IMG/VR virus record: IMGVR_UViG_3300043775_001123
Location: 1 to 58,654 of that record
From: a virus
Length of the DNA stretch: 58,654 nt
Direction: 5' to 3' (one strand)
The notes under the pieces are model-generated. The model was not told where the DNA came from and searched no databases. It worked only from the letters and a program-made list of their open reading frames with translations. How positions within the stretch are numbered: the stretch's first letter is position 1; the number at the start of each line of letters is the position of its first letter. This document shows positions 1 to 58,654 of the stretch, in pieces. A program made the translations under genes and the position numbers.

Positions 1-1437
1 CAAAAAATAATTGACTTATCAAAAAATCAAGGAGGTAATAATGTATTTGAAAAGTATATGAATTATTTGTTTTCTAGATTTAGAATTATATCTGCAAGAG
101 ACACAAGAACAGCTATTAATAACCTTATCGAAAATGGATTTGGAGATGAGAGAGGTGCGCAAGAAAGAATTATAGTAGGTAATGCACTTAGGAATGTAGT
201 ATATACTGCATTAGCTGGAGTAATACCATTAAAGTTTGCGTCTTTATTAATTGGTGGAGATGATGATGAAGAAAAGATAAAAGACAATCTTGATGATATG
301 AGTTCAGATCCTGACTTTATGAAAGGAATAGTTGAAATTTACAATAAATATGAAGAACAAGCTAAGAAATTAGAAGATTCAGATGAGTATATGCAGAAGG
401 TTCTTGAAATGTATAGAGACAGGAGAAGTGAATTAATGAATTTATTAAAAGATGATAGATTCAGAGAGGCTGTAGAGGCTAGATATAGATTCTTTGCTAG
501 AGAACATTTTAATAAAATAATAAACGGACATTCCGCCAATGTTGATGCTATGAAGAAACTTGATGGAAATATGTCGTATATAAATAATGTAATTAAAATG
601 ATTGATGATAAAGATGAACCTGTTAATTACACTAAGTACGTAGATTTATTAAGTTATATTAATTCTGAGTATGGTTATACAAGATATAATGCAGAAGAAA
701 GAAAAGATATATTAGACAAAGCTATTTCAAGAATGGAAGAAGATGGATTCTATACTTTTAAAGAAAGAAATGGTGGTTTAAATAAAAAAGGAGAGTATGA
801 TATAACTACTAGTGAAGGTAAATTTAAAGTAGCTAATTTATTTCAAACAATAGATATGTTGAAAAATCATAGGTATAACTCAATAGAAGGTAGAGCATTA
901 AGAGGTGCGTTAGAATTTGGTATTAACACAGCTGCTGGCTCAAGAGGTAATATAAAGGTAAGAGCTATATCAACACTTGTAGAGGTATTAAATAAATACC
1001 AAAGAGAAGAAAGATATGGTTTTTATGATTCAAGTAAAGACAGAATAACAAATGGATTTGGAAGAACAATGCTAAATGGAGAAACAGCATTTAATGGAAA
1101 ATTCAAAGTTGAAGAAGATGATATTACAGGTAAGAGTCTAGGATTGTCGAAAGAAATAGGTGATGTAATTAATATGACAGTACCAGAGCTTGCTATGATT
1201 TCAAAGATGACATCAGAACCAAAGTATGCTGACATAGGAATGTTATTAGGATTACCAACATCAACTGATTTATCTAAAATACTTAGAGAAGTTGAAAAAG
1301 ATGAGGTATATCAAAATGCAAGAGGAAAAGTATTTTACGATGCCTCTGAAAAAAATAAGGTATTTAATAAAAAAGATACTCTATATAAGTTTCCTATAAA
1401 AATGGATGTAGAGAGTTCAAAAGTAATTAAGAAATAA
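1..1437 (+). CDS. C-terminal part of a large virion (polyvalent-type) protein, 5' truncated
   Basis: The frame is open from base 1, upstream of the first in-frame ATG at 58, so this is the 3' end of a longer gene. The visible ~478 residues begin with a basic stretch, then a hydrophobic segment (AGVIPLKFASLLIGG) followed by a DDDEE acidic patch, then a long charged, mostly helical tail ending in KVIKK. This is the usual make-up of the end of giant phage ejection/polyvalent proteins. The gene opening at 54372 runs off the other end and is the obvious candidate for the missing 5' part. The frames do not join directly (a stop appears three codons after a circular junction), so sequence would be missing between them. 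A terminator follows at once. Function beyond virion protein is inferred. Confidence 0.7.
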   Translation, partial: QKIIDLSKNQGGNNVFEKYMNYLFSRFRIISARDTRTAINNLIENGFGDERGAQERIIVGNALRNVVYTALAGVIPLKFASLLIGGDDDEEKIKDNLDDMSSDPDFMKGIVEIYNKYEEQAKKLEDSDEYMQKVLEMYRDRRSELMNLLKDDRFREAVEARYRFFAREHFNKIINGHSANVDAMKKLDGNMSYINNVIKMIDDKDEPVNYTKYVDLLSYINSEYGYTRYNAEERKDILDKAISRMEEDGFYTFKERNGGLNKKGEYDITTSEGKFKVANLFQTIDMLKNHRYNSIEGRALRGALEFGINTAAGSRGNIKVRAISTLVEVLNKYQREERYGFYDSSKDRITNGFGRTMLNGETAFNGKFKVEEDDITGKSLGLSKEIGDVINMTVPELAMISKMTSEPKYADIGMLLGLPTSTDLSKILREVEKDEVYQNARGKVFYDASEKNKVFNKKDTLYKFPIKMDVESSKVIKK

Positions 1438-1442
1438 AATTA

Positions 1443-1472
1443 AGAGAGGGGCTATAAACCCCTCTTTTTTTT
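1443..1472 (+). terminator. Rho-independent terminator of the late virion operon
   Basis: Perfect 7-bp stem AGAGGGG/CCCCTCT with a 7-nt loop, followed by eight T. It lies between two convergent genes: the plus-strand virion gene ending at 1437 and the minus-strand gene ending at 1471. Confidence 0.85.
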
Positions 1473-1854
1473 ATAACAACTCCCTTAAATCTACTTTCTG
1501 ATATCCTTGCGGTTTTAACACTTTCCCTGAGGCATCTTTTAATACTTTACCATTCTCTTGGACCTTAGTCATATTATTCTCGTGAACAAGTCTAAATCCT
1601 TCTACAAACTCTTTTTGCATACCGTGTGCATTTATAGTACCAAACAGTACATAAGCCTGGTCAATTAAAGCATCAAGTATTTCTACCTTGTCTTCTTGTA
1701 TTCCTGCTACCATATACTCTCTATTTTCTTCAGACATCAAGTGATACCTTAGTGATATTGTATTTTGGTCTTGTGATATAGGCTTTTCATTTACCTCTTG
1801 GTCGCAAGCATTCATAAAGGTTGCAACCATTTCTAACATTTTATTTACTTCCAT
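1471..1854 (-). CDS. NTP-pyrophosphohydrolase-like protein (HisE/MazG-type all-alpha fold)
   Basis: A 127-residue, mostly helical protein. The C-terminal signature FVEGFRLVHENNMTK followed by a lysine-rich GKVLK..GKVLKPQGYQ segment resembles phage proteins annotated as phosphoribosyl-ATP pyrophosphohydrolase-like. The middle carries EDKVEILDALIDQAYVL, with spaced acidic residues as in the metal-binding helices of this superfamily. Likely role: hydrolysis of a nucleotide triphosphate to its monophosphate during nucleotide-pool control; the substrate cannot be told from sequence. It is the last gene of the minus-strand early cluster. M6 is an alternative start. Confidence 0.55.
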   Translation of the reverse strand: MEVNKMLEMVATFMNACDQEVNEKPISQDQNTISLRYHLMSEENREYMVAGIQEDKVEILDALIDQAYVLFGTINAHGMQKEFVEGFRLVHENNMTKVQENGKVLKDASGKVLKPQGYQKVDLRELL

Positions 1855-1863
1855 ATTTTATAT

Positions 1864-1956
1864 TTAATTATCTTCAAAGAATCCTTTTTTTACAAATAGT
1901 ATTATTATTAACAATAAAATAATTGATTCTAATATAGTTGATATTATTCCTTCCAT
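1864..1956 (-). CDS. 30-residue single-pass membrane microprotein
   Basis: Short frame starting MEGIISTIL, followed by an uninterrupted hydrophobic stretch (IILLLIIILFV) and a charged tail KKGFFEDN. It overlaps the 3' end of the preceding metallophosphoesterase gene by 13 nt and fills the gap before the next gene, as expected for a real gene in this compact cluster. Predicted to insert in the inner membrane; function unknown. Confidence 0.5.
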   Translation of the reverse strand: MEGIISTILESIILLLIIILFVKKGFFEDN

Positions 1957-3530
1957 TTTAAAGTTGTATATTTTCCGTTAATAATGTGTATGTTTTGAAC
2001 CTTTCCTCCTGGATAAATTACAGCATTTGAATTCATCCAACTACTTGGTCCATTATTGTACCCAACTCTTAGGTGAGTTAAAGTTCCTACTACAACAGCA
2101 CCATCTTGCCTTCTTGGTGAATGACTATGTCCTGTAATAGTTTTGGTATTTAAATTCTTAAATTGAATTATACCTCCTCTTGAACCATTAGTTCCAAGAT
2201 GTCCGTGTAAACCACATTCAATACCTTCTACTATATAACTTTCATTAATACCTAAGCAATAAACATTATTAACTTGTAGCTTTTCAAGGTATGTTGGTAT
2301 AACTCCTTTAGAATCATTTGCATCAATCATCATATGTGACAACCTTAGATACATATCCTTATTGTTATTCTTTCTCCAGTCATTATCATTCAACCATCTG
2401 TCAAGGAACACATCGTGATTACTCTTAACCATAACAAAGTTATAATCTGAATGTTCCTCAAAGAAGTCTAACATATCATTAAGTTCTTTTTTAATAGAAT
2501 CAGAACCATCTTCCTCCCTCTTTAATAATTCAAATGGTAAATTCTTTTCGTGATGTGAAATGCTATGCCCATTGAAAACATCGTGTAAGATTATATTGTC
2601 AGTGCAATTTAATCTATTAGCCATTTCAAATGAAACATTTAATACATCTTCGTTTGTTTCGCCTAAGTGTAAATCTCCAAATACAATAGCAGAAGCTCCA
2701 GAATGTAAGTGTATTTCTTGGTTTTCTACTAACACGTCAAGATCATAAAATGAACCATCATTATTAGCGGAAACTTGTCTTATATGAAAGATACCGCCAT
2801 CTAATTCTGCAATTACAAAACCATACGAATGATGAAACTCTCCTTTCTTCCCTGACTTTGTGTCTGTATAATTAGGTTTAGTTACAGCGCCAGTAGTCAT
2901 TAATAATTTATTAGGGTATCCATCAAGAACAGGTAAAGATTCGAAGTGCAATCTAGGGTGTCCTACAACACAACTATCTAAAGCAGTCAATGAATTAAGA
3001 CCAGATAAAGGAGTTGATGCAGTAGGTTGAACCTTAACATCTGAAGCTATTGTTAAATATTTGTGAATGTTATGTCTATTAGCGTCTAAATACGGAACTA
3101 CTAACTTATCCCAACACATAGATTTTTCTTTCTCCTGGTCTTGTATATTTTTACTAGCGTATAAAGATGTAGGGTTTTTATATCTACCAGCTATAATATG
3201 TATAGATGCATCAATTGATTTAGCATAAACCTCGATATTCTTTAAAAAATCTTCATTAACATCTGTATCAGATTGCGCCCAAGATATTATAAATCTATTC
3301 TTCTTTTTGTCATACTCTCTTTTTTGAGCGTTTGAAAATTCATCAGATATTTCTTCTTTTTCAGATAAACCAATTGCTTTTAATTTATTAGAAAATACCC
3401 TCCTTAAATTATCATTGTAATCAACACCTGATTCTTTACAAGCATTAATGCAAGACTGAGTTATATTGCCAGTCTTTAAGTACTGTTCTTTAACAACACT
3501 TAATAAGTGGTCGTTTATACTACTCTGCAT
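1944..3530 (-). CDS. Calcineurin-like metallophosphoesterase, 528 aa
   Basis: The C-terminal half has the full metallophosphoesterase motif set in order: VFGDLHLGE (~285), HDVFNGHS (~313), KSNHD (~367), GLHGHLG (~438) and TGHSHS (~467). These are the Asp/His/Asn ligands of a two-metal centre. The N-terminal ~250 residues are a separate uncharacterised region starting with a small helical domain. Expected activity: hydrolysis of phosphodiesters or phosphomonoesters (nucleic acid or nucleotide) in the cytoplasm. The TGHSHS motif and the length distinguish it from the second phosphoesterase at 5714-6394. It overlaps the upstream gene by 11 nt. Confidence 0.85.
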   Translation of the reverse strand: MQSSINDHLLSVVKEQYLKTGNITQSCINACKESGVDYNDNLRRVFSNKLKAIGLSEKEEISDEFSNAQKREYDKKKNRFIISWAQSDTDVNEDFLKNIEVYAKSIDASIHIIAGRYKNPTSLYASKNIQDQEKEKSMCWDKLVVPYLDANRHNIHKYLTIASDVKVQPTASTPLSGLNSLTALDSCVVGHPRLHFESLPVLDGYPNKLLMTTGAVTKPNYTDTKSGKKGEFHHSYGFVIAELDGGIFHIRQVSANNDGSFYDLDVLVENQEIHLHSGASAIVFGDLHLGETNEDVLNVSFEMANRLNCTDNIILHDVFNGHSISHHEKNLPFELLKREEDGSDSIKKELNDMLDFFEEHSDYNFVMVKSNHDVFLDRWLNDNDWRKNNNKDMYLRLSHMMIDANDSKGVIPTYLEKLQVNNVYCLGINESYIVEGIECGLHGHLGTNGSRGGIIQFKNLNTKTITGHSHSPRRQDGAVVVGTLTHLRVGYNNGPSSWMNSNAVIYPGGKVQNIHIINGKYTTLKWKE

Positions 3531-3747
3531 CCTTTAAATATTTTTCCATATTATTTTCTATTTCTTCACACAATACCTTTAACTTAGTGCAAGCAGATAC
3601 TGTATAAGCTCTTTCCTTATCAATCATTGATTCATATAAGAAGTCTGAGGCTTGATTTACTTTCTTCATAACTCTATTTACATTAGTCACTCTTTGACTA
3701 TCTAAGATAGAGTTGTTGATTTGTCTTTGTGTGTGTTTAAATTCCAT
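3520..3747 (-). CDS. Hypothetical protein, 75 aa
   Basis: Unrecognised small, largely helical protein starting MEFKHTQRQ, with mixed charge and two cysteines near the middle (ACTKLKVLCEE). It sits 2 nt downstream of the PD-(D/E)XK nuclease gene and overlaps the start of the metallophosphoesterase by 11 nt, so the three are probably translated together from the promoter at 4230. Confidence 0.6.
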   Translation of the reverse strand: MEFKHTQRQINNSILDSQRVTNVNRVMKKVNQASDFLYESMIDKERAYTVSACTKLKVLCEEIENNMEKYLKDAE

Positions 3748-3749
3748 AC

Positions 3750-4208
3750 TTACTTTATTTTATCTAAGATTATTTCCATTGTTTTAAGGCATTCAGTTTG
3801 TGTTTGTGGTACGAATATATCACATTCAGTATTTGATTGATTTAAAGCACCCTTAAATAGCTTCATTCGCATATTAAATGGTTCAGTTGGTAGTCCTTTT
3901 GTTTCTACAATAGCGTAATACCCATTATGATTGATTACAAAATCAGGTTTGTACGACATATTATTTATCTTCTTATGACCACGATTTATAAAGTCACCTT
4001 TACCTGAAGCTAATCTAGCGAAGTAGTCGTTATTAAAAATAAATGAAGGGGATAGCTCAAAACTTTCCCCTTCGTATATGAAGTTTATCTTATTTTCCTT
4101 TAGAAGTTTATACATATACCCTTCAAGTCTTGACTTAAAGTTTATACCATCAATGGTCATTGCCTTTGATTTTATTAATCTTCTATCTGGTTTTTTTTTG
4201 AATGCCAT
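3750..4208 (-). CDS. PD-(D/E)XK nuclease, DUF1064 / T7 endonuclease I-like
   Basis: A 152-residue protein with FKSRLEGYMYKLL (conserved Glu helix), then YKPDFVI and YAIVETKG, i.e. the E...PD...ExK active-site series of small PD-(D/E)XK enzymes. A basic N-terminus (MAFKKKPDRR) suits DNA binding. In phages such enzymes resolve branched DNA or degrade host DNA, and this gene lies in the same minus-strand cluster as the replication and recombination genes. Fold family is confident; whether it is a junction resolvase is inference. A TAnnTTTG promoter lies 22 bp upstream of its start. Confidence 0.72.
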   Translation of the reverse strand: MAFKKKPDRRLIKSKAMTIDGINFKSRLEGYMYKLLKENKINFIYEGESFELSPSFIFNNDYFARLASGKGDFINRGHKKINNMSYKPDFVINHNGYYAIVETKGLPTEPFNMRMKLFKGALNQSNTECDIFVPQTQTECLKTMEIILDKIK

Positions 4209-4229
4209 AACTTTTATCTATTATGGACT

Positions 4230-4237
4230 CAAATTTA
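4230..4237 (-). promoter_or_regulatory. TAnnTTTG promoter element (TAAATTTG)
   Basis: Minus-strand TAAATTTG 22 nt upstream of the nuclease start codon at 4208. It would start a sub-transcript covering the genes from 4208 down to 1471. Confidence 0.45.
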
Positions 4238-4276
4238 GTAAAATAAAGTAATAGTTTAAATTAAAGTTATTAACAT

Positions 4277-4612
4277 TTATAATAGTTTGTCAAAAAACAC
4301 TACACCTTTCTTCCTAGCAATCTCTATATTCTTACCAAACTTATCTAAGAATTCAGAGGCTAATATCGCATCTGCTTCATTCATATCAGCAATTTGACTA
4401 ATCATACGTTGTTTGATATTGATTGAATTGGTAGTAAACTCTGGGTCATTCTTATATACATTTTCATATCCTTTCTTTACAGATACTTCAAGGTCTTTGA
4501 TAAATAAGTTACCTCTTTTCTTTAGGAGACCATTTAGTTTATATGTATCTGATATATCCAGGAACAATTGCCCTGTTAGTAATAACTCTAATCCGTTTCT
4601 TAATTCATTCAT
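4277..4612 (-). CDS. Hypothetical helical protein, 111 aa
   Basis: Unrecognised. The sequence is amphipathic helical throughout (NELRNGLELLLTGQLFLDI ... DMNEADAILASEFLDKFGK), without cysteines or obvious catalytic residues. The gap after it (4209-4276) holds the promoter for the next unit, so this gene is probably the end of the upstream transcript. Confidence 0.6.
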   Translation of the reverse strand: MNELRNGLELLLTGQLFLDISDTYKLNGLLKKRGNLFIKDLEVSVKKGYENVYKNDPEFTTNSINIKQRMISQIADMNEADAILASEFLDKFGKNIEIARKKGVVFFDKLL

Positions 4613-4617
4613 ATACC

Positions 4618-4788
4618 TTAAAATTTACTTAATTTAGTTCCATTAATCTCTGATAATAGCTTGTGGTATTTACTATTCAATTCTTCGTCATTGTGTCCTT
4701 GATTATAGAAAAAGGTTATGCTATTTTTAACTTCTTCCAATTCTTTATAAAGTCTATCTAACTCTATGCTGTGTGATGTGCAACTCAT
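4618..4788 (-). CDS. Hypothetical protein, 56 aa
   Basis: Short frame starting MSCTSHSIELD with a coiled-coil-like middle (LYKELEEVKNS) and a basic end. Its ATG overlaps the TGA stop of the membrane microprotein upstream (ATGA junction), a translational-coupling arrangement that supports it as a gene despite its size. Function unknown. Confidence 0.55.
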   Translation of the reverse strand: MSCTSHSIELDRLYKELEEVKNSITFFYNQGHNDEELNSKYHKLLSEINGTKLSKF

Positions 4789-4925
4789 TTTAATAATATA
4801 AATGTTAATACTGATGTAAATACTCCTATTGAGAAACCAACTAATATGTAAATAGTTGTCTCTCTTTGTAATTGTTTAATTATCCTTTCTTGTTCTCTGA
4901 TAATTGCTATGTGTTGTGATTTCAT
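4785..4925 (-). CDS. 46-residue membrane microprotein
   Basis: Charged N-terminal helix (REQERIIKQLQRE) followed by one hydrophobic span (YILVGFSIGVFTSVLTFILL) and a terminal Lys. Spanin-like in size, but far from the lysis genes and without a lipobox, so no lysis role is claimed. Stop overlaps the next start. Confidence 0.5.
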   Translation of the reverse strand: MKSQHIAIIREQERIIKQLQRETTIYILVGFSIGVFTSVLTFILLK

Positions 4926-4928
4926 ATT

Positions 4929-5117
4929 TTAGTTTTTATTAGGGTCTTCTCTTAATTCATCTGCTAACTCTATTATGTATTGGTCAATTGTAATAGGATG
5001 CCAAGTCATAGCTATAAGGTGTCCTTTAAATGCATCGAACAATTGCTCTAAAGACACATCTACATTCTTAAACTCTGTGATGTGAGTTTCAAATTCTTTT
5101 TCTGTGATTAGTTTCAT
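4929..5117 (-). CDS. Hypothetical acidic protein, 62 aa
   Basis: Unrecognised. Starts MKLITEKEFETH and ends with an acidic helix (ELADELREDPNKN). It fits between its neighbours with 2-3 nt gaps on either side, consistent with a co-translated operon gene. Confidence 0.55.
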   Translation of the reverse strand: MKLITEKEFETHITEFKNVDVSLEQLFDAFKGHLIAMTWHPITIDQYIIELADELREDPNKN

Positions 5118-5119
5118 AA

Positions 5120-5344
5120 TTACTTATTTAAGTTACTTCTATTTTGATGCACTTCTTTTTCCATTTGTTCGAAGTACAAGCCTAAAGCTTCATCTTCCTT
5201 CATCATATCTTGTAGCATTTCTTTTCTACAATCCTTACAATATAAATCATCTGTATGACCTAATGAAATAATTACACTACATTTACAACAGATGGTAGCA
5301 CCTCTACCGTTATTAAATTTATGAATTGGTTTCATCATTCTCAA
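5120..5344 (-). CDS. Small zinc-ribbon protein, 74 aa
   Basis: Two CxxC pairs (CCKC and CKDC) spaced ~14 residues apart form a probable zinc ribbon in the N-terminal half. The rest is an acidic helix rich in Met and Glu. Small zinc ribbons in phage early operons often bind nucleic acid or host transcription proteins, but the partner is unknown. Several Met codons cluster at the start (MRMMK); the first overlaps the upstream gene by 26 nt. Confidence 0.6.
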   Translation of the reverse strand: MRMMKPIHKFNNGRGATICCKCSVIISLGHTDDLYCKDCRKEMLQDMMKEDEALGLYFEQMEKEVHQNRSNLNK

Positions 5345-5702
5345 TATTAATTGCTATTTGACGCAAAAATAATATACATAAATCTCTTGCTGATATATTG
5401 CTATACCCTATAGGTCCTTTTATCCAACCACCCATTTGCTCTACGGCACTTTTATACTCATCTGAATTTGAATCTGTAAGTTTCATTAGGTAATCAGTTA
5501 AATCATCTTCGTAAGATTGTAATGCAGCGTGTGTAGTCACATCTGTCAATCTCTTTGTATCTCCAACTTTCCACACTAAAGAAGTCATACTTCTACTATA
5601 TGGTTTTGTCTGAACCAACCAAATACCATCAGACAAGGTATCTGTATATCCGATTACTTCTTCATATCTACCATTTTTTTTCTTTCTATAAAGTGTTTCC
5701 AT
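5319..5702 (-). CDS. Hypothetical protein, 127 aa
   Basis: Unrecognised. The N-terminal half is beta-rich (YRKKKNGRYEEVIGYTD, IWLVQTKPYSRS) and the C-terminal half helical. It lies 11 nt downstream of the small phosphoesterase gene and is probably on the same transcript. Confidence 0.6.
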   Translation of the reverse strand: METLYRKKKNGRYEEVIGYTDTLSDGIWLVQTKPYSRSMTSLVWKVGDTKRLTDVTTHAALQSYEDDLTDYLMKLTDSNSDEYKSAVEQMGGWIKGPIGYSNISARDLCILFLRQIAINIENDETNS

Positions 5703-5713
5703 TTGTTTATTTT

Positions 5714-6394
5714 TTAAGAAATTTCAATTATATTTCCGTTAGAGGATAGTTTCCCAAACTTGCCATCTGTGACTACTGAACCATTACTAAACCAAGTGTC
5801 ATACGCACTAAACTTAGTTAATCCAGCATTAATAATATCTTTGCAGTTGTGTATATGACCAAAAAGCACGTATGCAGGTTCAATTTCTAAAACCCTATTT
5901 AGTAAAGATTTATCTCCACAAGATTCCATATTATGATTTCTATCGTAAGACTTATCTAATACACCTCTAGGTGGTCCGTGTGTAATAATTACATCGGTAT
6001 CTTCTGGTATAGCCATTCTCCAAAACCTCTCTAACTTTACTCTGTCCTTCATAAAAGCCCATTGACCGAATTGTGGGGTATGTGGCGATCCAAAGAAGTT
6101 AATTCCTTCTATAGTTACAGATTCATTCTCAAGGTATATAATACCTGCGTCTTCAAAGTCTTTCTTTGTTACTAACTTCTTCTCTATTGAGACGTCGTGA
6201 TTCCCAGCTACATAAATCTTGTATTTAACTGGTATCATCTTAAACCAATCAATAAAATCTCTAACTTCAGGTTCATTATTGTAAGGGTCTCTTGTATTAC
6301 TACAATCTCCTGAGTGTATAATCATATCAATATCATAAGGTACTTTTAATAAGTCGTGATAACCGTGTGTATCACTTATATGCCATATTTTCAT
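5714..6394 (-). CDS. Calcineurin-like metallophosphoesterase, 226 aa
   Basis: Compact single-domain phosphoesterase with ISDTHG (6-11), HSGDCS (27-32), GNHDVS (64-69), THGPP (~139) and GHIHN (~185), the complete set of metal ligands. Its length suits a stand-alone enzyme of the YfcE/Ser-Thr phosphatase type that hydrolyses phosphodiesters or removes phosphate groups. It is clearly different from the 528-residue one at 1944-3530. A promoter element lies 17 nt upstream of the start. Confidence 0.85.
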   Translation of the reverse strand: MKIWHISDTHGYHDLLKVPYDIDMIIHSGDCSNTRDPYNNEPEVRDFIDWFKMIPVKYKIYVAGNHDVSIEKKLVTKKDFEDAGIIYLENESVTIEGINFFGSPHTPQFGQWAFMKDRVKLERFWRMAIPEDTDVIITHGPPRGVLDKSYDRNHNMESCGDKSLLNRVLEIEPAYVLFGHIHNCKDIINAGLTKFSAYDTWFSNGSVVTDGKFGKLSSNGNIIEIS

Positions 6395-6410
6395 ATCTAA
6401 TTATTTTTCA

Positions 6411-6418
6411 CAAAGTTA
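6411..6418 (-). promoter_or_regulatory. TAnnTTTG promoter element (TAACTTTG)
   Basis: Minus-strand TAACTTTG between the DnaA-like gene and the phosphoesterase, 17 nt before the start at 6394. It would give the phosphoesterase and the genes down to 4277 their own transcript. Confidence 0.55.
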
Positions 6419-6421
6419 ATT

Positions 6422-6817
6422 TTATTTTTCTAATAAACAATTGTTTACATCTAAATTTTCATTTGTTGAGTGCGATAAATATCCTTCAAGCTTCTTAATC
6501 TCTTTCTTTAGGTTATCAATCATATCTACAACTATTTCTCTATCGTCTTTGTATATGTAAGTTAACACATTAAACTCAAGGTCTTGTAATTCTTTAGAAC
6601 ACATCTTTACTATATTATAATTATTGTAATGGTGTAATATTGTTGCGTGTCCTAATCCTATTGTATCTCCTATTGATTCGTAAGTATGACCAGAATCCCT
6701 CATTAGTTTGGAGTACAATTGCTTTGCTTCTACTACTGGTCTTTTTCTTGATTTATTATCCTTAATATTAATTCCTGAGAATTTTTTAATAGCTCTTAAT
6801 ACTTTTTTGCTTTCCAT
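6422..6817 (-). CDS. DnaA domain IV-like DNA-binding protein
   Basis: A 131-residue protein whose middle (residues ~25-65) matches the DnaA C-terminal DNA-binding domain: RPVVEAKQLYSKLMRDSG, then YESIGDTIGLGHATILHHY, equivalent to the A-R...IG...H.TV.HA signature of the DnaA helix-turn-helix. There is no AAA+ ATPase domain. The C-terminal half is helical. It could bind DnaA-box-like sites, either to recruit host initiation proteins to the phage origin or to compete with host DnaA. The domain match is strong; the role is inference. It overlaps the upstream 69-residue gene by 22 nt. Confidence 0.75.
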   Translation of the reverse strand: MESKKVLRAIKKFSGINIKDNKSRKRPVVEAKQLYSKLMRDSGHTYESIGDTIGLGHATILHHYNNYNIVKMCSKELQDLEFNVLTYIYKDDREIVVDMIDNLKKEIKKLEGYLSHSTNENLDVNNCLLEK

Positions 6818-7005
6818 AGTTCTTCTTGTAATTGTTTTATTAAGTTATTTTCTGCGTGTTCATAGCTTGAATGATGCCAAGTGCAATCTAATCCAGCTGA
6901 TTTTACATAAGGTTTCCATATTTTAATAAGACCAAAGATAGACCATCTTATATCTAATTCTTCTACTATGTATCCTTGTGGTTTTTTTCGTATTCTAAAG
7001 TTCAT
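6796..7005 (-). CDS. Hypothetical protein, 69 aa
   Basis: Starts MNFRIRKKPQGYIVEE and contains a Trp/His-rich section (WSIFGLIKIWKPYV, CTWHHSSYEHAENN). I recognise the pattern as a small protein seen in phages but know no function. Its ATG shares one base with the stop of the methyltransferase gene upstream, indicating translational coupling. Confidence 0.6.
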   Translation of the reverse strand: MNFRIRKKPQGYIVEELDIRWSIFGLIKIWKPYVKSAGLDCTWHHSSYEHAENNLIKQLQEELWKAKKY

Positions 7006-8027
7006 TAATTTTTAATTGTTATAAATGAAAAGATATGTTCGATTATAGGGAGCGTCCAACCATCGCCTAATAAACACGCTGCTTGATTTCTTGTTAAAAT
7101 ACTTGTATATCCATCTTCAAAACCTTGTAATCTTTCAAGTTCTGTTTGTGTAAAATATCTAATATCCCCATCTTGAAAAACAAAGTATTCATTGTTACGT
7201 AAAAGGCAATTAGATTTATCTTTCATTCCTCTTCCTCTTCTTGTTGTAGATGTAGGATAACTTAAATCAACAGCTTCATTATTTGCTATATCTACAAAGC
7301 CAATAGATGTTGCTTCTTTAACTCGTAAATATGTTTGTTCATCTTTAAATAACAAATTAGCCATACCTATTTCAAAATACCTACGTGCCATTTTACTCGG
7401 TGTTGTCAATGGTCGTGAATTTGATTCTAATAAACACATTGCTTTTTGTTTTTCACTATATCCATTTTCAAGAATATCTTTTAAATAAATTTTACGGTCT
7501 TTAGGCTCTGGAATATCAACAACCGTATCAAACATAGTTTCTTTAGTTCGTATGTTAGTCCAGTAGTATCTATCTCTCATTTGCGCTACTACTTTTGAAC
7601 TATTAAAACGCACAGGATAAACGCCTAATTCACGACTCATAATACCTACATCTAATTTACTTGCACTTCCTACATTTTCTTGCAAGAATAAAACATTTGG
7701 ATTAAGTGATTTAATATGGTTTAATATGTCTATAAATGTAAAAAATAAAGATGATTTACTTCCGTTTATTCCTGCTCTCTTTCCTGCTGCTGATAAATCT
7801 TGGCAAGGTGATCCTGATAAAACCAAATCAATACTTTTCCAATCAATATTCCACTCTCTCCATTTGGTTACATCTCCAACTTGTATAGTATCAGGAAAGT
7901 GGTGTTGCGTCAATTCAATAGCATAAGGTTTTATTTCACTTGAATAGTATTTATTTACTTTTATACCTACGTTTTCTAAGGCTTGTCGACCTGTATTCAT
8001 TCCGTTAAATAATGATAGTACATTCAT
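7005..8027 (-). CDS. DNA (cytosine-C5) methyltransferase, 340 aa
   Basis: Has the ordered C5-methyltransferase motifs: I (LSLFNGMNTG, AdoMet binding), IV (GSPCQDLS with catalytic Cys75), VI (QENVGS), and the C-terminal LERLQGFEDGYT segment followed by LGDGWTLPIIEHI (motifs IX-X). It transfers a methyl group from AdoMet to C5 of cytosine in a specific DNA site. No restriction endonuclease is nearby, so an orphan, protective (anti-restriction) methyltransferase is likely. Motif order and length are normal for the family. It lies 3 nt from the primase-helicase gene. Confidence 0.93.
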   Translation of the reverse strand: MNVLSLFNGMNTGRQALENVGIKVNKYYSSEIKPYAIELTQHHFPDTIQVGDVTKWREWNIDWKSIDLVLSGSPCQDLSAAGKRAGINGSKSSLFFTFIDILNHIKSLNPNVLFLQENVGSASKLDVGIMSRELGVYPVRFNSSKVVAQMRDRYYWTNIRTKETMFDTVVDIPEPKDRKIYLKDILENGYSEKQKAMCLLESNSRPLTTPSKMARRYFEIGMANLLFKDEQTYLRVKEATSIGFVDIANNEAVDLSYPTSTTRRGRGMKDKSNCLLRNNEYFVFQDGDIRYFTQTELERLQGFEDGYTSILTRNQAACLLGDGWTLPIIEHIFSFITIKN

Positions 8028-8030
8028 ATC

Positions 8031-9833
8031 TTAAAATGGTATTACATCATCTATGCTTGGTTTATCAAACGCATCTGATGGGTTAATAATTGGTAATGTT
8101 TTTTCTTCTAATTCGTATTCTATAGGTTCATTGTTATCAATAAGGCAATGAGTAGGATATTCAGTACCTCTCTCGTAATATCTACCAGAAGGAATGTGAT
8201 ATTCAAAGTCAGCAATACCTCCTATCTCTCCTTGAAAGCTCATCTTAGTCTTTAGGTTTGTAAATGTGGTGTAATCTTCACAAACACCATTACCAAAGTT
8301 TCTGTATATGCAATAACCATCGTGTGTTTGGTTTCTAAAATCAGCAGACCCACTTACATCATAAAGAGTTGGAGATTCGTAAACTCCTGATTCATTTTTC
8401 TTCATCTTTGTTGGATGTGCAATTAAGAATATCATTACGTTATTCATTTGAGCAAATGTTGTTAGCTTTGTTAATACTTCGTTTATTTGTTCTAATCTAT
8501 TACCTCCTTTGTCAAACTCAAGTTTATTAAAGGCGTCAATCACAAATATATCTATACCATAACAAAACATCTGTTCTTTAAATCTTTCTAATAACCAACT
8601 CCAAGTAGGAGAACTACTATTATCTGGAGCTGTTAAATAAATTTTATCATTAGCCCACTCGTGATATCTATCTATTTCTTTCTTAGTTATTCTTGGTACT
8701 CCATCGTAATCTCTAAAGAAATTTTTACCATAAACCTTTTGAATGAATGTAGCGTGATGTAAGCTAAATGGGTGATGTTCTGGAGAATAAAATGAAGCCT
8801 TCATATTATAATCAGATATTAGGTTTAATACATACCATTCTGTAAAGTTTGACTTTCCGTGAGAAGGTATACCTGTTCCAACAATTAAGTGACCTCTCAT
8901 AACTGAAAAAACATTCTTTAAGTTACCAAAAGACCTATGTTTAGGGTATATAGTATCAGGAAAACCGTTATCGTACAAGTCATTAATATCTAAAATTAAA
9001 TCATTTACAAGGTGAGTTCCAGCTACAGGATATGAAGTTCTATTTCCCAACGACTGCAATAGGCAACCATTAATTAAATCTTCATTAGCATCCTTACCTT
9101 TAAAGTTAATCCTTTCACATCTCCATCTACCTAATCTTTGAGCTATTTTTTCAGCAAGATCATTTCCTTTGTCGTCATTATCAGTTGCAATATAAAACTT
9201 AGTTATATTTTTTAAATACTTTTCAGAGTTTAACCAATACTTATCATTATCATTAGCTCCATTTGGAACTGATATAACATTTTTAATTCCAACCTGATGA
9301 ACAGCTAAAACATCGAACTCTCCTTCAACTATGTAACACTCAGTTTCATTTATAACCGAATTGATGTTATAAAATATTGATTTACCATTAGATGACTGAG
9401 TAAAGAATTTATCAGATGTTCTATATTTTTTATTTACAACAATATCGCCTTCAAAATAATTAAATACAATATTTAATCTGTTTTTATTTACACCTGGTTG
9501 AAAGTAATTTTCTTCACTTAAACCTAATTCATTAGCTGTTTTTTGTGATATACCTCTTGATTCCAAGAATTTAACTATTCCTTCAGATAGGTTTGTGTAA
9601 TTAATCCAATCTTGAGATGGTATCGTATATGAATTGTCAATTACCTTACTTTGGTTTTCTCTAAATGTTAAAGATTCGCATCTAAAACATTTACCAAAAC
9701 CATCTTTATGGTCAACTTGTATTGGTCTATCTCCTTTTCTTTCTTTAGAAGAATCACATACAGGGCATTTTACTTTTTCTTTTCCAGAGCTTTTTTTAAA
9801 CTCTAATGAATCCCATTGTATAAATCTATTCAT
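8031..9833 (-). CDS. Toprim primase-DnaB-type helicase, 600 aa
   Basis: Domains in order: N-terminal zinc finger with CPVC (23-26) and CFRC (49-52); Toprim catalytic region with VEGEFDVLAV (~168) and YIATDNDDKGND; then a RecA-like hexameric helicase with Walker A GIPSHGKSNF (~317), Walker B IFVIDAF (~424) and MIFLIAHPTK (~460). This is the T7 gp4-like arrangement: it unwinds the fork and makes RNA primers. Its presence shows the phage runs its own fork, but no phage DNA polymerase is found in the window. It is followed by the methyltransferase gene with a 3-nt gap. Confidence 0.93.
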   Translation of the reverse strand: MNRFIQWDSLEFKKSSGKEKVKCPVCDSSKERKGDRPIQVDHKDGFGKCFRCESLTFRENQSKVIDNSYTIPSQDWINYTNLSEGIVKFLESRGISQKTANELGLSEENYFQPGVNKNRLNIVFNYFEGDIVVNKKYRTSDKFFTQSSNGKSIFYNINSVINETECYIVEGEFDVLAVHQVGIKNVISVPNGANDNDKYWLNSEKYLKNITKFYIATDNDDKGNDLAEKIAQRLGRWRCERINFKGKDANEDLINGCLLQSLGNRTSYPVAGTHLVNDLILDINDLYDNGFPDTIYPKHRSFGNLKNVFSVMRGHLIVGTGIPSHGKSNFTEWYVLNLISDYNMKASFYSPEHHPFSLHHATFIQKVYGKNFFRDYDGVPRITKKEIDRYHEWANDKIYLTAPDNSSSPTWSWLLERFKEQMFCYGIDIFVIDAFNKLEFDKGGNRLEQINEVLTKLTTFAQMNNVMIFLIAHPTKMKKNESGVYESPTLYDVSGSADFRNQTHDGYCIYRNFGNGVCEDYTTFTNLKTKMSFQGEIGGIADFEYHIPSGRYYERGTEYPTHCLIDNNEPIEYELEEKTLPIINPSDAFDKPSIDDVIPF

Positions 9834-9835
9834 AA

Positions 9836-10498
9836 TTAAAATGGTGTTTTCATTCTTAATTTTCCATCTTCACCTCTATATACATTTGATGGTATCCTCT
9901 CTTTAAGTTTGTCTTTAATTTTATTTTCTTCTTTAAACCAAACAGATTGCATTTTTTGTTTCCAATTATTTACTTGTTTACCTGTACTATCTTTCCAATT
10001 AGCAACATCGTAATAATTAAAAGCTTTCTCTCCAGAGTCAGAAGTATAACCATTTAATATAAAATATTCTTTAACATCAAAAACAGTGGGCGGAACAAAT
10101 TTATTTGTTCTTGGTGTTTTTTTAATATTATTTATTACACTATCATTTACACTTACATTATCATTTACACTTACACTTACACTATCAGTTGAATTTCGTG
10201 TCTTTTCGTTTAACGAATTTGAACGGTCGTTGATTTTCGTTGCTCTAATTTCAGCACTCCTTTTACCTGCTAACTTTCGTTGTTCTAATTGAGACTCCCA
10301 TTTATCTAAATCTCTCTTTAAAGTGTGCTTAATATTTGCAAATACAGCATTGATAACATAGTCATCTGTTTGTGGGTTTTCGTCATTAACATAAGAGAAT
10401 ATATGTTTTATTAATTTACCAGCTACTTCATCAGGAAGATTATCAAATGTTTCTTTCCAGTCGGCATAAGCTATAAATGATTTTTTATTTTCTGCCAT
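9836..10498 (-). CDS. Replication-associated DUF6291/DnaD-like protein, 221 aa
   Basis: Starts at MAENKKSFIAYADWKETF. The N-terminal ~85 residues (LPDEVAGKLIKHIFSYVND, VFANIKHTLKRDLDKWE) match the pattern of phage DUF6291-type proteins placed before helicases. A low-complexity Ser/Val/Asn linker follows (SVSVSVNDNVSVND), then a C-terminal domain with WKDSTGKQVNNWKQKM like DnaD/replisome-organiser tails. The probable job is helicase loading or origin recognition, given the 2-nt spacing to the primase-helicase. The ATG at 10498 is preferred to one 24 nt upstream because it lies inside the GATTATGG junction with the previous gene's end. Confidence 0.65.
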   Translation of the reverse strand: MAENKKSFIAYADWKETFDNLPDEVAGKLIKHIFSYVNDENPQTDDYVINAVFANIKHTLKRDLDKWESQLEQRKLAGKRSAEIRATKINDRSNSLNEKTRNSTDSVSVSVNDNVSVNDSVINNIKKTPRTNKFVPPTVFDVKEYFILNGYTSDSGEKAFNYYDVANWKDSTGKQVNNWKQKMQSVWFKEENKIKDKLKERIPSNVYRGEDGKLRMKTPF

Positions 10499-10730
10499 AA
10501 TCACCATCTTTAATGTTAACAATAAATTTTTGAACTGAATCTACTATAGCATCGTTTATATCATAAAAACTTTCTAAACCTGATATATCATCTCTATCGC
10601 TTGGCGTTCCAAACATAAATGAATAGCAAGTTGTAAATGTTAAAATTGTAAAGTGTCCTCCGAAATAATCGTCAGCAATTCCTTGAATTAATTTTTGGTT
10701 TGATTCTGAAATTTTAAATGGTTTCTTCAT
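10485..10730 (-). CDS. Hypothetical protein, 81 aa
   Basis: Unrecognised. Starts MKKPFKISES and includes an aromatic-rich segment (DYFGGHFTILTFTTCYSFMF). Its end overlaps the start of the DUF6291-like gene by 14 nt. It is the first coding gene after the structured-RNA block, so it may be expressed by read-through of the RNA promoters at 10872 and 11206. Confidence 0.6.
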   Translation of the reverse strand: MKKPFKISESNQKLIQGIADDYFGGHFTILTFTTCYSFMFGTPSDRDDISGLESFYDINDAIVDSVQKFIVNIKDGDYGRK

Positions 10731-10790
10731 TTTGCTTATATTTTAATTATTAAAAACAAAAAATCCCAACAAGAATGGCAGGACAAAAGT

Positions 10791-10857
10791 GTGAGATGTG
10801 CCAATCCAGTTAGGATTATTTATTATATTTTCAGTATGTCTGTTATACGCATCTCAC
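10791..10857 (-). ncRNA. 67-nt structured RNA closed by an 8-bp stem
   Basis: The ends pair perfectly (GTGAGATG with CATCTCAC). Inside are two hairpins: AATCC/GGATT with a 5-nt loop and GTAT/ATAC with a 7-nt loop, giving a three-way-junction, tRNA-sized fold. It lacks a TTCGAAT T-loop and is not a normal tRNA. The strand comes from a good TAnnTTTG promoter 15 nt upstream on the minus strand. A GC-containing segment with a T-run follows on the minus strand (10752-10785) and may end the transcript. Function unknown. Confidence 0.45.
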
Positions 10858-10871
10858 CTCGAATAACACCG

Positions 10872-10879
10872 CAAAGATA
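10872..10879 (-). promoter_or_regulatory. TAnnTTTG promoter for the structured RNA
   Basis: Minus-strand TATCTTTG located so that transcription would begin just before the 8-bp stem of the RNA at 10791-10857. It lies in a gap without coding sequence, so its target is the RNA and the genes beyond it. Confidence 0.55.
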
Positions 10880-10925
10880 CAAAATTATTTAATACGTTTC
10901 AAAGTTAAAGTTATTAACAAAAGCC

Positions 10926-11005
10926 TGTCTCTCCAGACTGTCAATCATATTGTGATTTGTAGCCTATTATGAGAATTATTCCTACCGCCTAAGACTACAG
11001 AGACA
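10926..11005 (-). ncRNA. 80-nt structured, tRNA-sized RNA
   Basis: The two ends form a perfect 7-bp stem (TGTCTCT/AGAGACA) 80 nt apart, the acceptor-stem spacing of a tRNA. The minus-strand reading contains a 5-bp hairpin (AATCA/TGATT), but no canonical T-loop or D-loop GG is visible. It is probably co-transcribed with the tRNA-like gene immediately upstream on the minus strand. A 6-bp hairpin (CTTTAG/CTAAAG, 11025-11043) separates the two. Strand and function are inferred. Confidence 0.35.
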
Positions 11006-11071
11006 CGACCATCACAACCATCTACTTTAGAGATTTGCTAAAGATTTCCTACTAAGTGGTAGTTTTTTAGG

Positions 11072-11196
11072 TCAGGTGAAAGGATTCGAACCTTTAATTT
11101 AATGTATCCAGTAGATACGAGCGTCTGACCAAGTCATAATAGGAATTAAACACCTTAACGATTTAACTCACATTATAAGCATTCCGCCACACCTGA
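11072..11196 (-). tRNA. tRNA-like gene with a 49-nt hairpin inserted in the D-loop
   Basis: Read on the minus strand: perfect 7-bp acceptor (TCAGGTG/CACCTGA), a canonical T-arm AAAGG-TTCGAAT-CCTTT, and a D-arm split by an insertion: GGCGGAAT ... TTGGTCAGACGC. Removing 49 nt joins the halves to GGCGGAATTGGTCAGACGC, a Leu-type D-arm, and leaves exactly 76 nt. The insert folds on itself (TTATAAT with ATTATGA, then TTAAA/TTTAA). The best anticodon arm is CGTAT-CTACTGG-ATACA, with one mismatch, giving an unusual tentative anticodon ACU. CCA is not encoded. Identity and functionality are uncertain; it may be a decoy or a degenerate tRNA. Confidence 0.55.
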
Positions 11197-11205
11197 CTTG
11201 AATTA

Positions 11206-11213
11206 CAAATGTA
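11206..11213 (-). promoter_or_regulatory. TAnnTTTG promoter for the tRNA-like gene
   Basis: Minus-strand TACATTTG ending 10 nt before the first base of the acceptor stem, so the transcript would start almost at the mature 5' end. Confidence 0.5.
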
Positions 11214-11235
11214 AACAAATTTGTTTACACTCCAG

Positions 11236-11388
11236 TTAATAATTCTGTAAATCTTCTATATCAGGTTCATATTCAAATTCATCCTCTTCATCATCTACAA
11301 AATCACAATGTTCCATACATCCTGGACATAAATCTATTTCCGATGCGTACTCACTATAAGCACCACAGCAATTACTAACTAATCCCAT
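11236..11388 (-). CDS. Acidic zinc-ribbon microprotein, 50 aa
   Basis: Starts MGLVSNCCGAYSEYA and contains a second pair CPGC with a following EHC, a likely zinc-binding knuckle. The C-terminal half is strongly acidic (DDEEDEFEYEPDIEDL). The MG..SNCCGA start is a recurring small phage protein type of unknown role. It lies 2 nt downstream of the MazG-like gene. Confidence 0.6.
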   Translation of the reverse strand: MGLVSNCCGAYSEYASEIDLCPGCMEHCDFVDDEEDEFEYEPDIEDLQNY

Positions 11389-11390
11389 AT

Positions 11391-11936
11391 CTATTTGTTT
11401 TTAAGTTCTTTAATCTTCTGCAAATACAAAATTGCATCCATCAATTCTTCTTGTAGATGGTTATAAAAATCATCTGTATTGTTTTCAGCAAGGGTTGTAC
11501 CATACTTTTCAATACCTACACGACTTCTTTGTAGAAACTTATCTATGACACTATTTACTATAGGATCAATTTTCACATACTCATCTTTGTAAGGCACAAC
11601 CTCTGGTTCATTAACCTTAACATCTAAAGCTTCATCTAAGAAGAATGGGTTACTATTTAATGCTTTTGAAGACAATCCATTCATACAAGCATCTTCATTT
11701 AGTTGATTTAACTTATACAAAATAGGGTTTTCTTCTTTAAGTCTTTCTAACAATGAGTTTTCAGCCTCAATAAATTTTCCATCATAAACCAATATCCAAT
11801 AATCTAAACCCTCTGTTGCGTCAGACCAATCGAAAGCATTCATAATTGTTTTAGGTTTATATCCACACCTCCATTGCTTCTTAATATTAATCTTAGCTCT
11901 CTTCTTAATTACGCTTGGTAAATTCTTAATCTTCAT
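11391..11936 (-). CDS. MazG-like NTP pyrophosphohydrolase with an extra N-terminal region, 181 aa
   Basis: The C-terminal ~60 residues (SRVGIEKYGTTL, then FYNHLQEELMDAILYLQKI) carry the EExxD-type acidic helix of small MazG-like all-alpha NTP pyrophosphatases. The N-terminal ~115 residues are of no recognised family; they are basic at first (KKRAKINIKKQWRCGYKPK) and then contain a WSDATEGLDYWILV segment. Likely to remove selected (d)NTPs, either to protect phage-specific nucleotides or to lower alarmones. Confidence 0.65.
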   Translation of the reverse strand: MKIKNLPSVIKKRAKINIKKQWRCGYKPKTIMNAFDWSDATEGLDYWILVYDGKFIEAENSLLERLKEENPILYKLNQLNEDACMNGLSSKALNSNPFFLDEALDVKVNEPEVVPYKDEYVKIDPIVNSVIDKFLQRSRVGIEKYGTTLAENNTDDFYNHLQEELMDAILYLQKIKELKNK

Positions 11937-11987
11937 CTTATTATATAAATTATAGTTAATATTATTATTATTGGCGGTATTATAACC

Positions 11988-12296
11988 CTAAGAAACCTTC
12001 GCAAATCCATAGTAATCTGCTGTTTGTCTGTATAGATTAAATATTTCCTCTTCTGCCTCATTTTGAGTTGAGTAAACTACCCTATTAATTGGTGTATCTT
12101 TCTTGCTTACATCAATTCTTTTATATGTAATTGTATGTTTAAGTGCTTGTTGCTTGTCATCTAGGTTATACTTTACAACATTAAAACCACCAATACATTT
12201 CTCTACAGCAAAGGCAATGTTTGCATTTTTAATTACCTCGTGTACATTTACCATATCCATCTCGCTTGGGTAGTAATCTTTTCTTTTTTTATTCAT
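11988..12296 (-). CDS. Hypothetical protein, 102 aa
   Basis: Unrecognised, mixed alpha/beta, starting MNKKRKDYYPSEMD. Its start overlaps the end of the methyltransferase-like gene by 4 nt. The 51-nt gap after it (11937-11987) shows no clear terminator. Confidence 0.6.
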   Translation of the reverse strand: MNKKRKDYYPSEMDMVNVHEVIKNANIAFAVEKCIGGFNVVKYNLDDKQQALKHTITYKRIDVSKKDTPINRVVYSTQNEAEEEIFNLYRQTADYYGFAKVS

Positions 12297-12958
12297 AATT
12301 TAACGCTTTTTATTATTTCTTCACACAATTGTTGAGGTATTTTAGATCTATCATAACTACACTTTCTACCTTGTGTGCCTGTTTTTGACCCCCTTCTTGA
12401 ACTTTCGTGATGACAATGTTTATCAATTATATTACCTTCTTTGTCATACTTATAATTATGGCACTCTTCTCTTGGAGTCCAATTGTTTGAATTAGTCCAT
12501 ATATCTGTTGGTTTGGCTCTATCGTCACCATATTTGCAATACCATACAGTGTGTCTATTAAAATCCCTCATCCAATCCATATGTCTTAAAACTCCTCTTG
12601 GATTTTCTATAAAGAAAATCATATTAGGATTAATAACCAACCATTCTTTTATTAAGTTAATCCAATGTTTGTTAACACTATCGCACTTAATAGCATAATC
12701 GCTTTTAGGTGATCTATCAATGTTTCTGTGTTTTGATACAGCCGCTATACTATAAGTTGTGCAGTCAGGAGATGCCCAAACAACATCAGGAGTAAATGGT
12801 ATGTCTTTTAAATTTAAGCAACCTATGTCTGCGACTAAGTCTATATTTTCATAAGGAGTCCAATCTACAGAAAACACTTCAATATTATTTTTTTCAGCCT
12901 CAATACCTATGCTTCTTGAACCAGCAAAAAGCTCTAATAGTTTTACTTTATTACTCAT
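12293..12958 (-). CDS. C5-cytosine methyltransferase-like protein with SPDC motif
   Basis: Begins MSNKVKLLELFAGSRS; LELFAGSRSIG is an AdoMet-binding motif I. Motif IV reads WASPDCTTYS with Cys66 in the catalytic position but Asp in place of the second Pro of the usual PPC/SPPC. Motif VI is IENPRG. The C-terminal part has a Cys/His/Arg-rich block (CHHESSRRG, GRKCSY). At 221 residues it is short for a C5 methyltransferase. It may methylate or otherwise modify cytosine. The ATG at 12958 is chosen because it overlaps the upstream stop by 8 nt. Confidence 0.8.
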   Translation of the reverse strand: MSNKVKLLELFAGSRSIGIEAEKNNIEVFSVDWTPYENIDLVADIGCLNLKDIPFTPDVVWASPDCTTYSIAAVSKHRNIDRSPKSDYAIKCDSVNKHWINLIKEWLVINPNMIFFIENPRGVLRHMDWMRDFNRHTVWYCKYGDDRAKPTDIWTNSNNWTPREECHNYKYDKEGNIIDKHCHHESSRRGSKTGTQGRKCSYDRSKIPQQLCEEIIKSVKL

Positions 12959-13664
12959 AATTTGCTTCTTGTAATTCAATTTTTACATTTAGATTATCTA
13001 ATAACTTAACCTGTACATAGTTCTTAATGAAATTCTTTTGCCATCTTGAACCATATACCTCTCTATATATTCTGCACGTAGCTATAAAGTGATTTTTAGA
13101 TTGATTTAAGGCACTTTCTGCTTTCTTTAGTCCTTTGCCTTTAACACCACTAATTGAGTCCGTAGAATCACCTTGAATCATTTGCTTCCAGAAGTTATAG
13201 TTAGCCTCACTTTCACTTATTTCTGTAACCTCTCCAAATCTATTGTAGTAGGTGTCAAATATTGTTATAGGAAATTGACGAAGGTCTTTATCCATACTTG
13301 CGATTAATACTTCTGTAAATGGATATTCTTCTTTACATTTATTCCACATAGATATTATTACATCATCTGTTTCATATCCACCAAGACCATAACCACTCCA
13401 ATTATTTGTGATGTATTCTTTTATCTCCTTGTAGAAGTTTGGTAATGGTTTTCCCTTACGACCAATCTTGTATGATGATACTATTTTCTTCCTGAAGTTA
13501 TTGTTGTATGGTTTTTCTATAAGTACCATATAGTGTGATGCTCCAGATGTAGATACAATATTTGATATTGCAGTATCTACCTTGTCGTAAGCTTGCTCTA
13601 CTTCTTCGCAGTTTGAACCTATGTAGCACATCGAATCTGCGTCTATAATTATAATCTTCTCCAT
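12951..13664 (-). CDS. FEN-family 5'-3' exonuclease / RNase H-like
   Basis: A 237-residue protein with the acidic residues of the FEN/T4 RNase H family: IIIDADS (D8, D10), GYETDDVI (98-103), ASMDKDLRQ (122-130) and GDSTDSISGVKGKG (165-178), the last being the helix-two-turn-helix DNA-binding motif. It removes RNA primers or resects 5' ends, providing 3' tails for the ERF annealase encoded just upstream. A terminator hairpin lies between this gene and the ERF gene. Confidence 0.88.
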   Translation of the reverse strand: MEKIIIIDADSMCYIGSNCEEVEQAYDKVDTAISNIVSTSGASHYMVLIEKPYNNNFRKKIVSSYKIGRKGKPLPNFYKEIKEYITNNWSGYGLGGYETDDVIISMWNKCKEEYPFTEVLIASMDKDLRQFPITIFDTYYNRFGEVTEISESEANYNFWKQMIQGDSTDSISGVKGKGLKKAESALNQSKNHFIATCRIYREVYGSRWQKNFIKNYVQVKLLDNLNVKIELQEANYE

Positions 13665-13669
13665 AATTT

Positions 13670-13690
13670 AAAAAGGGCTAATTAAAGCCC
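13670..13690 (-). terminator. Rho-independent terminator after the ERF gene
   Basis: On the minus strand GGGCT-TTAATT-AGCCC is followed by TTTTT. It overlaps the ERF stop codon and lies directly before the exonuclease start, so it probably lets only part of the transcripts continue. Confidence 0.7.
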
Positions 13691-14266
13691 TAGTTCTTTT
13701 CGTTGTTCTACAGTTAACTCATACTTCTCATTAAGAATCTTAATTGTTCCTTCTTTATCTTTTGCTAACATTTCTTTTACCTTAGATAAGTCAGAGATTG
13801 TAGCCTTTGTTGAGTGCGATGTTTTTGTTTCTTTAGAAGGTTTAGAAACTTCTTTATCGTGTGTGTTATATCCATCAGCATCAATTGTGTCATCAATTGC
13901 AAATAAACCATTAGCGGCATACTTTCTTGCGTATGAAGAAGTTGATCCAGTTAATTGACTACTATCCATTCCCTTCTTATTTTCTTCCTCTCTAGCATAA
14001 CCTCTTACTGATAAACTATCATCTGCAAAATGAATTGTAGCCTCTGCCTCTACATACACCCTACCGCCTACTTCAACCATTGTATCTGAAAGTGTAAACG
14101 TACACCCAGTTTCTTTTAGAAGTGGTTTTACACCAGCTAATATACCTTCAAGGTTTCTGTATGAGTATTTACCAAACGAGTTGTATAAATTCTTTGGTGC
14201 GTTAAGAGTTGTTTGAATGTAATTTAACTTCTCTTGTAATGTTTCTGTTTTTTTTGTTGTTGCCAT
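13682..14266 (-). CDS. erf: ERF-family single-strand annealing protein
   Basis: A 194-residue protein starting MATTKKTETLQEKLNYIQ. The segment NLYNSFGKYSYRNLEGILAG is the ERF superfamily signature, and GSTSSYARKYAANGLFAIDD is the conserved end of the domain. ERF proteins coat single-stranded DNA and anneal complementary strands in phage recombination, often with a partner exonuclease and SSB, both of which flank it here. The C-terminal third is a Lys/Ser/Thr linker plus a short helical tail (DLSKVKEMLAKD). Confidence 0.9.
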   Translation of the reverse strand: MATTKKTETLQEKLNYIQTTLNAPKNLYNSFGKYSYRNLEGILAGVKPLLKETGCTFTLSDTMVEVGGRVYVEAEATIHFADDSLSVRGYAREEENKKGMDSSQLTGSTSSYARKYAANGLFAIDDTIDADGYNTHDKEVSKPSKETKTSHSTKATISDLSKVKEMLAKDKEGTIKILNEKYELTVEQRKELGL

Positions 14267-14280
14267 AATTAAATTAGATT

Positions 14281-14305
14281 AAAAAAGGCTACCGATATGA
14301 TAGCC
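14281..14305 (-). terminator. Rho-independent terminator after the SSB gene
   Basis: Minus-strand stem GGCTA/TAGCC around an internal loop, followed by TTTTTT. It lies between the SSB stop (14338) and the ERF start (14266). SSB may thus be made in larger amounts than the genes downstream. Confidence 0.7.
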
Positions 14306-14337
14306 TTGTGTAGTTGTGTGTTTTAATGAAAAGCTTT

Positions 14338-14622
14338 TTAGAATGGTAAATCATTATCTTTAGCTGGTGCAGATGCCTTACTTTGTGGTTTTGAATCATC
14401 ACTCCAAAGTTTTTTACCATTACCTAAGAAGTTACGAGATGCCTTAGCCTCACGATCCTCCTTACTTTGTGACTGCCATAAGGAAACATTGTTACCAAAT
14501 TTGTCATCTTCATCATTTACTGATAATGTAACATTAACATACTTACCACCATTTTTACCTTCGATGATTTGAGACTTGTCAATCTTTGTTAGGTCGATAC
14601 TAACTGCTAGCAATTGTGCCAT
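14338..14622 (-). CDS. ssb: Single-stranded DNA-binding protein, 94 aa
   Basis: Short OB-fold-like protein starting MAQLLAVSIDLTKIDKSQI, with a beta-strand segment GGKYVNVTLSVND and, after a Ser/Ala/Lys linker, the acidic C-terminal tip DNDLPF that SSBs use to dock partners. The tip is the strongest evidence. It protects single-stranded DNA at the fork and during ERF-mediated annealing. It has its own promoter (14682) and terminator (14281). Confidence 0.82.
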   Translation of the reverse strand: MAQLLAVSIDLTKIDKSQIIEGKNGGKYVNVTLSVNDEDDKFGNNVSLWQSQSKEDREAKASRNFLGNGKKLWSDDSKPQSKASAPAKDNDLPF

Positions 14623-14681
14623 AATAAAATAATTTATGTTTTGCCTACCTTGTTTTGCTCCTGTCGGCTATTGAACTTATG

Positions 14682-14689
14682 CAAATATA
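14682..14689 (-). promoter_or_regulatory. TAnnTTTG promoter for ssb/erf/exonuclease
   Basis: Minus-strand TATATTTG about 60 nt upstream of the SSB start, in a ~90-nt non-coding gap (14623-14715). The leader contains a GC-richer stretch (GCCGACAGGAGC) that could fold. Confidence 0.6.
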
Positions 14690-14715
14690 ACTATAATATT
14701 TTAATATACAAGTAA

Positions 14716-14883
14716 TTACTCTAAACTTTTTTGCATTTCTTGGTAATACCATTCCTCTCTGCCAAATGTTTCTTTAAGTGAATCAATTATCCTTTGTGTC
14801 TTGTGGAATAAATATATATTCTCTGTCTGCTCAGCTAAGTCAAGTATCTCTTGTAGTTCAGCTATTATTTGTGGTTTATTCAT
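14716..14883 (-). CDS. Hypothetical protein, 55 aa
   Basis: Helical small protein starting MNKPQIIAELQEIL. The ATG at 14883 overlaps the upstream stop by 8 nt and is preferred to an earlier ATG at 14922 that would overlap by 47 nt. Function unknown. Confidence 0.55.
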   Translation of the reverse strand: MNKPQIIAELQEILDLAEQTENIYLFHKTQRIIDSLKETFGREEWYYQEMQKSLE

Positions 14884-15106
14884 CTTTGTTAAATGTTTCG
14901 TTGTAGTATTGTTCTGCTTCAATTATATATTCATTTTTACTACAGGTATCCAACAAAGGAGCTGTTACTCTTGCCTCAATAATCTGTTGCTTTTCTATTT
15001 GTTTGGCTTGTTTAAAATATTCTCTCTTGTCAATATCATATAAAGCGCTTCTTGGAATCATTCTTTCCAATCTTTCGTATAACCATTCTGATGCTGTTTG
15101 TTTCAT
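14876..15106 (-). CDS. Hypothetical helical protein, 76 aa
   Basis: Unrecognised. Starts MKQTASEWLYERLE and is charged and helical throughout. The MKQTAxEWLxxxL start is a pattern I associate with many small phage proteins of unknown function. Confidence 0.6.
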   Translation of the reverse strand: MKQTASEWLYERLERMIPRSALYDIDKREYFKQAKQIEKQQIIEARVTAPLLDTCSKNEYIIEAEQYYNETFNKDE

Positions 15107-15117
15107 ATATTACTAAT

Positions 15118-15333
15118 TTAATCTCCAGAATCTACTCTATAAGTTACTTTAATTATTTCTCCATCAAGTTCTACATCAAATGAATGTTCGTGGTCGCATC
15201 TACCATTATCCGTTGACTTCCTTGTACCTGGTATTTCTATTTTACGCAACTCTTTGTATATATCACCCCACTTCTTATTCCATCCATTTGCATAACCTAA
15301 GTATATCTTTTTATCTTTTACTAATTCTTTCAT
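15118..15333 (-). CDS. Hypothetical protein, 71 aa
   Basis: Unrecognised. Basic N-terminal half and beta-rich acidic C-terminal half (HSFDVELDGEIIKVTYRVDSGD). It overlaps the upstream gene end by 23 nt. Confidence 0.55.
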   Translation of the reverse strand: MKELVKDKKIYLGYANGWNKKWGDIYKELRKIEIPGTRKSTDNGRCDHEHSFDVELDGEIIKVTYRVDSGD

Positions 15334-15505
15334 ACTCTTTAATTTTAAAGTTAAACAATTGCTTTCTTACTTCAATCCAATACTCAAACCTATCTAAAGG
15401 TCCTCTTGATTCAATGTTTTCAACTATAACTTCATTAGCTAATAATGTAGCTGCATAAACACCAATCTCGTTTATTAATTGATTTACTTTTTCTGTTTCT
15501 GTCAT
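15311..15505 (-). CDS. Hypothetical protein, 64 aa
   Basis: Unrecognised; helical start (MTETEKVNQLINEIGVYAA) and basic end. Its ATG overlaps the stop of the HTH gene upstream by 4 nt, so the pair is translationally coupled. Confidence 0.55.
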   Translation of the reverse strand: MTETEKVNQLINEIGVYAATLLANEVIVENIESRGPLDRFEYWIEVRKQLFNFKIKEYERISKR

Positions 15506-15690
15506 AATACTTCTATTTTTATTTTCTTATTAATGTTATCACATATCTCTTGTAGCTTATTGAAACTAATGTCGCATTGATAGTTTACCCAATGATTAAT
15601 TGAACTATAACTTTGCCTGCTCTTTAAGGCGAATTCCTTTTGATTTAAGCCACTATCTTCTATTAATTCTATAAGTATATCGTTTAACAT
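15502..15690 (-). CDS. XRE/Cro-type helix-turn-helix protein, 62 aa
   Basis: LNQKEFALKSRQSYSSINHW is a classic HTH_XRE recognition segment (residues ~15-34), in a protein barely larger than the domain. Probably a transcriptional regulator or DNA-binding cofactor acting in the early cluster; there is no oligomerisation domain. It overlaps the neighbours at both ends by 4-7 nt. Confidence 0.7.
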   Translation of the reverse strand: MLNDILIELIEDSGLNQKEFALKSRQSYSSINHWVNYQCDISFNKLQEICDNINKKIKIEVL

Positions 15691-16016
15691 TCTTCTATCC
15701 TTACAAGTTCATATCCAGCGTCTGCAATATATTTCTTCCAGTAGTTCTTAGCTTTAAAACCAAAGTGTTCAGACATCTCTGCTACTGATTCAAACTCTAA
15801 AGGATTCCCTTTCTTATCTTGAAGTACATATATCTTTTCAATGTTTCTATTTACAAGGTCTGATGGATCAGGTTCTCCATTATCTATTATATACTGAACT
15901 GATTTAAAATCTTTCTCTGTGAATTGATTGAAAACCTTTCTATTTAATCTGTGCTTATCATATTTTCTTAATATCTCTGCAACTTGTAGTACTGATGGTC
16001 TTTTATTGTTTGTCAT
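15684..16016 (-). CDS. Hypothetical protein with a possible C-terminal HTH, 110 aa
   Basis: Basic N-terminus (MTNNKRPSVLQVAEIL). The C-terminal segment FESVAEMSEHFGFKAKNYWK resembles the short helix-turn-helix repeats attached to phage nucleases, but no nuclease motif is seen. It lies next to the XRE protein, so a joint DNA-binding role is possible; this is inference. Confidence 0.55.
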   Translation of the reverse strand: MTNNKRPSVLQVAEILRKYDKHRLNRKVFNQFTEKDFKSVQYIIDNGEPDPSDLVNRNIEKIYVLQDKKGNPLEFESVAEMSEHFGFKAKNYWKKYIADAGYELVRIEEC

Positions 16017-16019
16017 ATA

Positions 16020-16241
16020 TTATAATTTATCTAAAATTTCTTTATTGTCAACTATTTTGCTCAGTTTACTTACCGAATCTTTATCTCTTAATATGTAAGA
16101 CATTAAGTTTATTTTATCGTATGTAATTTCTTTGCCAAAAGATGTTGAGAGCGAATCTTTTAACACCTTAAACTCATTGTAGTTGAAGTTATTTATAGGT
16201 TCTTTATTTGAAGATACCCATCTGCCGTTAATTATTTCCAT
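16020..16241 (-). CDS. Hypothetical protein, 73 aa
   Basis: Unrecognised. Starts MEIINGRWVSSNKEPI and is helical at the C-terminus. It shares an almost identical leader (TTTAAAAACAAATAAGAT before ATG) with the gene at 16274-16648. Confidence 0.55.
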   Translation of the reverse strand: MEIINGRWVSSNKEPINNFNYNEFKVLKDSLSTSFGKEITYDKINLMSYILRDKDSVSKLSKIVDNKEILDKL

Positions 16242-16273
16242 ATCTTATTTGTTTTTAAATTTATTAAACCATT

Positions 16274-16648
16274 TTAAATGTACTTATGATATAAATTTGC
16301 TATTTTTTGATTAATGCCATAATCAAGTAAAATATAATTCTTACCTTCCATTCCCCAATTTTCAGTGTTATGTAAATCACAGTTACTAAAATCAAACTCA
16401 GGAACTTTTGATTTAATACGTCTTACAAATATATTAGGAATTGTTAATAATTCTGTGTCATATCTTTTTTGACATACTATACCTAGATACATCCATTTTA
16501 ATTCTGCCAATGATGTAATATCTTTATATTTATTCCAAATATATTTTTCATTGAGTCCTTGTAGATAACCTCTTTTGTTTATAGGAATTTTAATGACTAT
16601 GTTTTTTAAAACAATTACTAATCTTGTTGAGTATTTTAATGAAATCAT
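16274..16648 (-). CDS. Small protein with kinase-like catalytic and DFG-like motifs, 124 aa
   Basis: Contains IPINKRGYLQGLNEKYIW, then CDLHNTENWG and, a few residues on, YILLDYG. The DLHN....N plus LLDYG order resembles the catalytic loop (HxDLxxxN) and metal-binding DFG of protein and aminoglycoside kinases. N-lobe elements are largely missing at this length, although VIKIP could be the beta3 Lys strand. I recognise the overall pattern as a widespread phage protein without an assigned function. A reduced kinase fold is inference. Confidence 0.5.
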   Translation of the reverse strand: MISLKYSTRLVIVLKNIVIKIPINKRGYLQGLNEKYIWNKYKDITSLAELKWMYLGIVCQKRYDTELLTIPNIFVRRIKSKVPEFDFSNCDLHNTENWGMEGKNYILLDYGINQKIANLYHKYI

Positions 16649-16652
16649 AATC

Positions 16653-16757
16653 TTATTTGTTTTTAAATATTAATATTACTCCTAATAAAACCATAAGGGC
16701 TTTGCCAAACAAAACCCCTATTGCAATTATAAAATATTTTATTAACCTCATAAGCAT
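16653..16757 (-). CDS. 34-residue membrane microprotein
   Basis: MLMRLIKYFIIAIGVLFG continues into a second hydrophobic stretch (ALMVLLGVILIF) and ends KNK. Almost entirely hydrophobic, so an inner-membrane peptide is likely. It fits exactly between the neighbours (2-nt gap to the upstream gene). Confidence 0.45.
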   Translation of the reverse strand: MLMRLIKYFIIAIGVLFGKALMVLLGVILIFKNK

Positions 16758-16758
16758 T

Positions 16759-16935
16759 TTAATTTAAAGTTTCTAATATATCTACATTGTGTATAACACT
16801 TGCTTGTAAGTCTAGACTTGGTAGATCGAATGCTATAAGGTTATTCCAGGAGTTACTCTTAGGATTGAATACTATTAACTCAAAGCCTTCTTCTACCTCA
16901 CTAACAATTATTAATTCTTTGTGTACTCTATCCAT
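16759..16935 (-). CDS. Hypothetical acidic protein, 58 aa
   Basis: Starts MDRVHKELIIVSEVEEG. The ATG at 16935 overlaps the upstream stop by 8 nt and is preferred to one 9 nt earlier. Beta-rich and acidic. Function unknown. Confidence 0.5.
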   Translation of the reverse strand: MDRVHKELIIVSEVEEGFELIVFNPKSNSWNNLIAFDLPSLDLQASVIHNVDILETLN

Positions 16936-17134
16936 ACAATTCATTTACTATTAAACTATTTATCTCATCTATATCTACCTCTGATAGTATTGGTGTTATA
17001 TCTACACCTTCGTATGTGATGTAGTGTATCTCAACATCAGGATATTCAGGTGGATTTTCTCTTGTTGCTGTGTAGTACTCACCAATTTCTTCGTAGTCTA
17101 CCTCTATTACTTGTCCTCTATAAAGTATCCTCAT
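16928..17134 (-). CDS. Hypothetical acidic beta-rich protein, 68 aa
   Basis: Starts MRILYRGQVIEVDYEE, then YTATRENPPEYPD and a strongly acidic end (DITPILSEVDIDEINS). Unrecognised. Part of a run of small acidic proteins between 16.7 and 22.7 kb. Confidence 0.55.
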   Translation of the reverse strand: MRILYRGQVIEVDYEEIGEYYTATRENPPEYPDVEIHYITYEGVDITPILSEVDIDEINSLIVNELYG

Positions 17135-17333
17135 AATATTCTTTTTTAAATTCTAATAATAACTGATTCATATCAGAAAGCCTTAGTGTATTATAGTTTA
17201 AATCACACCACTCTGCAAATTTAATTGCAAATATATCATTTTCTTTTTCTTGATGCTCAACACCTTTTATAAAACCATAACTACCATTCGTGTATTCATA
17301 GTCTTGTGCCAAGTCTTTTACTTGTTGTCTCAT
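17118..17333 (-). CDS. Hypothetical protein, 71 aa
   Basis: Unrecognised; the segment FAIKFAEWCDLNYNTLRLSD is helical, and I recognise the AIKFAEWC pattern from small phage proteins. It overlaps the gene upstream by 38 nt, unusually long for this cluster, and has no later start that would reduce it. Confidence 0.55.
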   Translation of the reverse strand: MRQQVKDLAQDYEYTNGSYGFIKGVEHQEKENDIFAIKFAEWCDLNYNTLRLSDMNQLLLEFKKEYYEDTL

Positions 17334-17535
17334 AACTCTTAATTTTATTAATTAAATACTTTGTAACATTACTTACACTTTTTTCACTTATACTATCTTC
17401 GCCTGCTTCTTCTAATAGCTCAAAGATAAAATCATTACCACTAATTAAGTCAGTAGTTATTAAGTGTTCTAACAATGCTTCGTCACCTTCAGACACATTG
17501 TATAACCAAGATTGGTATGCTGTTGGTCTTTCCAT
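17296..17535 (-). CDS. Hypothetical acidic helical protein, 79 aa
   Basis: Starts MERPTAYQSWLYNVSEGDEA; acidic helices (FIFELLEEAGEDSISE), basic C-terminus. Unrecognised. The last ~38 nt overlap the next gene. Confidence 0.55.
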   Translation of the reverse strand: MERPTAYQSWLYNVSEGDEALLEHLITTDLISGNDFIFELLEEAGEDSISEKSVSNVTKYLINKIKSYETTSKRLGTRL

Positions 17536-17537
17536 AG

Positions 17538-17978
17538 TTATTTATTTTCGTTATACCATTTAATAAATTCTACACAATCGTTATATGCTTTGTCTATTTT
17601 TGGTATGCTGTCTGTTATATTGTAGTACATCTCCATACTATCTAATTCTAAACATATATTAAGTATTTTTTCTACTACTTCCATTAACCAATTCCAATCT
17701 ATGTGATAGTGAGTGTCTTGTATTGTTCTAATATTGTTCTCTGAATACTCAACATTTAAAACGCCATTCATTTCGTAAGTTTCATAACCTAAAAACTCAG
17801 CTATTAGCTTATTATTTTCTTCAATAGCAGATAGAATACCTATACTTGCTTTTGCTCTATCTATCGTGTTGTAGTCTTGGCTCTCTGTTACTTCTCCATT
17901 ATCTTCTGTAACTCTTACAAAGAAATGATTTCCTTCTTGTATTATTTCTTTATTGTCTTGTTTGAATACTAATTTCAT
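17538..17978 (-). CDS. Hypothetical acidic protein, 146 aa
   Basis: The N-terminal half is a small beta domain (MKLVFKQDNKEIIQEG, FFVRVTEDNGEVTES). The centre has the HYHIDWNWLMEVVEKI motif and the end is helical. I recognise HIDWNWLMEVVEKI as a pattern in phage proteins but know no function. Net acidic; 2 nt from both neighbours. Confidence 0.6.
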   Translation of the reverse strand: MKLVFKQDNKEIIQEGNHFFVRVTEDNGEVTESQDYNTIDRAKASIGILSAIEENNKLIAEFLGYETYEMNGVLNVEYSENNIRTIQDTHYHIDWNWLMEVVEKILNICLELDSMEMYYNITDSIPKIDKAYNDCVEFIKWYNENK

Positions 17979-17980
17979 AA

Positions 17981-18196
17981 TTAATCAAGTGTTATAAATT
18001 TAACTTTACTTTTTTTATCAGGGTTTAAAGACACTAAATGTATTGGTGCATAACCACAATTCCATTCTATAAAATGCTCTCCTACCCATTTTGCCTTACG
18101 TAGAAACCTACCATATTCTGTATCTACGTAGATGTAATCACCTAAAGTAACTCGTACTCCAGGTGATACTTCTCCGCTTGTTGTGTTAACTGACAT
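17981..18196 (-). CDS. Hypothetical beta-rich protein, 71 aa
   Basis: Starts MSVNTTSGEVSPGVRV, with strands LGDYIYVDTEYGRFLRKA and WVGEHFIEWN. An SH3-like small barrel is plausible. Unrecognised. Confidence 0.5.
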   Translation of the reverse strand: MSVNTTSGEVSPGVRVTLGDYIYVDTEYGRFLRKAKWVGEHFIEWNCGYAPIHLVSLNPDKKSKVKFITLD

Positions 18197-18199
18197 AAT

Positions 18200-18559
18200 C
18201 TATAATTCAGCTTCAAATTGACATTCTCCATTCTCTTTAATACAATCCCTAATCTTTACACCTAATGTATAATCAGCATACTCACTTAAATCTGCTCTAC
18301 TAATACCAATAGCATCTAAATCTTTATCTTGGTATCCATCAACCTTCTCAAAGAAGTCAATTATAATTTGTAATTTATCACCTAAGTTTCCCTCTATATT
18401 CCTTAACTCTTCTTCAACACCTTCTAAATCATCTTCTGTGTAGTAATATTCTACATAAGATGGTTCATTGTGTGATACTCCAAATCTGTCTGCTGCAATT
18501 GATGATTGTACTGCAAACCAAAATTTACCTTCGATCATTCCTGTAAAATAGCGCCCCAT
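18200..18559 (-). CDS. Conserved acidic phage protein, 119 aa
   Basis: Starts MGRYFTGMIEGKFWFAVQSS, continues with ADRFGV and an acidic YYTEDDLEGVEEEL segment, and ends CIKENGECQFEAEL. The MGRYF.G.IEGKF.F.VQSS start and the GEC.FEAEL end are typical of a small protein family found in many phages without a known function. It is strongly acidic, so a DNA-mimic or inhibitor role is possible, but that is inference. Confidence 0.65.
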   Translation of the reverse strand: MGRYFTGMIEGKFWFAVQSSIAADRFGVSHNEPSYVEYYYTEDDLEGVEEELRNIEGNLGDKLQIIIDFFEKVDGYQDKDLDAIGISRADLSEYADYTLGVKIRDCIKENGECQFEAEL

Positions 18560-18561
18560 AA

Positions 18562-19119
18562 CTAATTATATTTAAAATTTATAATTCCTTCTTTTGTTAA
18601 TTGTTCTTTGATTTGTTCTATGCTGTCGTAAGCATTTTCATTATCTTCCGATATGTTGTATATATACACACTCTCTTCGTCTATGTATTCCCAAGAGTAA
18701 AGAGGTTTGCCTATTAATGTTTCAATTACAATCTCTCCGTTTATAAATCTTGATATTGTACAAAACTCAATGTCTCTCTCTTCTATTGGTAAAGATAAAA
18801 CGTGTGATACAAATTCATCATAATGTTTTTTATCTGTCAATGTACCGCATTGCGTTGCCACAGAGTCATATTGTTTAATTCTATAAGCACCATAAGGATT
18901 ATTAAGTTCATTTTCTTCTCTTACTACATTATCAACTGCAAAATCTTTGCTTTCATCTTTCTTAATCATCTTGCCTTCCTCATCTCTCTTGATGATAAAA
19001 GAATAATGATAACCACAACTATTGCAATTAGTATATTGCTCTCCTGTTTTGTAATAATAATCACTAAATGCCTCTTGCTCACAATTAGGACATTCTATGT
19101 AGTCAATTACACTTCCCAT
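18562..19119 (-). CDS. Zinc-ribbon protein, 185 aa
   Basis: The N-terminal ribbon has CPNC and, ~20 residues later, CNSC, followed by an unidentified C-terminal domain with NPYGAYRIKQYDSVATQCG and a beta-hairpin IETLIGKPLYSWEY. The ribbon suggests nucleic-acid or protein binding. It lies 2 nt from both neighbours. Confidence 0.6.
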   Translation of the reverse strand: MGSVIDYIECPNCEQEAFSDYYYKTGEQYTNCNSCGYHYSFIIKRDEEGKMIKKDESKDFAVDNVVREENELNNPYGAYRIKQYDSVATQCGTLTDKKHYDEFVSHVLSLPIEERDIEFCTISRFINGEIVIETLIGKPLYSWEYIDEESVYIYNISEDNENAYDSIEQIKEQLTKEGIINFKYN

Positions 19120-19121
19120 AA

Positions 19122-19697
19122 CTAATAATTTCTTAATTGATTAATAATTTCTTGTAACTCTTGAATAGAAGGCTCTCTTGTGTCCTCTGACCCATCAATC
19201 TTTTTTAAGTATGGTTTAATATCATATTGATTATGATTACCATAGTTATCTATTACACTCTGTATCTTTACAATTTCTATATCTTCTTTTGATAAGGCAT
19301 CTAACATTTTAAAGTCATCTCCATACATTCTATTAAAGATATCACTACACTCTATTTGTTTAGATAATTCAACCAATATTTCATCATTTGAAATTCTAAG
19401 TCCTTCCGCTAATGATTTAAGACCACTATTCTTTAATGATTCAATTAATTTATCAAGATCATCTACTTTTATTCCTGAGAATTCAGTATTTAATCGTTCA
19501 TTAATATCCCAATCGTCAACTATAATAAAACCTTTATGCCTTGATTCATATAAGTTTGCATAGAAATTTATAGTTTGTTTTAGACTTCCTTTTTGTATGT
19601 CAAAACTACCGTGCAATGAAAAACTGAATCCAGATTTAAGATTAGATGATTTAATTTCTTGGTTTTTGTTTTCGAATTGTTTTAAAATTGATTCCAT
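19122..19697 (-). CDS. Hypothetical protein, 191 aa
   Basis: Unrecognised. Coiled-coil-like start (ILKQFENKNQEIKSSN), a beta region (SGFSFSLHGSFDI), then acidic helices. The upstream intergenic space is 12 nt. Confidence 0.55.
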   Translation of the reverse strand: MESILKQFENKNQEIKSSNLKSGFSFSLHGSFDIQKGSLKQTINFYANLYESRHKGFIIVDDWDINERLNTEFSGIKVDDLDKLIESLKNSGLKSLAEGLRISNDEILVELSKQIECSDIFNRMYGDDFKMLDALSKEDIEIVKIQSVIDNYGNHNQYDIKPYLKKIDGSEDTREPSIQELQEIINQLRNY

Positions 19698-19709
19698 AAT
19701 AATTGATTT

Positions 19710-19865
19710 TTAATTGTTTAAAGTTTTTATAAATATTTCTGTATTCTCTTCAAATGTTGACAAGTTCTGATAATGCTCTTCAAAGCACATCAATTCATAG
19801 TCCGAATAGTCTGAATCGTTTAACATATTGTTTACCCAATCCTCAAAGTAATAAATCTCTTCCAT
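19710..19865 (-). CDS. Acidic microprotein, 51 aa
   Basis: Starts MEEIYYFEDWVNNML, rich in Asp/Glu/Tyr (DSDYSDYELMCFEEHY). Overall very acidic and aromatic, like other short proteins in this part of the cluster. A copy of the 13-mer repeat (19868-19880) abuts its start codon. Confidence 0.5.
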   Translation of the reverse strand: MEEIYYFEDWVNNMLNDSDYSDYELMCFEEHYQNLSTFEENTEIFIKTLNN

Positions 19866-19879
19866 AATGTTGAGTGCGA

Positions 19880-20671
19880 TTAATTTATTTCTTTCTGTGT
19901 TAGTTTTTCAAATAAATCTTTTAATTCATCAACATTGTTTAATTCCATATAATAATCTATGTCATCCCAAGTTGATTCGTCTTCTGGATCTAGTCCGTAA
20001 ACGTCACAGATATATTCATACATATTCCATTCATCTAAATAATCTACACTTGTATTATTTGTGGTTATATGGTCATCAAACAATCCATTAATAGAAGTGT
20101 TATACACTTTCTCATTCCCATAATACTTGAAGTCATTGTATTGTTTGTAAGAATCATTTGAATACCAATTCCCATCTGTCCACTTACCTAATTCTTCATT
20201 AATGATTGTATATTTGTCGTCTGAATCTAAAAACAATAACTTACTATAACCTATGTATTCCGATATAAAATACTTTGTCATATCACAAGATAAGAAGTTG
20301 TGTTTGAATCTCTTTAACATATCATTAAACTCGTATGTATCTGAAAACTTTTGGTTTCCTAAACCTTTAATGACTCCATTGTGAACAAAACCTAACTTAT
20401 CATTAACTAAGAATGGGTGTAAATTATGTTCTCCTTTGTATCCGCTTGTAGCTATACGGAAGTGCAATACAATGTTACCTACCTCTTTATCATCTCTTAA
20501 TTCATTATACTTACTTATATACTCATCGTAATCATAAGTCTTGAATACATTTAAACCTAACTTGTTATTCCATAGTATTCCAGCTCCCATATCATTGTTA
20601 TCCCAAGAGTTTTTGATATGAGATTTAGGCAATCTACCTGCTTTTTTAGTATTTAATATTGCTATACACAT
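19880..20671 (-). CDS. Class II glutamine amidotransferase-like protein, 263 aa
   Basis: Starts MCIAILN, so Met removal exposes Cys2, the nucleophile of Ntn-type (class II) glutamine amidotransferases. The other family landmarks follow in order: NNDMGAGI (25-32), HFRIATSG (70-77, including the glutamine-binding Arg), HPF (85-87) and FVHNGVI (95-101, oxyanion Asn-Gly). It should hydrolyse glutamine to release ammonia for a partner enzyme. The C-terminal ~100 residues are acidic and Tyr/Asp-rich. It lies 30 nt downstream of the amidoligase gene, which makes that enzyme the natural partner. Confidence 0.85.
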   Translation of the reverse strand: MCIAILNTKKAGRLPKSHIKNSWDNNDMGAGILWNNKLGLNVFKTYDYDEYISKYNELRDDKEVGNIVLHFRIATSGYKGEHNLHPFLVNDKLGFVHNGVIKGLGNQKFSDTYEFNDMLKRFKHNFLSCDMTKYFISEYIGYSKLLFLDSDDKYTIINEELGKWTDGNWYSNDSYKQYNDFKYYGNEKVYNTSINGLFDDHITTNNTSVDYLDEWNMYEYICDVYGLDPEDESTWDDIDYYMELNNVDELKDLFEKLTQKEIN

Positions 20672-20701
20672 AATGTTTAATTTTTAAATTATTTATATTA
20701 A

Positions 20702-21895
20702 TTATTTTTTAATTTCTATTCCTTCAAACTTATTTGTAAACTTTACAAATCTTTCTTTAAGTTCTGCTAACTTTTCATTTGAATATGTTTGCTTTAATAG
20801 TTTTGTAAACTTAGTATCTACATTGTAGTATGCTCGTATTACATCATCAGTAGGGTTTTGAAGCATCATCATAAGAAGTTTACTTCTCCACTTTAATGTC
20901 TTCACATTAGGTACTGCACTGATTATTCTAAACTCGACACGATTACTATGTATCTTGATGGCTTGATATTTCTCGTTATCATTCTTCAAGTCTTCATTAC
21001 TCTTACCTTTTGCATAGTTTCTATCTACTCTACCATAATATAAGGCATAGAACAATGGAGTATATCCTTTTATTTTATCGAATAGTTGTTCTCCAGTTAA
21101 TCCATCTTCTGATAGGTGTATGTGACCACCGCAAGACGTGGAATATTTAGCGTTTATATGTTCAACTAAAGTATTATTACTTTCGATATGCTCGAAGATT
21201 TTATCTATATTAAACTCAAATGTAGGGCTTATCAATTCATATCCAGACTCATCATCCAAACTACCATCTTTTTCTTTTCTCCATAGATCATCTGTTGAAT
21301 CCTCGAAATCATCTATATCAATAGAGTTTCTAACACATCTATCTTCCTTCTCTATCTCATAACCTATCTTGTACTTACTCTTTCCGTCAAAGTCTAATGA
21401 TTGATAGCCTCCATTGTGATACCCTCTTACGTATGATTCTTCTGGATAAGAATAGTAACAACCTTCTTCTTCGTGATAGTATACATTATCTCTATAATCA
21501 TATTCATCTGTATCCTTAACATACACTATATCATTTCTAACTAATGCATCATCATCATAATAATCTCCTTCAAAATAAACATAACTGCTTTTATTTATAT
21601 ACACATTGCTATAATAACATTCATCTCTGCCTTCAAAAACTCTTGATGTGTCATCTGTATGAACATACTCGTCTATTCCTTCACAATAAAACGAATCACC
21701 AATGTCTATAACATCGCCATCGTAAGTCATAACATACGCATCGTTAGAGTATAATAGAGAGTCACTTCTAAAGTAATTATCTAACTCTATATCATCAATA
21801 GATACAATACCATTCTTTATGCTTTCTATTGCATTCTTAACATCTAATTTTGCAGTCAATACTTCGTAAAGTATTTTTAATTCTGATAGTTTCAT
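20702..21895 (-). CDS. Putative amidoligase with an N-terminal Tyr/Asp-repeat region, 397 aa
   Basis: The C-terminal half matches the glutamine-synthetase-fold amidoligase family: GYEIE (178-182), DGS (210-212), GYELISP (218-224), CGGHIHLS (255-262) and VEFRI (320-324), the Glu/His/Arg residues for metal, ATP and substrate. These enzymes form an amide bond from a carboxylate and an amine with ATP. Residues ~45-165 are a repetitive Tyr/Asp/Glu-rich region (DECYYSNVYI, GDYYDDDALV, DTDEYDYRDNVYYHEEE), probably small beta repeats. Amidoligases of this family are known to pair with class II amidotransferases. Substrate unknown. Confidence 0.82.
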   Translation of the reverse strand: MKLSELKILYEVLTAKLDVKNAIESIKNGIVSIDDIELDNYFRSDSLLYSNDAYVMTYDGDVIDIGDSFYCEGIDEYVHTDDTSRVFEGRDECYYSNVYINKSSYVYFEGDYYDDDALVRNDIVYVKDTDEYDYRDNVYYHEEEGCYYSYPEESYVRGYHNGGYQSLDFDGKSKYKIGYEIEKEDRCVRNSIDIDDFEDSTDDLWRKEKDGSLDDESGYELISPTFEFNIDKIFEHIESNNTLVEHINAKYSTSCGGHIHLSEDGLTGEQLFDKIKGYTPLFYALYYGRVDRNYAKGKSNEDLKNDNEKYQAIKIHSNRVEFRIISAVPNVKTLKWRSKLLMMMLQNPTDDVIRAYYNVDTKFTKLLKQTYSNEKLAELKERFVKFTNKFEGIEIKK

Positions 21896-21930
21896 AATAA
21901 ATAAGTTTTAAATTGTTGATTGCGATAAAA

Positions 21931-22008
21931 TTAGTTTCTTAATACAAGTGCAGCATTCTTTGCACCCTCTATTAACTCGTTATACAATATGTTTAAAATT
22001 GTTCTCAT
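21931..22008 (-). CDS. 25-residue microprotein
   Basis: Starts MRTILNILYNELIEGAKNA and continues ALVLRN: one short amphipathic helix. Its ATG overlaps a TGA stop of an open frame upstream (ATGA). Very short, so only tentative. A variant of the 13-mer repeat lies just downstream (21914-21926). Confidence 0.3.
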   Translation of the reverse strand: MRTILNILYNELIEGAKNAALVLRN

Positions 22009-22136
22009 AACTCTATAATTTTTGATGTTTTTAAATATTGTTTGTGGTATTTCTCTTCGTATGGTCCTACATAATCATAAATACCATCACATATAAAGGC
22101 TATCTGATGGTATCTATTGTTTATCTTAGATATAAT
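22005..22136 (-). CDS. Possible 43-residue protein with a non-ATG start
   Basis: Open frame reading SKINNRYHQIAFICDGIYD then YVGPYEEKYHKQYLK, ending TSKIIEL. No ATG is present; an ATT start at 22136 would begin 5 nt after the upstream stop. The sensible amino-acid composition and the coupled ATGA end argue for coding. The start is uncertain. Confidence 0.3.
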   Translation of the reverse strand: MISKINNRYHQIAFICDGIYDYVGPYEEKYHKQYLKTSKIIEL

Positions 22137-22140
22137 TGTC

Positions 22141-22548
22141 TTATTCCTCATCTTCTAATTCATTATATAGTTCCTCAAAGAACTCGTTAATCTCATCTTT
22201 TAATTCATTGAAGTCATTGATTACATATTGTGTCTTTAATAAACTTGCTAACAACTCGCTATTAAGATTTTTAATATCATAACCATATTGACTCGCTATG
22301 TCTATTGATTCACGTAACGATGGATCATTCTCTCTTAAATAATCCATTGCACTTGCGTAGTAAATTACATCTTGTTCAAAACCATTACTATCTTGTATGG
22401 TATTGTAAATACTTTCAAACATATCTATGTCAAAGTCTTCTACTTCTAGGTCATTAACATCTACATAATATGTTACTTCTATTTCGGTATTTAATTCGCT
22501 AAGGAATTTATATACTCTATCTCTATGTTCTTGGGTTAATACTTTCAT
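22141..22548 (-). CDS. Highly acidic hypothetical protein, 135 aa
   Basis: Starts MKVLTQEHRDRVYKFL and ends EELYNELEDEE. Asp/Glu are spread throughout (VDVNDLEVEDFDIDMFES). Its charge and size are like DNA-mimic inhibitors of restriction or nucleoid proteins, but I recognise no family. The start overlaps the upstream stop by 4 nt. Confidence 0.6.
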   Translation of the reverse strand: MKVLTQEHRDRVYKFLSELNTEIEVTYYVDVNDLEVEDFDIDMFESIYNTIQDSNGFEQDVIYYASAMDYLRENDPSLRESIDIASQYGYDIKNLNSELLASLLKTQYVINDFNELKDEINEFFEELYNELEDEE

Positions 22549-22730
22549 CTGTGTAGTTTTAATTGTTTTTTAAATTCTTTTGTTGCCTCTAATATACAGT
22601 CAAATCTAAATTGTTTTCTATAATCTGATAGTACAATTAATAAAAAAGAGCCACTCGAATGGAATGGCTCACTAACTAACTCAATTAATGTATCTGTACT
22701 GGATAGATACTCACTTTTTAATACATTCAT
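22545..22730 (-). CDS. Hypothetical protein, 61 aa
   Basis: Starts MNVLKSEYLSSTDTLIEL and has a basic C-terminus (KEFKKQLKLHR). Unrecognised. A terminator-like hairpin plus six T lies within the reading frame (22642-22670), encoding the SEPFHSSGSFLL section. Either the frame tolerates an attenuator or the terminator has captured it. Confidence 0.5.
   Translation of the reverse strand: MNVLKSEYLSSTDTLIELVSEPFHSSGSFLLIVLSDYRKQFRFDCILEATKEFKKQLKLHR
22642..22670 (-). terminator. Terminator-like hairpin inside a coding frame
   Basis: On the minus strand GAGCCA-N11-TGGCTC is followed by TTTTTT. It sits inside the 61-residue gene near the promoter-proximal end of the early cluster, so it could attenuate everything downstream. 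Confidence 0.5.
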
Positions 22731-22733
22731 ATC

Positions 22734-22913
22734 TTAAAATTTAAAAATTACTTTATCTCTTAATCTACTTTGTAATAGTTGTTTTGCTTGGCTATATGAT
22801 ACGTTTTCTTCAAGCATAATTTGTCCTATGGCCTCACTATATTGTTTTCTCTTGTGCTCTAATGCGTTAACTACTTCTTGTACATTAACACGTTTTGTTA
22901 TTCTTGGTCTCAC
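22734..22913 (-). CDS. Small basic protein with GTG start, 59 aa
   Basis: GTG start followed by RPRITKRVNVQEVVNALEH, helical and basic, with ENVSYSQAKQLLQSRLR resembling a short HTH or ribbon-helix-helix region. There is no ATG before residue 33, so the GTG (3 nt after the upstream TAG) is the best start. Possible DNA-binding protein. Confidence 0.45.
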   Translation of the reverse strand: MRPRITKRVNVQEVVNALEHKRKQYSEAIGQIMLEENVSYSQAKQLLQSRLRDKVIFKF

Positions 22914-22915
22914 AA

Positions 22916-23029
22916 CTATTTACTTTTATAAATTAAACTTAATACCACAACTATACACACTGCACCCACTAACATACTATCTGTATGTAACCCTCTCGTG
23001 CAAAGGGTTAATCCTAAAATTGTTTTCAT
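22916..23029 (-). CDS. 37-residue membrane microprotein
   Basis: Starts MKTILGLTLCTRGLHTDS, followed by a hydrophobic span (MLVGAVCIVVVLSLIY) and KSK. Single-pass topology. It is the first gene after a ~600-nt non-coding stretch. Confidence 0.4.
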   Translation of the reverse strand: MKTILGLTLCTRGLHTDSMLVGAVCIVVVLSLIYKSK

Positions 23030-23057
23030 TTGATCTGATTTATTTGGTTTTTAGATA

Positions 23058-23104
23058 CACGTAGAAGACTCGAACTCCTAAACTGCACCGACTGCACACG
23101 TGTA
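23058..23104 (-). ncRNA. Minimal tRNA-like element (~47-49 nt)
   Basis: Minus strand: an acceptor-like ~7-bp end stem pairing with ACGTGTA, one small hairpin with a GG-containing loop (TGCA-GTCGG-TGCA), and a canonical T-arm AGGAG-TTCGAGT-CTTCT placed directly before the 3' acceptor strand. There is no room for an anticodon arm. It looks like an acceptor/T-arm minihelix or a decayed tRNA. Coordinates of the 5' end are approximate. Confidence 0.4.
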
Positions 23105-23644
23105 AACATTGTTTTTACGTTTCAAACTTTCTCACGTAGGTATACAATAAACCCACTGTTTTTACCTACACTACACCCTACAAAAATGTTGATGGTGATA
23201 GGCATTTAATATAATTTCCGTTATACACTATTACAAATGTATACGTTTTGAATGTAGCGTTTATAATGTTACGATCTTATTATAAATATTTTGTCCGCTT
23301 TCAAACCTAAAACAATATTACATCTCAGTAATACACGAAACATCACAGAAACCAAAGTAAAATAAATACTTTGTCTCAGTCCTTTGCCTTTGTTTTAGCC
23401 TCAGTTTGACTAACTGGTTTTAGTTTATAGTCATTATCAATATGTCTGTAGTATTTTTATACTAATGTAGTTATATAACATACATTAAAAAAGTTTTATA
23501 ATTGTTTTATGCTATTGCAATAAAACGAAACCTATAAAAATATTTTATCTACTAAGAACTTTTTTTAATCTTTGTACCTTTGCTAAAATTCAATTTTATA
23601 CATTACTTTATTTTCAAGTAATTAACAAAGGTTATTTTAATAAC
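23105..23644. promoter_or_regulatory. Non-coding region with inverted repeats
   Basis: About 540 nt without a supportable gene on either strand. Visible elements: an inverted repeat GTAGGTA/TACCTAC (around 23135-23175), a perfect CAAAGTA-N7-TACTTTG repeat at 23353-23373, a CAGTT-TGACT-AACTG hairpin near 23405, and a plus-strand TACCTTTG promoter match at 23575-23582 pointing towards the 3' end of the 188-residue gene (antisense). It is probably the long leader or spacer of the early transcript. Confidence 0.5.
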
Positions 23645-24211
23645 TTATTTTTTAGCTTGATTATTTTTTTCAATTACGATATTTAAAGACGTTTGAAAAT
23701 CAAAACCTTTCTTTACCGATAACGTTACAATTTTTTGCACCATTTGAGCAAAGTAAAATTCATTATATAAACCGTTTTTTGTAGTTCTAACATTATTCAA
23801 TAAATTAGTTAATAAGTTATCGTTAACAAATTTATTTTGTTTATTTGTTTTAGTTACAAAGTTTATAAACCCTATACATTTTTCAATTATATTAATATTT
23901 TCGGCAAAGTTGTAGCCTTCAATTTGAATATTTTTTACAACGTTTTTAGTACTTAGTAATACTTTCAAACCATTACTTTTAAACTCGATTAAGTCGATTT
24001 TCTTTTGTTTACTTACAACGTGGCTAAATTGCGGATTTAACTTTCTTTTTTGTGCGATTTCTTCCTTTGTTTTCTTAATGGTTTCTTTTTTAGTATTACT
24101 TTTTGTAACGCTTAAAAGATTAATACCATTAGTTACAATTTCGTTACTTGTTCTTTTTGTAGTTGCTTTTTTTACTACTTTGTTAACTGAATTTTTTACT
24201 GTTGTATTCAT
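23645..24211 (-). CDS. Basic Lys/Asn/Thr-rich protein, 188 aa
   Basis: First gene of the minus-strand cluster. The N-terminal ~75 residues are low-complexity and very basic (NKVVKKATTKRTSNE, NTKKETIKKTKEEIAQKRK), probably disordered and nucleic-acid binding. The C-terminal ~100 residues are a helical domain (INIIEKCIGFINFVTKTN ... FYFAQMVQKIVTLSVKKG). No family recognised. Composition differs from the acidic neighbours. Position next to the divergent control region suggests very early expression. A hairpin (GCATCA-N10-TGATGC) sits about 10 nt before its start codon. Confidence 0.65.
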   Translation of the reverse strand: MNTTVKNSVNKVVKKATTKRTSNEIVTNGINLLSVTKSNTKKETIKKTKEEIAQKRKLNPQFSHVVSKQKKIDLIEFKSNGLKVLLSTKNVVKNIQIEGYNFAENINIIEKCIGFINFVTKTNKQNKFVNDNLLTNLLNNVRTTKNGLYNEFYFAQMVQKIVTLSVKKGFDFQTSLNIVIEKNNQAKK

Positions 24212-24969
24212 TTTAAATAGTGCATCATATTAAACCGTGATGCGTCGCAAAAGTTTATAAAATCTATTTTGGTTTTTAATTCTGATGTAAAACTACTAAT
24301 GTATATCATATAAAAAAAATAAAATCGTTGAAATACACAAATAATCGATAAAATACACTTTTTTAGTATTTTTTAAGGTATTTTTTCAAACATTTTATGT
24401 ATACTATTTTAGCAATTAAATTATACATATTGCTTATTTTTTACCTTTATAAGTACTTTGTAACTCAGTTATTTATATAAATTGATATATAAATTTTAAA
24501 ACCAAACTTTGTTTTTTTGTATTTTTTAGGTATTTTTTAAAGTATTGAAATAAGATTTTTTGTTTATACCTTCAGCCTATAAACGCATATAACCTACAAT
24601 AAAACAAACCTTTGTACCTGGGAAATAAAATAAGGATCTAAAATAAAACCTTTAATAATATAGTAATGTAGTAGTCTAAAATCTGAAGGGCTTTTTTAAA
24701 ATAATTTATACAATAGGGAAAAAGGCAAAAGTTTTGATTGAAACGTTTTGAAAGTATAACCCCATATTGATTTTGGGATAGTTTTTGTTTTGTGATGATC
24801 GATTGGAATGTGGGGGTAGAATCCCATCAACACACTTAACTAACTTAAATTTGTAAACACCTTTCATTCAGGTACTATAGTTATTAGTAGTGATTGGGAG
24901 GTATTTACATTTTTATCGGCTGTAGTGAATGTGTAAATAATGACACTAATTTTGCGTTACATTTTTTTG
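24212..24969. promoter_or_regulatory. Divergent control region / candidate replication origin
   Basis: About 760 nt of extremely AT-rich non-coding DNA between divergent operons. Elements: inverted repeat GCATCA-N10-TGATGC beside the minus-strand start; two 15-mers at 20-bp period (24324-24338 ATCGTTGAAATACAC and 24344-24358 ATCGATAAAATACAC); a repeated GTATTTTTTA(A)GGTATTTTTT (near 24367 and 24519); and an inverted repeat ATTTACA-N22-TGTAAAT (24903-24938) just before the plus-strand promoter. Iterons, AT-richness and divergent transcription fit an origin or switch; none is proven. Confidence 0.5.
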
Positions 24970-24977
24970 TACCTTTG
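24970..24977 (+). promoter_or_regulatory. TAnnTTTG promoter of the HTH regulator
   Basis: TACCTTTG 5 nt before the ATG at 24982, with TTTG ~19 nt upstream as a -33 element. The spacing implies a leaderless or nearly leaderless mRNA. Confidence 0.65.
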
Positions 24978-24981
24978 TAAA

Positions 24982-25857
24982 ATGAAATTGAATACAACAT
25001 TAATAGTAACGCCAGTAACTGATAATTGCAGGGAGGAGTTTCAATATCTTTATGTTTGGTATGAGCCTTATAAAGTTGTTGATGCTTCTTATTTGGTATT
25101 AACGAATAGTAAGGAGTACACTTTAAAATCAATTGAGGAGTTTGTGTATAAGCTATGGTATATAAATCCAGATTGTAGTTACCTTGATATTGTTTCTCAT
25201 ATAGTAGAAATTTTAAATAAAAGATCATCTAAAGGAATATATGTTACAGAGACGGATGTATATAATTTGGCGTTTAAAATTATGAATACAAAACTACCTT
25301 CTGATATAAGTAATTTAGTTACTTCTAAATTTAAAAATGGAAGCAGAGTTGAAACAACAAAAATAGTTGAATGGAAACAAAGTATAAATGGATTATTGGT
25401 TTTAGATGATAATAAAATGAAGAAGATAAGAATGTCAAAAGATATTGAATTAGAATTAAGTAAAGAATACAAGAAGATAAAATTAAAGTATATGAAGAAG
25501 TGTATAGATAAAGTTAACGGAGATAATCACCAAGAAGTTGTAGAATCAACAATAGATATGTTGAGAGATGTTCAGTCTGAAGCCAGTGTAAATGAAATAA
25601 GCTTAGCTTGTGGTTTAAGCTATACAACAACTAGGAAGTATGTTGACCTAATGGCTGACCGCTTAAACTTTATAGAGGGTTTTAAGGTCATTAAAGATAA
25701 GAATAAAGAAACTTCAGATGAAACAATAAAGAAATTAATAAAGATAAAAGAAGGTATGAAGATTAGTGGTATTAAAATTAACAAAATAAATCTTTGTAGA
25801 GAAAGTGGTATATCAAGACCAACTATAGATAAATATTGGGAAATAATTAAAAAATAA
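24982..25857 (+). CDS. Two-HTH DNA-binding protein (regulator or initiator), 291 aa
   Basis: Starts MKLNTTLIVTPVTDN. An ATG 42 nt upstream is rejected because the promoter lies between the two. The N-terminal ~180 residues are an unidentified alpha/beta domain. The C-terminal part has two helix-turn-helix segments: VNEISLACGLSYTTTRKYVD (~202-221) and INKINLCRESGISRPTIDKY (~266-285). Placed at the divergent control region with an inverted repeat before its promoter, it could be an autoregulated switch protein or a replication initiator that binds the iterons. Function is inferred from domains and position. Confidence 0.7.
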   Translation: MKLNTTLIVTPVTDNCREEFQYLYVWYEPYKVVDASYLVLTNSKEYTLKSIEEFVYKLWYINPDCSYLDIVSHIVEILNKRSSKGIYVTETDVYNLAFKIMNTKLPSDISNLVTSKFKNGSRVETTKIVEWKQSINGLLVLDDNKMKKIRMSKDIELELSKEYKKIKLKYMKKCIDKVNGDNHQEVVESTIDMLRDVQSEASVNEISLACGLSYTTTRKYVDLMADRLNFIEGFKVIKDKNKETSDETIKKLIKIKEGMKISGIKINKINLCRESGISRPTIDKYWEIIKK

Positions 25858-25860
25858 AAT

Positions 25861-26091
25861 ATGAGTTTAAAAGAAGAATACATCAAGCTAAGAAATGATA
25901 ATAAACTGAATGTTGATTTCTTATACAAGTACTATGTAGATAATTGCAAGGGAACTCCAGTTAACTTTACAAACTTTATGCAGGTAATTCAATTTGGAAA
26001 TACAGCAGAGATATTCTCTACAATAGATAAGGCATACAATCTCACTACATTACACAACAAGGAAGGACTCTTTTTAAAGGTTGTAGAATAA
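25861..26091 (+). CDS. Hypothetical protein, 76 aa
   Basis: Three nt downstream of the HTH gene. Starts MSLKEEYIKLRNDNK and contains FLYKYYVDNCKGTPVNFTNF; helical. Unrecognised, but probably co-expressed with the regulator. Confidence 0.6.
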   Translation: MSLKEEYIKLRNDNKLNVDFLYKYYVDNCKGTPVNFTNFMQVIQFGNTAEIFSTIDKAYNLTTLHNKEGLFLKVVE

Positions 26092-26095
26092 TTCG

Positions 26096-26103
26096 TAACT
26101 TTG
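26096..26103 (+). promoter_or_regulatory. TAnnTTTG promoter of the appendage locus
   Basis: TAACTTTG 14 nt before the ATG of the Lys-rich microprotein at 26118. It starts the transcript of the fibre genes to the terminator at 28474. Confidence 0.65.
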
Positions 26104-26117
26104 CAAAAAATTAAATT

Positions 26118-26276
26118 ATGGCAAAGAAAGTAATTAAAGAGTACGGAGGTAAAGAGAAATATACTTCTAAATCAGCAATGATGAAACACGAGAAAAAAGA
26201 AGGTAAGGCTTTTGAAAAGAAAGAAGGTAAGATGATGGGAAAATCATCTATGAAAAAATGTTCTTGTAAAAAGTAA
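26118..26276 (+). CDS. Lys-rich, Cys-ended microprotein, 52 aa
   Basis: Starts MAKKVIKEYGGKEKYTS and ends MKKCSCKK; nearly 40% Lys/Arg with many Met. Highly basic small proteins in phage late units are usually virion- or DNA-associated. A second protein with a similar Lys/Met/Cys make-up is at 26961. It directly precedes the first fibre-type gene (8 nt). Confidence 0.6.
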   Translation: MAKKVIKEYGGKEKYTSKSAMMKHEKKEGKAFEKKEGKMMGKSSMKKCSCKK

Positions 26277-26284
26277 TATAAGAT

Positions 26285-26938
26285 ATGGCAACAATACCAT
26301 CTGGCACTAGATTTATTGGTATATCTCAAGGAGCTGACTTATCAGAGAGAAAGTCTACTTTACAGAACTCTTTAACAGAACCTTATACAATTGTTGATAT
26401 AAAGGACTATGTGCAGTCAAATACTAAAGGGATTGGTTTATTTGCTCAAACCGTAAGTAGCGCTAATATCACTAATACAAATGTAGAGACAAGTTTAATT
26501 GGAAGTGGCGTAGGAAGTTTATCTGTACCTGCTAATGGTTTTCAAGTTGGAGATTCTTTTCACGCAAAACTAATAGGACATATATCTGCAAACTCATCAG
26601 CTACATTAAGATTGAGATTTAAGTCTGGAAGTGTTGTGTTAGCTGATACAGGCATTGTTGATTTGGATACTATATCAAACAGGCATTGGGAGATTAATAC
26701 GTACTTTACAATTAGAAGTTTAGGTTCGGCAGGAACAGCAAGTATTGCATCTGGAGGTATATTTTCATACACAAAAAATTCAGGTCTTAACTTTGAAGGA
26801 ACTAACTTTAGCATTATAAATAATACAACATTTGATACAACGGTTGTAAATACTTTAAATGTAACAGCACAGTGGGGAGCAGCTAATGCAGCCGACTCAA
26901 TATATTCAGAATTATTTACATTAAGTAGAACATATTAA
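26285..26938 (+). CDS. Appendage/fibre protein with a jelly-roll-like C-terminal domain, 217 aa
   Basis: The N-terminal ~50 residues (MATIPSGTRFIGISQGADL, EPYTIVDIKDYV) are a module shared with 27065-28102 and 28139-28453. The C-terminal domain begins with LIGSGVGSLSVPANGFQVGD and includes SATLRLRFKSGSVVLADTG and NRHWEINTYFTIRSLG. This strand pattern is one I know from phage and giant-virus surface proteins, probably a trimeric jelly roll. The likely role is host-surface binding or capsid decoration. The shared module is seen; the fold is inferred. Confidence 0.7.
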   Translation: MATIPSGTRFIGISQGADLSERKSTLQNSLTEPYTIVDIKDYVQSNTKGIGLFAQTVSSANITNTNVETSLIGSGVGSLSVPANGFQVGDSFHAKLIGHISANSSATLRLRFKSGSVVLADTGIVDLDTISNRHWEINTYFTIRSLGSAGTASIASGGIFSYTKNSGLNFEGTNFSIINNTTFDTTVVNTLNVTAQWGAANAADSIYSELFTLSRTY

Positions 26939-26960
26939 TTAATAAAAAAAATATAAAAAA

Positions 26961-27065
26961 ATGAAAAAATCATCTTGTGGATCAAAAATGGCTACAGCGC
27001 CAAAAAAAGGTATGAAACCTATGGTAGAGAAGAAAACAATGTATAACAAAAAAACTAAGAAATAA
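26961..27065 (+). CDS. Lys/Met/Cys microprotein, 34 aa
   Basis: Starts MKKSSCGSKMATAPKKG and ends YNKKTKK. The stop codon shares one base with the ATG of the collagen-like protein (TAATG), so translation is coupled. Composition resembles the 52-residue protein at 26118; the pair alternates with fibre genes. Confidence 0.55.
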   Translation: MKKSSCGSKMATAPKKGMKPMVEKKTMYNKKTKK

Positions 27066-28102
27066 TGGCAGAAATTCCAAGTGGAACAAAATTTATAGGT
27101 ATAGATGCTTCTATACCAACTCCAGAATTAAATGGTACTAGGGTTAATAATAAAACTCAACATTATACTGTAGAGGATATTGCTTCTTTTGTAGGTGTAG
27201 GTTCAGAAGGACCTCAAGGAGTACAAGGACCAGCAGGACCTCCAGGACCAGTAGGACCAGCAGGTTTAGAATGGAAAGGGGCTTGGAACACAAACTCGTC
27301 TTACGCTGTTGATGACGCTGTAGGATTTAACGGAGCTTCTTGGTTTTGTATTTCAGCAGTTACAGGAACAGGAAACTCAAATCCAGAAGAAGACACTGAA
27401 AGTTGGGCTTTATTGGCAGCGCAAGGAGCTACAGGACCTCAGGGTGCGCAAGGACCTCAAGGACCTCAAGGACCTGCTGGGGTAGCTCTTACTAAAACTT
27501 ACGGAACACTTGATGGGAGTACTGGAGATCCTGTTGATTTAATTTATGACATAAATAGATTGATTGACGGATCAGGACCTTTTAACCAGTTTAAATTACC
27601 TAACACATCATTAATAGGTAAAGAAATAGTCGTATATTTTTTTGGAACTAAAACTACTACTGTTTACCCATCATCAGGAAGTAATCGTTTTATTGTTGGA
27701 GCAGCATCATTAACAAGTAATATAAAATTATATTCAAATGATTATTATAAATTTACTTGTATAGGTTCAAATCTTTGGTTAGTAGAAAAAATGGAATTTA
27801 CAAAAAAAGAATTCAAAGCTTTTATAACTCAAACAGGAACAAATAATCCTGTAATAGATACAACAAGTGTAAATACAACTGAAAAAACATTTACTATAAC
27901 TAGAGTTAATACTGGAGAATATGAAATAACACCAAACACACCATTTTCAAACTTTAAAAAAGTATTTGTAAATTTAGAAATTCAAAGTGGCACAAGATCA
28001 ATAGTAGTAGCTAACTCAAAAATAACTGTTTATACTTTTGATGACGGAGTTCCTTTTGATTTAATAGATTACTCTTATTTAAGCATAGAAATTTATACAT
28101 AA
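27065..28102 (+). CDS. Collagen-like tail/appendage fibre protein, 345 aa
   Basis: N-terminal shared module (MAEIPSGTKFIGID ... HYTVEDIASFV). Then a collagen-type Gly-X-Y block (GPQGVQGPAGPPGPVGPAG), a Trp-rich segment WKGAWNTNSSYAVDDAV with GFNGASWFC like a CBM5/12 carbohydrate-binding module, a second collagen block (GATGPQGAQGPQGPQGPAG) and a beta-rich C-terminal region. The layout of anchor, triple-helix rod and sugar-binding module fits a fibre that recognises host glycans. Confidence 0.8.
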   Translation: MAEIPSGTKFIGIDASIPTPELNGTRVNNKTQHYTVEDIASFVGVGSEGPQGVQGPAGPPGPVGPAGLEWKGAWNTNSSYAVDDAVGFNGASWFCISAVTGTGNSNPEEDTESWALLAAQGATGPQGAQGPQGPQGPAGVALTKTYGTLDGSTGDPVDLIYDINRLIDGSGPFNQFKLPNTSLIGKEIVVYFFGTKTTTVYPSSGSNRFIVGAASLTSNIKLYSNDYYKFTCIGSNLWLVEKMEFTKKEFKAFITQTGTNNPVIDTTSVNTTEKTFTITRVNTGEYEITPNTPFSNFKKVFVNLEIQSGTRSIVVANSKITVYTFDDGVPFDLIDYSYLSIEIYT

Positions 28103-28138
28103 ATCAAGTAAGTAAAATAACAAATAAATAAATAAAAT

Positions 28139-28453
28139 ATGGCAACAATTCCAGCAGGAACAAGATTTATCGGTATTTCAACTACTGCCGATTTAGGAGA
28201 AAGAAAATCAACTATTCAAAATTCATTAACAGAACCTTATACAATTGAGGACTTAATTGATGGTGTTGACTTTACAGTATTAAACGCTACTACATCTGCA
28301 TTATCTAAATCAACTTTAAACACAACTTATCCTATTGCTAGTTATCCAGTAGGATCTAAAGTTGTATGTAGAAGTATTACAGGTGGTGGATTAACTTATT
28401 TAAGAGTAGCTAGTGCTGATTGGGTTAGCTTTGCAGTGACAGCTGTATCCTAA
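28139..28453 (+). CDS. Short appendage protein with the shared N-terminal module, 104 aa
   Basis: The N-terminal 45 residues (MATIPAGTRFIGISTTADL ... EPYTIEDLIDGV) are nearly identical to those of 26285-26938, followed by only ~55 residues of beta-rich tail (YPVGSKVVCRSITGGGLTYL). It may be a cap or decoration protein, or the remnant of a longer fibre. A terminator follows. Confidence 0.7.
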   Translation: MATIPAGTRFIGISTTADLGERKSTIQNSLTEPYTIEDLIDGVDFTVLNATTSALSKSTLNTTYPIASYPVGSKVVCRSITGGGLTYLRVASADWVSFAVTAVS

Positions 28454-28473
28454 TTACAATTAAAAAAATGCTT

Positions 28474-28506
28474 TTAACCCTATCTTTTTGGTAGGGTTTT
28501 TTATTT
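28474..28506 (+). terminator. Rho-independent terminator of the appendage unit
   Basis: AACCCTA-N9-TAGGGTT followed by a T-rich tail. It is directly followed by a new promoter (28507). Confidence 0.85.
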
Positions 28507-28514
28507 TATCTTTG
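28507..28514 (+). promoter_or_regulatory. TAnnTTTG promoter
   Basis: TATCTTTG 16 nt before the ATG at 28530, directly after the terminator. It drives the five genes to 30504. Confidence 0.6.
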
Positions 28515-28529
28515 TAAAAAATAATTACA

Positions 28530-28856
28530 ATGGTTGAAAAATTTATAAATAGCTTTACATCAGAGATTAAAGAACCTAACTCTTTCTTATTCTCATTAAT
28601 TCTTGCAAATAAATTTCAAGGTGTCATATTTGTTAAGGATAATGAAGATGATTCTATGGTTGATTTTGTGGTTTTTATAGACGACAAGCTATACGATATG
28701 TTTGGAGAGGTTAAATTTAAAGACGTAGATATAGAGAATTATTCAATGTTTGATAAGTTGTCTGCAATATTTAGCGCAAATCAATACCACGCTTTGAAGT
28801 GGTTATTTATTAATGAAACAAATGAAGATGAATTATACTACAACAATATCAATTGA
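28530..28856 (+). CDS. Hypothetical protein, 108 aa
   Basis: Unrecognised. Starts MVEKFINSFTSEIKEPN and has an acidic centre (NEDDSMVDFVVFIDDKLYD). It overlaps the HAD-like gene by 44 nt if that gene uses its first ATG. Confidence 0.6.
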   Translation: MVEKFINSFTSEIKEPNSFLFSLILANKFQGVIFVKDNEDDSMVDFVVFIDDKLYDMFGEVKFKDVDIENYSMFDKLSAIFSANQYHALKWLFINETNEDELYYNNIN

Positions 28857-29175
28857 TTTTGATGGAACTTTGTCATTGCCTGAGGTTCAGATATTTACAA
28901 AAACCTTAATTAGTAGAGGTTTTAATGTGGTTGTATTAACAACACGTTTTGAGAAGTTTCTTAATCAAGACTTAGTAAGGATAGCTGAAAAACTAGGTAT
29001 AAGTGAAATAATTTACACTAATGGAGAAGATAAACATTATTTTATGGAAGGCATAGCTTTACATTTAGATAATGATGAAAGAGAGCTTAGATTGATTTCA
29101 AGATATACAGATACAGAAGTAATTAACGTAACAGATAAAGAATGGAAGGAAACAATAGAGAATTTACTATTTTAG
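28813..29175 (+). CDS. HAD-superfamily phosphatase-like protein, 120 aa
   Basis: ISIDFDGTLSLPE carries the HAD nucleophile motif DxDGT (D15, D17 counting from the first Met). VVVLTTRFEKF fits motif II (Thr/Ser), and the acidic residues in LHLDNDEREL are near the position of motif IV. At 120 residues it is a capless, very small HAD enzyme, perhaps a nucleotide or polynucleotide 3'-phosphatase. Three Met codons lie in the first six residues; the third (28828) reduces overlap with the upstream gene. Confidence 0.7.
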   Translation: MKQMKMNYTTTISIDFDGTLSLPEVQIFTKTLISRGFNVVVLTTRFEKFLNQDLVRIAEKLGISEIIYTNGEDKHYFMEGIALHLDNDERELRLISRYTDTEVINVTDKEWKETIENLLF

Positions 29176-29528
29176 AAATAGATATGTTCAATAGGATTGA
29201 TGAAGCTATAGAAAATGAAGACCATAAGTACCAGGCTGATGTTATATGCGAATTGACAAAGAGAAATATGCTTGATGAATTTGATATTATAAGAACAGTG
29301 TCAATGTTATCATCTATCGTATGTAATTTAGAAGAGGACATAGAGTATGCGCAAGATGGTTTTCCTTCTGACGGTTGTAAGGTTATGTTATTTTCAGACG
29401 AGATACAGGATATGTATTTTGATGATTTCTCAAACGAAGATATACTATCAATAATCAAAGAAGAGTTAATTACAAGAGAAAGATACGAACTATTAAACGA
29501 AATAAAGAAAAATGAAGAAAACAGCTAA
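29142..29528 (+). CDS. Hypothetical acidic protein, 128 aa
   Basis: Unrecognised. Acidic helical protein (EIDMFNRIDEAIENEDH, NLEEDIEYAQDG). The first ATG gives a 34-nt overlap with the HAD gene; an ATG at 29184 (MFNRIDEA) just after that stop is an equally good start. Confidence 0.55.
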   Translation: MEGNNREFTILEIDMFNRIDEAIENEDHKYQADVICELTKRNMLDEFDIIRTVSMLSSIVCNLEEDIEYAQDGFPSDGCKVMLFSDEIQDMYFDDFSNEDILSIIKEELITRERYELLNEIKKNEENS

Positions 29529-29784
29529 GTACTACAAAGAAAATCCAGAGGCTTACGAAAAGAAACTTGCCTACCAAAAGAAGTACAATGAAAAACCAGA
29601 ACAAAGAAAGAAACGTTCTGAATTGGTTAAGATTAATCGAGAGGCAGATAAAAAAGGAATTGATAGAAATGGTAAAGATTACGACCACGCAGTTAAAAGA
29701 CACGTTAAATCTTCTATTAACAGGGGTAGGAATTCAAAGAATAGTACAAAATATACAGATGGAGACAAAAAAACAAGAGGGTAA
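29512..29784 (+). CDS. Basic conserved phage protein, 90 aa
   Basis: Very basic (MKKTAKYYKENPEAYEKKL ... QRKKRSELVKINREADKKG). The C-terminal sequence DYDHAVKRHVKSSINRGR then DGDKKTRG follows a pattern typical of a small DNA-binding or virion-associated protein found in many phages (the -NRG...GD.R.RG ending). Probably coats or condenses nucleic acid; function inferred. It overlaps the upstream gene by 17 nt. Confidence 0.6.
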   Translation: MKKTAKYYKENPEAYEKKLAYQKKYNEKPEQRKKRSELVKINREADKKGIDRNGKDYDHAVKRHVKSSINRGRNSKNSTKYTDGDKKTRG

Positions 29785-29835
29785 ATGATTGTTATTATAA
29801 ACAAAAAAGCCTTAATTGTATAAAATATAAAACAA

Positions 29836-30504
29836 ATGGATGATTTTAAATCTTTCTTAAACGAAAACAAAGAGAAACTTAAAATTGAGTCTGCTATAGA
29901 TAGACACCTTAATGATTATTCATCTGATTTCTCAAAGGGCAAAAAATTACGACCAATGAGGAGAAAGAATTACAGAAGAGATGAGCATAAAGGAAAGATA
30001 AAAGTATTAACAAATAATAGAGAGTACGACTTTATGAAGTATTACTTTCTTGTAAAAACTTGGGCTTCAGTTAGGTATGGTTTAAAATTTGAAGAAATAG
30101 AATTTTTAATGTATTTTTATTCAGAAACACACTTCTCAAATAAAGACTTTGATATATATGCTAAGGCAATATTAAACAAAGGGAAGAATATAAGTCGCTT
30201 TGTTGATATGGGATTTATTGAAATGTTACCAGGACAAGAGAGTGTTGTAAAGAGGACTAATAGATGTTATAGATTAACTCACAAGTGTAAGCATATTATA
30301 GCGTCTATATATAAAAAGATGGTATTAGAGGAGTCAATTGAAGAAAACCCTATGAATAACCCTTTATTCTTAAATCATTCAACTAGCTACAAAGACAAAA
30401 GAGTTAGGGCTTTAATAAAAGATATGAATGAGAGGAGGGATAGATTAATTAAGGGAGATACATTAAATTACTTACCAGATGATATAAATAGAAAGGAGGG
30501 CTAA
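29836..30504 (+). CDS. Winged-helix-like DNA-binding protein, 222 aa
   Basis: After a basic N-terminus (SKGKKLRPMRRKNYRRDEH) the central region FEEIEFLMYFYSETHFSNKD, ILNKGKNISRFVDMGFIEM and TNRCYRLTHKCKHIIASIYK follows the helix-helix-recognition helix-wing order of MarR-like winged-helix proteins. Possibly a middle/late regulator. Last gene before a bidirectional terminator shared with the convergent groES. Confidence 0.6.
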   Translation: MDDFKSFLNENKEKLKIESAIDRHLNDYSSDFSKGKKLRPMRRKNYRRDEHKGKIKVLTNNREYDFMKYYFLVKTWASVRYGLKFEEIEFLMYFYSETHFSNKDFDIYAKAILNKGKNISRFVDMGFIEMLPGQESVVKRTNRCYRLTHKCKHIIASIYKKMVLEESIEENPMNNPLFLNHSTSYKDKRVRALIKDMNERRDRLIKGDTLNYLPDDINRKEG

Positions 30505-30519
30505 ACAACCCTCCTTTTT
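30492..30519 (+). terminator. Terminator between convergent genes
   Basis: AAAGGAGGG-N8-CCCTCCTTT with T-runs on the plus side. It can serve the plus-strand gene ending at 30504 and partly the minus-strand groES ending at 30539. Confidence 0.8.
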
Positions 30520-30538
30520 GCAATTTGTGAATCACTAA

Positions 30539-30793
30539 TTAGTCTTCTACAATAACTATATTTTCGTAGTTCATTACTAAGAACTCTTCTCCGTTATATG
30601 TTATTGGATATGTCCTATGTTTATCATACCATATTATATCTCCAGGATTTACTTTTTCAACATTTTCTCCTACAGATACGACTTCAGCCTTATTAAACTT
30701 GATGTCACTTCCAGATCCTAATATTATTCCTCCATTAGACTTTAACTCATCTTTAAATGGCTTAACCAAAATATTACTTAATACTACCTTCAT
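30539..30793 (-). CDS. groES: Phage GroES-like co-chaperonin, 84 aa
   Basis: GroES-type protein: MKVVLSNILVKPFKDE first strand, a short mobile-loop region with SNGGIILGS (the hydrophobic IIL tripeptide contacts GroEL), the roof/beta region FNKAEVVSVG, and the NPGDIIWYDKH and NYENIVIVED ends typical of GroES. It caps the GroEL ring to fold substrates, probably including capsid protein. It follows groEL (20-nt overlap), the reverse of the usual bacterial groES-groEL order. Confidence 0.88.
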   Translation of the reverse strand: MKVVLSNILVKPFKDELKSNGGIILGSGSDIKFNKAEVVSVGENVEKVNPGDIIWYDKHRTYPITYNGEEFLVMNYENIVIVED

Positions 30794-32357
30794 CTCTTTT
30801 GTGTGTTATAGTTGTGTTTGTTAATAATACTGTTACAGCTACAGATGCCGCATTCTCTAAAGCTAATCTAATTGCTTTTGCTGGGTCAATAATACCACTT
30901 TTAAACATATCAGTGTATTTGTAATCCTTAACATCATACCCAATGGATTTATCTTTCTTTAATAATTCAGATTGAATGTCGTCAGCCTTTAAACCTGCAT
31001 TATATAAGATAGTCTTCATAGGGGCTTTTATAGCCTCTCTAAGAGCAGAATAACCTTTACTTGTGTTCTTCTTGCCGCCAATAGATAATGATGCGTTAAA
31101 TAGAGTTAAACCACCTCCAGAAACAACTCCTTCTGCAATTGCACTTTTAACGGCATTGATGGCATCATCAACACGATCTAATTTCTCTTTAAGTTCAACT
31201 TCAGTTGTTCCTCCAACCTTAATAATTGAAACGCCACAAGCTAATTTAGATATACGGTCTTGTAAGTACTCTTTCTCTAATTTGTTATTAGAATTTGAAA
31301 TAACTTTATCAAGCTCATCAATTTTAGATTGTATCTTATCAGAATTTAATCTTTCATTAAAGAATAAGATAGTATCTTCTTTGGTTACAGTAACTTTGCT
31401 ACATTTACCCAATAATTCTTCAGGGTTGTATGCTTCAAGGTTTGTAGATGTGTCTAAATCAACAACAAGAGCGTCAGTAGCTAAAGCAATATCTGTTAAG
31501 TAGTCTCTACGTTTTTCTCCAATAGAAGGAGGGGTAATAACAGCTACTTTTAAACCATTCTTTTTATTAGCGTATAAAACCTTCATTACATCAAATTCCA
31601 TTTCAGAAATAATTAATAACTCTTGGTTTTCTCTATGACAATGTTCAATGATTGGTAAAATCTCCCTAATGTTTTGAAATTTACGATTAGATAATAATAA
31701 TCTAGGTTCTCCTGAAAACTCAATACTTCTATTCTCGGCTTTATTAATAAAACCTTCAAACTCCCAACCTCTAGAAATAGGCATACCATCAATAAAGTCT
31801 AAATAGGTTTTAGATGTATCTGATTCTTCGTGTGATACAACACCATTCTTTCCAGCCTGAACAAATGCATCTGCAATAATTTTACCTATCTCTTCATCAT
31901 TATTAGAAGATATCTTGGCTACATCATAAATGTAATCATTATCTACTTCTACAGATACGGATTTTATATATTCAATCGTATCTTTGACCGCATCTTCAAC
32001 ACCATTCTTTACATCAATTGCTGACTTACCTTCTCTTAATAGTTTTTCTGTTTCGTCAATAATTGCTTTTGTTAATACAGCAGTACAAGTTGTTGCATCA
32101 CCAGCTTCACTAACTGTCTTACGACAAGCTTGCTTTACAAATTCAGCACCTAAACTTTCAGAGGCATCTTCTAAGAAAATAGCATCAGCTACAGACACAC
32201 CGTCTTTTGTTACGATAGGCAAACCACCATTGCTTTCTATTAATACTGTTCGACCCCTATACCCCATAGTGGTAGCTACGGCATCACAAACAGTCTTAAT
32301 ACCTTTTATCAAAGGCTCTTTTGCTTCTTGATTAAATTTTACTTCCTTAATATTCAT
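30774..32357 (-). CDS. groEL: Phage GroEL-like chaperonin, 527 aa
   Basis: Complete chaperonin. ATP-site motifs KDGVSVA (51-57) and GDATTCTAV (86-94) are present, the latter with Ala and Cys in place of the usual Gly and Thr. RVDDAINAVKSAIAEG includes the catalytic Asp region and VSGGGLTL follows. An apical-domain signature is RGWEFEGFI. The C-terminus lacks the Gly-Gly-Met tail. Length is about 20 residues shorter than bacterial GroEL. It has its own promoter on the minus strand. It likely helps fold phage proteins such as the capsid; whether it replaces or mixes with host GroEL is unknown. Confidence 0.93.
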   Translation of the reverse strand: MNIKEVKFNQEAKEPLIKGIKTVCDAVATTMGYRGRTVLIESNGGLPIVTKDGVSVADAIFLEDASESLGAEFVKQACRKTVSEAGDATTCTAVLTKAIIDETEKLLREGKSAIDVKNGVEDAVKDTIEYIKSVSVEVDNDYIYDVAKISSNNDEEIGKIIADAFVQAGKNGVVSHEESDTSKTYLDFIDGMPISRGWEFEGFINKAENRSIEFSGEPRLLLSNRKFQNIREILPIIEHCHRENQELLIISEMEFDVMKVLYANKKNGLKVAVITPPSIGEKRRDYLTDIALATDALVVDLDTSTNLEAYNPEELLGKCSKVTVTKEDTILFFNERLNSDKIQSKIDELDKVISNSNNKLEKEYLQDRISKLACGVSIIKVGGTTEVELKEKLDRVDDAINAVKSAIAEGVVSGGGLTLFNASLSIGGKKNTSKGYSALREAIKAPMKTILYNAGLKADDIQSELLKKDKSIGYDVKDYKYTDMFKSGIIDPAKAIRLALENAASVAVTVLLTNTTITHKRDEGSIK

Positions 32358-32378
32358 ATTAAATTAATTTTTATTATG

Positions 32379-32386
32379 CAAATATA
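32379..32386 (-). promoter_or_regulatory. TAnnTTTG promoter of groEL-groES
   Basis: Minus-strand TATATTTG 22 nt before the groEL start. It is divergent from the plus-strand promoter at 32403, with only 16 bp between the two elements. Confidence 0.65.
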
Positions 32387-32402
32387 CACCTTTTTTTATT
32401 CG

Positions 32403-32410
32403 TATCTTTG
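32403..32410 (+). promoter_or_regulatory. TAnnTTTG promoter of the late plus-strand genes
   Basis: TATCTTTG 29 nt before the ATG at 32439. Confidence 0.65.
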
Positions 32411-32438
32411 CAAAGATTTTTACAAAATATAAAGATGT

Positions 32439-32711
32439 ATGGCAAAAGTAGTTAAATCAGAAATGAAATGCAATGTAGCTAAGAGAACACCTAGTCATCC
32501 TAAGAAAAGTCACATAGTAAAAGCTTGTGAGAATGGAAAGGAAAAAGTAATTAGATTTGGGGAGCAAGGAGCGAAAACTGCTGGAAAACCTAAAGCAGGA
32601 GAAAGTGATGCGATGAAGAAGAAAAGAGCTTCGTTTAAAGCTAGACACGCTAAGAATATTTCTAAGGGTAAAATGTCTGCTGCATATTGGAGTGATAGAG
32701 TAAAATGGTAA
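32439..32711 (+). CDS. Basic conserved phage virion-associated protein, 90 aa
   Basis: Pattern IVKACENGKEKVIRFGEQG, then RASFKARHAKNISKGKMSA and AYWSDRVKW. This C-terminal RxSFKARHxKNI...YW...KW signature is shared by small basic proteins of many phages of aquatic bacteria; the function is unsettled. Highly basic and possibly DNA- or virion-bound. First gene of the late operon. Confidence 0.7.
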   Translation: MAKVVKSEMKCNVAKRTPSHPKKSHIVKACENGKEKVIRFGEQGAKTAGKPKAGESDAMKKKRASFKARHAKNISKGKMSAAYWSDRVKW

Positions 32712-32737
32712 ATAATAACTTAAAAATATAAAATAAA

Positions 32738-33004
32738 ATGTCATATCAAAAATTACAAGCAAATAGAGCGGCTGCTGTAACACCAAGTAATACAGCTAAT
32801 ATTCCATCATTATCTTCAGAAGCAGGAACACCTAATAGAGGATGCGTGCTTTATATTGGTACGAAAGGAAATTTAAAAGTATTGACTGTCGGAGGAGATG
32901 AGGTAACTTTTACAAACTTTCAAGATGGTAGTTTCTTGCCAGTTCAAGTAGTTAGAGTTTATTCAACAGGAACAACGGCATCTAATATCATAGCTCTTTG
33001 GTAA
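32738..33004 (+). CDS. Small structural-type protein, 88 aa
   Basis: Starts MSYQKLQANRAAAVTPSN; beta-rich (RGCVLYIGTKGNLKVLTVGG, FLPVQVVRVYSTGT). The N-terminal pattern MSYQKLQ..RA..V.PSN..NIP is one I associate with phage virion proteins near appendage genes. The stop is followed by the next ATG after 1 nt. Confidence 0.65.
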   Translation: MSYQKLQANRAAAVTPSNTANIPSLSSEAGTPNRGCVLYIGTKGNLKVLTVGGDEVTFTNFQDGSFLPVQVVRVYSTGTTASNIIALW

Positions 33005-33005
33005 T

Positions 33006-33788
33006 ATGTTTATAGCAATAGCAAATGCAATAGGGGCTAATAGGTCTTCTGGTATTAAATACGACGCATCTTATCAAGAAATATTAGATGCAATGACTGG
33101 TTATGGATATACTTTACCTTCTGATGCAGAGAAATTAATACAAAATAAATTAATATTAGATTTAAAAGCCATTAATGCTTGGGATGAATTTGACGAGTTT
33201 TACAATTTTAGAACAAAATCAAACGAGTATGTTCCATTAGTTGATTGGAGAAATCCATCAAGAAGATGTAGTGTCTATTCAGGTATTACTTTTGAAATAG
33301 GAAAAGGATTTAAGGGTGGCGGTACAGGATACATAGACACAAACTATAACTATTCAACAGGTACTAAATATACAAGAAATTCTGCATCAAGATTTTTCTA
33401 CATAGAAACTGGTATTACAAATAACATTATAGATGGTATAGATACAGGAAATCAAAATAGGAGTACTACACAAGTAATATCATCTCAAAGGATAAATCAA
33501 GGGTTAAACACATTATCTGGTACTTTTGGTTTTTCAACTACCGCTGGAATGAAATCAATTCACAGATTAGATTCCACTAATGTAAGGTGTGTTAATAATA
33601 AAACTGCATCAAGTTTTACAGCGAATAGTGATACATTAACATCGGCAACACAATTGATATTAAAATCAGGCGCTTCTTTTGGAGGTCATACTATATCTTT
33701 TCACGCAATGGGTAGTAATTTGTTTGATAAAAACGATGCAATAGTAGATGCTTATTCTGACTATGTAACTTCTTTAAATTCATTATAA
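33006..33788 (+). CDS. Putative appendage/receptor-binding protein (lectin-like), 260 aa
   Basis: A helical N-terminus (ANAIGANRSSGIKYD, YQEILDAMTGYG) precedes a beta-sandwich-like domain with FKGGGTGYIDTNYNYSTG and many Ser/Thr/Asn residues, reminiscent of laminin-G/concanavalin-like domains of virion surface proteins. Probably contacts the host or decorates the capsid. Fold assignment is inferred from pattern only. Confidence 0.55.
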   Translation: MFIAIANAIGANRSSGIKYDASYQEILDAMTGYGYTLPSDAEKLIQNKLILDLKAINAWDEFDEFYNFRTKSNEYVPLVDWRNPSRRCSVYSGITFEIGKGFKGGGTGYIDTNYNYSTGTKYTRNSASRFFYIETGITNNIIDGIDTGNQNRSTTQVISSQRINQGLNTLSGTFGFSTTAGMKSIHRLDSTNVRCVNNKTASSFTANSDTLTSATQLILKSGASFGGHTISFHAMGSNLFDKNDAIVDAYSDYVTSLNSL

Positions 33789-33790
33789 TT

Positions 33791-33994
33791 ATGAAAGTAT
33801 TGATAGCAAATGAAGAGCAATACAAAGCTCTTAACGGTTTTAATAACGACTGTTTTATTTTAAAATTTATAAAGGACAAACAGGGAAGATGGGTGGTTGG
33901 AGCAAATGTTTTAACTAATTATAAATTCTATGAAATTTGGCACGATTTATCACAGTTAGAAATAACAGACTATATACCGAATAATGATGAGTAG
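33791..33994 (+). CDS. Hypothetical protein, 67 aa
   Basis: Starts MKVLIANEEQYKALNGFN; alpha/beta with GRWVVGANVLTNYKF and an acidic end. A small chaperone or attachment partner of the preceding fibre protein is possible from position. It overlaps the holin-like gene by 11 nt. Confidence 0.6.
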   Translation: MKVLIANEEQYKALNGFNNDCFILKFIKDKQGRWVVGANVLTNYKFYEIWHDLSQLEITDYIPNNDE

Positions 33995-34187
33995 AAAAGA
34001 AAAAATAGACTTATTCCTATCAAAGTGGGTTAGTCGTAAATTGACTGTTTTTGTGGTGGCTTCTGTTGGTTTATTTAGCGGAGTTATTACGTCAACGGAT
34101 TGGGTAATTATTGGAACTTCTTATATAACTATTGAAGGGGTTACTACTATTGTTGAACGCTTAATGAAAACAAAAAATGCAAATTAA
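33984..34187 (+). CDS. Holin-like membrane protein, 67 aa
   Basis: Basic N-terminus (MMSRKEKIDLFLSKWVSRK), two hydrophobic stretches (LTVFVVASVGLFSGVI and WVIIGTSYITIEGVT) and a charged C-terminal tail. It lies directly upstream of a second membrane protein and of the endolysin, the usual place for a holin, which makes pores for endolysin release. Inferred from topology and location. Confidence 0.6.
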   Translation: MMSRKEKIDLFLSKWVSRKLTVFVVASVGLFSGVITSTDWVIIGTSYITIEGVTTIVERLMKTKNAN

Positions 34188-34353
34188 CGATTTGAAACTT
34201 TACGCACTAAATTCACTAACAATGGCAATTAGCTTTACAAATATAGAAGCTACTTTAAAAATATTATTACTATGCGTTTCTATTGTTTATACAATTATGA
34301 AAACTATTGAATTAATCAAGAAGAAATATGACGACAAAACAGATAATAGCTAA
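34177..34353 (+). CDS. Second small membrane protein of the lysis cassette, 58 aa
   Basis: [18 protein letters not shown] is followed by one strong membrane span ([18 protein letters not shown]) and a basic tail IKKKYDDK. It overlaps the gene before (11 nt) and the endolysin after (26 nt). Small proteins of this make-up are common next to Bacteroidota phage endolysins. Likely holin or antiholin. Confidence 0.6.
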
Positions 34354-34792
34354 ATATGGAAAACCAAATGTTACAGGAGAAGGTTATCTTGTAACAATTA
34401 ATTTGCCATACCCAATGAGATTAGCTTGGGATACTGATACTATTGTTCATAAAATGCGTTGTCATAAATTAGTTGCTGACAAATTTCTTGCTGTATTTAA
34501 TGAAATACATAGAGAGTACGGATATGCTAAAATAAAGGAACTTGGAATTGATTTATTTGGAGGTTGCTTTAATTTTAGAAAGATGCGTGGAGGTAATGAT
34601 TGGAGTACTCATTCTTGGGGAATTTCATTAGATTTAGATCCTGCAAGGAATCAATTAAAGGAAACAAGTAAAACTGCTAGATTTGCTAGACCAGAATACA
34701 AGAAAATGATTGATATATTTTACAAACACGGATTTATAGGTTTAGGTAGAGAAGAGAATCGAGATTGGATGCACTTTGAAATTAAAGAATAA
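34328..34792 (+). CDS. Endolysin, peptidase M15-type (D-Ala/L-Ala-D-Glu peptidase-like), 154 aa
   Basis: Zinc-peptidase motifs: [14 protein letters not shown] (His95 and Asp102, the SxHxxGxAxD pattern) and DWMHFE (146-151, the catalytic Glu/His region). Length is that of a single catalytic domain without a cell-wall-binding module. It cleaves peptide cross-bridges of peptidoglycan at the end of infection. Two holin-like genes precede it. Confidence 0.88.
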
Positions 34793-34798
34793 ATAATT

Positions 34799-36010
34799 AT
34801 GGCAAGAATAAAAACATATACAGTAGACACACTTATAACAGACAACGACATTGTTATAGGTAGTGATTCAGATAATCTGAGTCAAACAAAGAATTACAAG
34901 GCATCTGATTTAAGAGGTTATGTATTATCAGGATTAGACCCTGAAACTGGCGGTAACTTAAAAATTACAACAATTACCGCTACAAGTAGTGTATATTTAA
35001 CTCCAAATGGATATGTAAACAATTTAAACCCTGCAATAGAGGTTTTAAGTTATGAAATTATATTCTTAATATTAAATGGAAGAACATATATTTTTAGAAG
35101 AAATGGAGACACATTTGGTGTTGGAGAAACTCAAACGTCTTCAGGAGACTTCACGGAAATAGATATTACATCCGTAATAAATGCTAATTTACAAGACTTA
35201 GATTCTGTATTATCTGAAGGTAATGTGTCTCAGGAAGATGCAAAAATAGGTGCTTTATTTTTGTACGATGAAATGAATGCTAATTATGGTAAGATATTTA
35301 CAGATAAAGATACATTCATATTAAAAGATCGCTTATCAAATAATATACTTGAAGTTGGAGGTGGGTATATTACATTAAGACATAATAATTCTACAAACGA
35401 TAAATTCTCAATTCAAAAACCTATAGGTTTAACAACCGCAAGAACAGCTACATTTCAAAACGCATCTGGAACTGTCGCTTATTTATCTGATATACCTACT
35501 GTTGAAATTCAGGAATTAGCAGATGGAGATAATATATCTATTGAATCAAGTGATGGAGTTTATACAATAAATTCAAATTACTACAATAGACCATATATAA
35601 CAGATATACAATTTAGAAATTCATTAACAAATACTACTTTTTTTACTGGTGGTCAAAACTACACTTATAATGCAGTTTCTTCTCCAATAAATTCTATAAG
35701 AATTAAATTCAATGAATCTATTTTTAAAGTTACAACAAGTAATGTAAAAGTAGCTTCAATATTAATTGACTTTGAAAAAGATTCCGAAACACCTAAAAAT
35801 AAAACTGAAATTTTCAATACAAATGTTACATTATCAGGAGACTATATTACATTTCCATTTGATTTTTCAACTTTTAGTAATACTGTTGGTTTAAGACCTA
35901 TAAATATAAAGGTTTCTTTATACCCAGATGTAATTACAAATGGTGTAGAAAAGTGTGATGGAACAATATCAGAATCAATTTCAAATTTCTTAAATGACGC
36001 TTTATTTTAA
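34799..36010 (+). CDS. Structural/appendage protein with a head-binding-type N-terminus, 403 aa
   Basis: Starts MARIKTYTVDTLITDNDIVI, with GSDSDNLSQTKNYKASDLRG, a pattern analogous to the IPSGTKFIGI...YTIEDI start of the other appendage proteins. Two beta-rich regions follow, with a coiled or triple-helical segment between (LQDLDSVLSEGNVSQEDAK). A GGYITLRHNNSTNDKFSI block is typical of trimeric tail-spike stems. Presumably a virion surface protein. Confidence 0.6.
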   Translation: MARIKTYTVDTLITDNDIVIGSDSDNLSQTKNYKASDLRGYVLSGLDPETGGNLKITTITATSSVYLTPNGYVNNLNPAIEVLSYEIIFLILNGRTYIFRRNGDTFGVGETQTSSGDFTEIDITSVINANLQDLDSVLSEGNVSQEDAKIGALFLYDEMNANYGKIFTDKDTFILKDRLSNNILEVGGGYITLRHNNSTNDKFSIQKPIGLTTARTATFQNASGTVAYLSDIPTVEIQELADGDNISIESSDGVYTINSNYYNRPYITDIQFRNSLTNTTFFTGGQNYTYNAVSSPINSIRIKFNESIFKVTTSNVKVASILIDFEKDSETPKNKTEIFNTNVTLSGDYITFPFDFSTFSNTVGLRPINIKVSLYPDVITNGVEKCDGTISESISNFLNDALF

Positions 36011-36014
36011 AGTT

Positions 36015-36554
36015 ATGAATAGATTTACTACATTTATATTGGGAGCATTATTTGCTGTTGTATTTCTTCATTTTTGCGAAGGTAAAAAGAAAGAAGATAA
36101 GGTTGTTACAGAGATAAAAGTTGTAAAGGTTACTGATACTCTAAAAATAAAAGGAGGTATTGTTACTAAGTATAAACAAGTATTTGTTAGAAAGACAGAT
36201 ACATCTGTTGTTTATTTAGATAAGCCTGATACAACATCTATTTGCGCTAATTACTATGAACAACCTATAGTTGGTAAAAGAAGCAATGGTATTGCTAGAA
36301 TAACTACCACAGGAGAATTAGTAGACTTTTCAGCAACAATAGAGTGTCAAGATAGTATAACAGAAACAACAATAACAAAATATAGAGATAAGAGTCAATT
36401 ATTCTTGTCTGGAGAATACAATACAAGTAGGACTATGCAATTAGGCGTAGACTACAATATTAAGAATACAATATTACTAAAGGCTGGAGCTGGATATAAC
36501 TTCGAAAGTAAAGTTCCACATATTTCATTAGGCGTAGGAATACCTATATTTTAA
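36015..36554 (+). CDS. Membrane-anchored envelope protein, spanin-like candidate, 179 aa
   Basis: Starts MNRFTTFILGALFAVVFLHF (one N-terminal membrane span), then a charged periplasmic region (KVVTEIKVVKVTDTLKIKGG) and a C-terminal segment with alternating strands (LFLSGEYNTSRTMQLGVDY, ILLKAGAGYNFESKV, ISLGVGIPIF) that looks like outer-membrane beta strands. Such layouts in Bacteroidota phages carry DUF6808-type labels. A u-spanin bridging both membranes is plausible near the lysis cassette; inferred. The ATG at 36015 is preferred to 35994. Confidence 0.5.
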   Translation: MNRFTTFILGALFAVVFLHFCEGKKKEDKVVTEIKVVKVTDTLKIKGGIVTKYKQVFVRKTDTSVVYLDKPDTTSICANYYEQPIVGKRSNGIARITTTGELVDFSATIECQDSITETTITKYRDKSQLFLSGEYNTSRTMQLGVDYNIKNTILLKAGAGYNFESKVPHISLGVGIPIF

Positions 36555-36555
36555 G

Positions 36556-36563
36556 TATCTTTG
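36556..36563 (+). promoter_or_regulatory. TAnnTTTG promoter of the packaging module
   Basis: TATCTTTG 26 nt before the ATG at 36589; a new unit that covers the co-chaperonin-like protein, terminase and portal. Confidence 0.65.
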
Positions 36564-36588
36564 CACTTTAATTTTAATTTAATTTAAT

Positions 36589-36813
36589 ATGAGTTTAGTT
36601 AGAAAAATAACAATTAGGATAGATAAAGATAGTGTTATGCACTACCAAGTAGGGAGCAAGGTTTTTTCAGGCTCTAAGGTGGTATCTGATATTATCAAGG
36701 AAGGAAAGTTCTTTGACATCTATGTAAGAGAAGCAGATAGTGAAGTAAAGATGATATGGAAATCTTTTAATTTAGATTCCGTTATACACATTGAATACGA
36801 AACTGATTTGTAA
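36589..36813 (+). CDS. Hypothetical beta-rich protein, 74 aa
   Basis: Starts MSLVRKITIRIDKDSVMHY; all-beta in appearance, no cysteines. It lies 2 nt before the GroES-like gene. I see no small-terminase features (no HTH), so that common neighbour of TerL is not identified here. Confidence 0.55.
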   Translation: MSLVRKITIRIDKDSVMHYQVGSKVFSGSKVVSDIIKEGKFFDIYVREADSEVKMIWKSFNLDSVIHIEYETDL

Positions 36814-36815
36814 TT

Positions 36816-37358
36816 ATGAAGAGTCCGCATTATTTCATTGTAAAACCTCTAAATTCACAGAGGTATTCAAACTTGTCTGAAAGTGGTTTGTTATTAAACA
36901 TATCATTTGAGGACCACAACTTTACACAAAGAATTGCAGAAGTTGTATCTGTACCAATAGGATATGAAGGGGATGTTGAAGCAGGTGACTTAATTGTAGT
37001 TCATCATAATACATTTAGAGTTCAATACAATAATCAAGGAATACCATTAGAAAGTAAATACCATATTGAAGACGATTTATTCTATGTAGAATTACCATTA
37101 GCTTATATGGTTATTAAGGGTAATAAAAAAATAGCTTTACCTCCTTATTGTTTTGTAGAACAAACATATATTGAAGATAAATGGGAAGGACTTATTCAAG
37201 AAGAGCAATATGGTATATTGAAGTACAAGAATAAAGAAATGACTAATTTTAATCAAGGGGATAAAGTTGGAATGATGAAGGATTCAGAATATGAATTCGA
37301 TGTGTTTGGAGAGAAGTTATATATGATGAATCAAAATAGATTATTACTTACAATATGA
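36816..37358 (+). CDS. Two-domain GroES-like co-chaperonin, 180 aa
   Basis: Residues 1-100 follow the GroES plan: first strand YFIVKPLNSQRY, a loop with SGLLLNI (hydrophobic tripeptide), AEVVSVPIGYEGDVEAGDLI, HHNTFRVQYNN, and the final strand YVELPLAYMVIK. Residues ~105-180 repeat the second half of that plan (GILKYKNKEM, NQGDKVGMMKDSEYEF, KLYMMNQNRLLLTI). This makes a tandem GroES-like protein, unlike the 84-residue one at 30539. It overlaps TerL by 4 nt. A dedicated capsid-folding cap is likely. Confidence 0.65.
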   Translation: MKSPHYFIVKPLNSQRYSNLSESGLLLNISFEDHNFTQRIAEVVSVPIGYEGDVEAGDLIVVHHNTFRVQYNNQGIPLESKYHIEDDLFYVELPLAYMVIKGNKKIALPPYCFVEQTYIEDKWEGLIQEEQYGILKYKNKEMTNFNQGDKVGMMKDSEYEFDVFGEKLYMMNQNRLLLTI

Positions 37359-39985
37359 AGGGATTAAGTAAAGATATTGAAATAGCTGTTGATACTGTAA
37401 TTGAAGGATTAGAGTATGAAACCGATATGTCTTTAGTTGATGCTGACAAAGTAAAGACCATTGTAAAAGCAAAGGTCGATTCATTTAAGTATGGTAAAGA
37501 TTTACTTGTAAGATGGCAGAATAGTAATAACGCTCCAAATGATGCTACTTTAAAGAAGTATGTAAAAAGACTAATAAAAGCTGGAGATATTGCTTTAGAA
37601 GTACTTAGAAATGCTTTAAGGAGTAAGATTGATTATAATGAATTAGATCCATCTAAACACCATTTAGCTATTTCCGTTAAACCATCTATTCACCAGGCTA
37701 TTGTAGAGATAGATTCTGCATTAATGGAATTACGTTTACAATTAGACGCTGATAATATTAATCTAAAGGATAATGAATTTAAAAGAGGGTATCCTGAAAA
37801 GTTTGCTTCTGGAGAATTTTTACCTACAAAAGATTATTATAAAGAATGGTATGACAAAAAAAATGACGCTGTAATTATATGCCCTAAGGGAACTAAAGGT
37901 GAATTAATTAAAGTTGGAGAATTAAATGTTATACTACCTGAAATACCAGCAAAGAAAGATATACTTTTTTCTAAACTAAAGAAAGAGGACCAATATTGGA
38001 GAAGACTTGATGTACCTACTGGATTATCTCAAGATACTGTTGAATCATACGCTGAATATATAATAGAGGAATTTAGAAGACGTAGAGAAGGTATTTGGTT
38101 TATGAATAATGGTAAAGCTCAATATTTAACAGGAACTCATTACTTTGCCTTACAATGGGTAAAGATGGAAGACTCAGGTGGATATATGGACTTTAGATTT
38201 GCTCAAAGAGATATGTTTTACTTTACACAAGCGTGTATTGTAGATGATAGATGTCTTGGAGAGTTATTTGTAAAGTCAAGACGTACAGGTTACACTTATC
38301 AAATACTTTGTCAATTACTTAATGACGCAACCTCTGTATCAAATGCAAGACTTGGTATAACATCTAAATCTAATGATGATGCTGAAAAGGCATTCTCTAA
38401 ATTAAGTTATGGTTTTTTAAATTTACCTTTCTTCTTTAAACCTATTGTAAAGGGCGTAGAAGATTCAAAGAAAAAATTAGACTTTGCCAAGCCTTCAGAT
38501 AGGAGTAAGATTGGAAAGAAAAAGAACGATACAAATACAGACGATTACTTAAATACATTAATTGACTTTTTACCAACAAAAAATGATTCTTATGATGGTC
38601 AGAAGATGTTTAGATATTTAGCTGACGAGGCTTCTAAATGGACCAAACCAGCAAATTTTGAAAAACACTGGGGTCAAGTATCACCGACTTTTGATACAGG
38701 AGGTAGAATTGTAGGTAAAGCATTTGTAGGTTCAACCGTAGCCGCTATGAAAGATGGTGGTGAAGAATACTACGAATTGTATAAGTCTTCAATGATTAAG
38801 AAGAGAAATAAGATTACAGGAAGAACACCATCAGGATTATACACTTACTTTTTGCCAGCCCATAAGAATATGGAGGAATTTACAGATAAGTATGGTGTTT
38901 GCCACGAGGTTATAGAAAAAGGTAGTGGATTTGAGAATGTTCAAGGTAATTGGAAGACAATAGGTTCAATTCAATTCTTAGAGGCTAAGAGAATCAGTAA
39001 GAAGAAGGAAAGCGACATTTCTTATAATGAAGAATTAAGAGCATTCCCAATGACAATTGATGAAGCATTTAGAGATGAGTTATCTCAGTCTACATTTAAT
39101 ATTGAGAAGATATTATCGCAAGTTAAGATTAATGACGAACACGAAATAGAAAACACATTAGTTAGAGGTAATTTCCAATGGAAAGATGGGGTACAAGATA
39201 CAGAAGTAGAATGGCATCCTAATGAAAAAGGCAGATTCTTGATTTCCTGGATACCTCCATACGAAATGCGTAACAAATTTGAATGGAAGAATTTATACGG
39301 AATGCAAACAAGATTTCCTTCGAATGAAGATATTGGTGCTTTTGGTTGTGACCCTTATGATATATCAGCTACGGTAGAAGGAGTTAGAAAAGATGGTTCT
39401 TATAATGAGAATACAGATAGAGCATCTAAAGGTGCTTTACACGGTTTAACATCGTTTTCATTTTCTAATGCGCCAAACCATAGTTTCTTTTTAGAGTATG
39501 TATCAAGACCAAGAACAGCAGAGATATTCTTTGAAGATGTATTAATGGCTTGTGTTTTTTATGGTATGCCTATATTAGCAGAGAATAATAAACCACGTTT
39601 ACTATATCACTTTAAAAATAGAGGTTATAGAGGATATTCTATATCTCGTTTTGATAAACCTGAAAATAGATTATCTCCGACAGAGAAAGAATTAGGTGGT
39701 ATGCCTAACTCCTCTCAAGATGTTATAAATATGCACGCTACTGCAATAGAATCTTACATAGAGAAATACGTTGGATCGTATGATGATGATGGAGAAATAC
39801 CAAAGAATATGCCTTTCAATGCTACGTTAAAAGATTGGATGAAATTTGAAATAAATAATAGAACAAAATATGATGCATCTGTTAGTTCTGGATTAGCTAT
39901 TATGGCTGTAAACAGAAAGATGTATATGCCAAAACAAAGAGAATTAAAGGATATCACTATAAATTTAAGATTATACAATAACTAA
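37355..39985 (+). CDS. terL: Terminase large subunit, 876 aa
   Basis: ATPase domain with a Walker A-type motif VKSRRTGYT (306-314), Walker B region FRYLADEASKW (419-429), and a C-terminal nuclease-type region beginning GAFGCDPYD (~662). Pumps DNA into the prohead and cuts it. At 876 residues it is longer than most TerL (450-650); the extra ~250 residues are an N-terminal helical extension. It starts 4 nt before the preceding stop and is followed by portal after 2 nt. Confidence 0.88.
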   Translation: MKGLSKDIEIAVDTVIEGLEYETDMSLVDADKVKTIVKAKVDSFKYGKDLLVRWQNSNNAPNDATLKKYVKRLIKAGDIALEVLRNALRSKIDYNELDPSKHHLAISVKPSIHQAIVEIDSALMELRLQLDADNINLKDNEFKRGYPEKFASGEFLPTKDYYKEWYDKKNDAVIICPKGTKGELIKVGELNVILPEIPAKKDILFSKLKKEDQYWRRLDVPTGLSQDTVESYAEYIIEEFRRRREGIWFMNNGKAQYLTGTHYFALQWVKMEDSGGYMDFRFAQRDMFYFTQACIVDDRCLGELFVKSRRTGYTYQILCQLLNDATSVSNARLGITSKSNDDAEKAFSKLSYGFLNLPFFFKPIVKGVEDSKKKLDFAKPSDRSKIGKKKNDTNTDDYLNTLIDFLPTKNDSYDGQKMFRYLADEASKWTKPANFEKHWGQVSPTFDTGGRIVGKAFVGSTVAAMKDGGEEYYELYKSSMIKKRNKITGRTPSGLYTYFLPAHKNMEEFTDKYGVCHEVIEKGSGFENVQGNWKTIGSIQFLEAKRISKKKESDISYNEELRAFPMTIDEAFRDELSQSTFNIEKILSQVKINDEHEIENTLVRGNFQWKDGVQDTEVEWHPNEKGRFLISWIPPYEMRNKFEWKNLYGMQTRFPSNEDIGAFGCDPYDISATVEGVRKDGSYNENTDRASKGALHGLTSFSFSNAPNHSFFLEYVSRPRTAEIFFEDVLMACVFYGMPILAENNKPRLLYHFKNRGYRGYSISRFDKPENRLSPTEKELGGMPNSSQDVINMHATAIESYIEKYVGSYDDDGEIPKNMPFNATLKDWMKFEINNRTKYDASVSSGLAIMAVNRKMYMPKQRELKDITINLRLYNN

Positions 39986-39987
39986 TT

Positions 39988-42429
39988 ATGATAAAAAAGA
40001 AAACAGAAGGCGTTTCAATTACTTATAGAAGTTTTCCAGACCAAAATGTACCATTTGAGGTTCAATCGAGTACAGATTATGGTTTGCAAGTAGCTGAGTC
40101 GATACAGTACGAGTGGTTTTCAAGAAGCGCAAGAAGTTGCAAATACTTCGAACAAAGAGATGACTTTCATAATAGACGTATGTATGCTAATGGTATGCAA
40201 AGTTTATCAAAGTACAAGGAGAAGTTCGCTGTTAATGGTAATATGTCTTACTTAAATTTAGATTGGAAAGTTGTTCCTGTAATACCAAAATATGTAGATA
40301 TTTTATCTAACGGTATGGCACAGAGAGAGTTCCAAGTTAAGGCTACTGCTGTAGATCCTACATCTATCAAGCAAAGAGCTGAAAAGAAAAGAGGTTTAGA
40401 GAGAGATATGGTTGGTAAAGATATGGCTATTGATATCAAAAATAAATTAGGCATTGATGTAACATCTGTTCCGATTGATAAGATACCTGGCTCAAAAGAA
40501 GAGTTAGATATTCAAATGGAATTAGAATACAAACCACCTATTGAAATGGCAGAAGAAGTTGCTATTGAATCAATCTTTAAATTTAATGATTACGACAAAA
40601 CAATTAGACGAAGAGTCGAAAAAGATATTATAGAGGTTGGAGTTGGTTTTGCAAAACATAGATTCACGCCTTCAGATGGTGTTAAGTTGGAGTATGTAAA
40701 CCCTGCTAATCTAATTTGGTCTTATACAGAAGACCCTTACTTTCAAGATTGTTTTTATTTTGGAGAGTATAAAAATGTTAATTTATCTGAGGTATATAAA
40801 GAATACCCAAATCTTTCAGCAGAACAAAAAGAGAGATTACAAGGTATTTCATCTTCTTGGAACAATTACTATGAATTAAACTACGATAGTCAAAATACAG
40901 ATGTATTAGATGGTAAAATAGGTTTACTTTACTTTAATTATAAAACATCAAGAGAGAAAGTTTGGAAAAAGAAAAAGAACTCTAAAGGTGGTTTAAAAGT
41001 AATACCAAAAGGAAATGACTTTATTTACAAAGGTACAGGTGATGCTGACTTTGAAAAATTAACTAAAGTAGAAGAAGTTTGGTTTGAAGGAGTATTAGTT
41101 TTAGGAACAAGTATCTTATTGCAATGGAATGTAGTTAAAAATATGGTTAAGGAGAACTCAAACCTTAATAAAGTATTACCTAACTATATTGGTGTTGCTC
41201 CAAAGATGTATAAAGGATTCATTGACTCTACAGTTAATAGAATGATACCTTTTGCTGATGATATTCAGATGTCTTGGTTAAAACTACAACAAATTAAACA
41301 AAGAGTTGTTCCTGATGGTCAATACATTGATATTGATGGATTAGTTGGAATAAAACTTGGAAGTGGAAATAAATACACCGTTGAAGACGCACTTAATATG
41401 TACTTCCAAACAGGTTCTGTAATCGGTAGAAGTCAAAATGTGGGTGGTGAATTTAATAGCGCTAAAGTACCAATTCAAGAAATTAGACACTCTTCTGGTC
41501 AAGATAAGATTAGTTCACTATGGAATAGTATTCAGATTTCTATGGATATGATTGCATCTGTAACAGGAATTAATCAAGCAATTGATGGCAGTAACCCTGA
41601 TAAAAATAGTTTAGTTGGTATTCAAAAGATGGCAGCTTATTCATCTAATGTAGCTACAAGACATATTCTTGAAGGCAGTATGTTTGTTACTAGAGAGTTA
41701 GCTAAATGTATAGCTATTAGAGTATCAGATATATTACAATTCTCTGAGTTAAAGAATGACTTAATCAATAAAATATCTGCAAATAATGTAGATGTATTAA
41801 AGACCATAGATAAATCTTACTTACACGACTTCGCAATTAATATTGATTTAGTTCCAGATGATGAAGAAAGAGCTAAATTAGAGGCAGACATATCAATAGA
41901 AATACAACAAGGTAATCTTGGTGTTGAAGATAAGTATGCTATATTAGGTATTAAGAATATGAAGTTGGCAGGTAAATACCTTGCAGTTAGAAAAGACAAG
42001 AAGATGAAAGAAAGACAAGAGGCTGAAATGCAAAAAATGCAAGCTCAAACTCAATCTAATGTTCAGTCATCTCAAGCAGCTTCAGAAAGTAAAGCACAGT
42101 TAATTCAGTTAGAAGGTCAATCTAAAGCAATGGTAGAACAAACAAGAGTTCAAGCTGAGATGGAGAAAATGCAAATGGAGGCTCAATTAAAACTACAACT
42201 AATGGAAAGAGAGTTCCAATACCAAATGCAATTAAAAGGTATAGAGGTTGAAGGTATGAAGAGCAAAGAAACTATGAAGGAAGATAGAAAAGACGAGAGA
42301 ACAAAGCTACAAGCCACACAACAATCCAAGATGATTGAGCAACGTAAAAAAGATATGTCATCTATAAACTTCGAGTCCTCAGAAGATAGTTTGGATGCGT
42401 TTTCATTAGGGTCTTTTGAACCTCGTTAA
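39988..42429 (+). CDS. Portal protein, 813 aa
   Basis: Follows TerL directly, as expected for the portal. The N-terminal half has a portal-like order (DDFHNRRMYANGMQ, RVEKDIIEVGVGFAKH, GINQAIDGSNPDKNSLVG). The C-terminal ~130 residues are a Gln/Met/Glu-rich coiled coil (QAEMEKMQMEAQLKLQL), like the barrel/tail helices of podovirus portals. Forms the dodecameric vertex for DNA entry and exit. Confidence 0.85.
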   Translation: MIKKKTEGVSITYRSFPDQNVPFEVQSSTDYGLQVAESIQYEWFSRSARSCKYFEQRDDFHNRRMYANGMQSLSKYKEKFAVNGNMSYLNLDWKVVPVIPKYVDILSNGMAQREFQVKATAVDPTSIKQRAEKKRGLERDMVGKDMAIDIKNKLGIDVTSVPIDKIPGSKEELDIQMELEYKPPIEMAEEVAIESIFKFNDYDKTIRRRVEKDIIEVGVGFAKHRFTPSDGVKLEYVNPANLIWSYTEDPYFQDCFYFGEYKNVNLSEVYKEYPNLSAEQKERLQGISSSWNNYYELNYDSQNTDVLDGKIGLLYFNYKTSREKVWKKKKNSKGGLKVIPKGNDFIYKGTGDADFEKLTKVEEVWFEGVLVLGTSILLQWNVVKNMVKENSNLNKVLPNYIGVAPKMYKGFIDSTVNRMIPFADDIQMSWLKLQQIKQRVVPDGQYIDIDGLVGIKLGSGNKYTVEDALNMYFQTGSVIGRSQNVGGEFNSAKVPIQEIRHSSGQDKISSLWNSIQISMDMIASVTGINQAIDGSNPDKNSLVGIQKMAAYSSNVATRHILEGSMFVTRELAKCIAIRVSDILQFSELKNDLINKISANNVDVLKTIDKSYLHDFAINIDLVPDDEERAKLEADISIEIQQGNLGVEDKYAILGIKNMKLAGKYLAVRKDKKMKERQEAEMQKMQAQTQSNVQSSQAASESKAQLIQLEGQSKAMVEQTRVQAEMEKMQMEAQLKLQLMEREFQYQMQLKGIEVEGMKSKETMKEDRKDERTKLQATQQSKMIEQRKKDMSSINFESSEDSLDAFSLGSFEPR

Positions 42430-42448
42430 AAAGTGTCTTAATATTTCG

Positions 42449-42456
42449 TAATTTTG
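42449..42456 (+). promoter_or_regulatory. TAnnTTTG promoter of the head genes
   Basis: TAATTTTG 30 nt upstream of the ATG at 42486. Confidence 0.55.
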
Positions 42457-42485
42457 CAAAAAATTTTAATCTAATCTAAATTAAT

Positions 42486-43514
42486 ATGAAGTTGAAACTA
42501 GAAGGCTCTGAATGGAGTCAAGTAGAAGATAATAATAATGGTGTTCAAAATAATGATGTGATCATTGACAATGAACAAAATTCAGAAGTGAACACACAAG
42601 ATGTAACGGACCAAATTACTGATTCAGTTACAACAACAGAGGATAACGTTCTTAAATTTAATAATGAAGATGAAGTTTTAGAGTTTATCAAATCTAAAGA
42701 AGACTTATATTCTAAAGTAGCTGTAAAGTCTGAGGAAAAGGAATTGCCTTCAGATATCAAGAAGTATTTAGAGTTTAAGGAACAGACTGGTAGAGGCTAT
42801 GAGGATTTCGTTAATTATCAAAGAGATTATTCAGAGGTTGATAAAGATGCACTTGTAAAGATGTATATTAAAGAAAACAACCCTGAGTTTGATGAATTAG
42901 ATGTTAATGAAGAATTTGCCGAAGCATTCTCTTATGATGAGGATTATGATGACGAAAGAACTATCAATAAAAAAACTCGTGCCTTAAAGAAACTTCATAA
43001 AGAAGCTTTAGATTACTTTGAAGGACAAAAGGAAAAATGGAGTGTTCCGTTAGAGGTTACTAACAACACTGTTATTCCAGACGACTACAAAGCAGCTAAG
43101 GAAACTTTAGAAGCATTAAAGACACAAGAAGAGGTTTCAAAAAAACAGGGTGACTATTTCTTACAAAAGACTGATGAGTTATTTTCTAATGAATTTAAAG
43201 GTTTTGAGTTCAAAGTTGGAAATGAGGTAATCGTTCAAAGACCAAGTAGTGTAGATTCTGTTAAGGAAAGCCAAAAAAATGTTATGAACTTCTTTAGTAA
43301 GTTCTTAGATGAGAATGGTTTGATTAAAGATGCTGAAGGATATCACAAAGCTCTTTATGTAGCAATGAATTATGAATCTGTTTTAAAGAATGTATATGAA
43401 ACAGCTCAAGCAAAAGCTATAGAGGGAGAAGTTAGAAATAGCAAGAATATAGATATGTCTATCAGAACAGCACCTCAAACTATTTCAACAGGTACAAAGT
43501 TCAAGTTAGTATAA
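42486..43514 (+). CDS. Putative scaffolding protein, 342 aa
   Basis: Acidic, low-complexity N-terminus (VEDNNNGVQNNDVI), long helical middle (YEDFVNYQRDYSEVDKD, LKKLHKEALDYFEGQKEK) and a small C-terminal domain. Placed between portal and major capsid protein, where scaffolds are encoded, with the typical acidic, helical composition. No protease motif is seen. Confidence 0.72.
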   Translation: MKLKLEGSEWSQVEDNNNGVQNNDVIIDNEQNSEVNTQDVTDQITDSVTTTEDNVLKFNNEDEVLEFIKSKEDLYSKVAVKSEEKELPSDIKKYLEFKEQTGRGYEDFVNYQRDYSEVDKDALVKMYIKENNPEFDELDVNEEFAEAFSYDEDYDDERTINKKTRALKKLHKEALDYFEGQKEKWSVPLEVTNNTVIPDDYKAAKETLEALKTQEEVSKKQGDYFLQKTDELFSNEFKGFEFKVGNEVIVQRPSSVDSVKESQKNVMNFFSKFLDENGLIKDAEGYHKALYVAMNYESVLKNVYETAQAKAIEGEVRNSKNIDMSIRTAPQTISTGTKFKLV

Positions 43515-43540
43515 AAATATAAAAATAAAAAAATTAAATT

Positions 43541-44887
43541 ATGGCATTAGAAGCTACACCAGGAGTAAAATTAACTCCTACTGCGACAAAAGAAATTTTG
43601 TCTACAAACTATTATGAAGCGGCTGACTTCGATTTCAGCACATCAATTTTACCTGAGTTATACGAAAAAGAATTTGCTCGTTACGGTAATCAATCTTTAA
43701 AAGGATTCTTAGAAAGAATGGGTCAAGAGATGCCAATTCAATCTGACTTAATTAAATGGTCTGAAGAAGGTCGTTTAAGACCAGTTGGTACAGGTATTTC
43801 TCGTTCTTCTAACGTGTTTACTTTAACTGCTCACCCTTTCCGTAAAAATGATACAGTTGTTATCGTTGGAACTACAGGTATTGAGAAAAAAGGTATTGTA
43901 TCTGCTGTTACAACTGATACATTCACAGTTCTTCCTACTGAAGCTGCTGGATGGCCATCATCTAACTTTGCTGCTGACCTTAAAGCATTTACTTACTCTA
44001 ATGAGTACAGAAAAGGAACTAATGGTAGAGAAGAGTCTTTAGAGGCGCAACCAGACATCTTTGAGAACAAACCAATCATCATCAAAGAATTAGATGAAGT
44101 TAATGGTTCTGATATGACTCAAGTTGGTTGGATTGAAGTAGAAGGAGAAAACGGAGCTGGTTACTTATGGTACTTAAAATCAAGAGCGCAATCTCGTATG
44201 AGATTTGATGATTACCTTGAAATGGGTATGATTGAGGGTGTTTCTTATGAAAGTGGTTCTGCTGCTGCTACTGCTGGATTTACAGGAACTGAAGGTTTCT
44301 TCGAATCTGTAGAGCAAGGAAATATCTTCTCTGGTGTTATTACTTCATTAGCTGACGTTGATGATATCTTAGCTCGTTTAAACAAGCAAGGTGCTATCTC
44401 TGAATACATTATGATGAATGACTTTGAGCAAGATAGAGCTTTAGATTACTTATTAGCTTCTCAAAACTCTTATGGTGTTGGTGGTACTTCTTATGGTGCT
44501 TTCAATAACAGCGAAGATATGGCTTTAAACTTAGGATTCACAGGATTCAAAGTAGCTGGTTTTGAAATCTATAAATCTCAATGGAAATACTTAGACGATC
44601 CAACTGCACGTGGTTTATTTGAAGGTAATCAAGCAATTAACGGAGTTATGTGTCCTTCAGGAACAAAAACTGTACGTGATGAAGTATTAGGAGCTAACGT
44701 TACTTTACCTTTCTTACACGTTAAATACCGTAAATCTGCTACAGAAGATAGACGTTACAAAGTTTGGCAAACAGGTTCAGCAGGTGGTGCAAACAACTCT
44801 GACTTAGATGCTAACCAATTACATATGTTGTCTGAAAGAGCATTATGTACTATGGGAAGAAACAATTTTGTCTTAATTCGTGGATAA
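43541..44887 (+). CDS. Major capsid protein, 448 aa
   Basis: Its codon use differs from the rest (more C- and G-ending synonymous codons such as GCTGGT, TTCTTC), as expected for the most expressed gene. It comes after the scaffold gene and before a strong terminator. A typical MCP N-terminal segment LPELYEKEFARYGNQSL and a domain DDYLEMGMIEGVSY are present. HK97-type fold is assumed. Forms the icosahedral shell; a likely client of the phage chaperonins. Confidence 0.82.
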   Translation: MALEATPGVKLTPTATKEILSTNYYEAADFDFSTSILPELYEKEFARYGNQSLKGFLERMGQEMPIQSDLIKWSEEGRLRPVGTGISRSSNVFTLTAHPFRKNDTVVIVGTTGIEKKGIVSAVTTDTFTVLPTEAAGWPSSNFAADLKAFTYSNEYRKGTNGREESLEAQPDIFENKPIIIKELDEVNGSDMTQVGWIEVEGENGAGYLWYLKSRAQSRMRFDDYLEMGMIEGVSYESGSAAATAGFTGTEGFFESVEQGNIFSGVITSLADVDDILARLNKQGAISEYIMMNDFEQDRALDYLLASQNSYGVGGTSYGAFNNSEDMALNLGFTGFKVAGFEIYKSQWKYLDDPTARGLFEGNQAINGVMCPSGTKTVRDEVLGANVTLPFLHVKYRKSATEDRRYKVWQTGSAGGANNSDLDANQLHMLSERALCTMGRNNFVLIRG

Positions 44888-44912
44888 AATTTTGTAAGAA
44901 ATTACATAATAT

Positions 44913-44941
44913 AAAGAGGGGTTAGTTCCCCTCTTTTTTTA
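44913..44941 (+). terminator. Rho-independent terminator after the major capsid gene
   Basis: AGAGGGG-N6-CCCCTCT followed by TTTTTTT. The stem matches that at 1443-1472 exactly. It gives the capsid gene a separate, abundant transcript. Confidence 0.88.
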
Positions 44942-44954
44942 TACCTTTATTTCG

Positions 44955-44962
44955 TACCTTTG
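44955..44962 (+). promoter_or_regulatory. TAnnTTTG promoter
   Basis: TACCTTTG immediately after the capsid terminator, 28 nt before the ATG at 44990. Confidence 0.65.
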
Positions 44963-44989
44963 CAAAAATAAAATTTAATTTAATTAATT

Positions 44990-45739
44990 ATGGCAAAAAC
45001 AACAAAAAGTGCTGAATTAGCACCAAAAGACAAGACTTACACCTTGTTAAGTACAAACACACCTATGCAATTCTTTTTAAGAAACAGGCATAAGAAACAA
45101 TCTCCATTACAATACTACGATGAGGAGAAAAAACAATTAAGGTCTTTATGTTATGCATCAAATCAAATATCAATCTTTGAAGATGAGCAAACAGGAGATG
45201 TAATGTTAGGTTCTATTGTGTTTGTGAATGGTAATTTAACTGTACCAAAAACAAATCCTCAATTACAACTATTCTTAGATACTACACCTGACAATGGTAT
45301 TGTATTTGAAGAATTTAAACCAGATGAAATTGCTGAAAGAGAAATTACAAGTATTGAACTTGAAATGGAAGCATTACAAATCGCTATGGAGTTAAAGGCT
45401 TCTGAAATGGAAAGTATTGCTTTAACGGTATTTGGATCTAGTGTACTAAAGAAAAAGACCGCAGAAGTGAAGAGAGATTTATTTGTTTACGCAAAAGAAA
45501 ATCCAGAGCATTTCTTGGCATTAGCTAAAGATGATATGACTAAGTTAAAAGGTTTAGCTGTTAGGGCAGAAACTTTAAATTTGTGTCAGTATAAATCTAA
45601 TGCTTTCTACAACAACGATACGTTATTATGTAAAGTTCCTTTTGATGAAACAGATAAGTATAACACCATTGCAAGTTGGATGAATTCAACAGATGAAGGT
45701 AAGGCTTTCTTAAAGTTTATTGAAACAAAGATTAAGTAA
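44990..45739 (+). CDS. Putative head protein, 249 aa
   Basis: Starts MAKTTKSAELAPKDKTYTLL. The N-terminal ~95 residues are beta-rich (NQISIFEDEQTGDVMLGS), the remainder helical (ITSIELEMEALQIAMELK), then a domain with NPEHFLALAKDDM. Unrecognised family, but between MCP and connector genes and with its own promoter and terminator, so a head-decoration or completion protein is likely. Confidence 0.6.
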   Translation: MAKTTKSAELAPKDKTYTLLSTNTPMQFFLRNRHKKQSPLQYYDEEKKQLRSLCYASNQISIFEDEQTGDVMLGSIVFVNGNLTVPKTNPQLQLFLDTTPDNGIVFEEFKPDEIAEREITSIELEMEALQIAMELKASEMESIALTVFGSSVLKKKTAEVKRDLFVYAKENPEHFLALAKDDMTKLKGLAVRAETLNLCQYKSNAFYNNDTLLCKVPFDETDKYNTIASWMNSTDEGKAFLKFIETKIK

Positions 45740-45764
45740 TTTAGGTTTCTATATCTATGATTAC

Positions 45765-45797
45765 AAAGGAGTGGTTTAAGTATCACTCCTTTTTTAT
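45765..45797 (+). terminator. Rho-independent terminator
   Basis: AAGGAGTG-N10-CACTCCTT followed by six T. It separates the head protein from the connector operon. Confidence 0.85.
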
Positions 45798-45800
45798 TTG

Positions 45801-45808
45801 TATCTTTG
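45801..45808 (+). promoter_or_regulatory. TAnnTTTG promoter of the connector/tail genes
   Basis: TATCTTTG 18 nt before the ATG at 45826. An ATG at 45757 in the same frame is upstream of this promoter and inside the terminator unit, so it is not the start. Confidence 0.65.
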
Positions 45809-45825
45809 CAAATAATTTTATAGAT

Positions 45826-46554
45826 ATGATAAACCAAGTTTATACTACAGTTTTAGCAATTATAAATAAAGATAATAGAGGTTATGTGTCTCCGTTAGAG
45901 TTTAATTTATATGCAGAACTTGCTCAAATGTCCTTGTTTGAGGAATTATTCCATAAGTACGCTAAATCAATTGTAAAGCAGAATGCAAGAATGTATCATT
46001 CTGAGTATTCAGATATACCAAAACACATAAGAGAAGTAATAGATATATTTGTAAGTGAAGCTGATTTATCATTGGTATTAAATAGCGGAAATATATATGA
46101 ATATGTTGTGTCTGATTTTTATAGAGGTATAAAAATAGATAGATTATCATCTGGTTCTGATTCGTTTTCTGGTAGAAAAGAAGTTGAAGAAGTTAGTAAA
46201 TTAGAGATTACAAAATTACTTAACAATAATTTGATAGCACCTACAAGTGAATACCCAATCTACATAGGTATTAATGGTAAATATAGAATATTTCCAATAG
46301 ATTCTATATCAAAAGTAATAGGTACTTATATAAGAAAACCTAAACAACCTAAATGGACTTATCAAGTGGTTGGAGGAAATCCTTTATTTAATCCTACAGC
46401 TACAGATTACCAAGACTTTGAACTTCCTGAGTCTATGTTTAATGATTTAGTTGTAAAGATTTTAGGATATGCAGGTGTAGAGATAAGAGAGGCTGATATA
46501 ATCCAAGTATCACAAGGAATGGAAGTTAACAACAATAACCAAGAACAATTATAA
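45826..46554 (+). CDS. Putative head-tail connector (adaptor) protein, 242 aa
   Basis: Starts MINQVYTTVLAIINKDNRG, with a helical region FNLYAELAQMSLFEELFHKY and a beta-rich C-terminal half (PIYIGINGKYRIFPIDS, ESMFNDLVVKILGYAGVEI). Position after MCP and before the large tail protein suggests a ring adaptor. The stop overlaps the next start by 1 nt. Confidence 0.6.
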   Translation: MINQVYTTVLAIINKDNRGYVSPLEFNLYAELAQMSLFEELFHKYAKSIVKQNARMYHSEYSDIPKHIREVIDIFVSEADLSLVLNSGNIYEYVVSDFYRGIKIDRLSSGSDSFSGRKEVEEVSKLEITKLLNNNLIAPTSEYPIYIGINGKYRIFPIDSISKVIGTYIRKPKQPKWTYQVVGGNPLFNPTATDYQDFELPESMFNDLVVKILGYAGVEIREADIIQVSQGMEVNNNNQEQL

Positions 46555-47414
46555 TGGCACATCAAATTTTACCACCTATAAATTATTATCAAAACGAAGA
46601 GAATTGGGGAAGTTATCAATATGTAACTTTATCTCAGTTAGTAGATAATTTTATGTTAAACTACATTGGAGATGATAACTTGTTATCTAATGTAAAGAGA
46701 TACAATGTATTAGCCCAATTTAAGAGAGGTATTCAAGAATTTAACTACGATACATTAAAAGAGATTAAGGTTACAGAGCTTGAAGCTAATGATAATTTAA
46801 CTGTTATATTACCTCACGACTATGTTTCTTATGTTAGAATATCTATTGTTGGTCAAGATGGTTTACTAAGACCATTATCACAAAACTCTTATACAACTCT
46901 AGGAGCTGCTTATTTGCAAGACAATCAATTCAATATTTTATTTGATGAAGATGGATATCCTTTGGAAGCAGAGGAAACTGAAATGACTAAGAGGTATAAA
47001 ATTGGTAGTCCGTATTCTGAAGGAGATTGTGAGTTACCATTTGATAATTCACCTGCTTATGGTTTAAAACCAGATATTAATGCTAATGGCTATTTCAATA
47101 TAGACAAGAGAAGAGGTATATTATCATTCTCTTCAAATGTAAGGGGTAATCTAATCGTTATGGAGTATGTATCTGATGGTTTAGAATACAACAATGGAGA
47201 AGAGGTAATGGTTCATAAATTAGCAGAAGATGCTTTATATAGCTATGTTAAATACCAATTATTAAATAATAAATATGGTATTCAAGAATACATTATAAAT
47301 AGAGCTAAGAAAGATTACTACAGAGATTTACAAAACACCAATATAAGAATGCTTGATTTAAGAGGTGATGAACTTCTTATTATGTTAAATGGCAGAAAAA
47401 AATGGCTTAAATAA
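46554..47414 (+). CDS. Putative tail tubular / connector protein, 286 aa
   Basis: Pattern SQLVDNFMLNYIGDDNLL, then RYNVLAQFKRGIQEFNYDTL and LPHDYVSYVRISIVGQDG resembles the ring/tail-tube adaptors of podophages of Bacteroidota. It overlaps its neighbours by 1 nt on both sides, so it is translated with them. The fold is inferred. Confidence 0.7.
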   Translation: MAHQILPPINYYQNEENWGSYQYVTLSQLVDNFMLNYIGDDNLLSNVKRYNVLAQFKRGIQEFNYDTLKEIKVTELEANDNLTVILPHDYVSYVRISIVGQDGLLRPLSQNSYTTLGAAYLQDNQFNILFDEDGYPLEAEETEMTKRYKIGSPYSEGDCELPFDNSPAYGLKPDINANGYFNIDKRRGILSFSSNVRGNLIVMEYVSDGLEYNNGEEVMVHKLAEDALYSYVKYQLLNNKYGIQEYIINRAKKDYYRDLQNTNIRMLDLRGDELLIMLNGRKKWLK

Positions 47415-50400
47415 TGGGTAAAATTCAAAATAATTTTCTAAAGGCGACAGTTAATAAGGATCTTGATGAGAGATTAACTCCTAACGGACAGATGACAGAT
47501 GCTACCAATGTTATGGTTATATCTGAAGATTCTGGTAATGTTGGTGTTTTAAAGAATATAAAAGGTAACTTAAAAGTTACTAATACAGGAATAGTAGGAG
47601 CAGAAACAATAGGCAGTATTTCAGATGAAGCAAAGAATAGAGCTTTTTATTTTGTCAAGGGTCTTGGATATGATTACGTTATTCAATATGATACTGAGGT
47701 TGATGATGTGAATACTGCATATACTATTGTATTGCAAGATACAGCAGGTCGTGTATTAAATTTTGATACCGAATATCGCATATCGCATTCTGACATATTT
47801 ACAAGTGTAGAGGGAGATGATTTATTATCTTGGACTGATGGTTTAAATCCTCCAAGAATAATCAATATAGAGAGAGCTAAGACGTATGGTATTGATGGTT
47901 TTTCAGAAGATGAAGTATCTGTAATGAAACCTTCTCCTATTTTTGCTCCAAGTGTAACTCAATTTCAATCTACAAATATTGACTTTGCAGGATTCCTTAG
48001 AGATAAATTCTTATCATTTGCTTATAGATATAGATATAAAGATGGATATTACTCTTCGTTTTCTTCGTGGAGTCCTTACGCCTTTACTCCAGGTAGCTTT
48101 AATGTTGATTTAGATACGTCAACTAATTTATCTATGGAGAACATATCCAAGTCTTATGAAATATCATTTAATACAGGACCAAGAGAAGTAGAGGAAGTAG
48201 AGTTAGTATTTAAGATATCTAATAGTAATAATGTTTATTCTATTATTAAGTTAAATAAAGCAGATGAAGTATGGGCTGATAATTTCAACAAATCATACTT
48301 ATTTGAAAATTATAAGGTTTACAATGTATTATCTGAGAATGAATTTTTTAGAAGTTTTGATAACGTACCATTAAGTGCTTATGCTCAAGCTAGGATAGGT
48401 AATAGGTTAGTTTACGGAAACTTTGTTGAAGGTAGAGATATAGATTCTAAAATAGACTTTTCAGTTGATTATGATAGTCAAACTATTAATACATTAGATA
48501 TAGAGGATGTTGGAAGTTACGAAGCTCCTTATGAAATACCATCTCTTGTAGATTTTTGGGGAGTATCTGATCGGACTATAGTTAGTTCAGGTGAAGGTAT
48601 AAGCATAGATTATGAAACAAATATTATAACACTTGAAAATATTTCACCTACTGACGATAGGAGATTTCAAGTAAATGTTACACTACAAAAAGAAGCTACT
48701 TTTTCTTCTGTAGGTTGTTTTTGTGATGTATATGTTGACGGTATGTTAGACCATACATTTTCATTTCCTTCTGGAGTTACAGAAGATGAGCAAGGAATTA
48801 CATTATTTATACCATCTTTTTATAAACCTCCTGGATTTTCTTGTGAAGTATATCTTGTTGTTAGGTCTGATAGTCCTTTGTTATGCAAATTAAAGGCTGA
48901 TTTTGGAATATTGTCTGCTTCTCCGCCTTATATGTCTATAAAAGGATTTGATACGGATGGGTATTATCAATTATTCTCTAATGAAGATAATCTAATAAAT
49001 AAGAAATCTTTAGATATTGATTTTACAAATATACCAGTTATAGATGGTACACAAATATTATTTGAGTTTGATATAAGAAGTTATTTCTCTCCAAATGATT
49101 TGTTGCAACCTATAGATAATCCTAATTTATATAAGTTTCCATATACTGTAGTTGGAACTTACTTAACTAAAGAGGATTTTATAACAAACTCTAACTTTAT
49201 ACCTCAACTTGAAACATTCTTTTCAGCACAATTAGCAGATGCTGATTCAAACATACCTGGAGCTATCAATGTTGTAGTAGATCCGTTATTAACGAGTTTC
49301 GACCCTATTACAAACGTATTAAACTTAATAATACCAAATAGAACATTAGATGTAGAAGAAACTGGAAGTGGTGATTTAGAAGAGAAGATAGATTATGTTT
49401 TTTGTGAAGGTGTATTAATATCATATTCTTTAGGTACACTATTTACAAGTATGCACTCTTCAAGAGATTACGAAGTTGGTATGGTATTCTTGGACAATAA
49501 AGGAAGAAAGACAACTGTAATAGATTCAAAAAATAATAGCGTATATGTTGAAGCTATTAACTCAGTAACTCAAAATGTATTAAAAGTAACGACTACTGGA
49601 ACACCTCCTAGTTGGGCTAAGTATTATAAATTTGCTGTAAAGTATAATAGAGGAAAATACGAGACTATATTTACAAAGAAAGTATATACTGTAGGTTTGT
49701 TCTCTTACTTAGAACTTGTTGGGGATAATAAGAATAAAGTAAAAGATGGTGATTACCTTGTGGTTAAGAGTGATTTAAACGGTCCTTTAAATAGTTATGT
49801 AAAAGTAAAGGTATTAGAGGCTAAGTTTTACGATAAAGACGAAATAGATACAGATACAGAAAGTGGGTTTTTCTTTAAGGTAAAGGCTGGTAATTTTGAT
49901 TTAAGAGTTTCGGAAGATGACTTTTTAGAATTTATTGGTCCAGCTAAATCATATAGAAGTCCTTACTATATTGAATCAGCAAAAGTAGAACTTCCGATTG
50001 GAACACCGTTAGCTTTCACAAGTGGTAATGTAGTTAGGTTTGTATCTTATTGTAATAGAGGTGGTAGTTCTTCGTTTGAGAATAAAATGGACCAAGAGTA
50101 CTTACTTACAAGAGATTATGCTGACTTTAGAGCTGTGTTTGAAGATATAATTGAGCCATCAAATGCATATCAAAAGTTTGCGGTTGAAGGAGATGTTCAG
50201 ATGTCTTACAAATGGATTCCAGATCCAGCTGGTAGAACTCAAATTAGTTTTGCTCCACGTACAGGTCGTAGAAATAGCGATATAGATACCAAGACAGATA
50301 TATATGTAACAAAATCTAATATACCTGTATTCGAAACAATACCATTAGATAGCGATAATAACGTATATGTAGAAACCCCTAGAACTTATGTAATAAATAA

Positions 50401-51820
50401 TGGTCAGTATCAATTCACAACTCACACGTTAAGTGATGTGTTTAATTGCTATTGTTTTGGTAATGGTGTTGAAAGTATATCTGTTAGAGATGAGATGACT
50501 ACAAACTTCTTAAATTTAGATTACGCTGTAAATGCAGTAAGTGAAGATATATATAGACAAGTAGATAGATATGCTGATTTAACATATTCTGGTATTTATC
50601 AAGAGAGTACAAACGTGAATAGATTGAATGAGTTTAATCTATCGCTAGCAAACTATAAAGATGATTTAGAAAAGTCTTTTGGTCCTATTAGGGTATTAGA
50701 TTCAGAAGCTACAGATTTACTTGTAATTCAGGAAGATAGATTTAGCAAGGTTTTATACGGTAAAGACTTACTTTATAATACAGATGCAACTACAAACTTA
50801 TCAAGAATAGAAGATGTATTAGGTCAACAAGTAGTTTATGGTGGTGAATACGGTATTTCATTTCAACCTGAATCTTACGACTCTTACTCTACAAACGCAT
50901 TTAGCGTTGATATAAAGAGAGGTTGTGTTGTTAGGCTTAATGATAGTAATGGTCTTATGGAAATTAGTTCTAATGGAATGAGAGATTACTTTAAGACTTT
51001 ATTTAGAGATAATGAAATCGTAAACATAATTGGTAAGTATGACGCATTCTTTGACACTTACATTGTAAATATTAAGTATTTAATACCAGGCAAAGTATAT
51101 ACATCAACACCTTATGATTATGTAACGTGGGTATATTCTCCAGAGGCACAAGGATTCTTAGGGAAGCAAACATTTAACCCTGATGAAATGCTCAGAGTGA
51201 ATAATCATTTCTTATCATTTAAAGGAGCAGATGTTTACAAACATAATATAGGTCCTTACAGTAATTTCTATGGAACATCAAATTCTTGTGGTTTTGAATT
51301 CAACTTTAATCAAGAACCTTCAACAAGAAAGATATTTAAGAATATTTCTATAGAAGGTAATACCCCTTGGCAAGTAGCTCTTAAAACCGATATGCAAAGT
51401 GGTTATATATCAATTGCAGACTTTAAGAATAAAGAAGGGGTTTATTATGGATACGTTAGAGGTGACGATGCGGTAGATACAGCAACATTAGCTGTTAGTG
51501 GTATAGGAACAATAAGTAGTATTGTAGGTAACGTTGTTAACTTTAACGGAACTATATCTACTTTAATTAGTGTTGGTGATTTAGTTTTCGATACAAACTT
51601 ACAACAAGTAGGTACTATAACTGGTATTACAAGCAACTCGATAACGATAAATAGTACGTCACTTATTTCTATAGGAATGTTCTTATTATCTGCAAAACCT
51701 AGTAGTGTAGAAACATCAGGTATTAGAGGTTATTATATGAATGTAAAAGCAGAATTAAACACAACAGGATACGCTGAGGTTTACGCCTTAAATTCTGAGG
51801 TATCTAAATCTTTTGAATAA
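47414..51820 (+). CDS. Large virion stabilisation/tail protein, 1468 aa
   Basis: Starts MGKIQNNFLKATVNKDLDER, then LTPNGQMTDATNVMVISEDS, a signature of the large virion (stabilisation/tail-hub) protein of crAss-like and related podophages. It is beta-rich throughout, without membrane spans. The C-terminal section has many short Gly/Ser turns (IGTISSIVGNVVNFNGTIST). One of the largest genes in the window; structural role inferred from family pattern and position. Confidence 0.78.
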   Translation: MGKIQNNFLKATVNKDLDERLTPNGQMTDATNVMVISEDSGNVGVLKNIKGNLKVTNTGIVGAETIGSISDEAKNRAFYFVKGLGYDYVIQYDTEVDDVNTAYTIVLQDTAGRVLNFDTEYRISHSDIFTSVEGDDLLSWTDGLNPPRIINIERAKTYGIDGFSEDEVSVMKPSPIFAPSVTQFQSTNIDFAGFLRDKFLSFAYRYRYKDGYYSSFSSWSPYAFTPGSFNVDLDTSTNLSMENISKSYEISFNTGPREVEEVELVFKISNSNNVYSIIKLNKADEVWADNFNKSYLFENYKVYNVLSENEFFRSFDNVPLSAYAQARIGNRLVYGNFVEGRDIDSKIDFSVDYDSQTINTLDIEDVGSYEAPYEIPSLVDFWGVSDRTIVSSGEGISIDYETNIITLENISPTDDRRFQVNVTLQKEATFSSVGCFCDVYVDGMLDHTFSFPSGVTEDEQGITLFIPSFYKPPGFSCEVYLVVRSDSPLLCKLKADFGILSASPPYMSIKGFDTDGYYQLFSNEDNLINKKSLDIDFTNIPVIDGTQILFEFDIRSYFSPNDLLQPIDNPNLYKFPYTVVGTYLTKEDFITNSNFIPQLETFFSAQLADADSNIPGAINVVVDPLLTSFDPITNVLNLIIPNRTLDVEETGSGDLEEKIDYVFCEGVLISYSLGTLFTSMHSSRDYEVGMVFLDNKGRKTTVIDSKNNSVYVEAINSVTQNVLKVTTTGTPPSWAKYYKFAVKYNRGKYETIFTKKVYTVGLFSYLELVGDNKNKVKDGDYLVVKSDLNGPLNSYVKVKVLEAKFYDKDEIDTDTESGFFFKVKAGNFDLRVSEDDFLEFIGPAKSYRSPYYIESAKVELPIGTPLAFTSGNVVRFVSYCNRGGSSSFENKMDQEYLLTRDYADFRAVFEDIIEPSNAYQKFAVEGDVQMSYKWIPDPAGRTQISFAPRTGRRNSDIDTKTDIYVTKSNIPVFETIPLDSDNNVYVETPRTYVINNGQYQFTTHTLSDVFNCYCFGNGVESISVRDEMTTNFLNLDYAVNAVSEDIYRQVDRYADLTYSGIYQESTNVNRLNEFNLSLANYKDDLEKSFGPIRVLDSEATDLLVIQEDRFSKVLYGKDLLYNTDATTNLSRIEDVLGQQVVYGGEYGISFQPESYDSYSTNAFSVDIKRGCVVRLNDSNGLMEISSNGMRDYFKTLFRDNEIVNIIGKYDAFFDTYIVNIKYLIPGKVYTSTPYDYVTWVYSPEAQGFLGKQTFNPDEMLRVNNHFLSFKGADVYKHNIGPYSNFYGTSNSCGFEFNFNQEPSTRKIFKNISIEGNTPWQVALKTDMQSGYISIADFKNKEGVYYGYVRGDDAVDTATLAVSGIGTISSIVGNVVNFNGTISTLISVGDLVFDTNLQQVGTITGITSNSITINSTSLISIGMFLLSAKPSSVETSGIRGYYMNVKAELNTTGYAEVYALNSEVSKSFE

Positions 51821-51826
51821 AAGAGG

Positions 51827-51834
51827 TATATTTG
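51827..51834 (+). promoter_or_regulatory. TAnnTTTG promoter of the GNAT gene
   Basis: TATATTTG just 5 nt before the ATG at 51839, the same distance as in front of the HTH gene (24970). Suggests a leaderless mRNA. Confidence 0.6.
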
Positions 51835-51838
51835 CAAT

Positions 51839-52246
51839 ATGGAATTAAGAGCTGTTAAATATAGTGATTACGAGCAATTAAAGGAGTGGTGGAGCTTTTG
51901 GGAGTTCCCTGCTCCTCCTATCGTTGCACTACCTAAATACGATGAAGAAACAACTACAGGACTAATGGTTACTAAGGATGGTGTAGATGTTTGTGCTGGA
52001 TTTTTATACGAAACTAATTCAGCATTATGTTGGTTAGAATTTATAGTAGCAAATCCGAATGTAAGTAAAGAAGACAGAGGAGAATGCCTTGATAAACTAA
52101 TACAAGAATTTACAATAGAAGCTCAGTCATTAGGCTTTGGAGCTATCTTCGCATCAATTAAACACCCTTCTTTGCTAAATAGATATATAAAGGCAGGGTA
52201 TGAAGTAGGAACAACAAATACAAACGAACTTATAAAAACATTATAA
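51839..52246 (+). CDS. GNAT-type acetyltransferase, 135 aa
   Basis: Starts MELRAVKYSDYEQLKEWW. Strand-helix order DVCAGFLYETNSALCWLEF, then VSKEDRGECLDKLIQEFTIE and GFGAIFASIKHPSLLNRYIK plus AGYEVG matches the GNAT fold, although the usual RGxGxG acetyl-CoA loop is degenerate (EDRGEC). Encoded inside the virion-protein operon; could modify a virion or host protein, or have lost catalysis. Confidence 0.7.
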   Translation: MELRAVKYSDYEQLKEWWSFWEFPAPPIVALPKYDEETTTGLMVTKDGVDVCAGFLYETNSALCWLEFIVANPNVSKEDRGECLDKLIQEFTIEAQSLGFGAIFASIKHPSLLNRYIKAGYEVGTTNTNELIKTL

Positions 52247-52251
52247 AATAT

Positions 52252-52989
52252 ATGGGTGCAATGACAGCAATAGCAGCTACAGGAGCATTAGCAAGTGGTA
52301 TTCAAGCAATATCAGGAGCAAAGCAACGTAGAGATGCAAAGAATGCATTAGAGAATTACGAAAGACAAAACCTAGAGAATGTAGCTGAAGGGTTACAAGT
52401 ATCTACATTAGGGTCTGACTTACAAAGAGAGGAGCAAGCAAGATTAGCTGCATCTCAAGTTGGGGCGTTACAAGGCGCTGGTGTTAGAGGTTTAGTTGGA
52501 GGTTTAGGTAGAGTTGAAGCTGGTAATCAAATGACTAATAGAGAAATTGGTGCTAACTTAGATGCTCAGCAAAAACAAATAGACCAAATGTACGCTCAAG
52601 ACCAAGCTAATATAAGAGGTATGCAAGAGCAAAGAGAAGTTGGTGATATATCAGCATTATCTTCGCAATATAATGCAGGAAATGCAATGATGTGGCAAGG
52701 AATTGGAGGTATCGCACAAAGTGGAATGTCTGCTTTATCAAATCCTAAGTTATGGGGAGGAGAAGGAAAAGGAACTACAACTACAGGAGGAACAACAACA
52801 CCATCTACAACAACCACTTCTACTCCAACAACAACTCAGTTTGATATGTATAAGTCTCTAAGCGAAACAATTGGTAATATGGGTAAAACTGCACAACAGC
52901 CAACGACAAATAATTTTGGATATGTAGACCCTAGAATGAATCAATATTTAATGGGTCAGTTTTATAGTCCTAATCAAAGAACACAATAA
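52252..52989 (+). CDS. Internal virion protein (gp14-like), 245 aa
   Basis: Starts MGAMTAIAATGALASGIQAI (a small hydrophobic/Ala-Gly segment), then coiled coil (RRDAKNALENYERQNLENV), a Gly-rich AGVRGLVGGLGRV segment and a Thr-rich C-terminus. This is the composition of podovirus internal core/ejection proteins that insert in the host membrane during DNA entry. It has a 2-nt gap to the next gene. Confidence 0.68.
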   Translation: MGAMTAIAATGALASGIQAISGAKQRRDAKNALENYERQNLENVAEGLQVSTLGSDLQREEQARLAASQVGALQGAGVRGLVGGLGRVEAGNQMTNREIGANLDAQQKQIDQMYAQDQANIRGMQEQREVGDISALSSQYNAGNAMMWQGIGGIAQSGMSALSNPKLWGGEGKGTTTTGGTTTPSTTTTSTPTTTQFDMYKSLSETIGNMGKTAQQPTTNNFGYVDPRMNQYLMGQFYSPNQRTQ

Positions 52990-52991
52990 TT

Positions 52992-54353
52992 ATGGCAATA
53001 GGTAGAGTAGGAAGTTTTGCAACAGTAGAGCCAGCGTTAGTTGACTTTGGCTCAATGGCTGAAAGAAATATAGATAAAATTAAGGCTGAGGAAGAAGCTA
53101 AGAAGGTGGCTAAGGCTAAGGCTGAACAAGCTAAAAGAGATGCTGTAAAAGATATTAAAGACCCTAATATACAAAAAACAATTGGCATTGGAGCTATAGA
53201 TGAAGGTATTTCTAGAGCTATGAGAGGTGAGTTTGAAAGATTTGCTGATTACAAATCAATTGGTGATGCAGATAATGCTGGAAGGTCTGCCAGAAAGATG
53301 AATATAGTTGCACAACAATCGGAATATTTACAAAAAGCAATGTCAGATTATCAAGCAGCTATAAAAACAGGAGATGATATTAATCCAGAAGCCTATAGAG
53401 GAGTTATGAATTTCTTGACAAACTTAGATAAAGATAAAGTTAAGGTTTCTTTTGAAGGAGATGACCCTACAATTTCTGTAATGAATGAAGATGGTACATA
53501 TCCAGAGCCTAGCAATTTAGTTGATTATGTTCAAAATGTATTAACTCCAGTTAGAAATTATGTTGAAATAGACGACATTAAAAAGGTTACAGACACAATT
53601 AAAGCATCTGTTACTGAAAGCGGAAGCTACGCTTTAAACACAAAAATTACAGATATAAACAGCAAAGAATCAGCTCCTCAAGTAAATGAATTAAGAAGAC
53701 AAGCTAAACTAAGAACTTCTCTTGATGAATCTATGTTTAATTGGTATAATAACCAAAGAGCGCAAAATAATAAGCTTCCATTTAAAGTTAGTGGTTGGAC
53801 TGATGAAGAGAAAAAACAAGCAGAGGATTATTACTTCAATACATTTAAAGATTCTTACAATAGAGAGGTTGAGAAAGGATTTGGTAGTACTGGAGGTGGT
53901 TCTGGAGGAGGAGGTAAGGAAACTCCAAGTATTCCTTCTATAGTAGAACCTGTTGTAGCTGGTACTGTTGGTTTCAATGACTCAGTAGATAAATTATTTA
54001 GAAACGGAGGATATACTAGACCTATCTTTAAAGGAGATAAAGGAAATGTTAAGATAAGTGGATTAGATTTAACTAACATTATGGTTAATAAAAATGGAAA
54101 TATAGTATTTGTTTTAGAACAGCCGATTGGGTCTTCTACAGGTTTAGGAGGAGCTAATGAGTCAAATAAAGAAGCAGGTAATACATATATAACAGCTTCA
54201 GATAAAGGGTTTAGAATTGCTAGAGAAAAAGCTAAGAATCTTTTAGGGTTAAAAACAGATAAACAATTAGCTTCTTGGGTATCAGGCGGTGAATTAAAAT
54301 TTAATTCTAACAACAATAATAATAGAACTGAAGCACAAGAAAGAGGGCTTTAA
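52992..54353 (+). CDS. Putative internal virion protein, 453 aa
   Basis: Helical and rich in Lys/Ala/Glu at the N-terminus (IKAEEEAKKVAKAKAEQAK), a mid-region with GDADNAGRSARKMNIVAQQS, a Gly-rich stretch (GSTGGGSGGGGKETPS) and a small C-terminal domain. Between the gp14-like protein and the giant polyvalent protein, so an ejection or core protein is likely. Family not recognised. Confidence 0.6.
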   Translation: MAIGRVGSFATVEPALVDFGSMAERNIDKIKAEEEAKKVAKAKAEQAKRDAVKDIKDPNIQKTIGIGAIDEGISRAMRGEFERFADYKSIGDADNAGRSARKMNIVAQQSEYLQKAMSDYQAAIKTGDDINPEAYRGVMNFLTNLDKDKVKVSFEGDDPTISVMNEDGTYPEPSNLVDYVQNVLTPVRNYVEIDDIKKVTDTIKASVTESGSYALNTKITDINSKESAPQVNELRRQAKLRTSLDESMFNWYNNQRAQNNKLPFKVSGWTDEEKKQAEDYYFNTFKDSYNREVEKGFGSTGGGSGGGGKETPSIPSIVEPVVAGTVGFNDSVDKLFRNGGYTRPIFKGDKGNVKISGLDLTNIMVNKNGNIVFVLEQPIGSSTGLGGANESNKEAGNTYITASDKGFRIAREKAKNLLGLKTDKQLASWVSGGELKFNSNNNNNRTEAQERGL

Positions 54354-54371
54354 TATAAAATTAAAATTAGT

Positions 54372-57300
54372 ATGATTCAAGATCCAGAATACGTAAAAAA
54401 AGTACATAAAGCATTAACTGATAAAGTAGATGGTTTTAATAAAAGTTTAGAGGAATTTTCTGCTTCATTAAATGATGATAAATACGTAAGCAATGTATAT
54501 AAGGCTTTGAGTGATAAAATTGATGGATTCAGTAAAACTCCTGAACAATTCAAGTCATTAGTATCTTCACCTAAACCTCAAAAAAAAAATTCAAATTCTA
54601 CTGGAACGACTCCTCAAAAGGTGTCAGCTACAAAACCGCAACAGAAAACTACTACTTCGGTTGGAGAGAAACCAGTAAAAACTACGCCTTCGGGTTCTTC
54701 GTTTGGAGGAAGTAATAATATGTATGGTGGTTTAAATGTATTACCACCTGCACCACAGCCTTCTTCTAAGAAACCAATCCCTGTTATGGGAGAGGACATT
54801 CAATTAACTACTAAAAAAGATGGTGTTAAAACAGATATGTCTGGAAATGTTATTTTAGATACAACAAAAAAAACACTTGGTATTCGTGATGAAGATAAAT
54901 TTAAGGAATATAAGCAAGAATTAGAAAAAGTAGACGATAGGTTAGATGTGGCTATAAAAGAAAAAGTAAGCCCTAGAATATCTTATGAAAACTTAAAGAG
55001 CGAGTTAGATGAGTACGAGTTCTCTGATGTTATAAAAGAAGGTTTAAGAAATACTTATAATTCGTTAATAGGAAATCCATTATCTATAATATCTTCTAAA
55101 TTAGGTTCAGAAAAAGATTTTTATATAAAAAAAGGAAATCCTTTAGAAGAACAAAAAAAGAGAGCTGAAAAAGAATTTGCCGAACAAGGCGTGTCTGTGT
55201 CTCCTCAAAAAATACAAGAGAGAGCGGAAGAACTATATATACAAGATGATGTATTAAAGCAAAAACTATCAATTACTGACGAGTTTTTCAGTTCTATAGA
55301 CAAAGGACATCTTACACAAAAACAATTAGAAGTAGTAAAAAAAGCTGAGGTATTTAATAAAAATCAAGAAATAAAGTCTAAGTATCTACTATATAGAGAA
55401 AATGACAGCAAGATAAACGCTTTAAATAATTTCATATTAGAAATAAATAAAAAAGGAGCTGCTACAGAAGAAGATAAAATAGAATACAAAAGACTTTTAA
55501 GTTTAGCTACTGATGCTGAAGAAACAAATAAACAATTATCAACTCAATTTGCATCTGATTTAGAAAAACTAAAAACAGACGAAGAGAAATTAGAATTACT
55601 TAAATACAATTACAATGATTTAGAGGCTTTTAATACTTTTTTAGCATCAAATATCACAGGACTTTTAGGTGGTGGTTTAAAGCTTTTAGGTGAAACAGAA
55701 GATTTTTTACTTGAAAAAGTTGGATTAGAAGGTGAATCTATTAGAGCGAACGCATACAAAAGTATTGGTGGAGAAATGATTTCTGCTTCAGAAGAAGCTA
55801 AAAAGCCTTTTAGAGCTATGTCTATTGAAGATATAAATAACTTAGGCGATCTTGGTTCTTGGTTTACTCAAACTTCTTCATCTACATTAACTAGTGTTGC
55901 CGCTATGTATTTTGGTGGTGGATTTGGTCTTACTGCTTTATCTATGGGGGCTGGAGGTCAAAGAATAGCCGAACTCGAAAAAGAAGAAGCTTTAGGTTTG
56001 ATACCAAAACAAAGTAATGGAGAAAAGGTATTGGCAGGGTGGTTTTATGCTGGAGCTAGTTATTTTCCTGAGAAGTTTGGTACGTTTAGATATTTACAGA
56101 ATTTAAGAAAAACATTTTCAACATTAAATTCTGAATCAAGAAGATTATTTAAAGACTCATTTTTAAAGTCTTCTGCAAAAATAGTAACGTTAACAGGTGG
56201 TCAATCTTTTATTGAAGGAGGCGAAGAGGGTGTTACATCTTTAATTGAAGACGTTACAGATATTTATTTAAGCGGAAAAGAATTGAATAGCAATGATATA
56301 GCTAGAAAATTCAAGAATGCAACAGCTGCTGGTATAGCTAGTGGAGGCACTATGTCTTTAGGCGGTAATTTATCGTTAATGTATTATAGCAACTTAAATC
56401 AATTAGCAGTATCCAAAGATATAAAAGAAAGCAGAAGATTGTTAATTGAAATGGAATCCATAACAGAAGAGTTGAATACAAATACATCATTACTTGATTC
56501 TGATAAGGTTATATTAAATAGAAAATTAAACGACTTAACTGAAAAGTTATTTGAAAATGTAACTAAAACAGAAAACAATGTCGGAAATATATCTTTAAAT
56601 GAGATTTCTAAAGTTATAGATATAAATAACGAACAAGCTAAAATTAAAGAAGAGTATGATAATTTAAGAAGTTCAAATATATCTAAATCAATAAAGGATT
56701 CTAAAGTAAAAGAATTAGATGCTAAATTTGTTTCACTAGAAGCTATAAGAAACGACATTCTTAATGGTAAATATAATGTATTATCATTTATCACAGAAGA
56801 AGAATCAACTAAACTTAAACTACAAGCTGCTGAAGAATTAAAGGCAGAAGCTATAGCAAGTGGCATTGAAGAAGGCAAAGTAAATATTAAGGAAGAAGAA
56901 ATAACTAAAAGAGCAATAGATAACTATGAAAAACAATCTAAAGAAACTACAGTCGAAAAACCCACTAAAGAAGGACCTACAGGGCAAGAAAACGTACAAG
57001 ATGTTACCTCAACACAAGGACAACAAGATAAAGTCGTACAAGAAAAAATAGACAACGTAGATAATAGACCTATTTCAGAAAGACAAGCAGAGGCAGAATC
57101 TAAAATAAAAAGAAAAGATTTATTTATTGGTGTTGGAGAATTCTCTACAGAACTTGGAGGTAGCGATAAGGCTGCTGTTCCTGTATCACATAACGAGAAT
57201 AATGGCATTGAGGTTGTTGAGTATGCACATCCAGACACTGGTAGTATAGATGTTATTGTTACTGGAAAGTCTGAAAACGATTTTGTTGGATTTTATCGTG

Positions 57301-58654
57301 TTTACGAAAATGGTAAGCCTACTAATAAATGGAGTTCTAAATTTGAAAATAAATCAAGAAATAAAGAAGACTTTAAGACAATGATTTCTGGAGTTCAAGA
57401 ATTATTACCAGAAGGACATATGTATACTGAAAAAACAAGTATATCAACAGATGGTTTAAGAGTTTGGAATCAACAATTAAGCAAAGGTTACGAATTACAA
57501 TACGATAAAGACGGAAATATACTAACCAATACAGTTTTTATAAACGGAGATGCTATTGAAAATGAATTAGGAGTAGATGTTAATCGTGGTAATTTTGATA
57601 GTATAAGGGTTACAGAGGAAGAATTTGAGAATGTAAAAAAAGCACTTATACCGTATTTAGAAAAACTAGGATTAAACGAAAATAACATTAGATTAAAAAC
57701 AAGTAAAGCGCCTAAAATACCTGGTTATAATCAAAAATCATTGGTAGAAATAGACCTGCCTATTTTAAAAAAGTCACAAAACGAAACAAAAAACAAGGTA
57801 GAGGAACTAAGACAGCAAGAGATAGCTGAATTTAATAAAGAGGTTGAAAACCCTCAAGACTTCATTACAGATGGTAAAATAGATGCTAAAAAAGTATCCG
57901 AATCTGACAACGCAAAAGCTAAGGAGATTTACGCTAAGTATGATAAGTTACTAAAACCGTTATTAACTAATATTAAAACACAAGAAGATGCCATTCAAAA
58001 GCAAAGCACAAGTGAAGGCGTGTTACGCCAAGAACAATCCGAAATGGGATTGCAAGAAGTGGTCGAAGGAGACCAAGAACCTGAAGTCACTACCGAAAAA
58101 ATTGAAAAAGTAGCTAGAATATCTGGTGTTAAACCTAAAAACATAAAGGGTTTATACGATGTAAACAGAAAAATGTTTGGTCAAAACAGAGTTAAGGCAT
58201 TAGCTTCTGCTGTAATTATGGATAGAATGATAGGTTCTATGGCTAAAAGAGCTAATGTAGATAAGTCTGAAATATATAAAAAAATAAGGTTTGAAAAATC
58301 AAGTGAAACAGACTTACCTAAAGGTATTAAATTTCAAGTAGATGCTTGGCACGGAAGCCCTCATTTTTTTGATAAATTTACAACTGAAAAGATGGGTACT
58401 GGAGAAGGTGTTCAAGCATTTGGTTGGGGATTATATTTTACAGAAATTAAAAGTATTGCTGAACATTACGCTAAATATTTGAGTTCTCCTTTATTTGAAG
58501 ATTTTGTTAGTAAATTACAGAAAAGTAATTTATCAAAATTGTCTATATTGAATATATCTGAATTTTCAGAATATTATTCGTACGATTATGACAAAGTATT
58601 AAATGCTTTAGAAAGAGAACAAGACAATGAAGCTATAAAATACATTAAAGAAAA
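54372..58654 (+). CDS. Giant polyvalent virion protein with ADP-ribosyltransferase motif, 3' truncated
   Basis: Opens at MIQDPEYVKKVHKALTDKVD and stays open to the last base, so at least 1427 residues. The N-terminus has two ~38-residue repeats (DPEYVKKVHKALTDKVDGF and DDKYVSNVYKALSDKIDGF). A Pro/Thr/Ser linker, coiled coils and a Gly/Ala-rich hydrophobic section (TLTSVAAMYFGGGFGLTALS) follow. At ~1324 comes DAWHGSPHFFDKF, then GTGEGVQAFGWGLYFTE, the signature of ADP-ribosyltransferases in polyvalent proteins. Such proteins travel in the virion and enter the cell with the DNA to disarm defences. The 478-residue frame at 1-1437 may be its end. Confidence 0.85.
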   Translation, partial: MIQDPEYVKKVHKALTDKVDGFNKSLEEFSASLNDDKYVSNVYKALSDKIDGFSKTPEQFKSLVSSPKPQKKNSNSTGTTPQKVSATKPQQKTTTSVGEKPVKTTPSGSSFGGSNNMYGGLNVLPPAPQPSSKKPIPVMGEDIQLTTKKDGVKTDMSGNVILDTTKKTLGIRDEDKFKEYKQELEKVDDRLDVAIKEKVSPRISYENLKSELDEYEFSDVIKEGLRNTYNSLIGNPLSIISSKLGSEKDFYIKKGNPLEEQKKRAEKEFAEQGVSVSPQKIQERAEELYIQDDVLKQKLSITDEFFSSIDKGHLTQKQLEVVKKAEVFNKNQEIKSKYLLYRENDSKINALNNFILEINKKGAATEEDKIEYKRLLSLATDAEETNKQLSTQFASDLEKLKTDEEKLELLKYNYNDLEAFNTFLASNITGLLGGGLKLLGETEDFLLEKVGLEGESIRANAYKSIGGEMISASEEAKKPFRAMSIEDINNLGDLGSWFTQTSSSTLTSVAAMYFGGGFGLTALSMGAGGQRIAELEKEEALGLIPKQSNGEKVLAGWFYAGASYFPEKFGTFRYLQNLRKTFSTLNSESRRLFKDSFLKSSAKIVTLTGGQSFIEGGEEGVTSLIEDVTDIYLSGKELNSNDIARKFKNATAAGIASGGTMSLGGNLSLMYYSNLNQLAVSKDIKESRRLLIEMESITEELNTNTSLLDSDKVILNRKLNDLTEKLFENVTKTENNVGNISLNEISKVIDINNEQAKIKEEYDNLRSSNISKSIKDSKVKELDAKFVSLEAIRNDILNGKYNVLSFITEEESTKLKLQAAEELKAEAIASGIEEGKVNIKEEEITKRAIDNYEKQSKETTVEKPTKEGPTGQENVQDVTSTQGQQDKVVQEKIDNVDNRPISERQAEAESKIKRKDLFIGVGEFSTELGGSDKAAVPVSHNENNGIEVVEYAHPDTGSIDVIVTGKSENDFVGFYRVYENGKPTNKWSSKFENKSRNKEDFKTMISGVQELLPEGHMYTEKTSISTDGLRVWNQQLSKGYELQYDKDGNILTNTVFINGDAIENELGVDVNRGNFDSIRVTEEEFENVKKALIPYLEKLGLNENNIRLKTSKAPKIPGYNQKSLVEIDLPILKKSQNETKNKVEELRQQEIAEFNKEVENPQDFITDGKIDAKKVSESDNAKAKEIYAKYDKLLKPLLTNIKTQEDAIQKQSTSEGVLRQEQSEMGLQEVVEGDQEPEVTTEKIEKVARISGVKPKNIKGLYDVNRKMFGQNRVKALASAVIMDRMIGSMAKRANVDKSEIYKKIRFEKSSETDLPKGIKFQVDAWHGSPHFFDKFTTEKMGTGEGVQAFGWGLYFTEIKSIAEHYAKYLSSPLFEDFVSKLQKSNLSKLSILNISEFSEYYSYDYDKVLNALEREQDNEAIKYIKE

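What the first reader, a model, noticed from the sequence alone, without database searches (positions are those of the whole stretch)
19880..21895. Amidoligase plus class II glutamine amidotransferase pair in a phage
The 397-residue protein has all amidoligase motifs (GYEIE, GYELISP, CGGHIHLS, VEFRI) and the adjacent 263-residue protein has Cys2 and the class II amidotransferase signature. Amidoligase families are known to be coupled with amidotransferases for peptide or cell-wall modification. In a phage early operon they may amidate a host protein, a peptidoglycan carboxylate or a small metabolite, possibly as a counter-defence.
Basis: partly seen in the sequence, partly recalled or inferred. 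Interest (0 to 1): 0.75.

Follow-up and report, generated by a model that had tools for sequence, protein, structure and literature searches.

The report
Phage amidoligase and glutaminase gene pair
A virus of Flavobacterium-type bacteria carries two neighbouring genes that together look like an enzyme for turning an acid group into an amide using glutamine; the pair is real and widespread in phages, but it has been described before and its target is still unknown.

Summary
Window 20702-21895(-) encodes a 397-aa glutamine-synthetase-fold amidoligase; 19880-20671(-) encodes a 263-aa class II glutamine amidotransferase (GATase), 30 bp apart on one strand. In 95 complete pairs from related viral contigs every catalytic position is invariant: amidoligase GxExE, E220, GxH, ExR; GATase Cys2, Arg72, Asn98-Gly99, Asp111. 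Amidoligase next to GATase is conserved in 105 of 124 unique loci; nearly all exceptions are contig ends or a GATase 2-4 kb downstream. Flanking genes turn over while the pair stays. The closest isolates are Flavobacterium elemo podophages, which lack the pair; it sits in the variable, promoter-proximal part of the leftward operon. The pairing is not new: phage amidoligase/GATase pairs are published, also in larger cassettes with ATP-grasp, COOH-NH2 ligase and gamma-glutamyl cyclotransferase, proposed but untested as peptidoglycan modifiers. This window has the minimal two-gene form. Most likely the GATase feeds ammonia to the amidoligase, which amidates an ATP-activated carboxylate, perhaps on a peptidoglycan or peptide substrate. 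The target is inferred; counter-defence has no support here. Verdict: new member of a known kind, low to moderate interest.

The parts
20702..21895 (-). GS-fold amidoligase, 397 aa; catalytic domain about residues 170-382, with an N-terminal extension (1-170)
   Evidence: ORF; PHROG 7469 amidoligase 4.3e-6; AlphaFold model, pLDDT 81; nearest folds YbdK and glutamine synthetases; catalytic columns 95/95
21350..21364 (-). motif GYEIE (residues 178-182), equivalent of the GS metal/glutamate ExE strand (equivalence from my own knowledge of GS)
21224..21244 (-). motif GYELISP (residues 218-224), invariant E220
21110..21133 (-). motif CGGHIHLS (residues 255-262), invariant G256 and H258; H260 varies (H/N/T/S/C/G) in other members
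20924..20938 (-). motif VEFRI (residues 320-324), invariant E321 and R323
21386..21895 (-). N-terminal extension (residues 1-170); possibly a degenerate tandem zinc-ribbon array (CxxC arrays in some homologues)
   Evidence: 7-9 CxxC/CxxxC motifs in 9 homologues; weak profile match, E=0.0078 for the window; hhalign probability 24%
19880..20671 (-). class II (Ntn) glutamine amidotransferase, 263 aa; Cys2 becomes the N-terminal nucleophile after Met removal (inferred)
   Evidence: profile hits GlmS, PurF, YafJ type; C2, R72, T75, N98, G99, D111 in 95/95
19710..19865 (-). small acidic ORF (51 aa) 14 bp downstream of the GATase; homologues near the pair in only 4 related loci, so not a general part of the module

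Best explanation
The two genes encode one enzyme system. The class II GATase hydrolyses glutamine with its N-terminal cysteine and hands the ammonia to the adjacent GS-fold amidoligase. The amidoligase activates a carboxylate with ATP as an acyl phosphate and converts it to an amide. Enzyme families and evolutionary pairing are shown by sequence, fold and synteny; physical coupling and ammonia transfer are inferred. The acceptor is inferred only: most likely a carboxylate on a cytoplasmic peptide-type substrate such as a peptidoglycan stem-peptide precursor, which would alter the envelope of the infected cell, as proposed for the larger phage cassettes. My rough odds: the two proteins acting in one pathway 0.85; ammonia-dependent amidation 0.6; peptidoglycan or a precursor as target 0.35.
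For: Catalytic residues of both proteins are invariant across 95 complete pairs. 105 of 124 unique loci have the pair adjacent on one strand, median gap 13.5 bp; of the 19 others only L092 and L169 are not explained by contig ends, an ORF-start overlap (L027) or a GATase 2-4 kb downstream. Distance matrices of the two proteins correlate, Mantel r=0.84 against a permutation maximum of 0.10. Loci found with the amidoligase alone still have the GATase next door. The amidoligase model matches the GS superfamily: YbdK Z 8.3, human GS Z 8.2. The GATase profile matches the GlmS glutaminase domain. AL-GAT-AL triads exist, consistent with one glutaminase serving two ligases. The wider cassette in isolates such as Escherichia phage Bas89 adds COOH-NH2 ligase, RimK-like ATP-grasp and gamma-glutamyl cyclotransferase; the GATase is fused to a gamma-glutamyl cyclotransferase domain in 16 loci, which points to peptide/gamma-glutamyl chemistry.
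Against: No activity has been measured for any of these phage pairs in the papers I could read. The GATase model failed (pLDDT 45), so the interface and an ammonia channel were not examined. The amidoligase model is weak around residues 152-162, 213-215 and 288-310, and Z about 8 is only moderate. The window lacks the cyclotransferase, the COOH-NH2 ligase and, by one query without a positive control, the ATP-grasp, so arguments from larger cassettes may not carry over. The Mantel correlation also reflects shared vertical descent.
Confidence: 0.5

Rival explanations
1. Tag-on/tag-off logic: the amidoligase joins glutamate (or another acid) to an amine as a gamma-glutamyl amide and the Ntn 'GATase' hydrolyses that amide later, as the EgtA ligase and EgtC amidohydrolase do in ergothioneine synthesis (pathway from my own knowledge). 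The GATase would then not be an ammonia donor.
For: A GATase relative (L072) matches EgtC TIGR03442 at 2.3e-6, slightly better than GlmS at 1.7e-5. 16 loci fuse the GATase to gamma-glutamyl cyclotransferase, an enzyme that removes gamma-glutamyl groups. YbdK, the best structural match, is a GCS2-type carboxylate-amine ligase.
Against: For the window protein itself NCBIfam lists GlmS and not EgtC. The full family profile ranks GlmS and PurF above YafJ-type structures. Sequence cannot decide donor against hydrolase.
Confidence: 0.25
2. Protein or peptide modification: the amidoligase amidates side chains of a host or phage protein, recruited by its N-terminal extension.
For: Variable N-terminal extensions; in nine homologues they hold 7-9 CxxC/CxxxC motifs, like zinc-binding recruitment modules, and a ligand-poor version is possible in the window. 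A small acidic ORF lies 14 bp downstream.
Against: The zinc-ribbon link for the window is weak (E=0.0078; hhalign probability 24%). The small ORF is not a conserved neighbour, and no conserved third gene was found in this lineage.
Confidence: 0.2
3. Nucleotide or DNA-base modification: the pair amidates a carboxylated base or nucleotide as part of anti-restriction.
For: The window also has a C5-cytosine methylase and a second DNA methyltransferase. The pair sits in the leftward operon with replication genes.
Against: No DNA-hypermodification enzyme was seen among the proteins annotated here, and no shared modification gene was found beside the pair in relatives.
Confidence: 0.08
4. Nitrogen-metabolism auxiliary genes: the pair helps assimilate nitrogen, as suggested for a planctomycete phage (PMC10945688).
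For: That paper reports phage amidoligase, GATase, glutathione synthase and cyclotransferase genes and growth effects of the phage.
Against: The growth effects were with whole phage, not the genes. A two-gene amidating system consumes glutamine and ATP rather than assimilating ammonia.
Confidence: 0.05

Closest known systems
Methylophilales phages MEP401/MEP402 amidoligase + GATase (PMC10580990)
   Same: Two adjacent genes in the same order; the GATase is 39-40% identical to the window's over 194 residues; the upstream gene joins the amidoligase family in the iterated profile (9e-76; it was by then part of the profile). The paper names both families.
   Different: Amidoligase longer (548 aa) with an unrelated-looking N-terminal part; marine OM43 host rather than Flavobacterium.
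phiEco32 / RIO-1 / LUZ24-type 'peptidoglycan modification cassette' (PMC5498523, citing Iyer and Hardies; UFV-P2 PMC3890496)
   Same: Amidoligase next to class II GATase in a phage replication-side operon; related by profile (Bas89 amidoligase 2.3e-8 and GATase 4.1e-9 in a 13-sequence comparison).
   Different: The cassette also has COOH-NH2 ligase, ATP-grasp and gamma-glutamyl cyclotransferase; the window has neither COOH-NH2 ligase nor cyclotransferase.
Mycobacterium phage Marvin gp105-gp106
   Same: Two-gene amidoligase-GATase module (gp105 amidoligase 1.6e-35, gp106 GATase 1.4e-26 in a 13-sequence comparison).
   Different: Actinobacterial host; gp105 carries CxxC zinc-ribbon-like motifs and is annotated as a GATase.
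EgtA/EgtC, MurT/GatD and AsnB-type amidation systems (own knowledge)
   Same: A carboxylate-activating ligase working with a glutamine-cleaving or amide-cleaving partner; EgtA is GS-superfamily.
   Different: MurT is a Mur ligase with a class I GATase and AsnB is an asparagine synthetase, so their ligase folds differ from this GS-type enzyme; the EgtC model is not passed by the window protein.

Membership tests
GS-fold amidoligase (Pfam Amidoligase_2 type) | GxExE, E, GxH and ExR catalytic signature | tested here: met
   95/95 complete homologues, window included
GS-fold amidoligase (Pfam Amidoligase_2 type) | score above the Pfam gathering cut-off | tested here: inconclusive
   19.3 bits against a cut-off of 22; relatives such as L158 pass at 24.7
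GS-fold amidoligase (Pfam Amidoligase_2 type) | glutamine-synthetase fold | tested here: inconclusive
   Listed VIA-align matches are all GS superfamily, residues about 170-382, but Z is about 8 and the core has weak stretches
GS-fold amidoligase (Pfam Amidoligase_2 type) | ATP-dependent amide formation | not testable with these tools
   needs biochemistry
Class II glutamine amidotransferase (Ntn) | N-terminal Cys, Arg, Asn-Gly oxyanion pair and Asp of the glutamine pocket | tested here: met
   C2, R72, N98, G99, D111 in 95/95
Class II glutamine amidotransferase (Ntn) | homology to solved class II domains | tested here: met
   GlmS 1.3e-7, PurF 2.6e-6, 3mdn 2.1e-5 with the 47-sequence profile
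Class II glutamine amidotransferase (Ntn) | glutaminase activity | not testable with these tools
   needs biochemistry
Phage amidoligase/GATase module (Iyer et al. 2009 as cited in PMC10580990) | amidoligase and GATase adjacent in a phage | tested here: met
Phage 'peptidoglycan modification cassette' of RIO-1/phiEco32 type | gamma-glutamyl cyclotransferase present | tested here: not met
   no match in the window at E<=1, while 11 control genomes ring
Phage 'peptidoglycan modification cassette' of RIO-1/phiEco32 type | COOH-NH2 ligase present | tested here: not met
   no match at E<=1; the virus record may be incomplete
Phage 'peptidoglycan modification cassette' of RIO-1/phiEco32 type | RimK-like ATP-grasp present | tested here: inconclusive
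   one protein query found nothing, no positive control; none in the iterated profile search either
Phage 'peptidoglycan modification cassette' of RIO-1/phiEco32 type | acts on peptidoglycan | not testable with these tools
   given as a hypothesis in PMC5498523
EgtC-type amidohydrolase | passes the TIGR03442 (EgtC) cut-off | tested here: not met
   the window protein has no EgtC hit at E<=0.1; relative L072 has 27.1 bits against a cut-off of 218.65

The most novel reading that the evidence does not exclude
The minimal two-gene form in elemo-like Flavobacterium phages is a stand-alone amidating enzyme with its own substrate, chosen by the N-terminal extension, and different from the gamma-glutamyl chemistry proposed for the larger cassettes.
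Probability: 0.2. Interest if true: 0.6.

Novelty: new member of a known kind. Interest (0 to 1): 0.33.

Why it matters
Phages in many groups keep this pair with complete catalytic conservation while the genes around it turn over, so it does something useful in infection. No substrate is known to me. The two-gene form, here and in mycobacteriophage Marvin, is the simplest version in which to find it: success would name a virus-made modification of the bacterial cell and help explain the larger cassettes. On its own, one more carrier phage is an ordinary finding.

Tried and rejected
Nucleotide search in phages gave nothing, and so did tblastn with the window amidoligase. A genome-contig scan matched patterns but no relative, so no bacterial or prophage copy was recovered. 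PDB sequence search with the close GATase alignment A3 found nothing, and with the close amidoligase alignment A1 only chance-level hits such as SET-domain proteins; the diverse amidoligase alignment found none either. A peptide substrate encoded by the 51-aa ORF was considered and dropped because that ORF is not a conserved neighbour. A defence/anti-defence label was considered: PADLOC lists neither protein. Promoter-like sites near the pair are fewer than in shuffles (43 against 54.6) and were not used. The Iyer 2009 and Marvin papers are not held, so they are cited only through papers I read.

Full report
What is there. Two ORFs lie on the minus strand, 30 bp apart: 20702-21895 (397 aa) and 19880-20671 (263 aa). 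Single-sequence family hits are weak, so identity rests on alignments. In 95 complete pairs drawn from related loci, these positions are invariant: G178, E180, E182, E220, G256, H258, E321, R323 in the amidoligase; C2, R72, T75, N98, G99, D111 in the GATase. The GATase family profile matches GlmS, PurF and YafJ-type class II domains. The amidoligase model (pLDDT 81) aligns over residues 170-382 to YbdK (Z 8.3) and then to glutamine synthetases. Z near 8 is moderate, but the listed matches are all of one superfamily. That the motifs correspond to the metal- and substrate-binding residues of glutamine synthetase, and of GlmS for the GATase, is from my own knowledge of these families.

The pair is a unit. 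I built profiles and searched the ORFs of all fetched loci. Of 124 unique loci (deduplicated by identical protein only, so not independent), 105 have the two genes adjacent on one strand, amidoligase upstream in nearly all, with a median gap of 13.5 bp. Of the 19 others, L027 is an overlap caused by an early GATase start in my ORF call; five have the GATase 2-4 kb downstream (L090, L095, L099, L104, L105); eleven are cut at or near a contig edge; L092 (an amidoligase fragment) and L169 (four GATases, no amidoligase) remain. Loci fetched with the amidoligase alone still show the GATase beside it. Seven loci have amidoligase-GATase-amidoligase triads, with motifs largely intact in both ligases; my pattern did not find GxHx[HN] in the first L065 copy or hExR in the first L130 copy, and I did not inspect these further. 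Distances of the two proteins correlate (r=0.84; permutation maximum 0.10), which also reflects shared descent.

Genome and host. The window is a linear virus record of 58,654 bp, 30.7% GC, no terminal repeat found. Its terminase is 80% identical to those of Flavobacterium elemo podophages, and most of the genome is collinear with NC_055852. The host is therefore probably a Flavobacterium relative (inferred). The record starts and ends inside ORFs related to separate parts of one large elemo structural gene, so it is likely near-complete with that gene cut. No elemo homologue was found for window genes between 17,978 and 24,706. The pair lies in this variable, promoter-proximal stretch, and tblastn with the amidoligase finds no phage isolate at E<=1e-5, elemo phages included. 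Neighbours within the pair's own lineage also turn over; none is shared by most loci.

Wider cassettes. In isolates Bas89 and Lyrsu01 the related genes sit with a COOH-NH2 or carboxylate-amine ligase, ATP-grasp and gamma-glutamyl cyclotransferase. In 16 unique loci the GATase is fused to a cyclotransferase domain, and 12 have an ATP-grasp gene downstream. The window has no cyclotransferase and no COOH-NH2 ligase. PMC5498523 calls the RIO-1-like set a peptidoglycan modification cassette hypothesised to block superinfection, and PMC10580990 reports the two genes in OM43 phages. Neither tests the function in the passages I read.

Mechanism. Shown: enzyme families, catalytic conservation, pairing, co-variation. 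Inferred: ammonia transfer, acyl-phosphate amidation, and a peptidoglycan or peptide acceptor. The main rival is a tag-on/tag-off scheme with the GATase as an EgtC-like amidohydrolase. It gains some weight from an EgtC hit to one relative and from the cyclotransferase fusions, but the window protein itself hits GlmS, not EgtC. The N-terminal extension may be a ligand-poor relative of the CxxC arrays seen in nine homologues; the profile link is weak and I treat it as a suggestion.

Verdict. Real, conserved and worth testing, but the pair and its proposed role are in the literature. Counter-defence is not supported by anything I found. What is added here: the minimal two-gene form in an elemo-like Flavobacterium phage lineage, the near-universal linkage, the triads, and tractable models (Marvin in M. 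smegmatis, Bas89 in E. coli).

Noticed in passing
L169:5536-10927 (contig IMGVR_UViG_3300016665_000612): Four tandem class II GATase genes with no amidoligase detected, next to an adenylosuccinate synthetase gene (Pfam 5e-79) and a DHFR gene.
   Followed up: partly
L185:3836-5197 (Mycobacterium phage Marvin gp105): Annotated as a glutamine amidotransferase domain protein, but it matches the amidoligase profile; gp106 is the GATase. Many related mycobacteriophage records carry the same name.
   Followed up: partly
window 16274-16648: 80% identical to an elemo protein encoded near 6.8-7.2 kb in NC_055852, so the gene has moved relative to elemo.
   Followed up: no
window 7005-8027 and 12293-12979: A C5-cytosine methylase and a second DNA methyltransferase with no elemo homologue in the same comparison.
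   Followed up: no
window 17538-17978: Weak PADLOC match to PD-Lambda-3_B (E=4.9e-4), which is not evidence of a defence system.
   Followed up: no
window 54372-58652 and 1-1437: Large ORFs open at both ends of the record match separate parts of one 11-kb elemo structural gene, suggesting a cut record.
   Followed up: partly
L126:7992-8939 and L026:6001-7218, GATase C-terminus: Several GATases carry cysteine-rich C-terminal tails; the window GATase does not.
   Followed up: no
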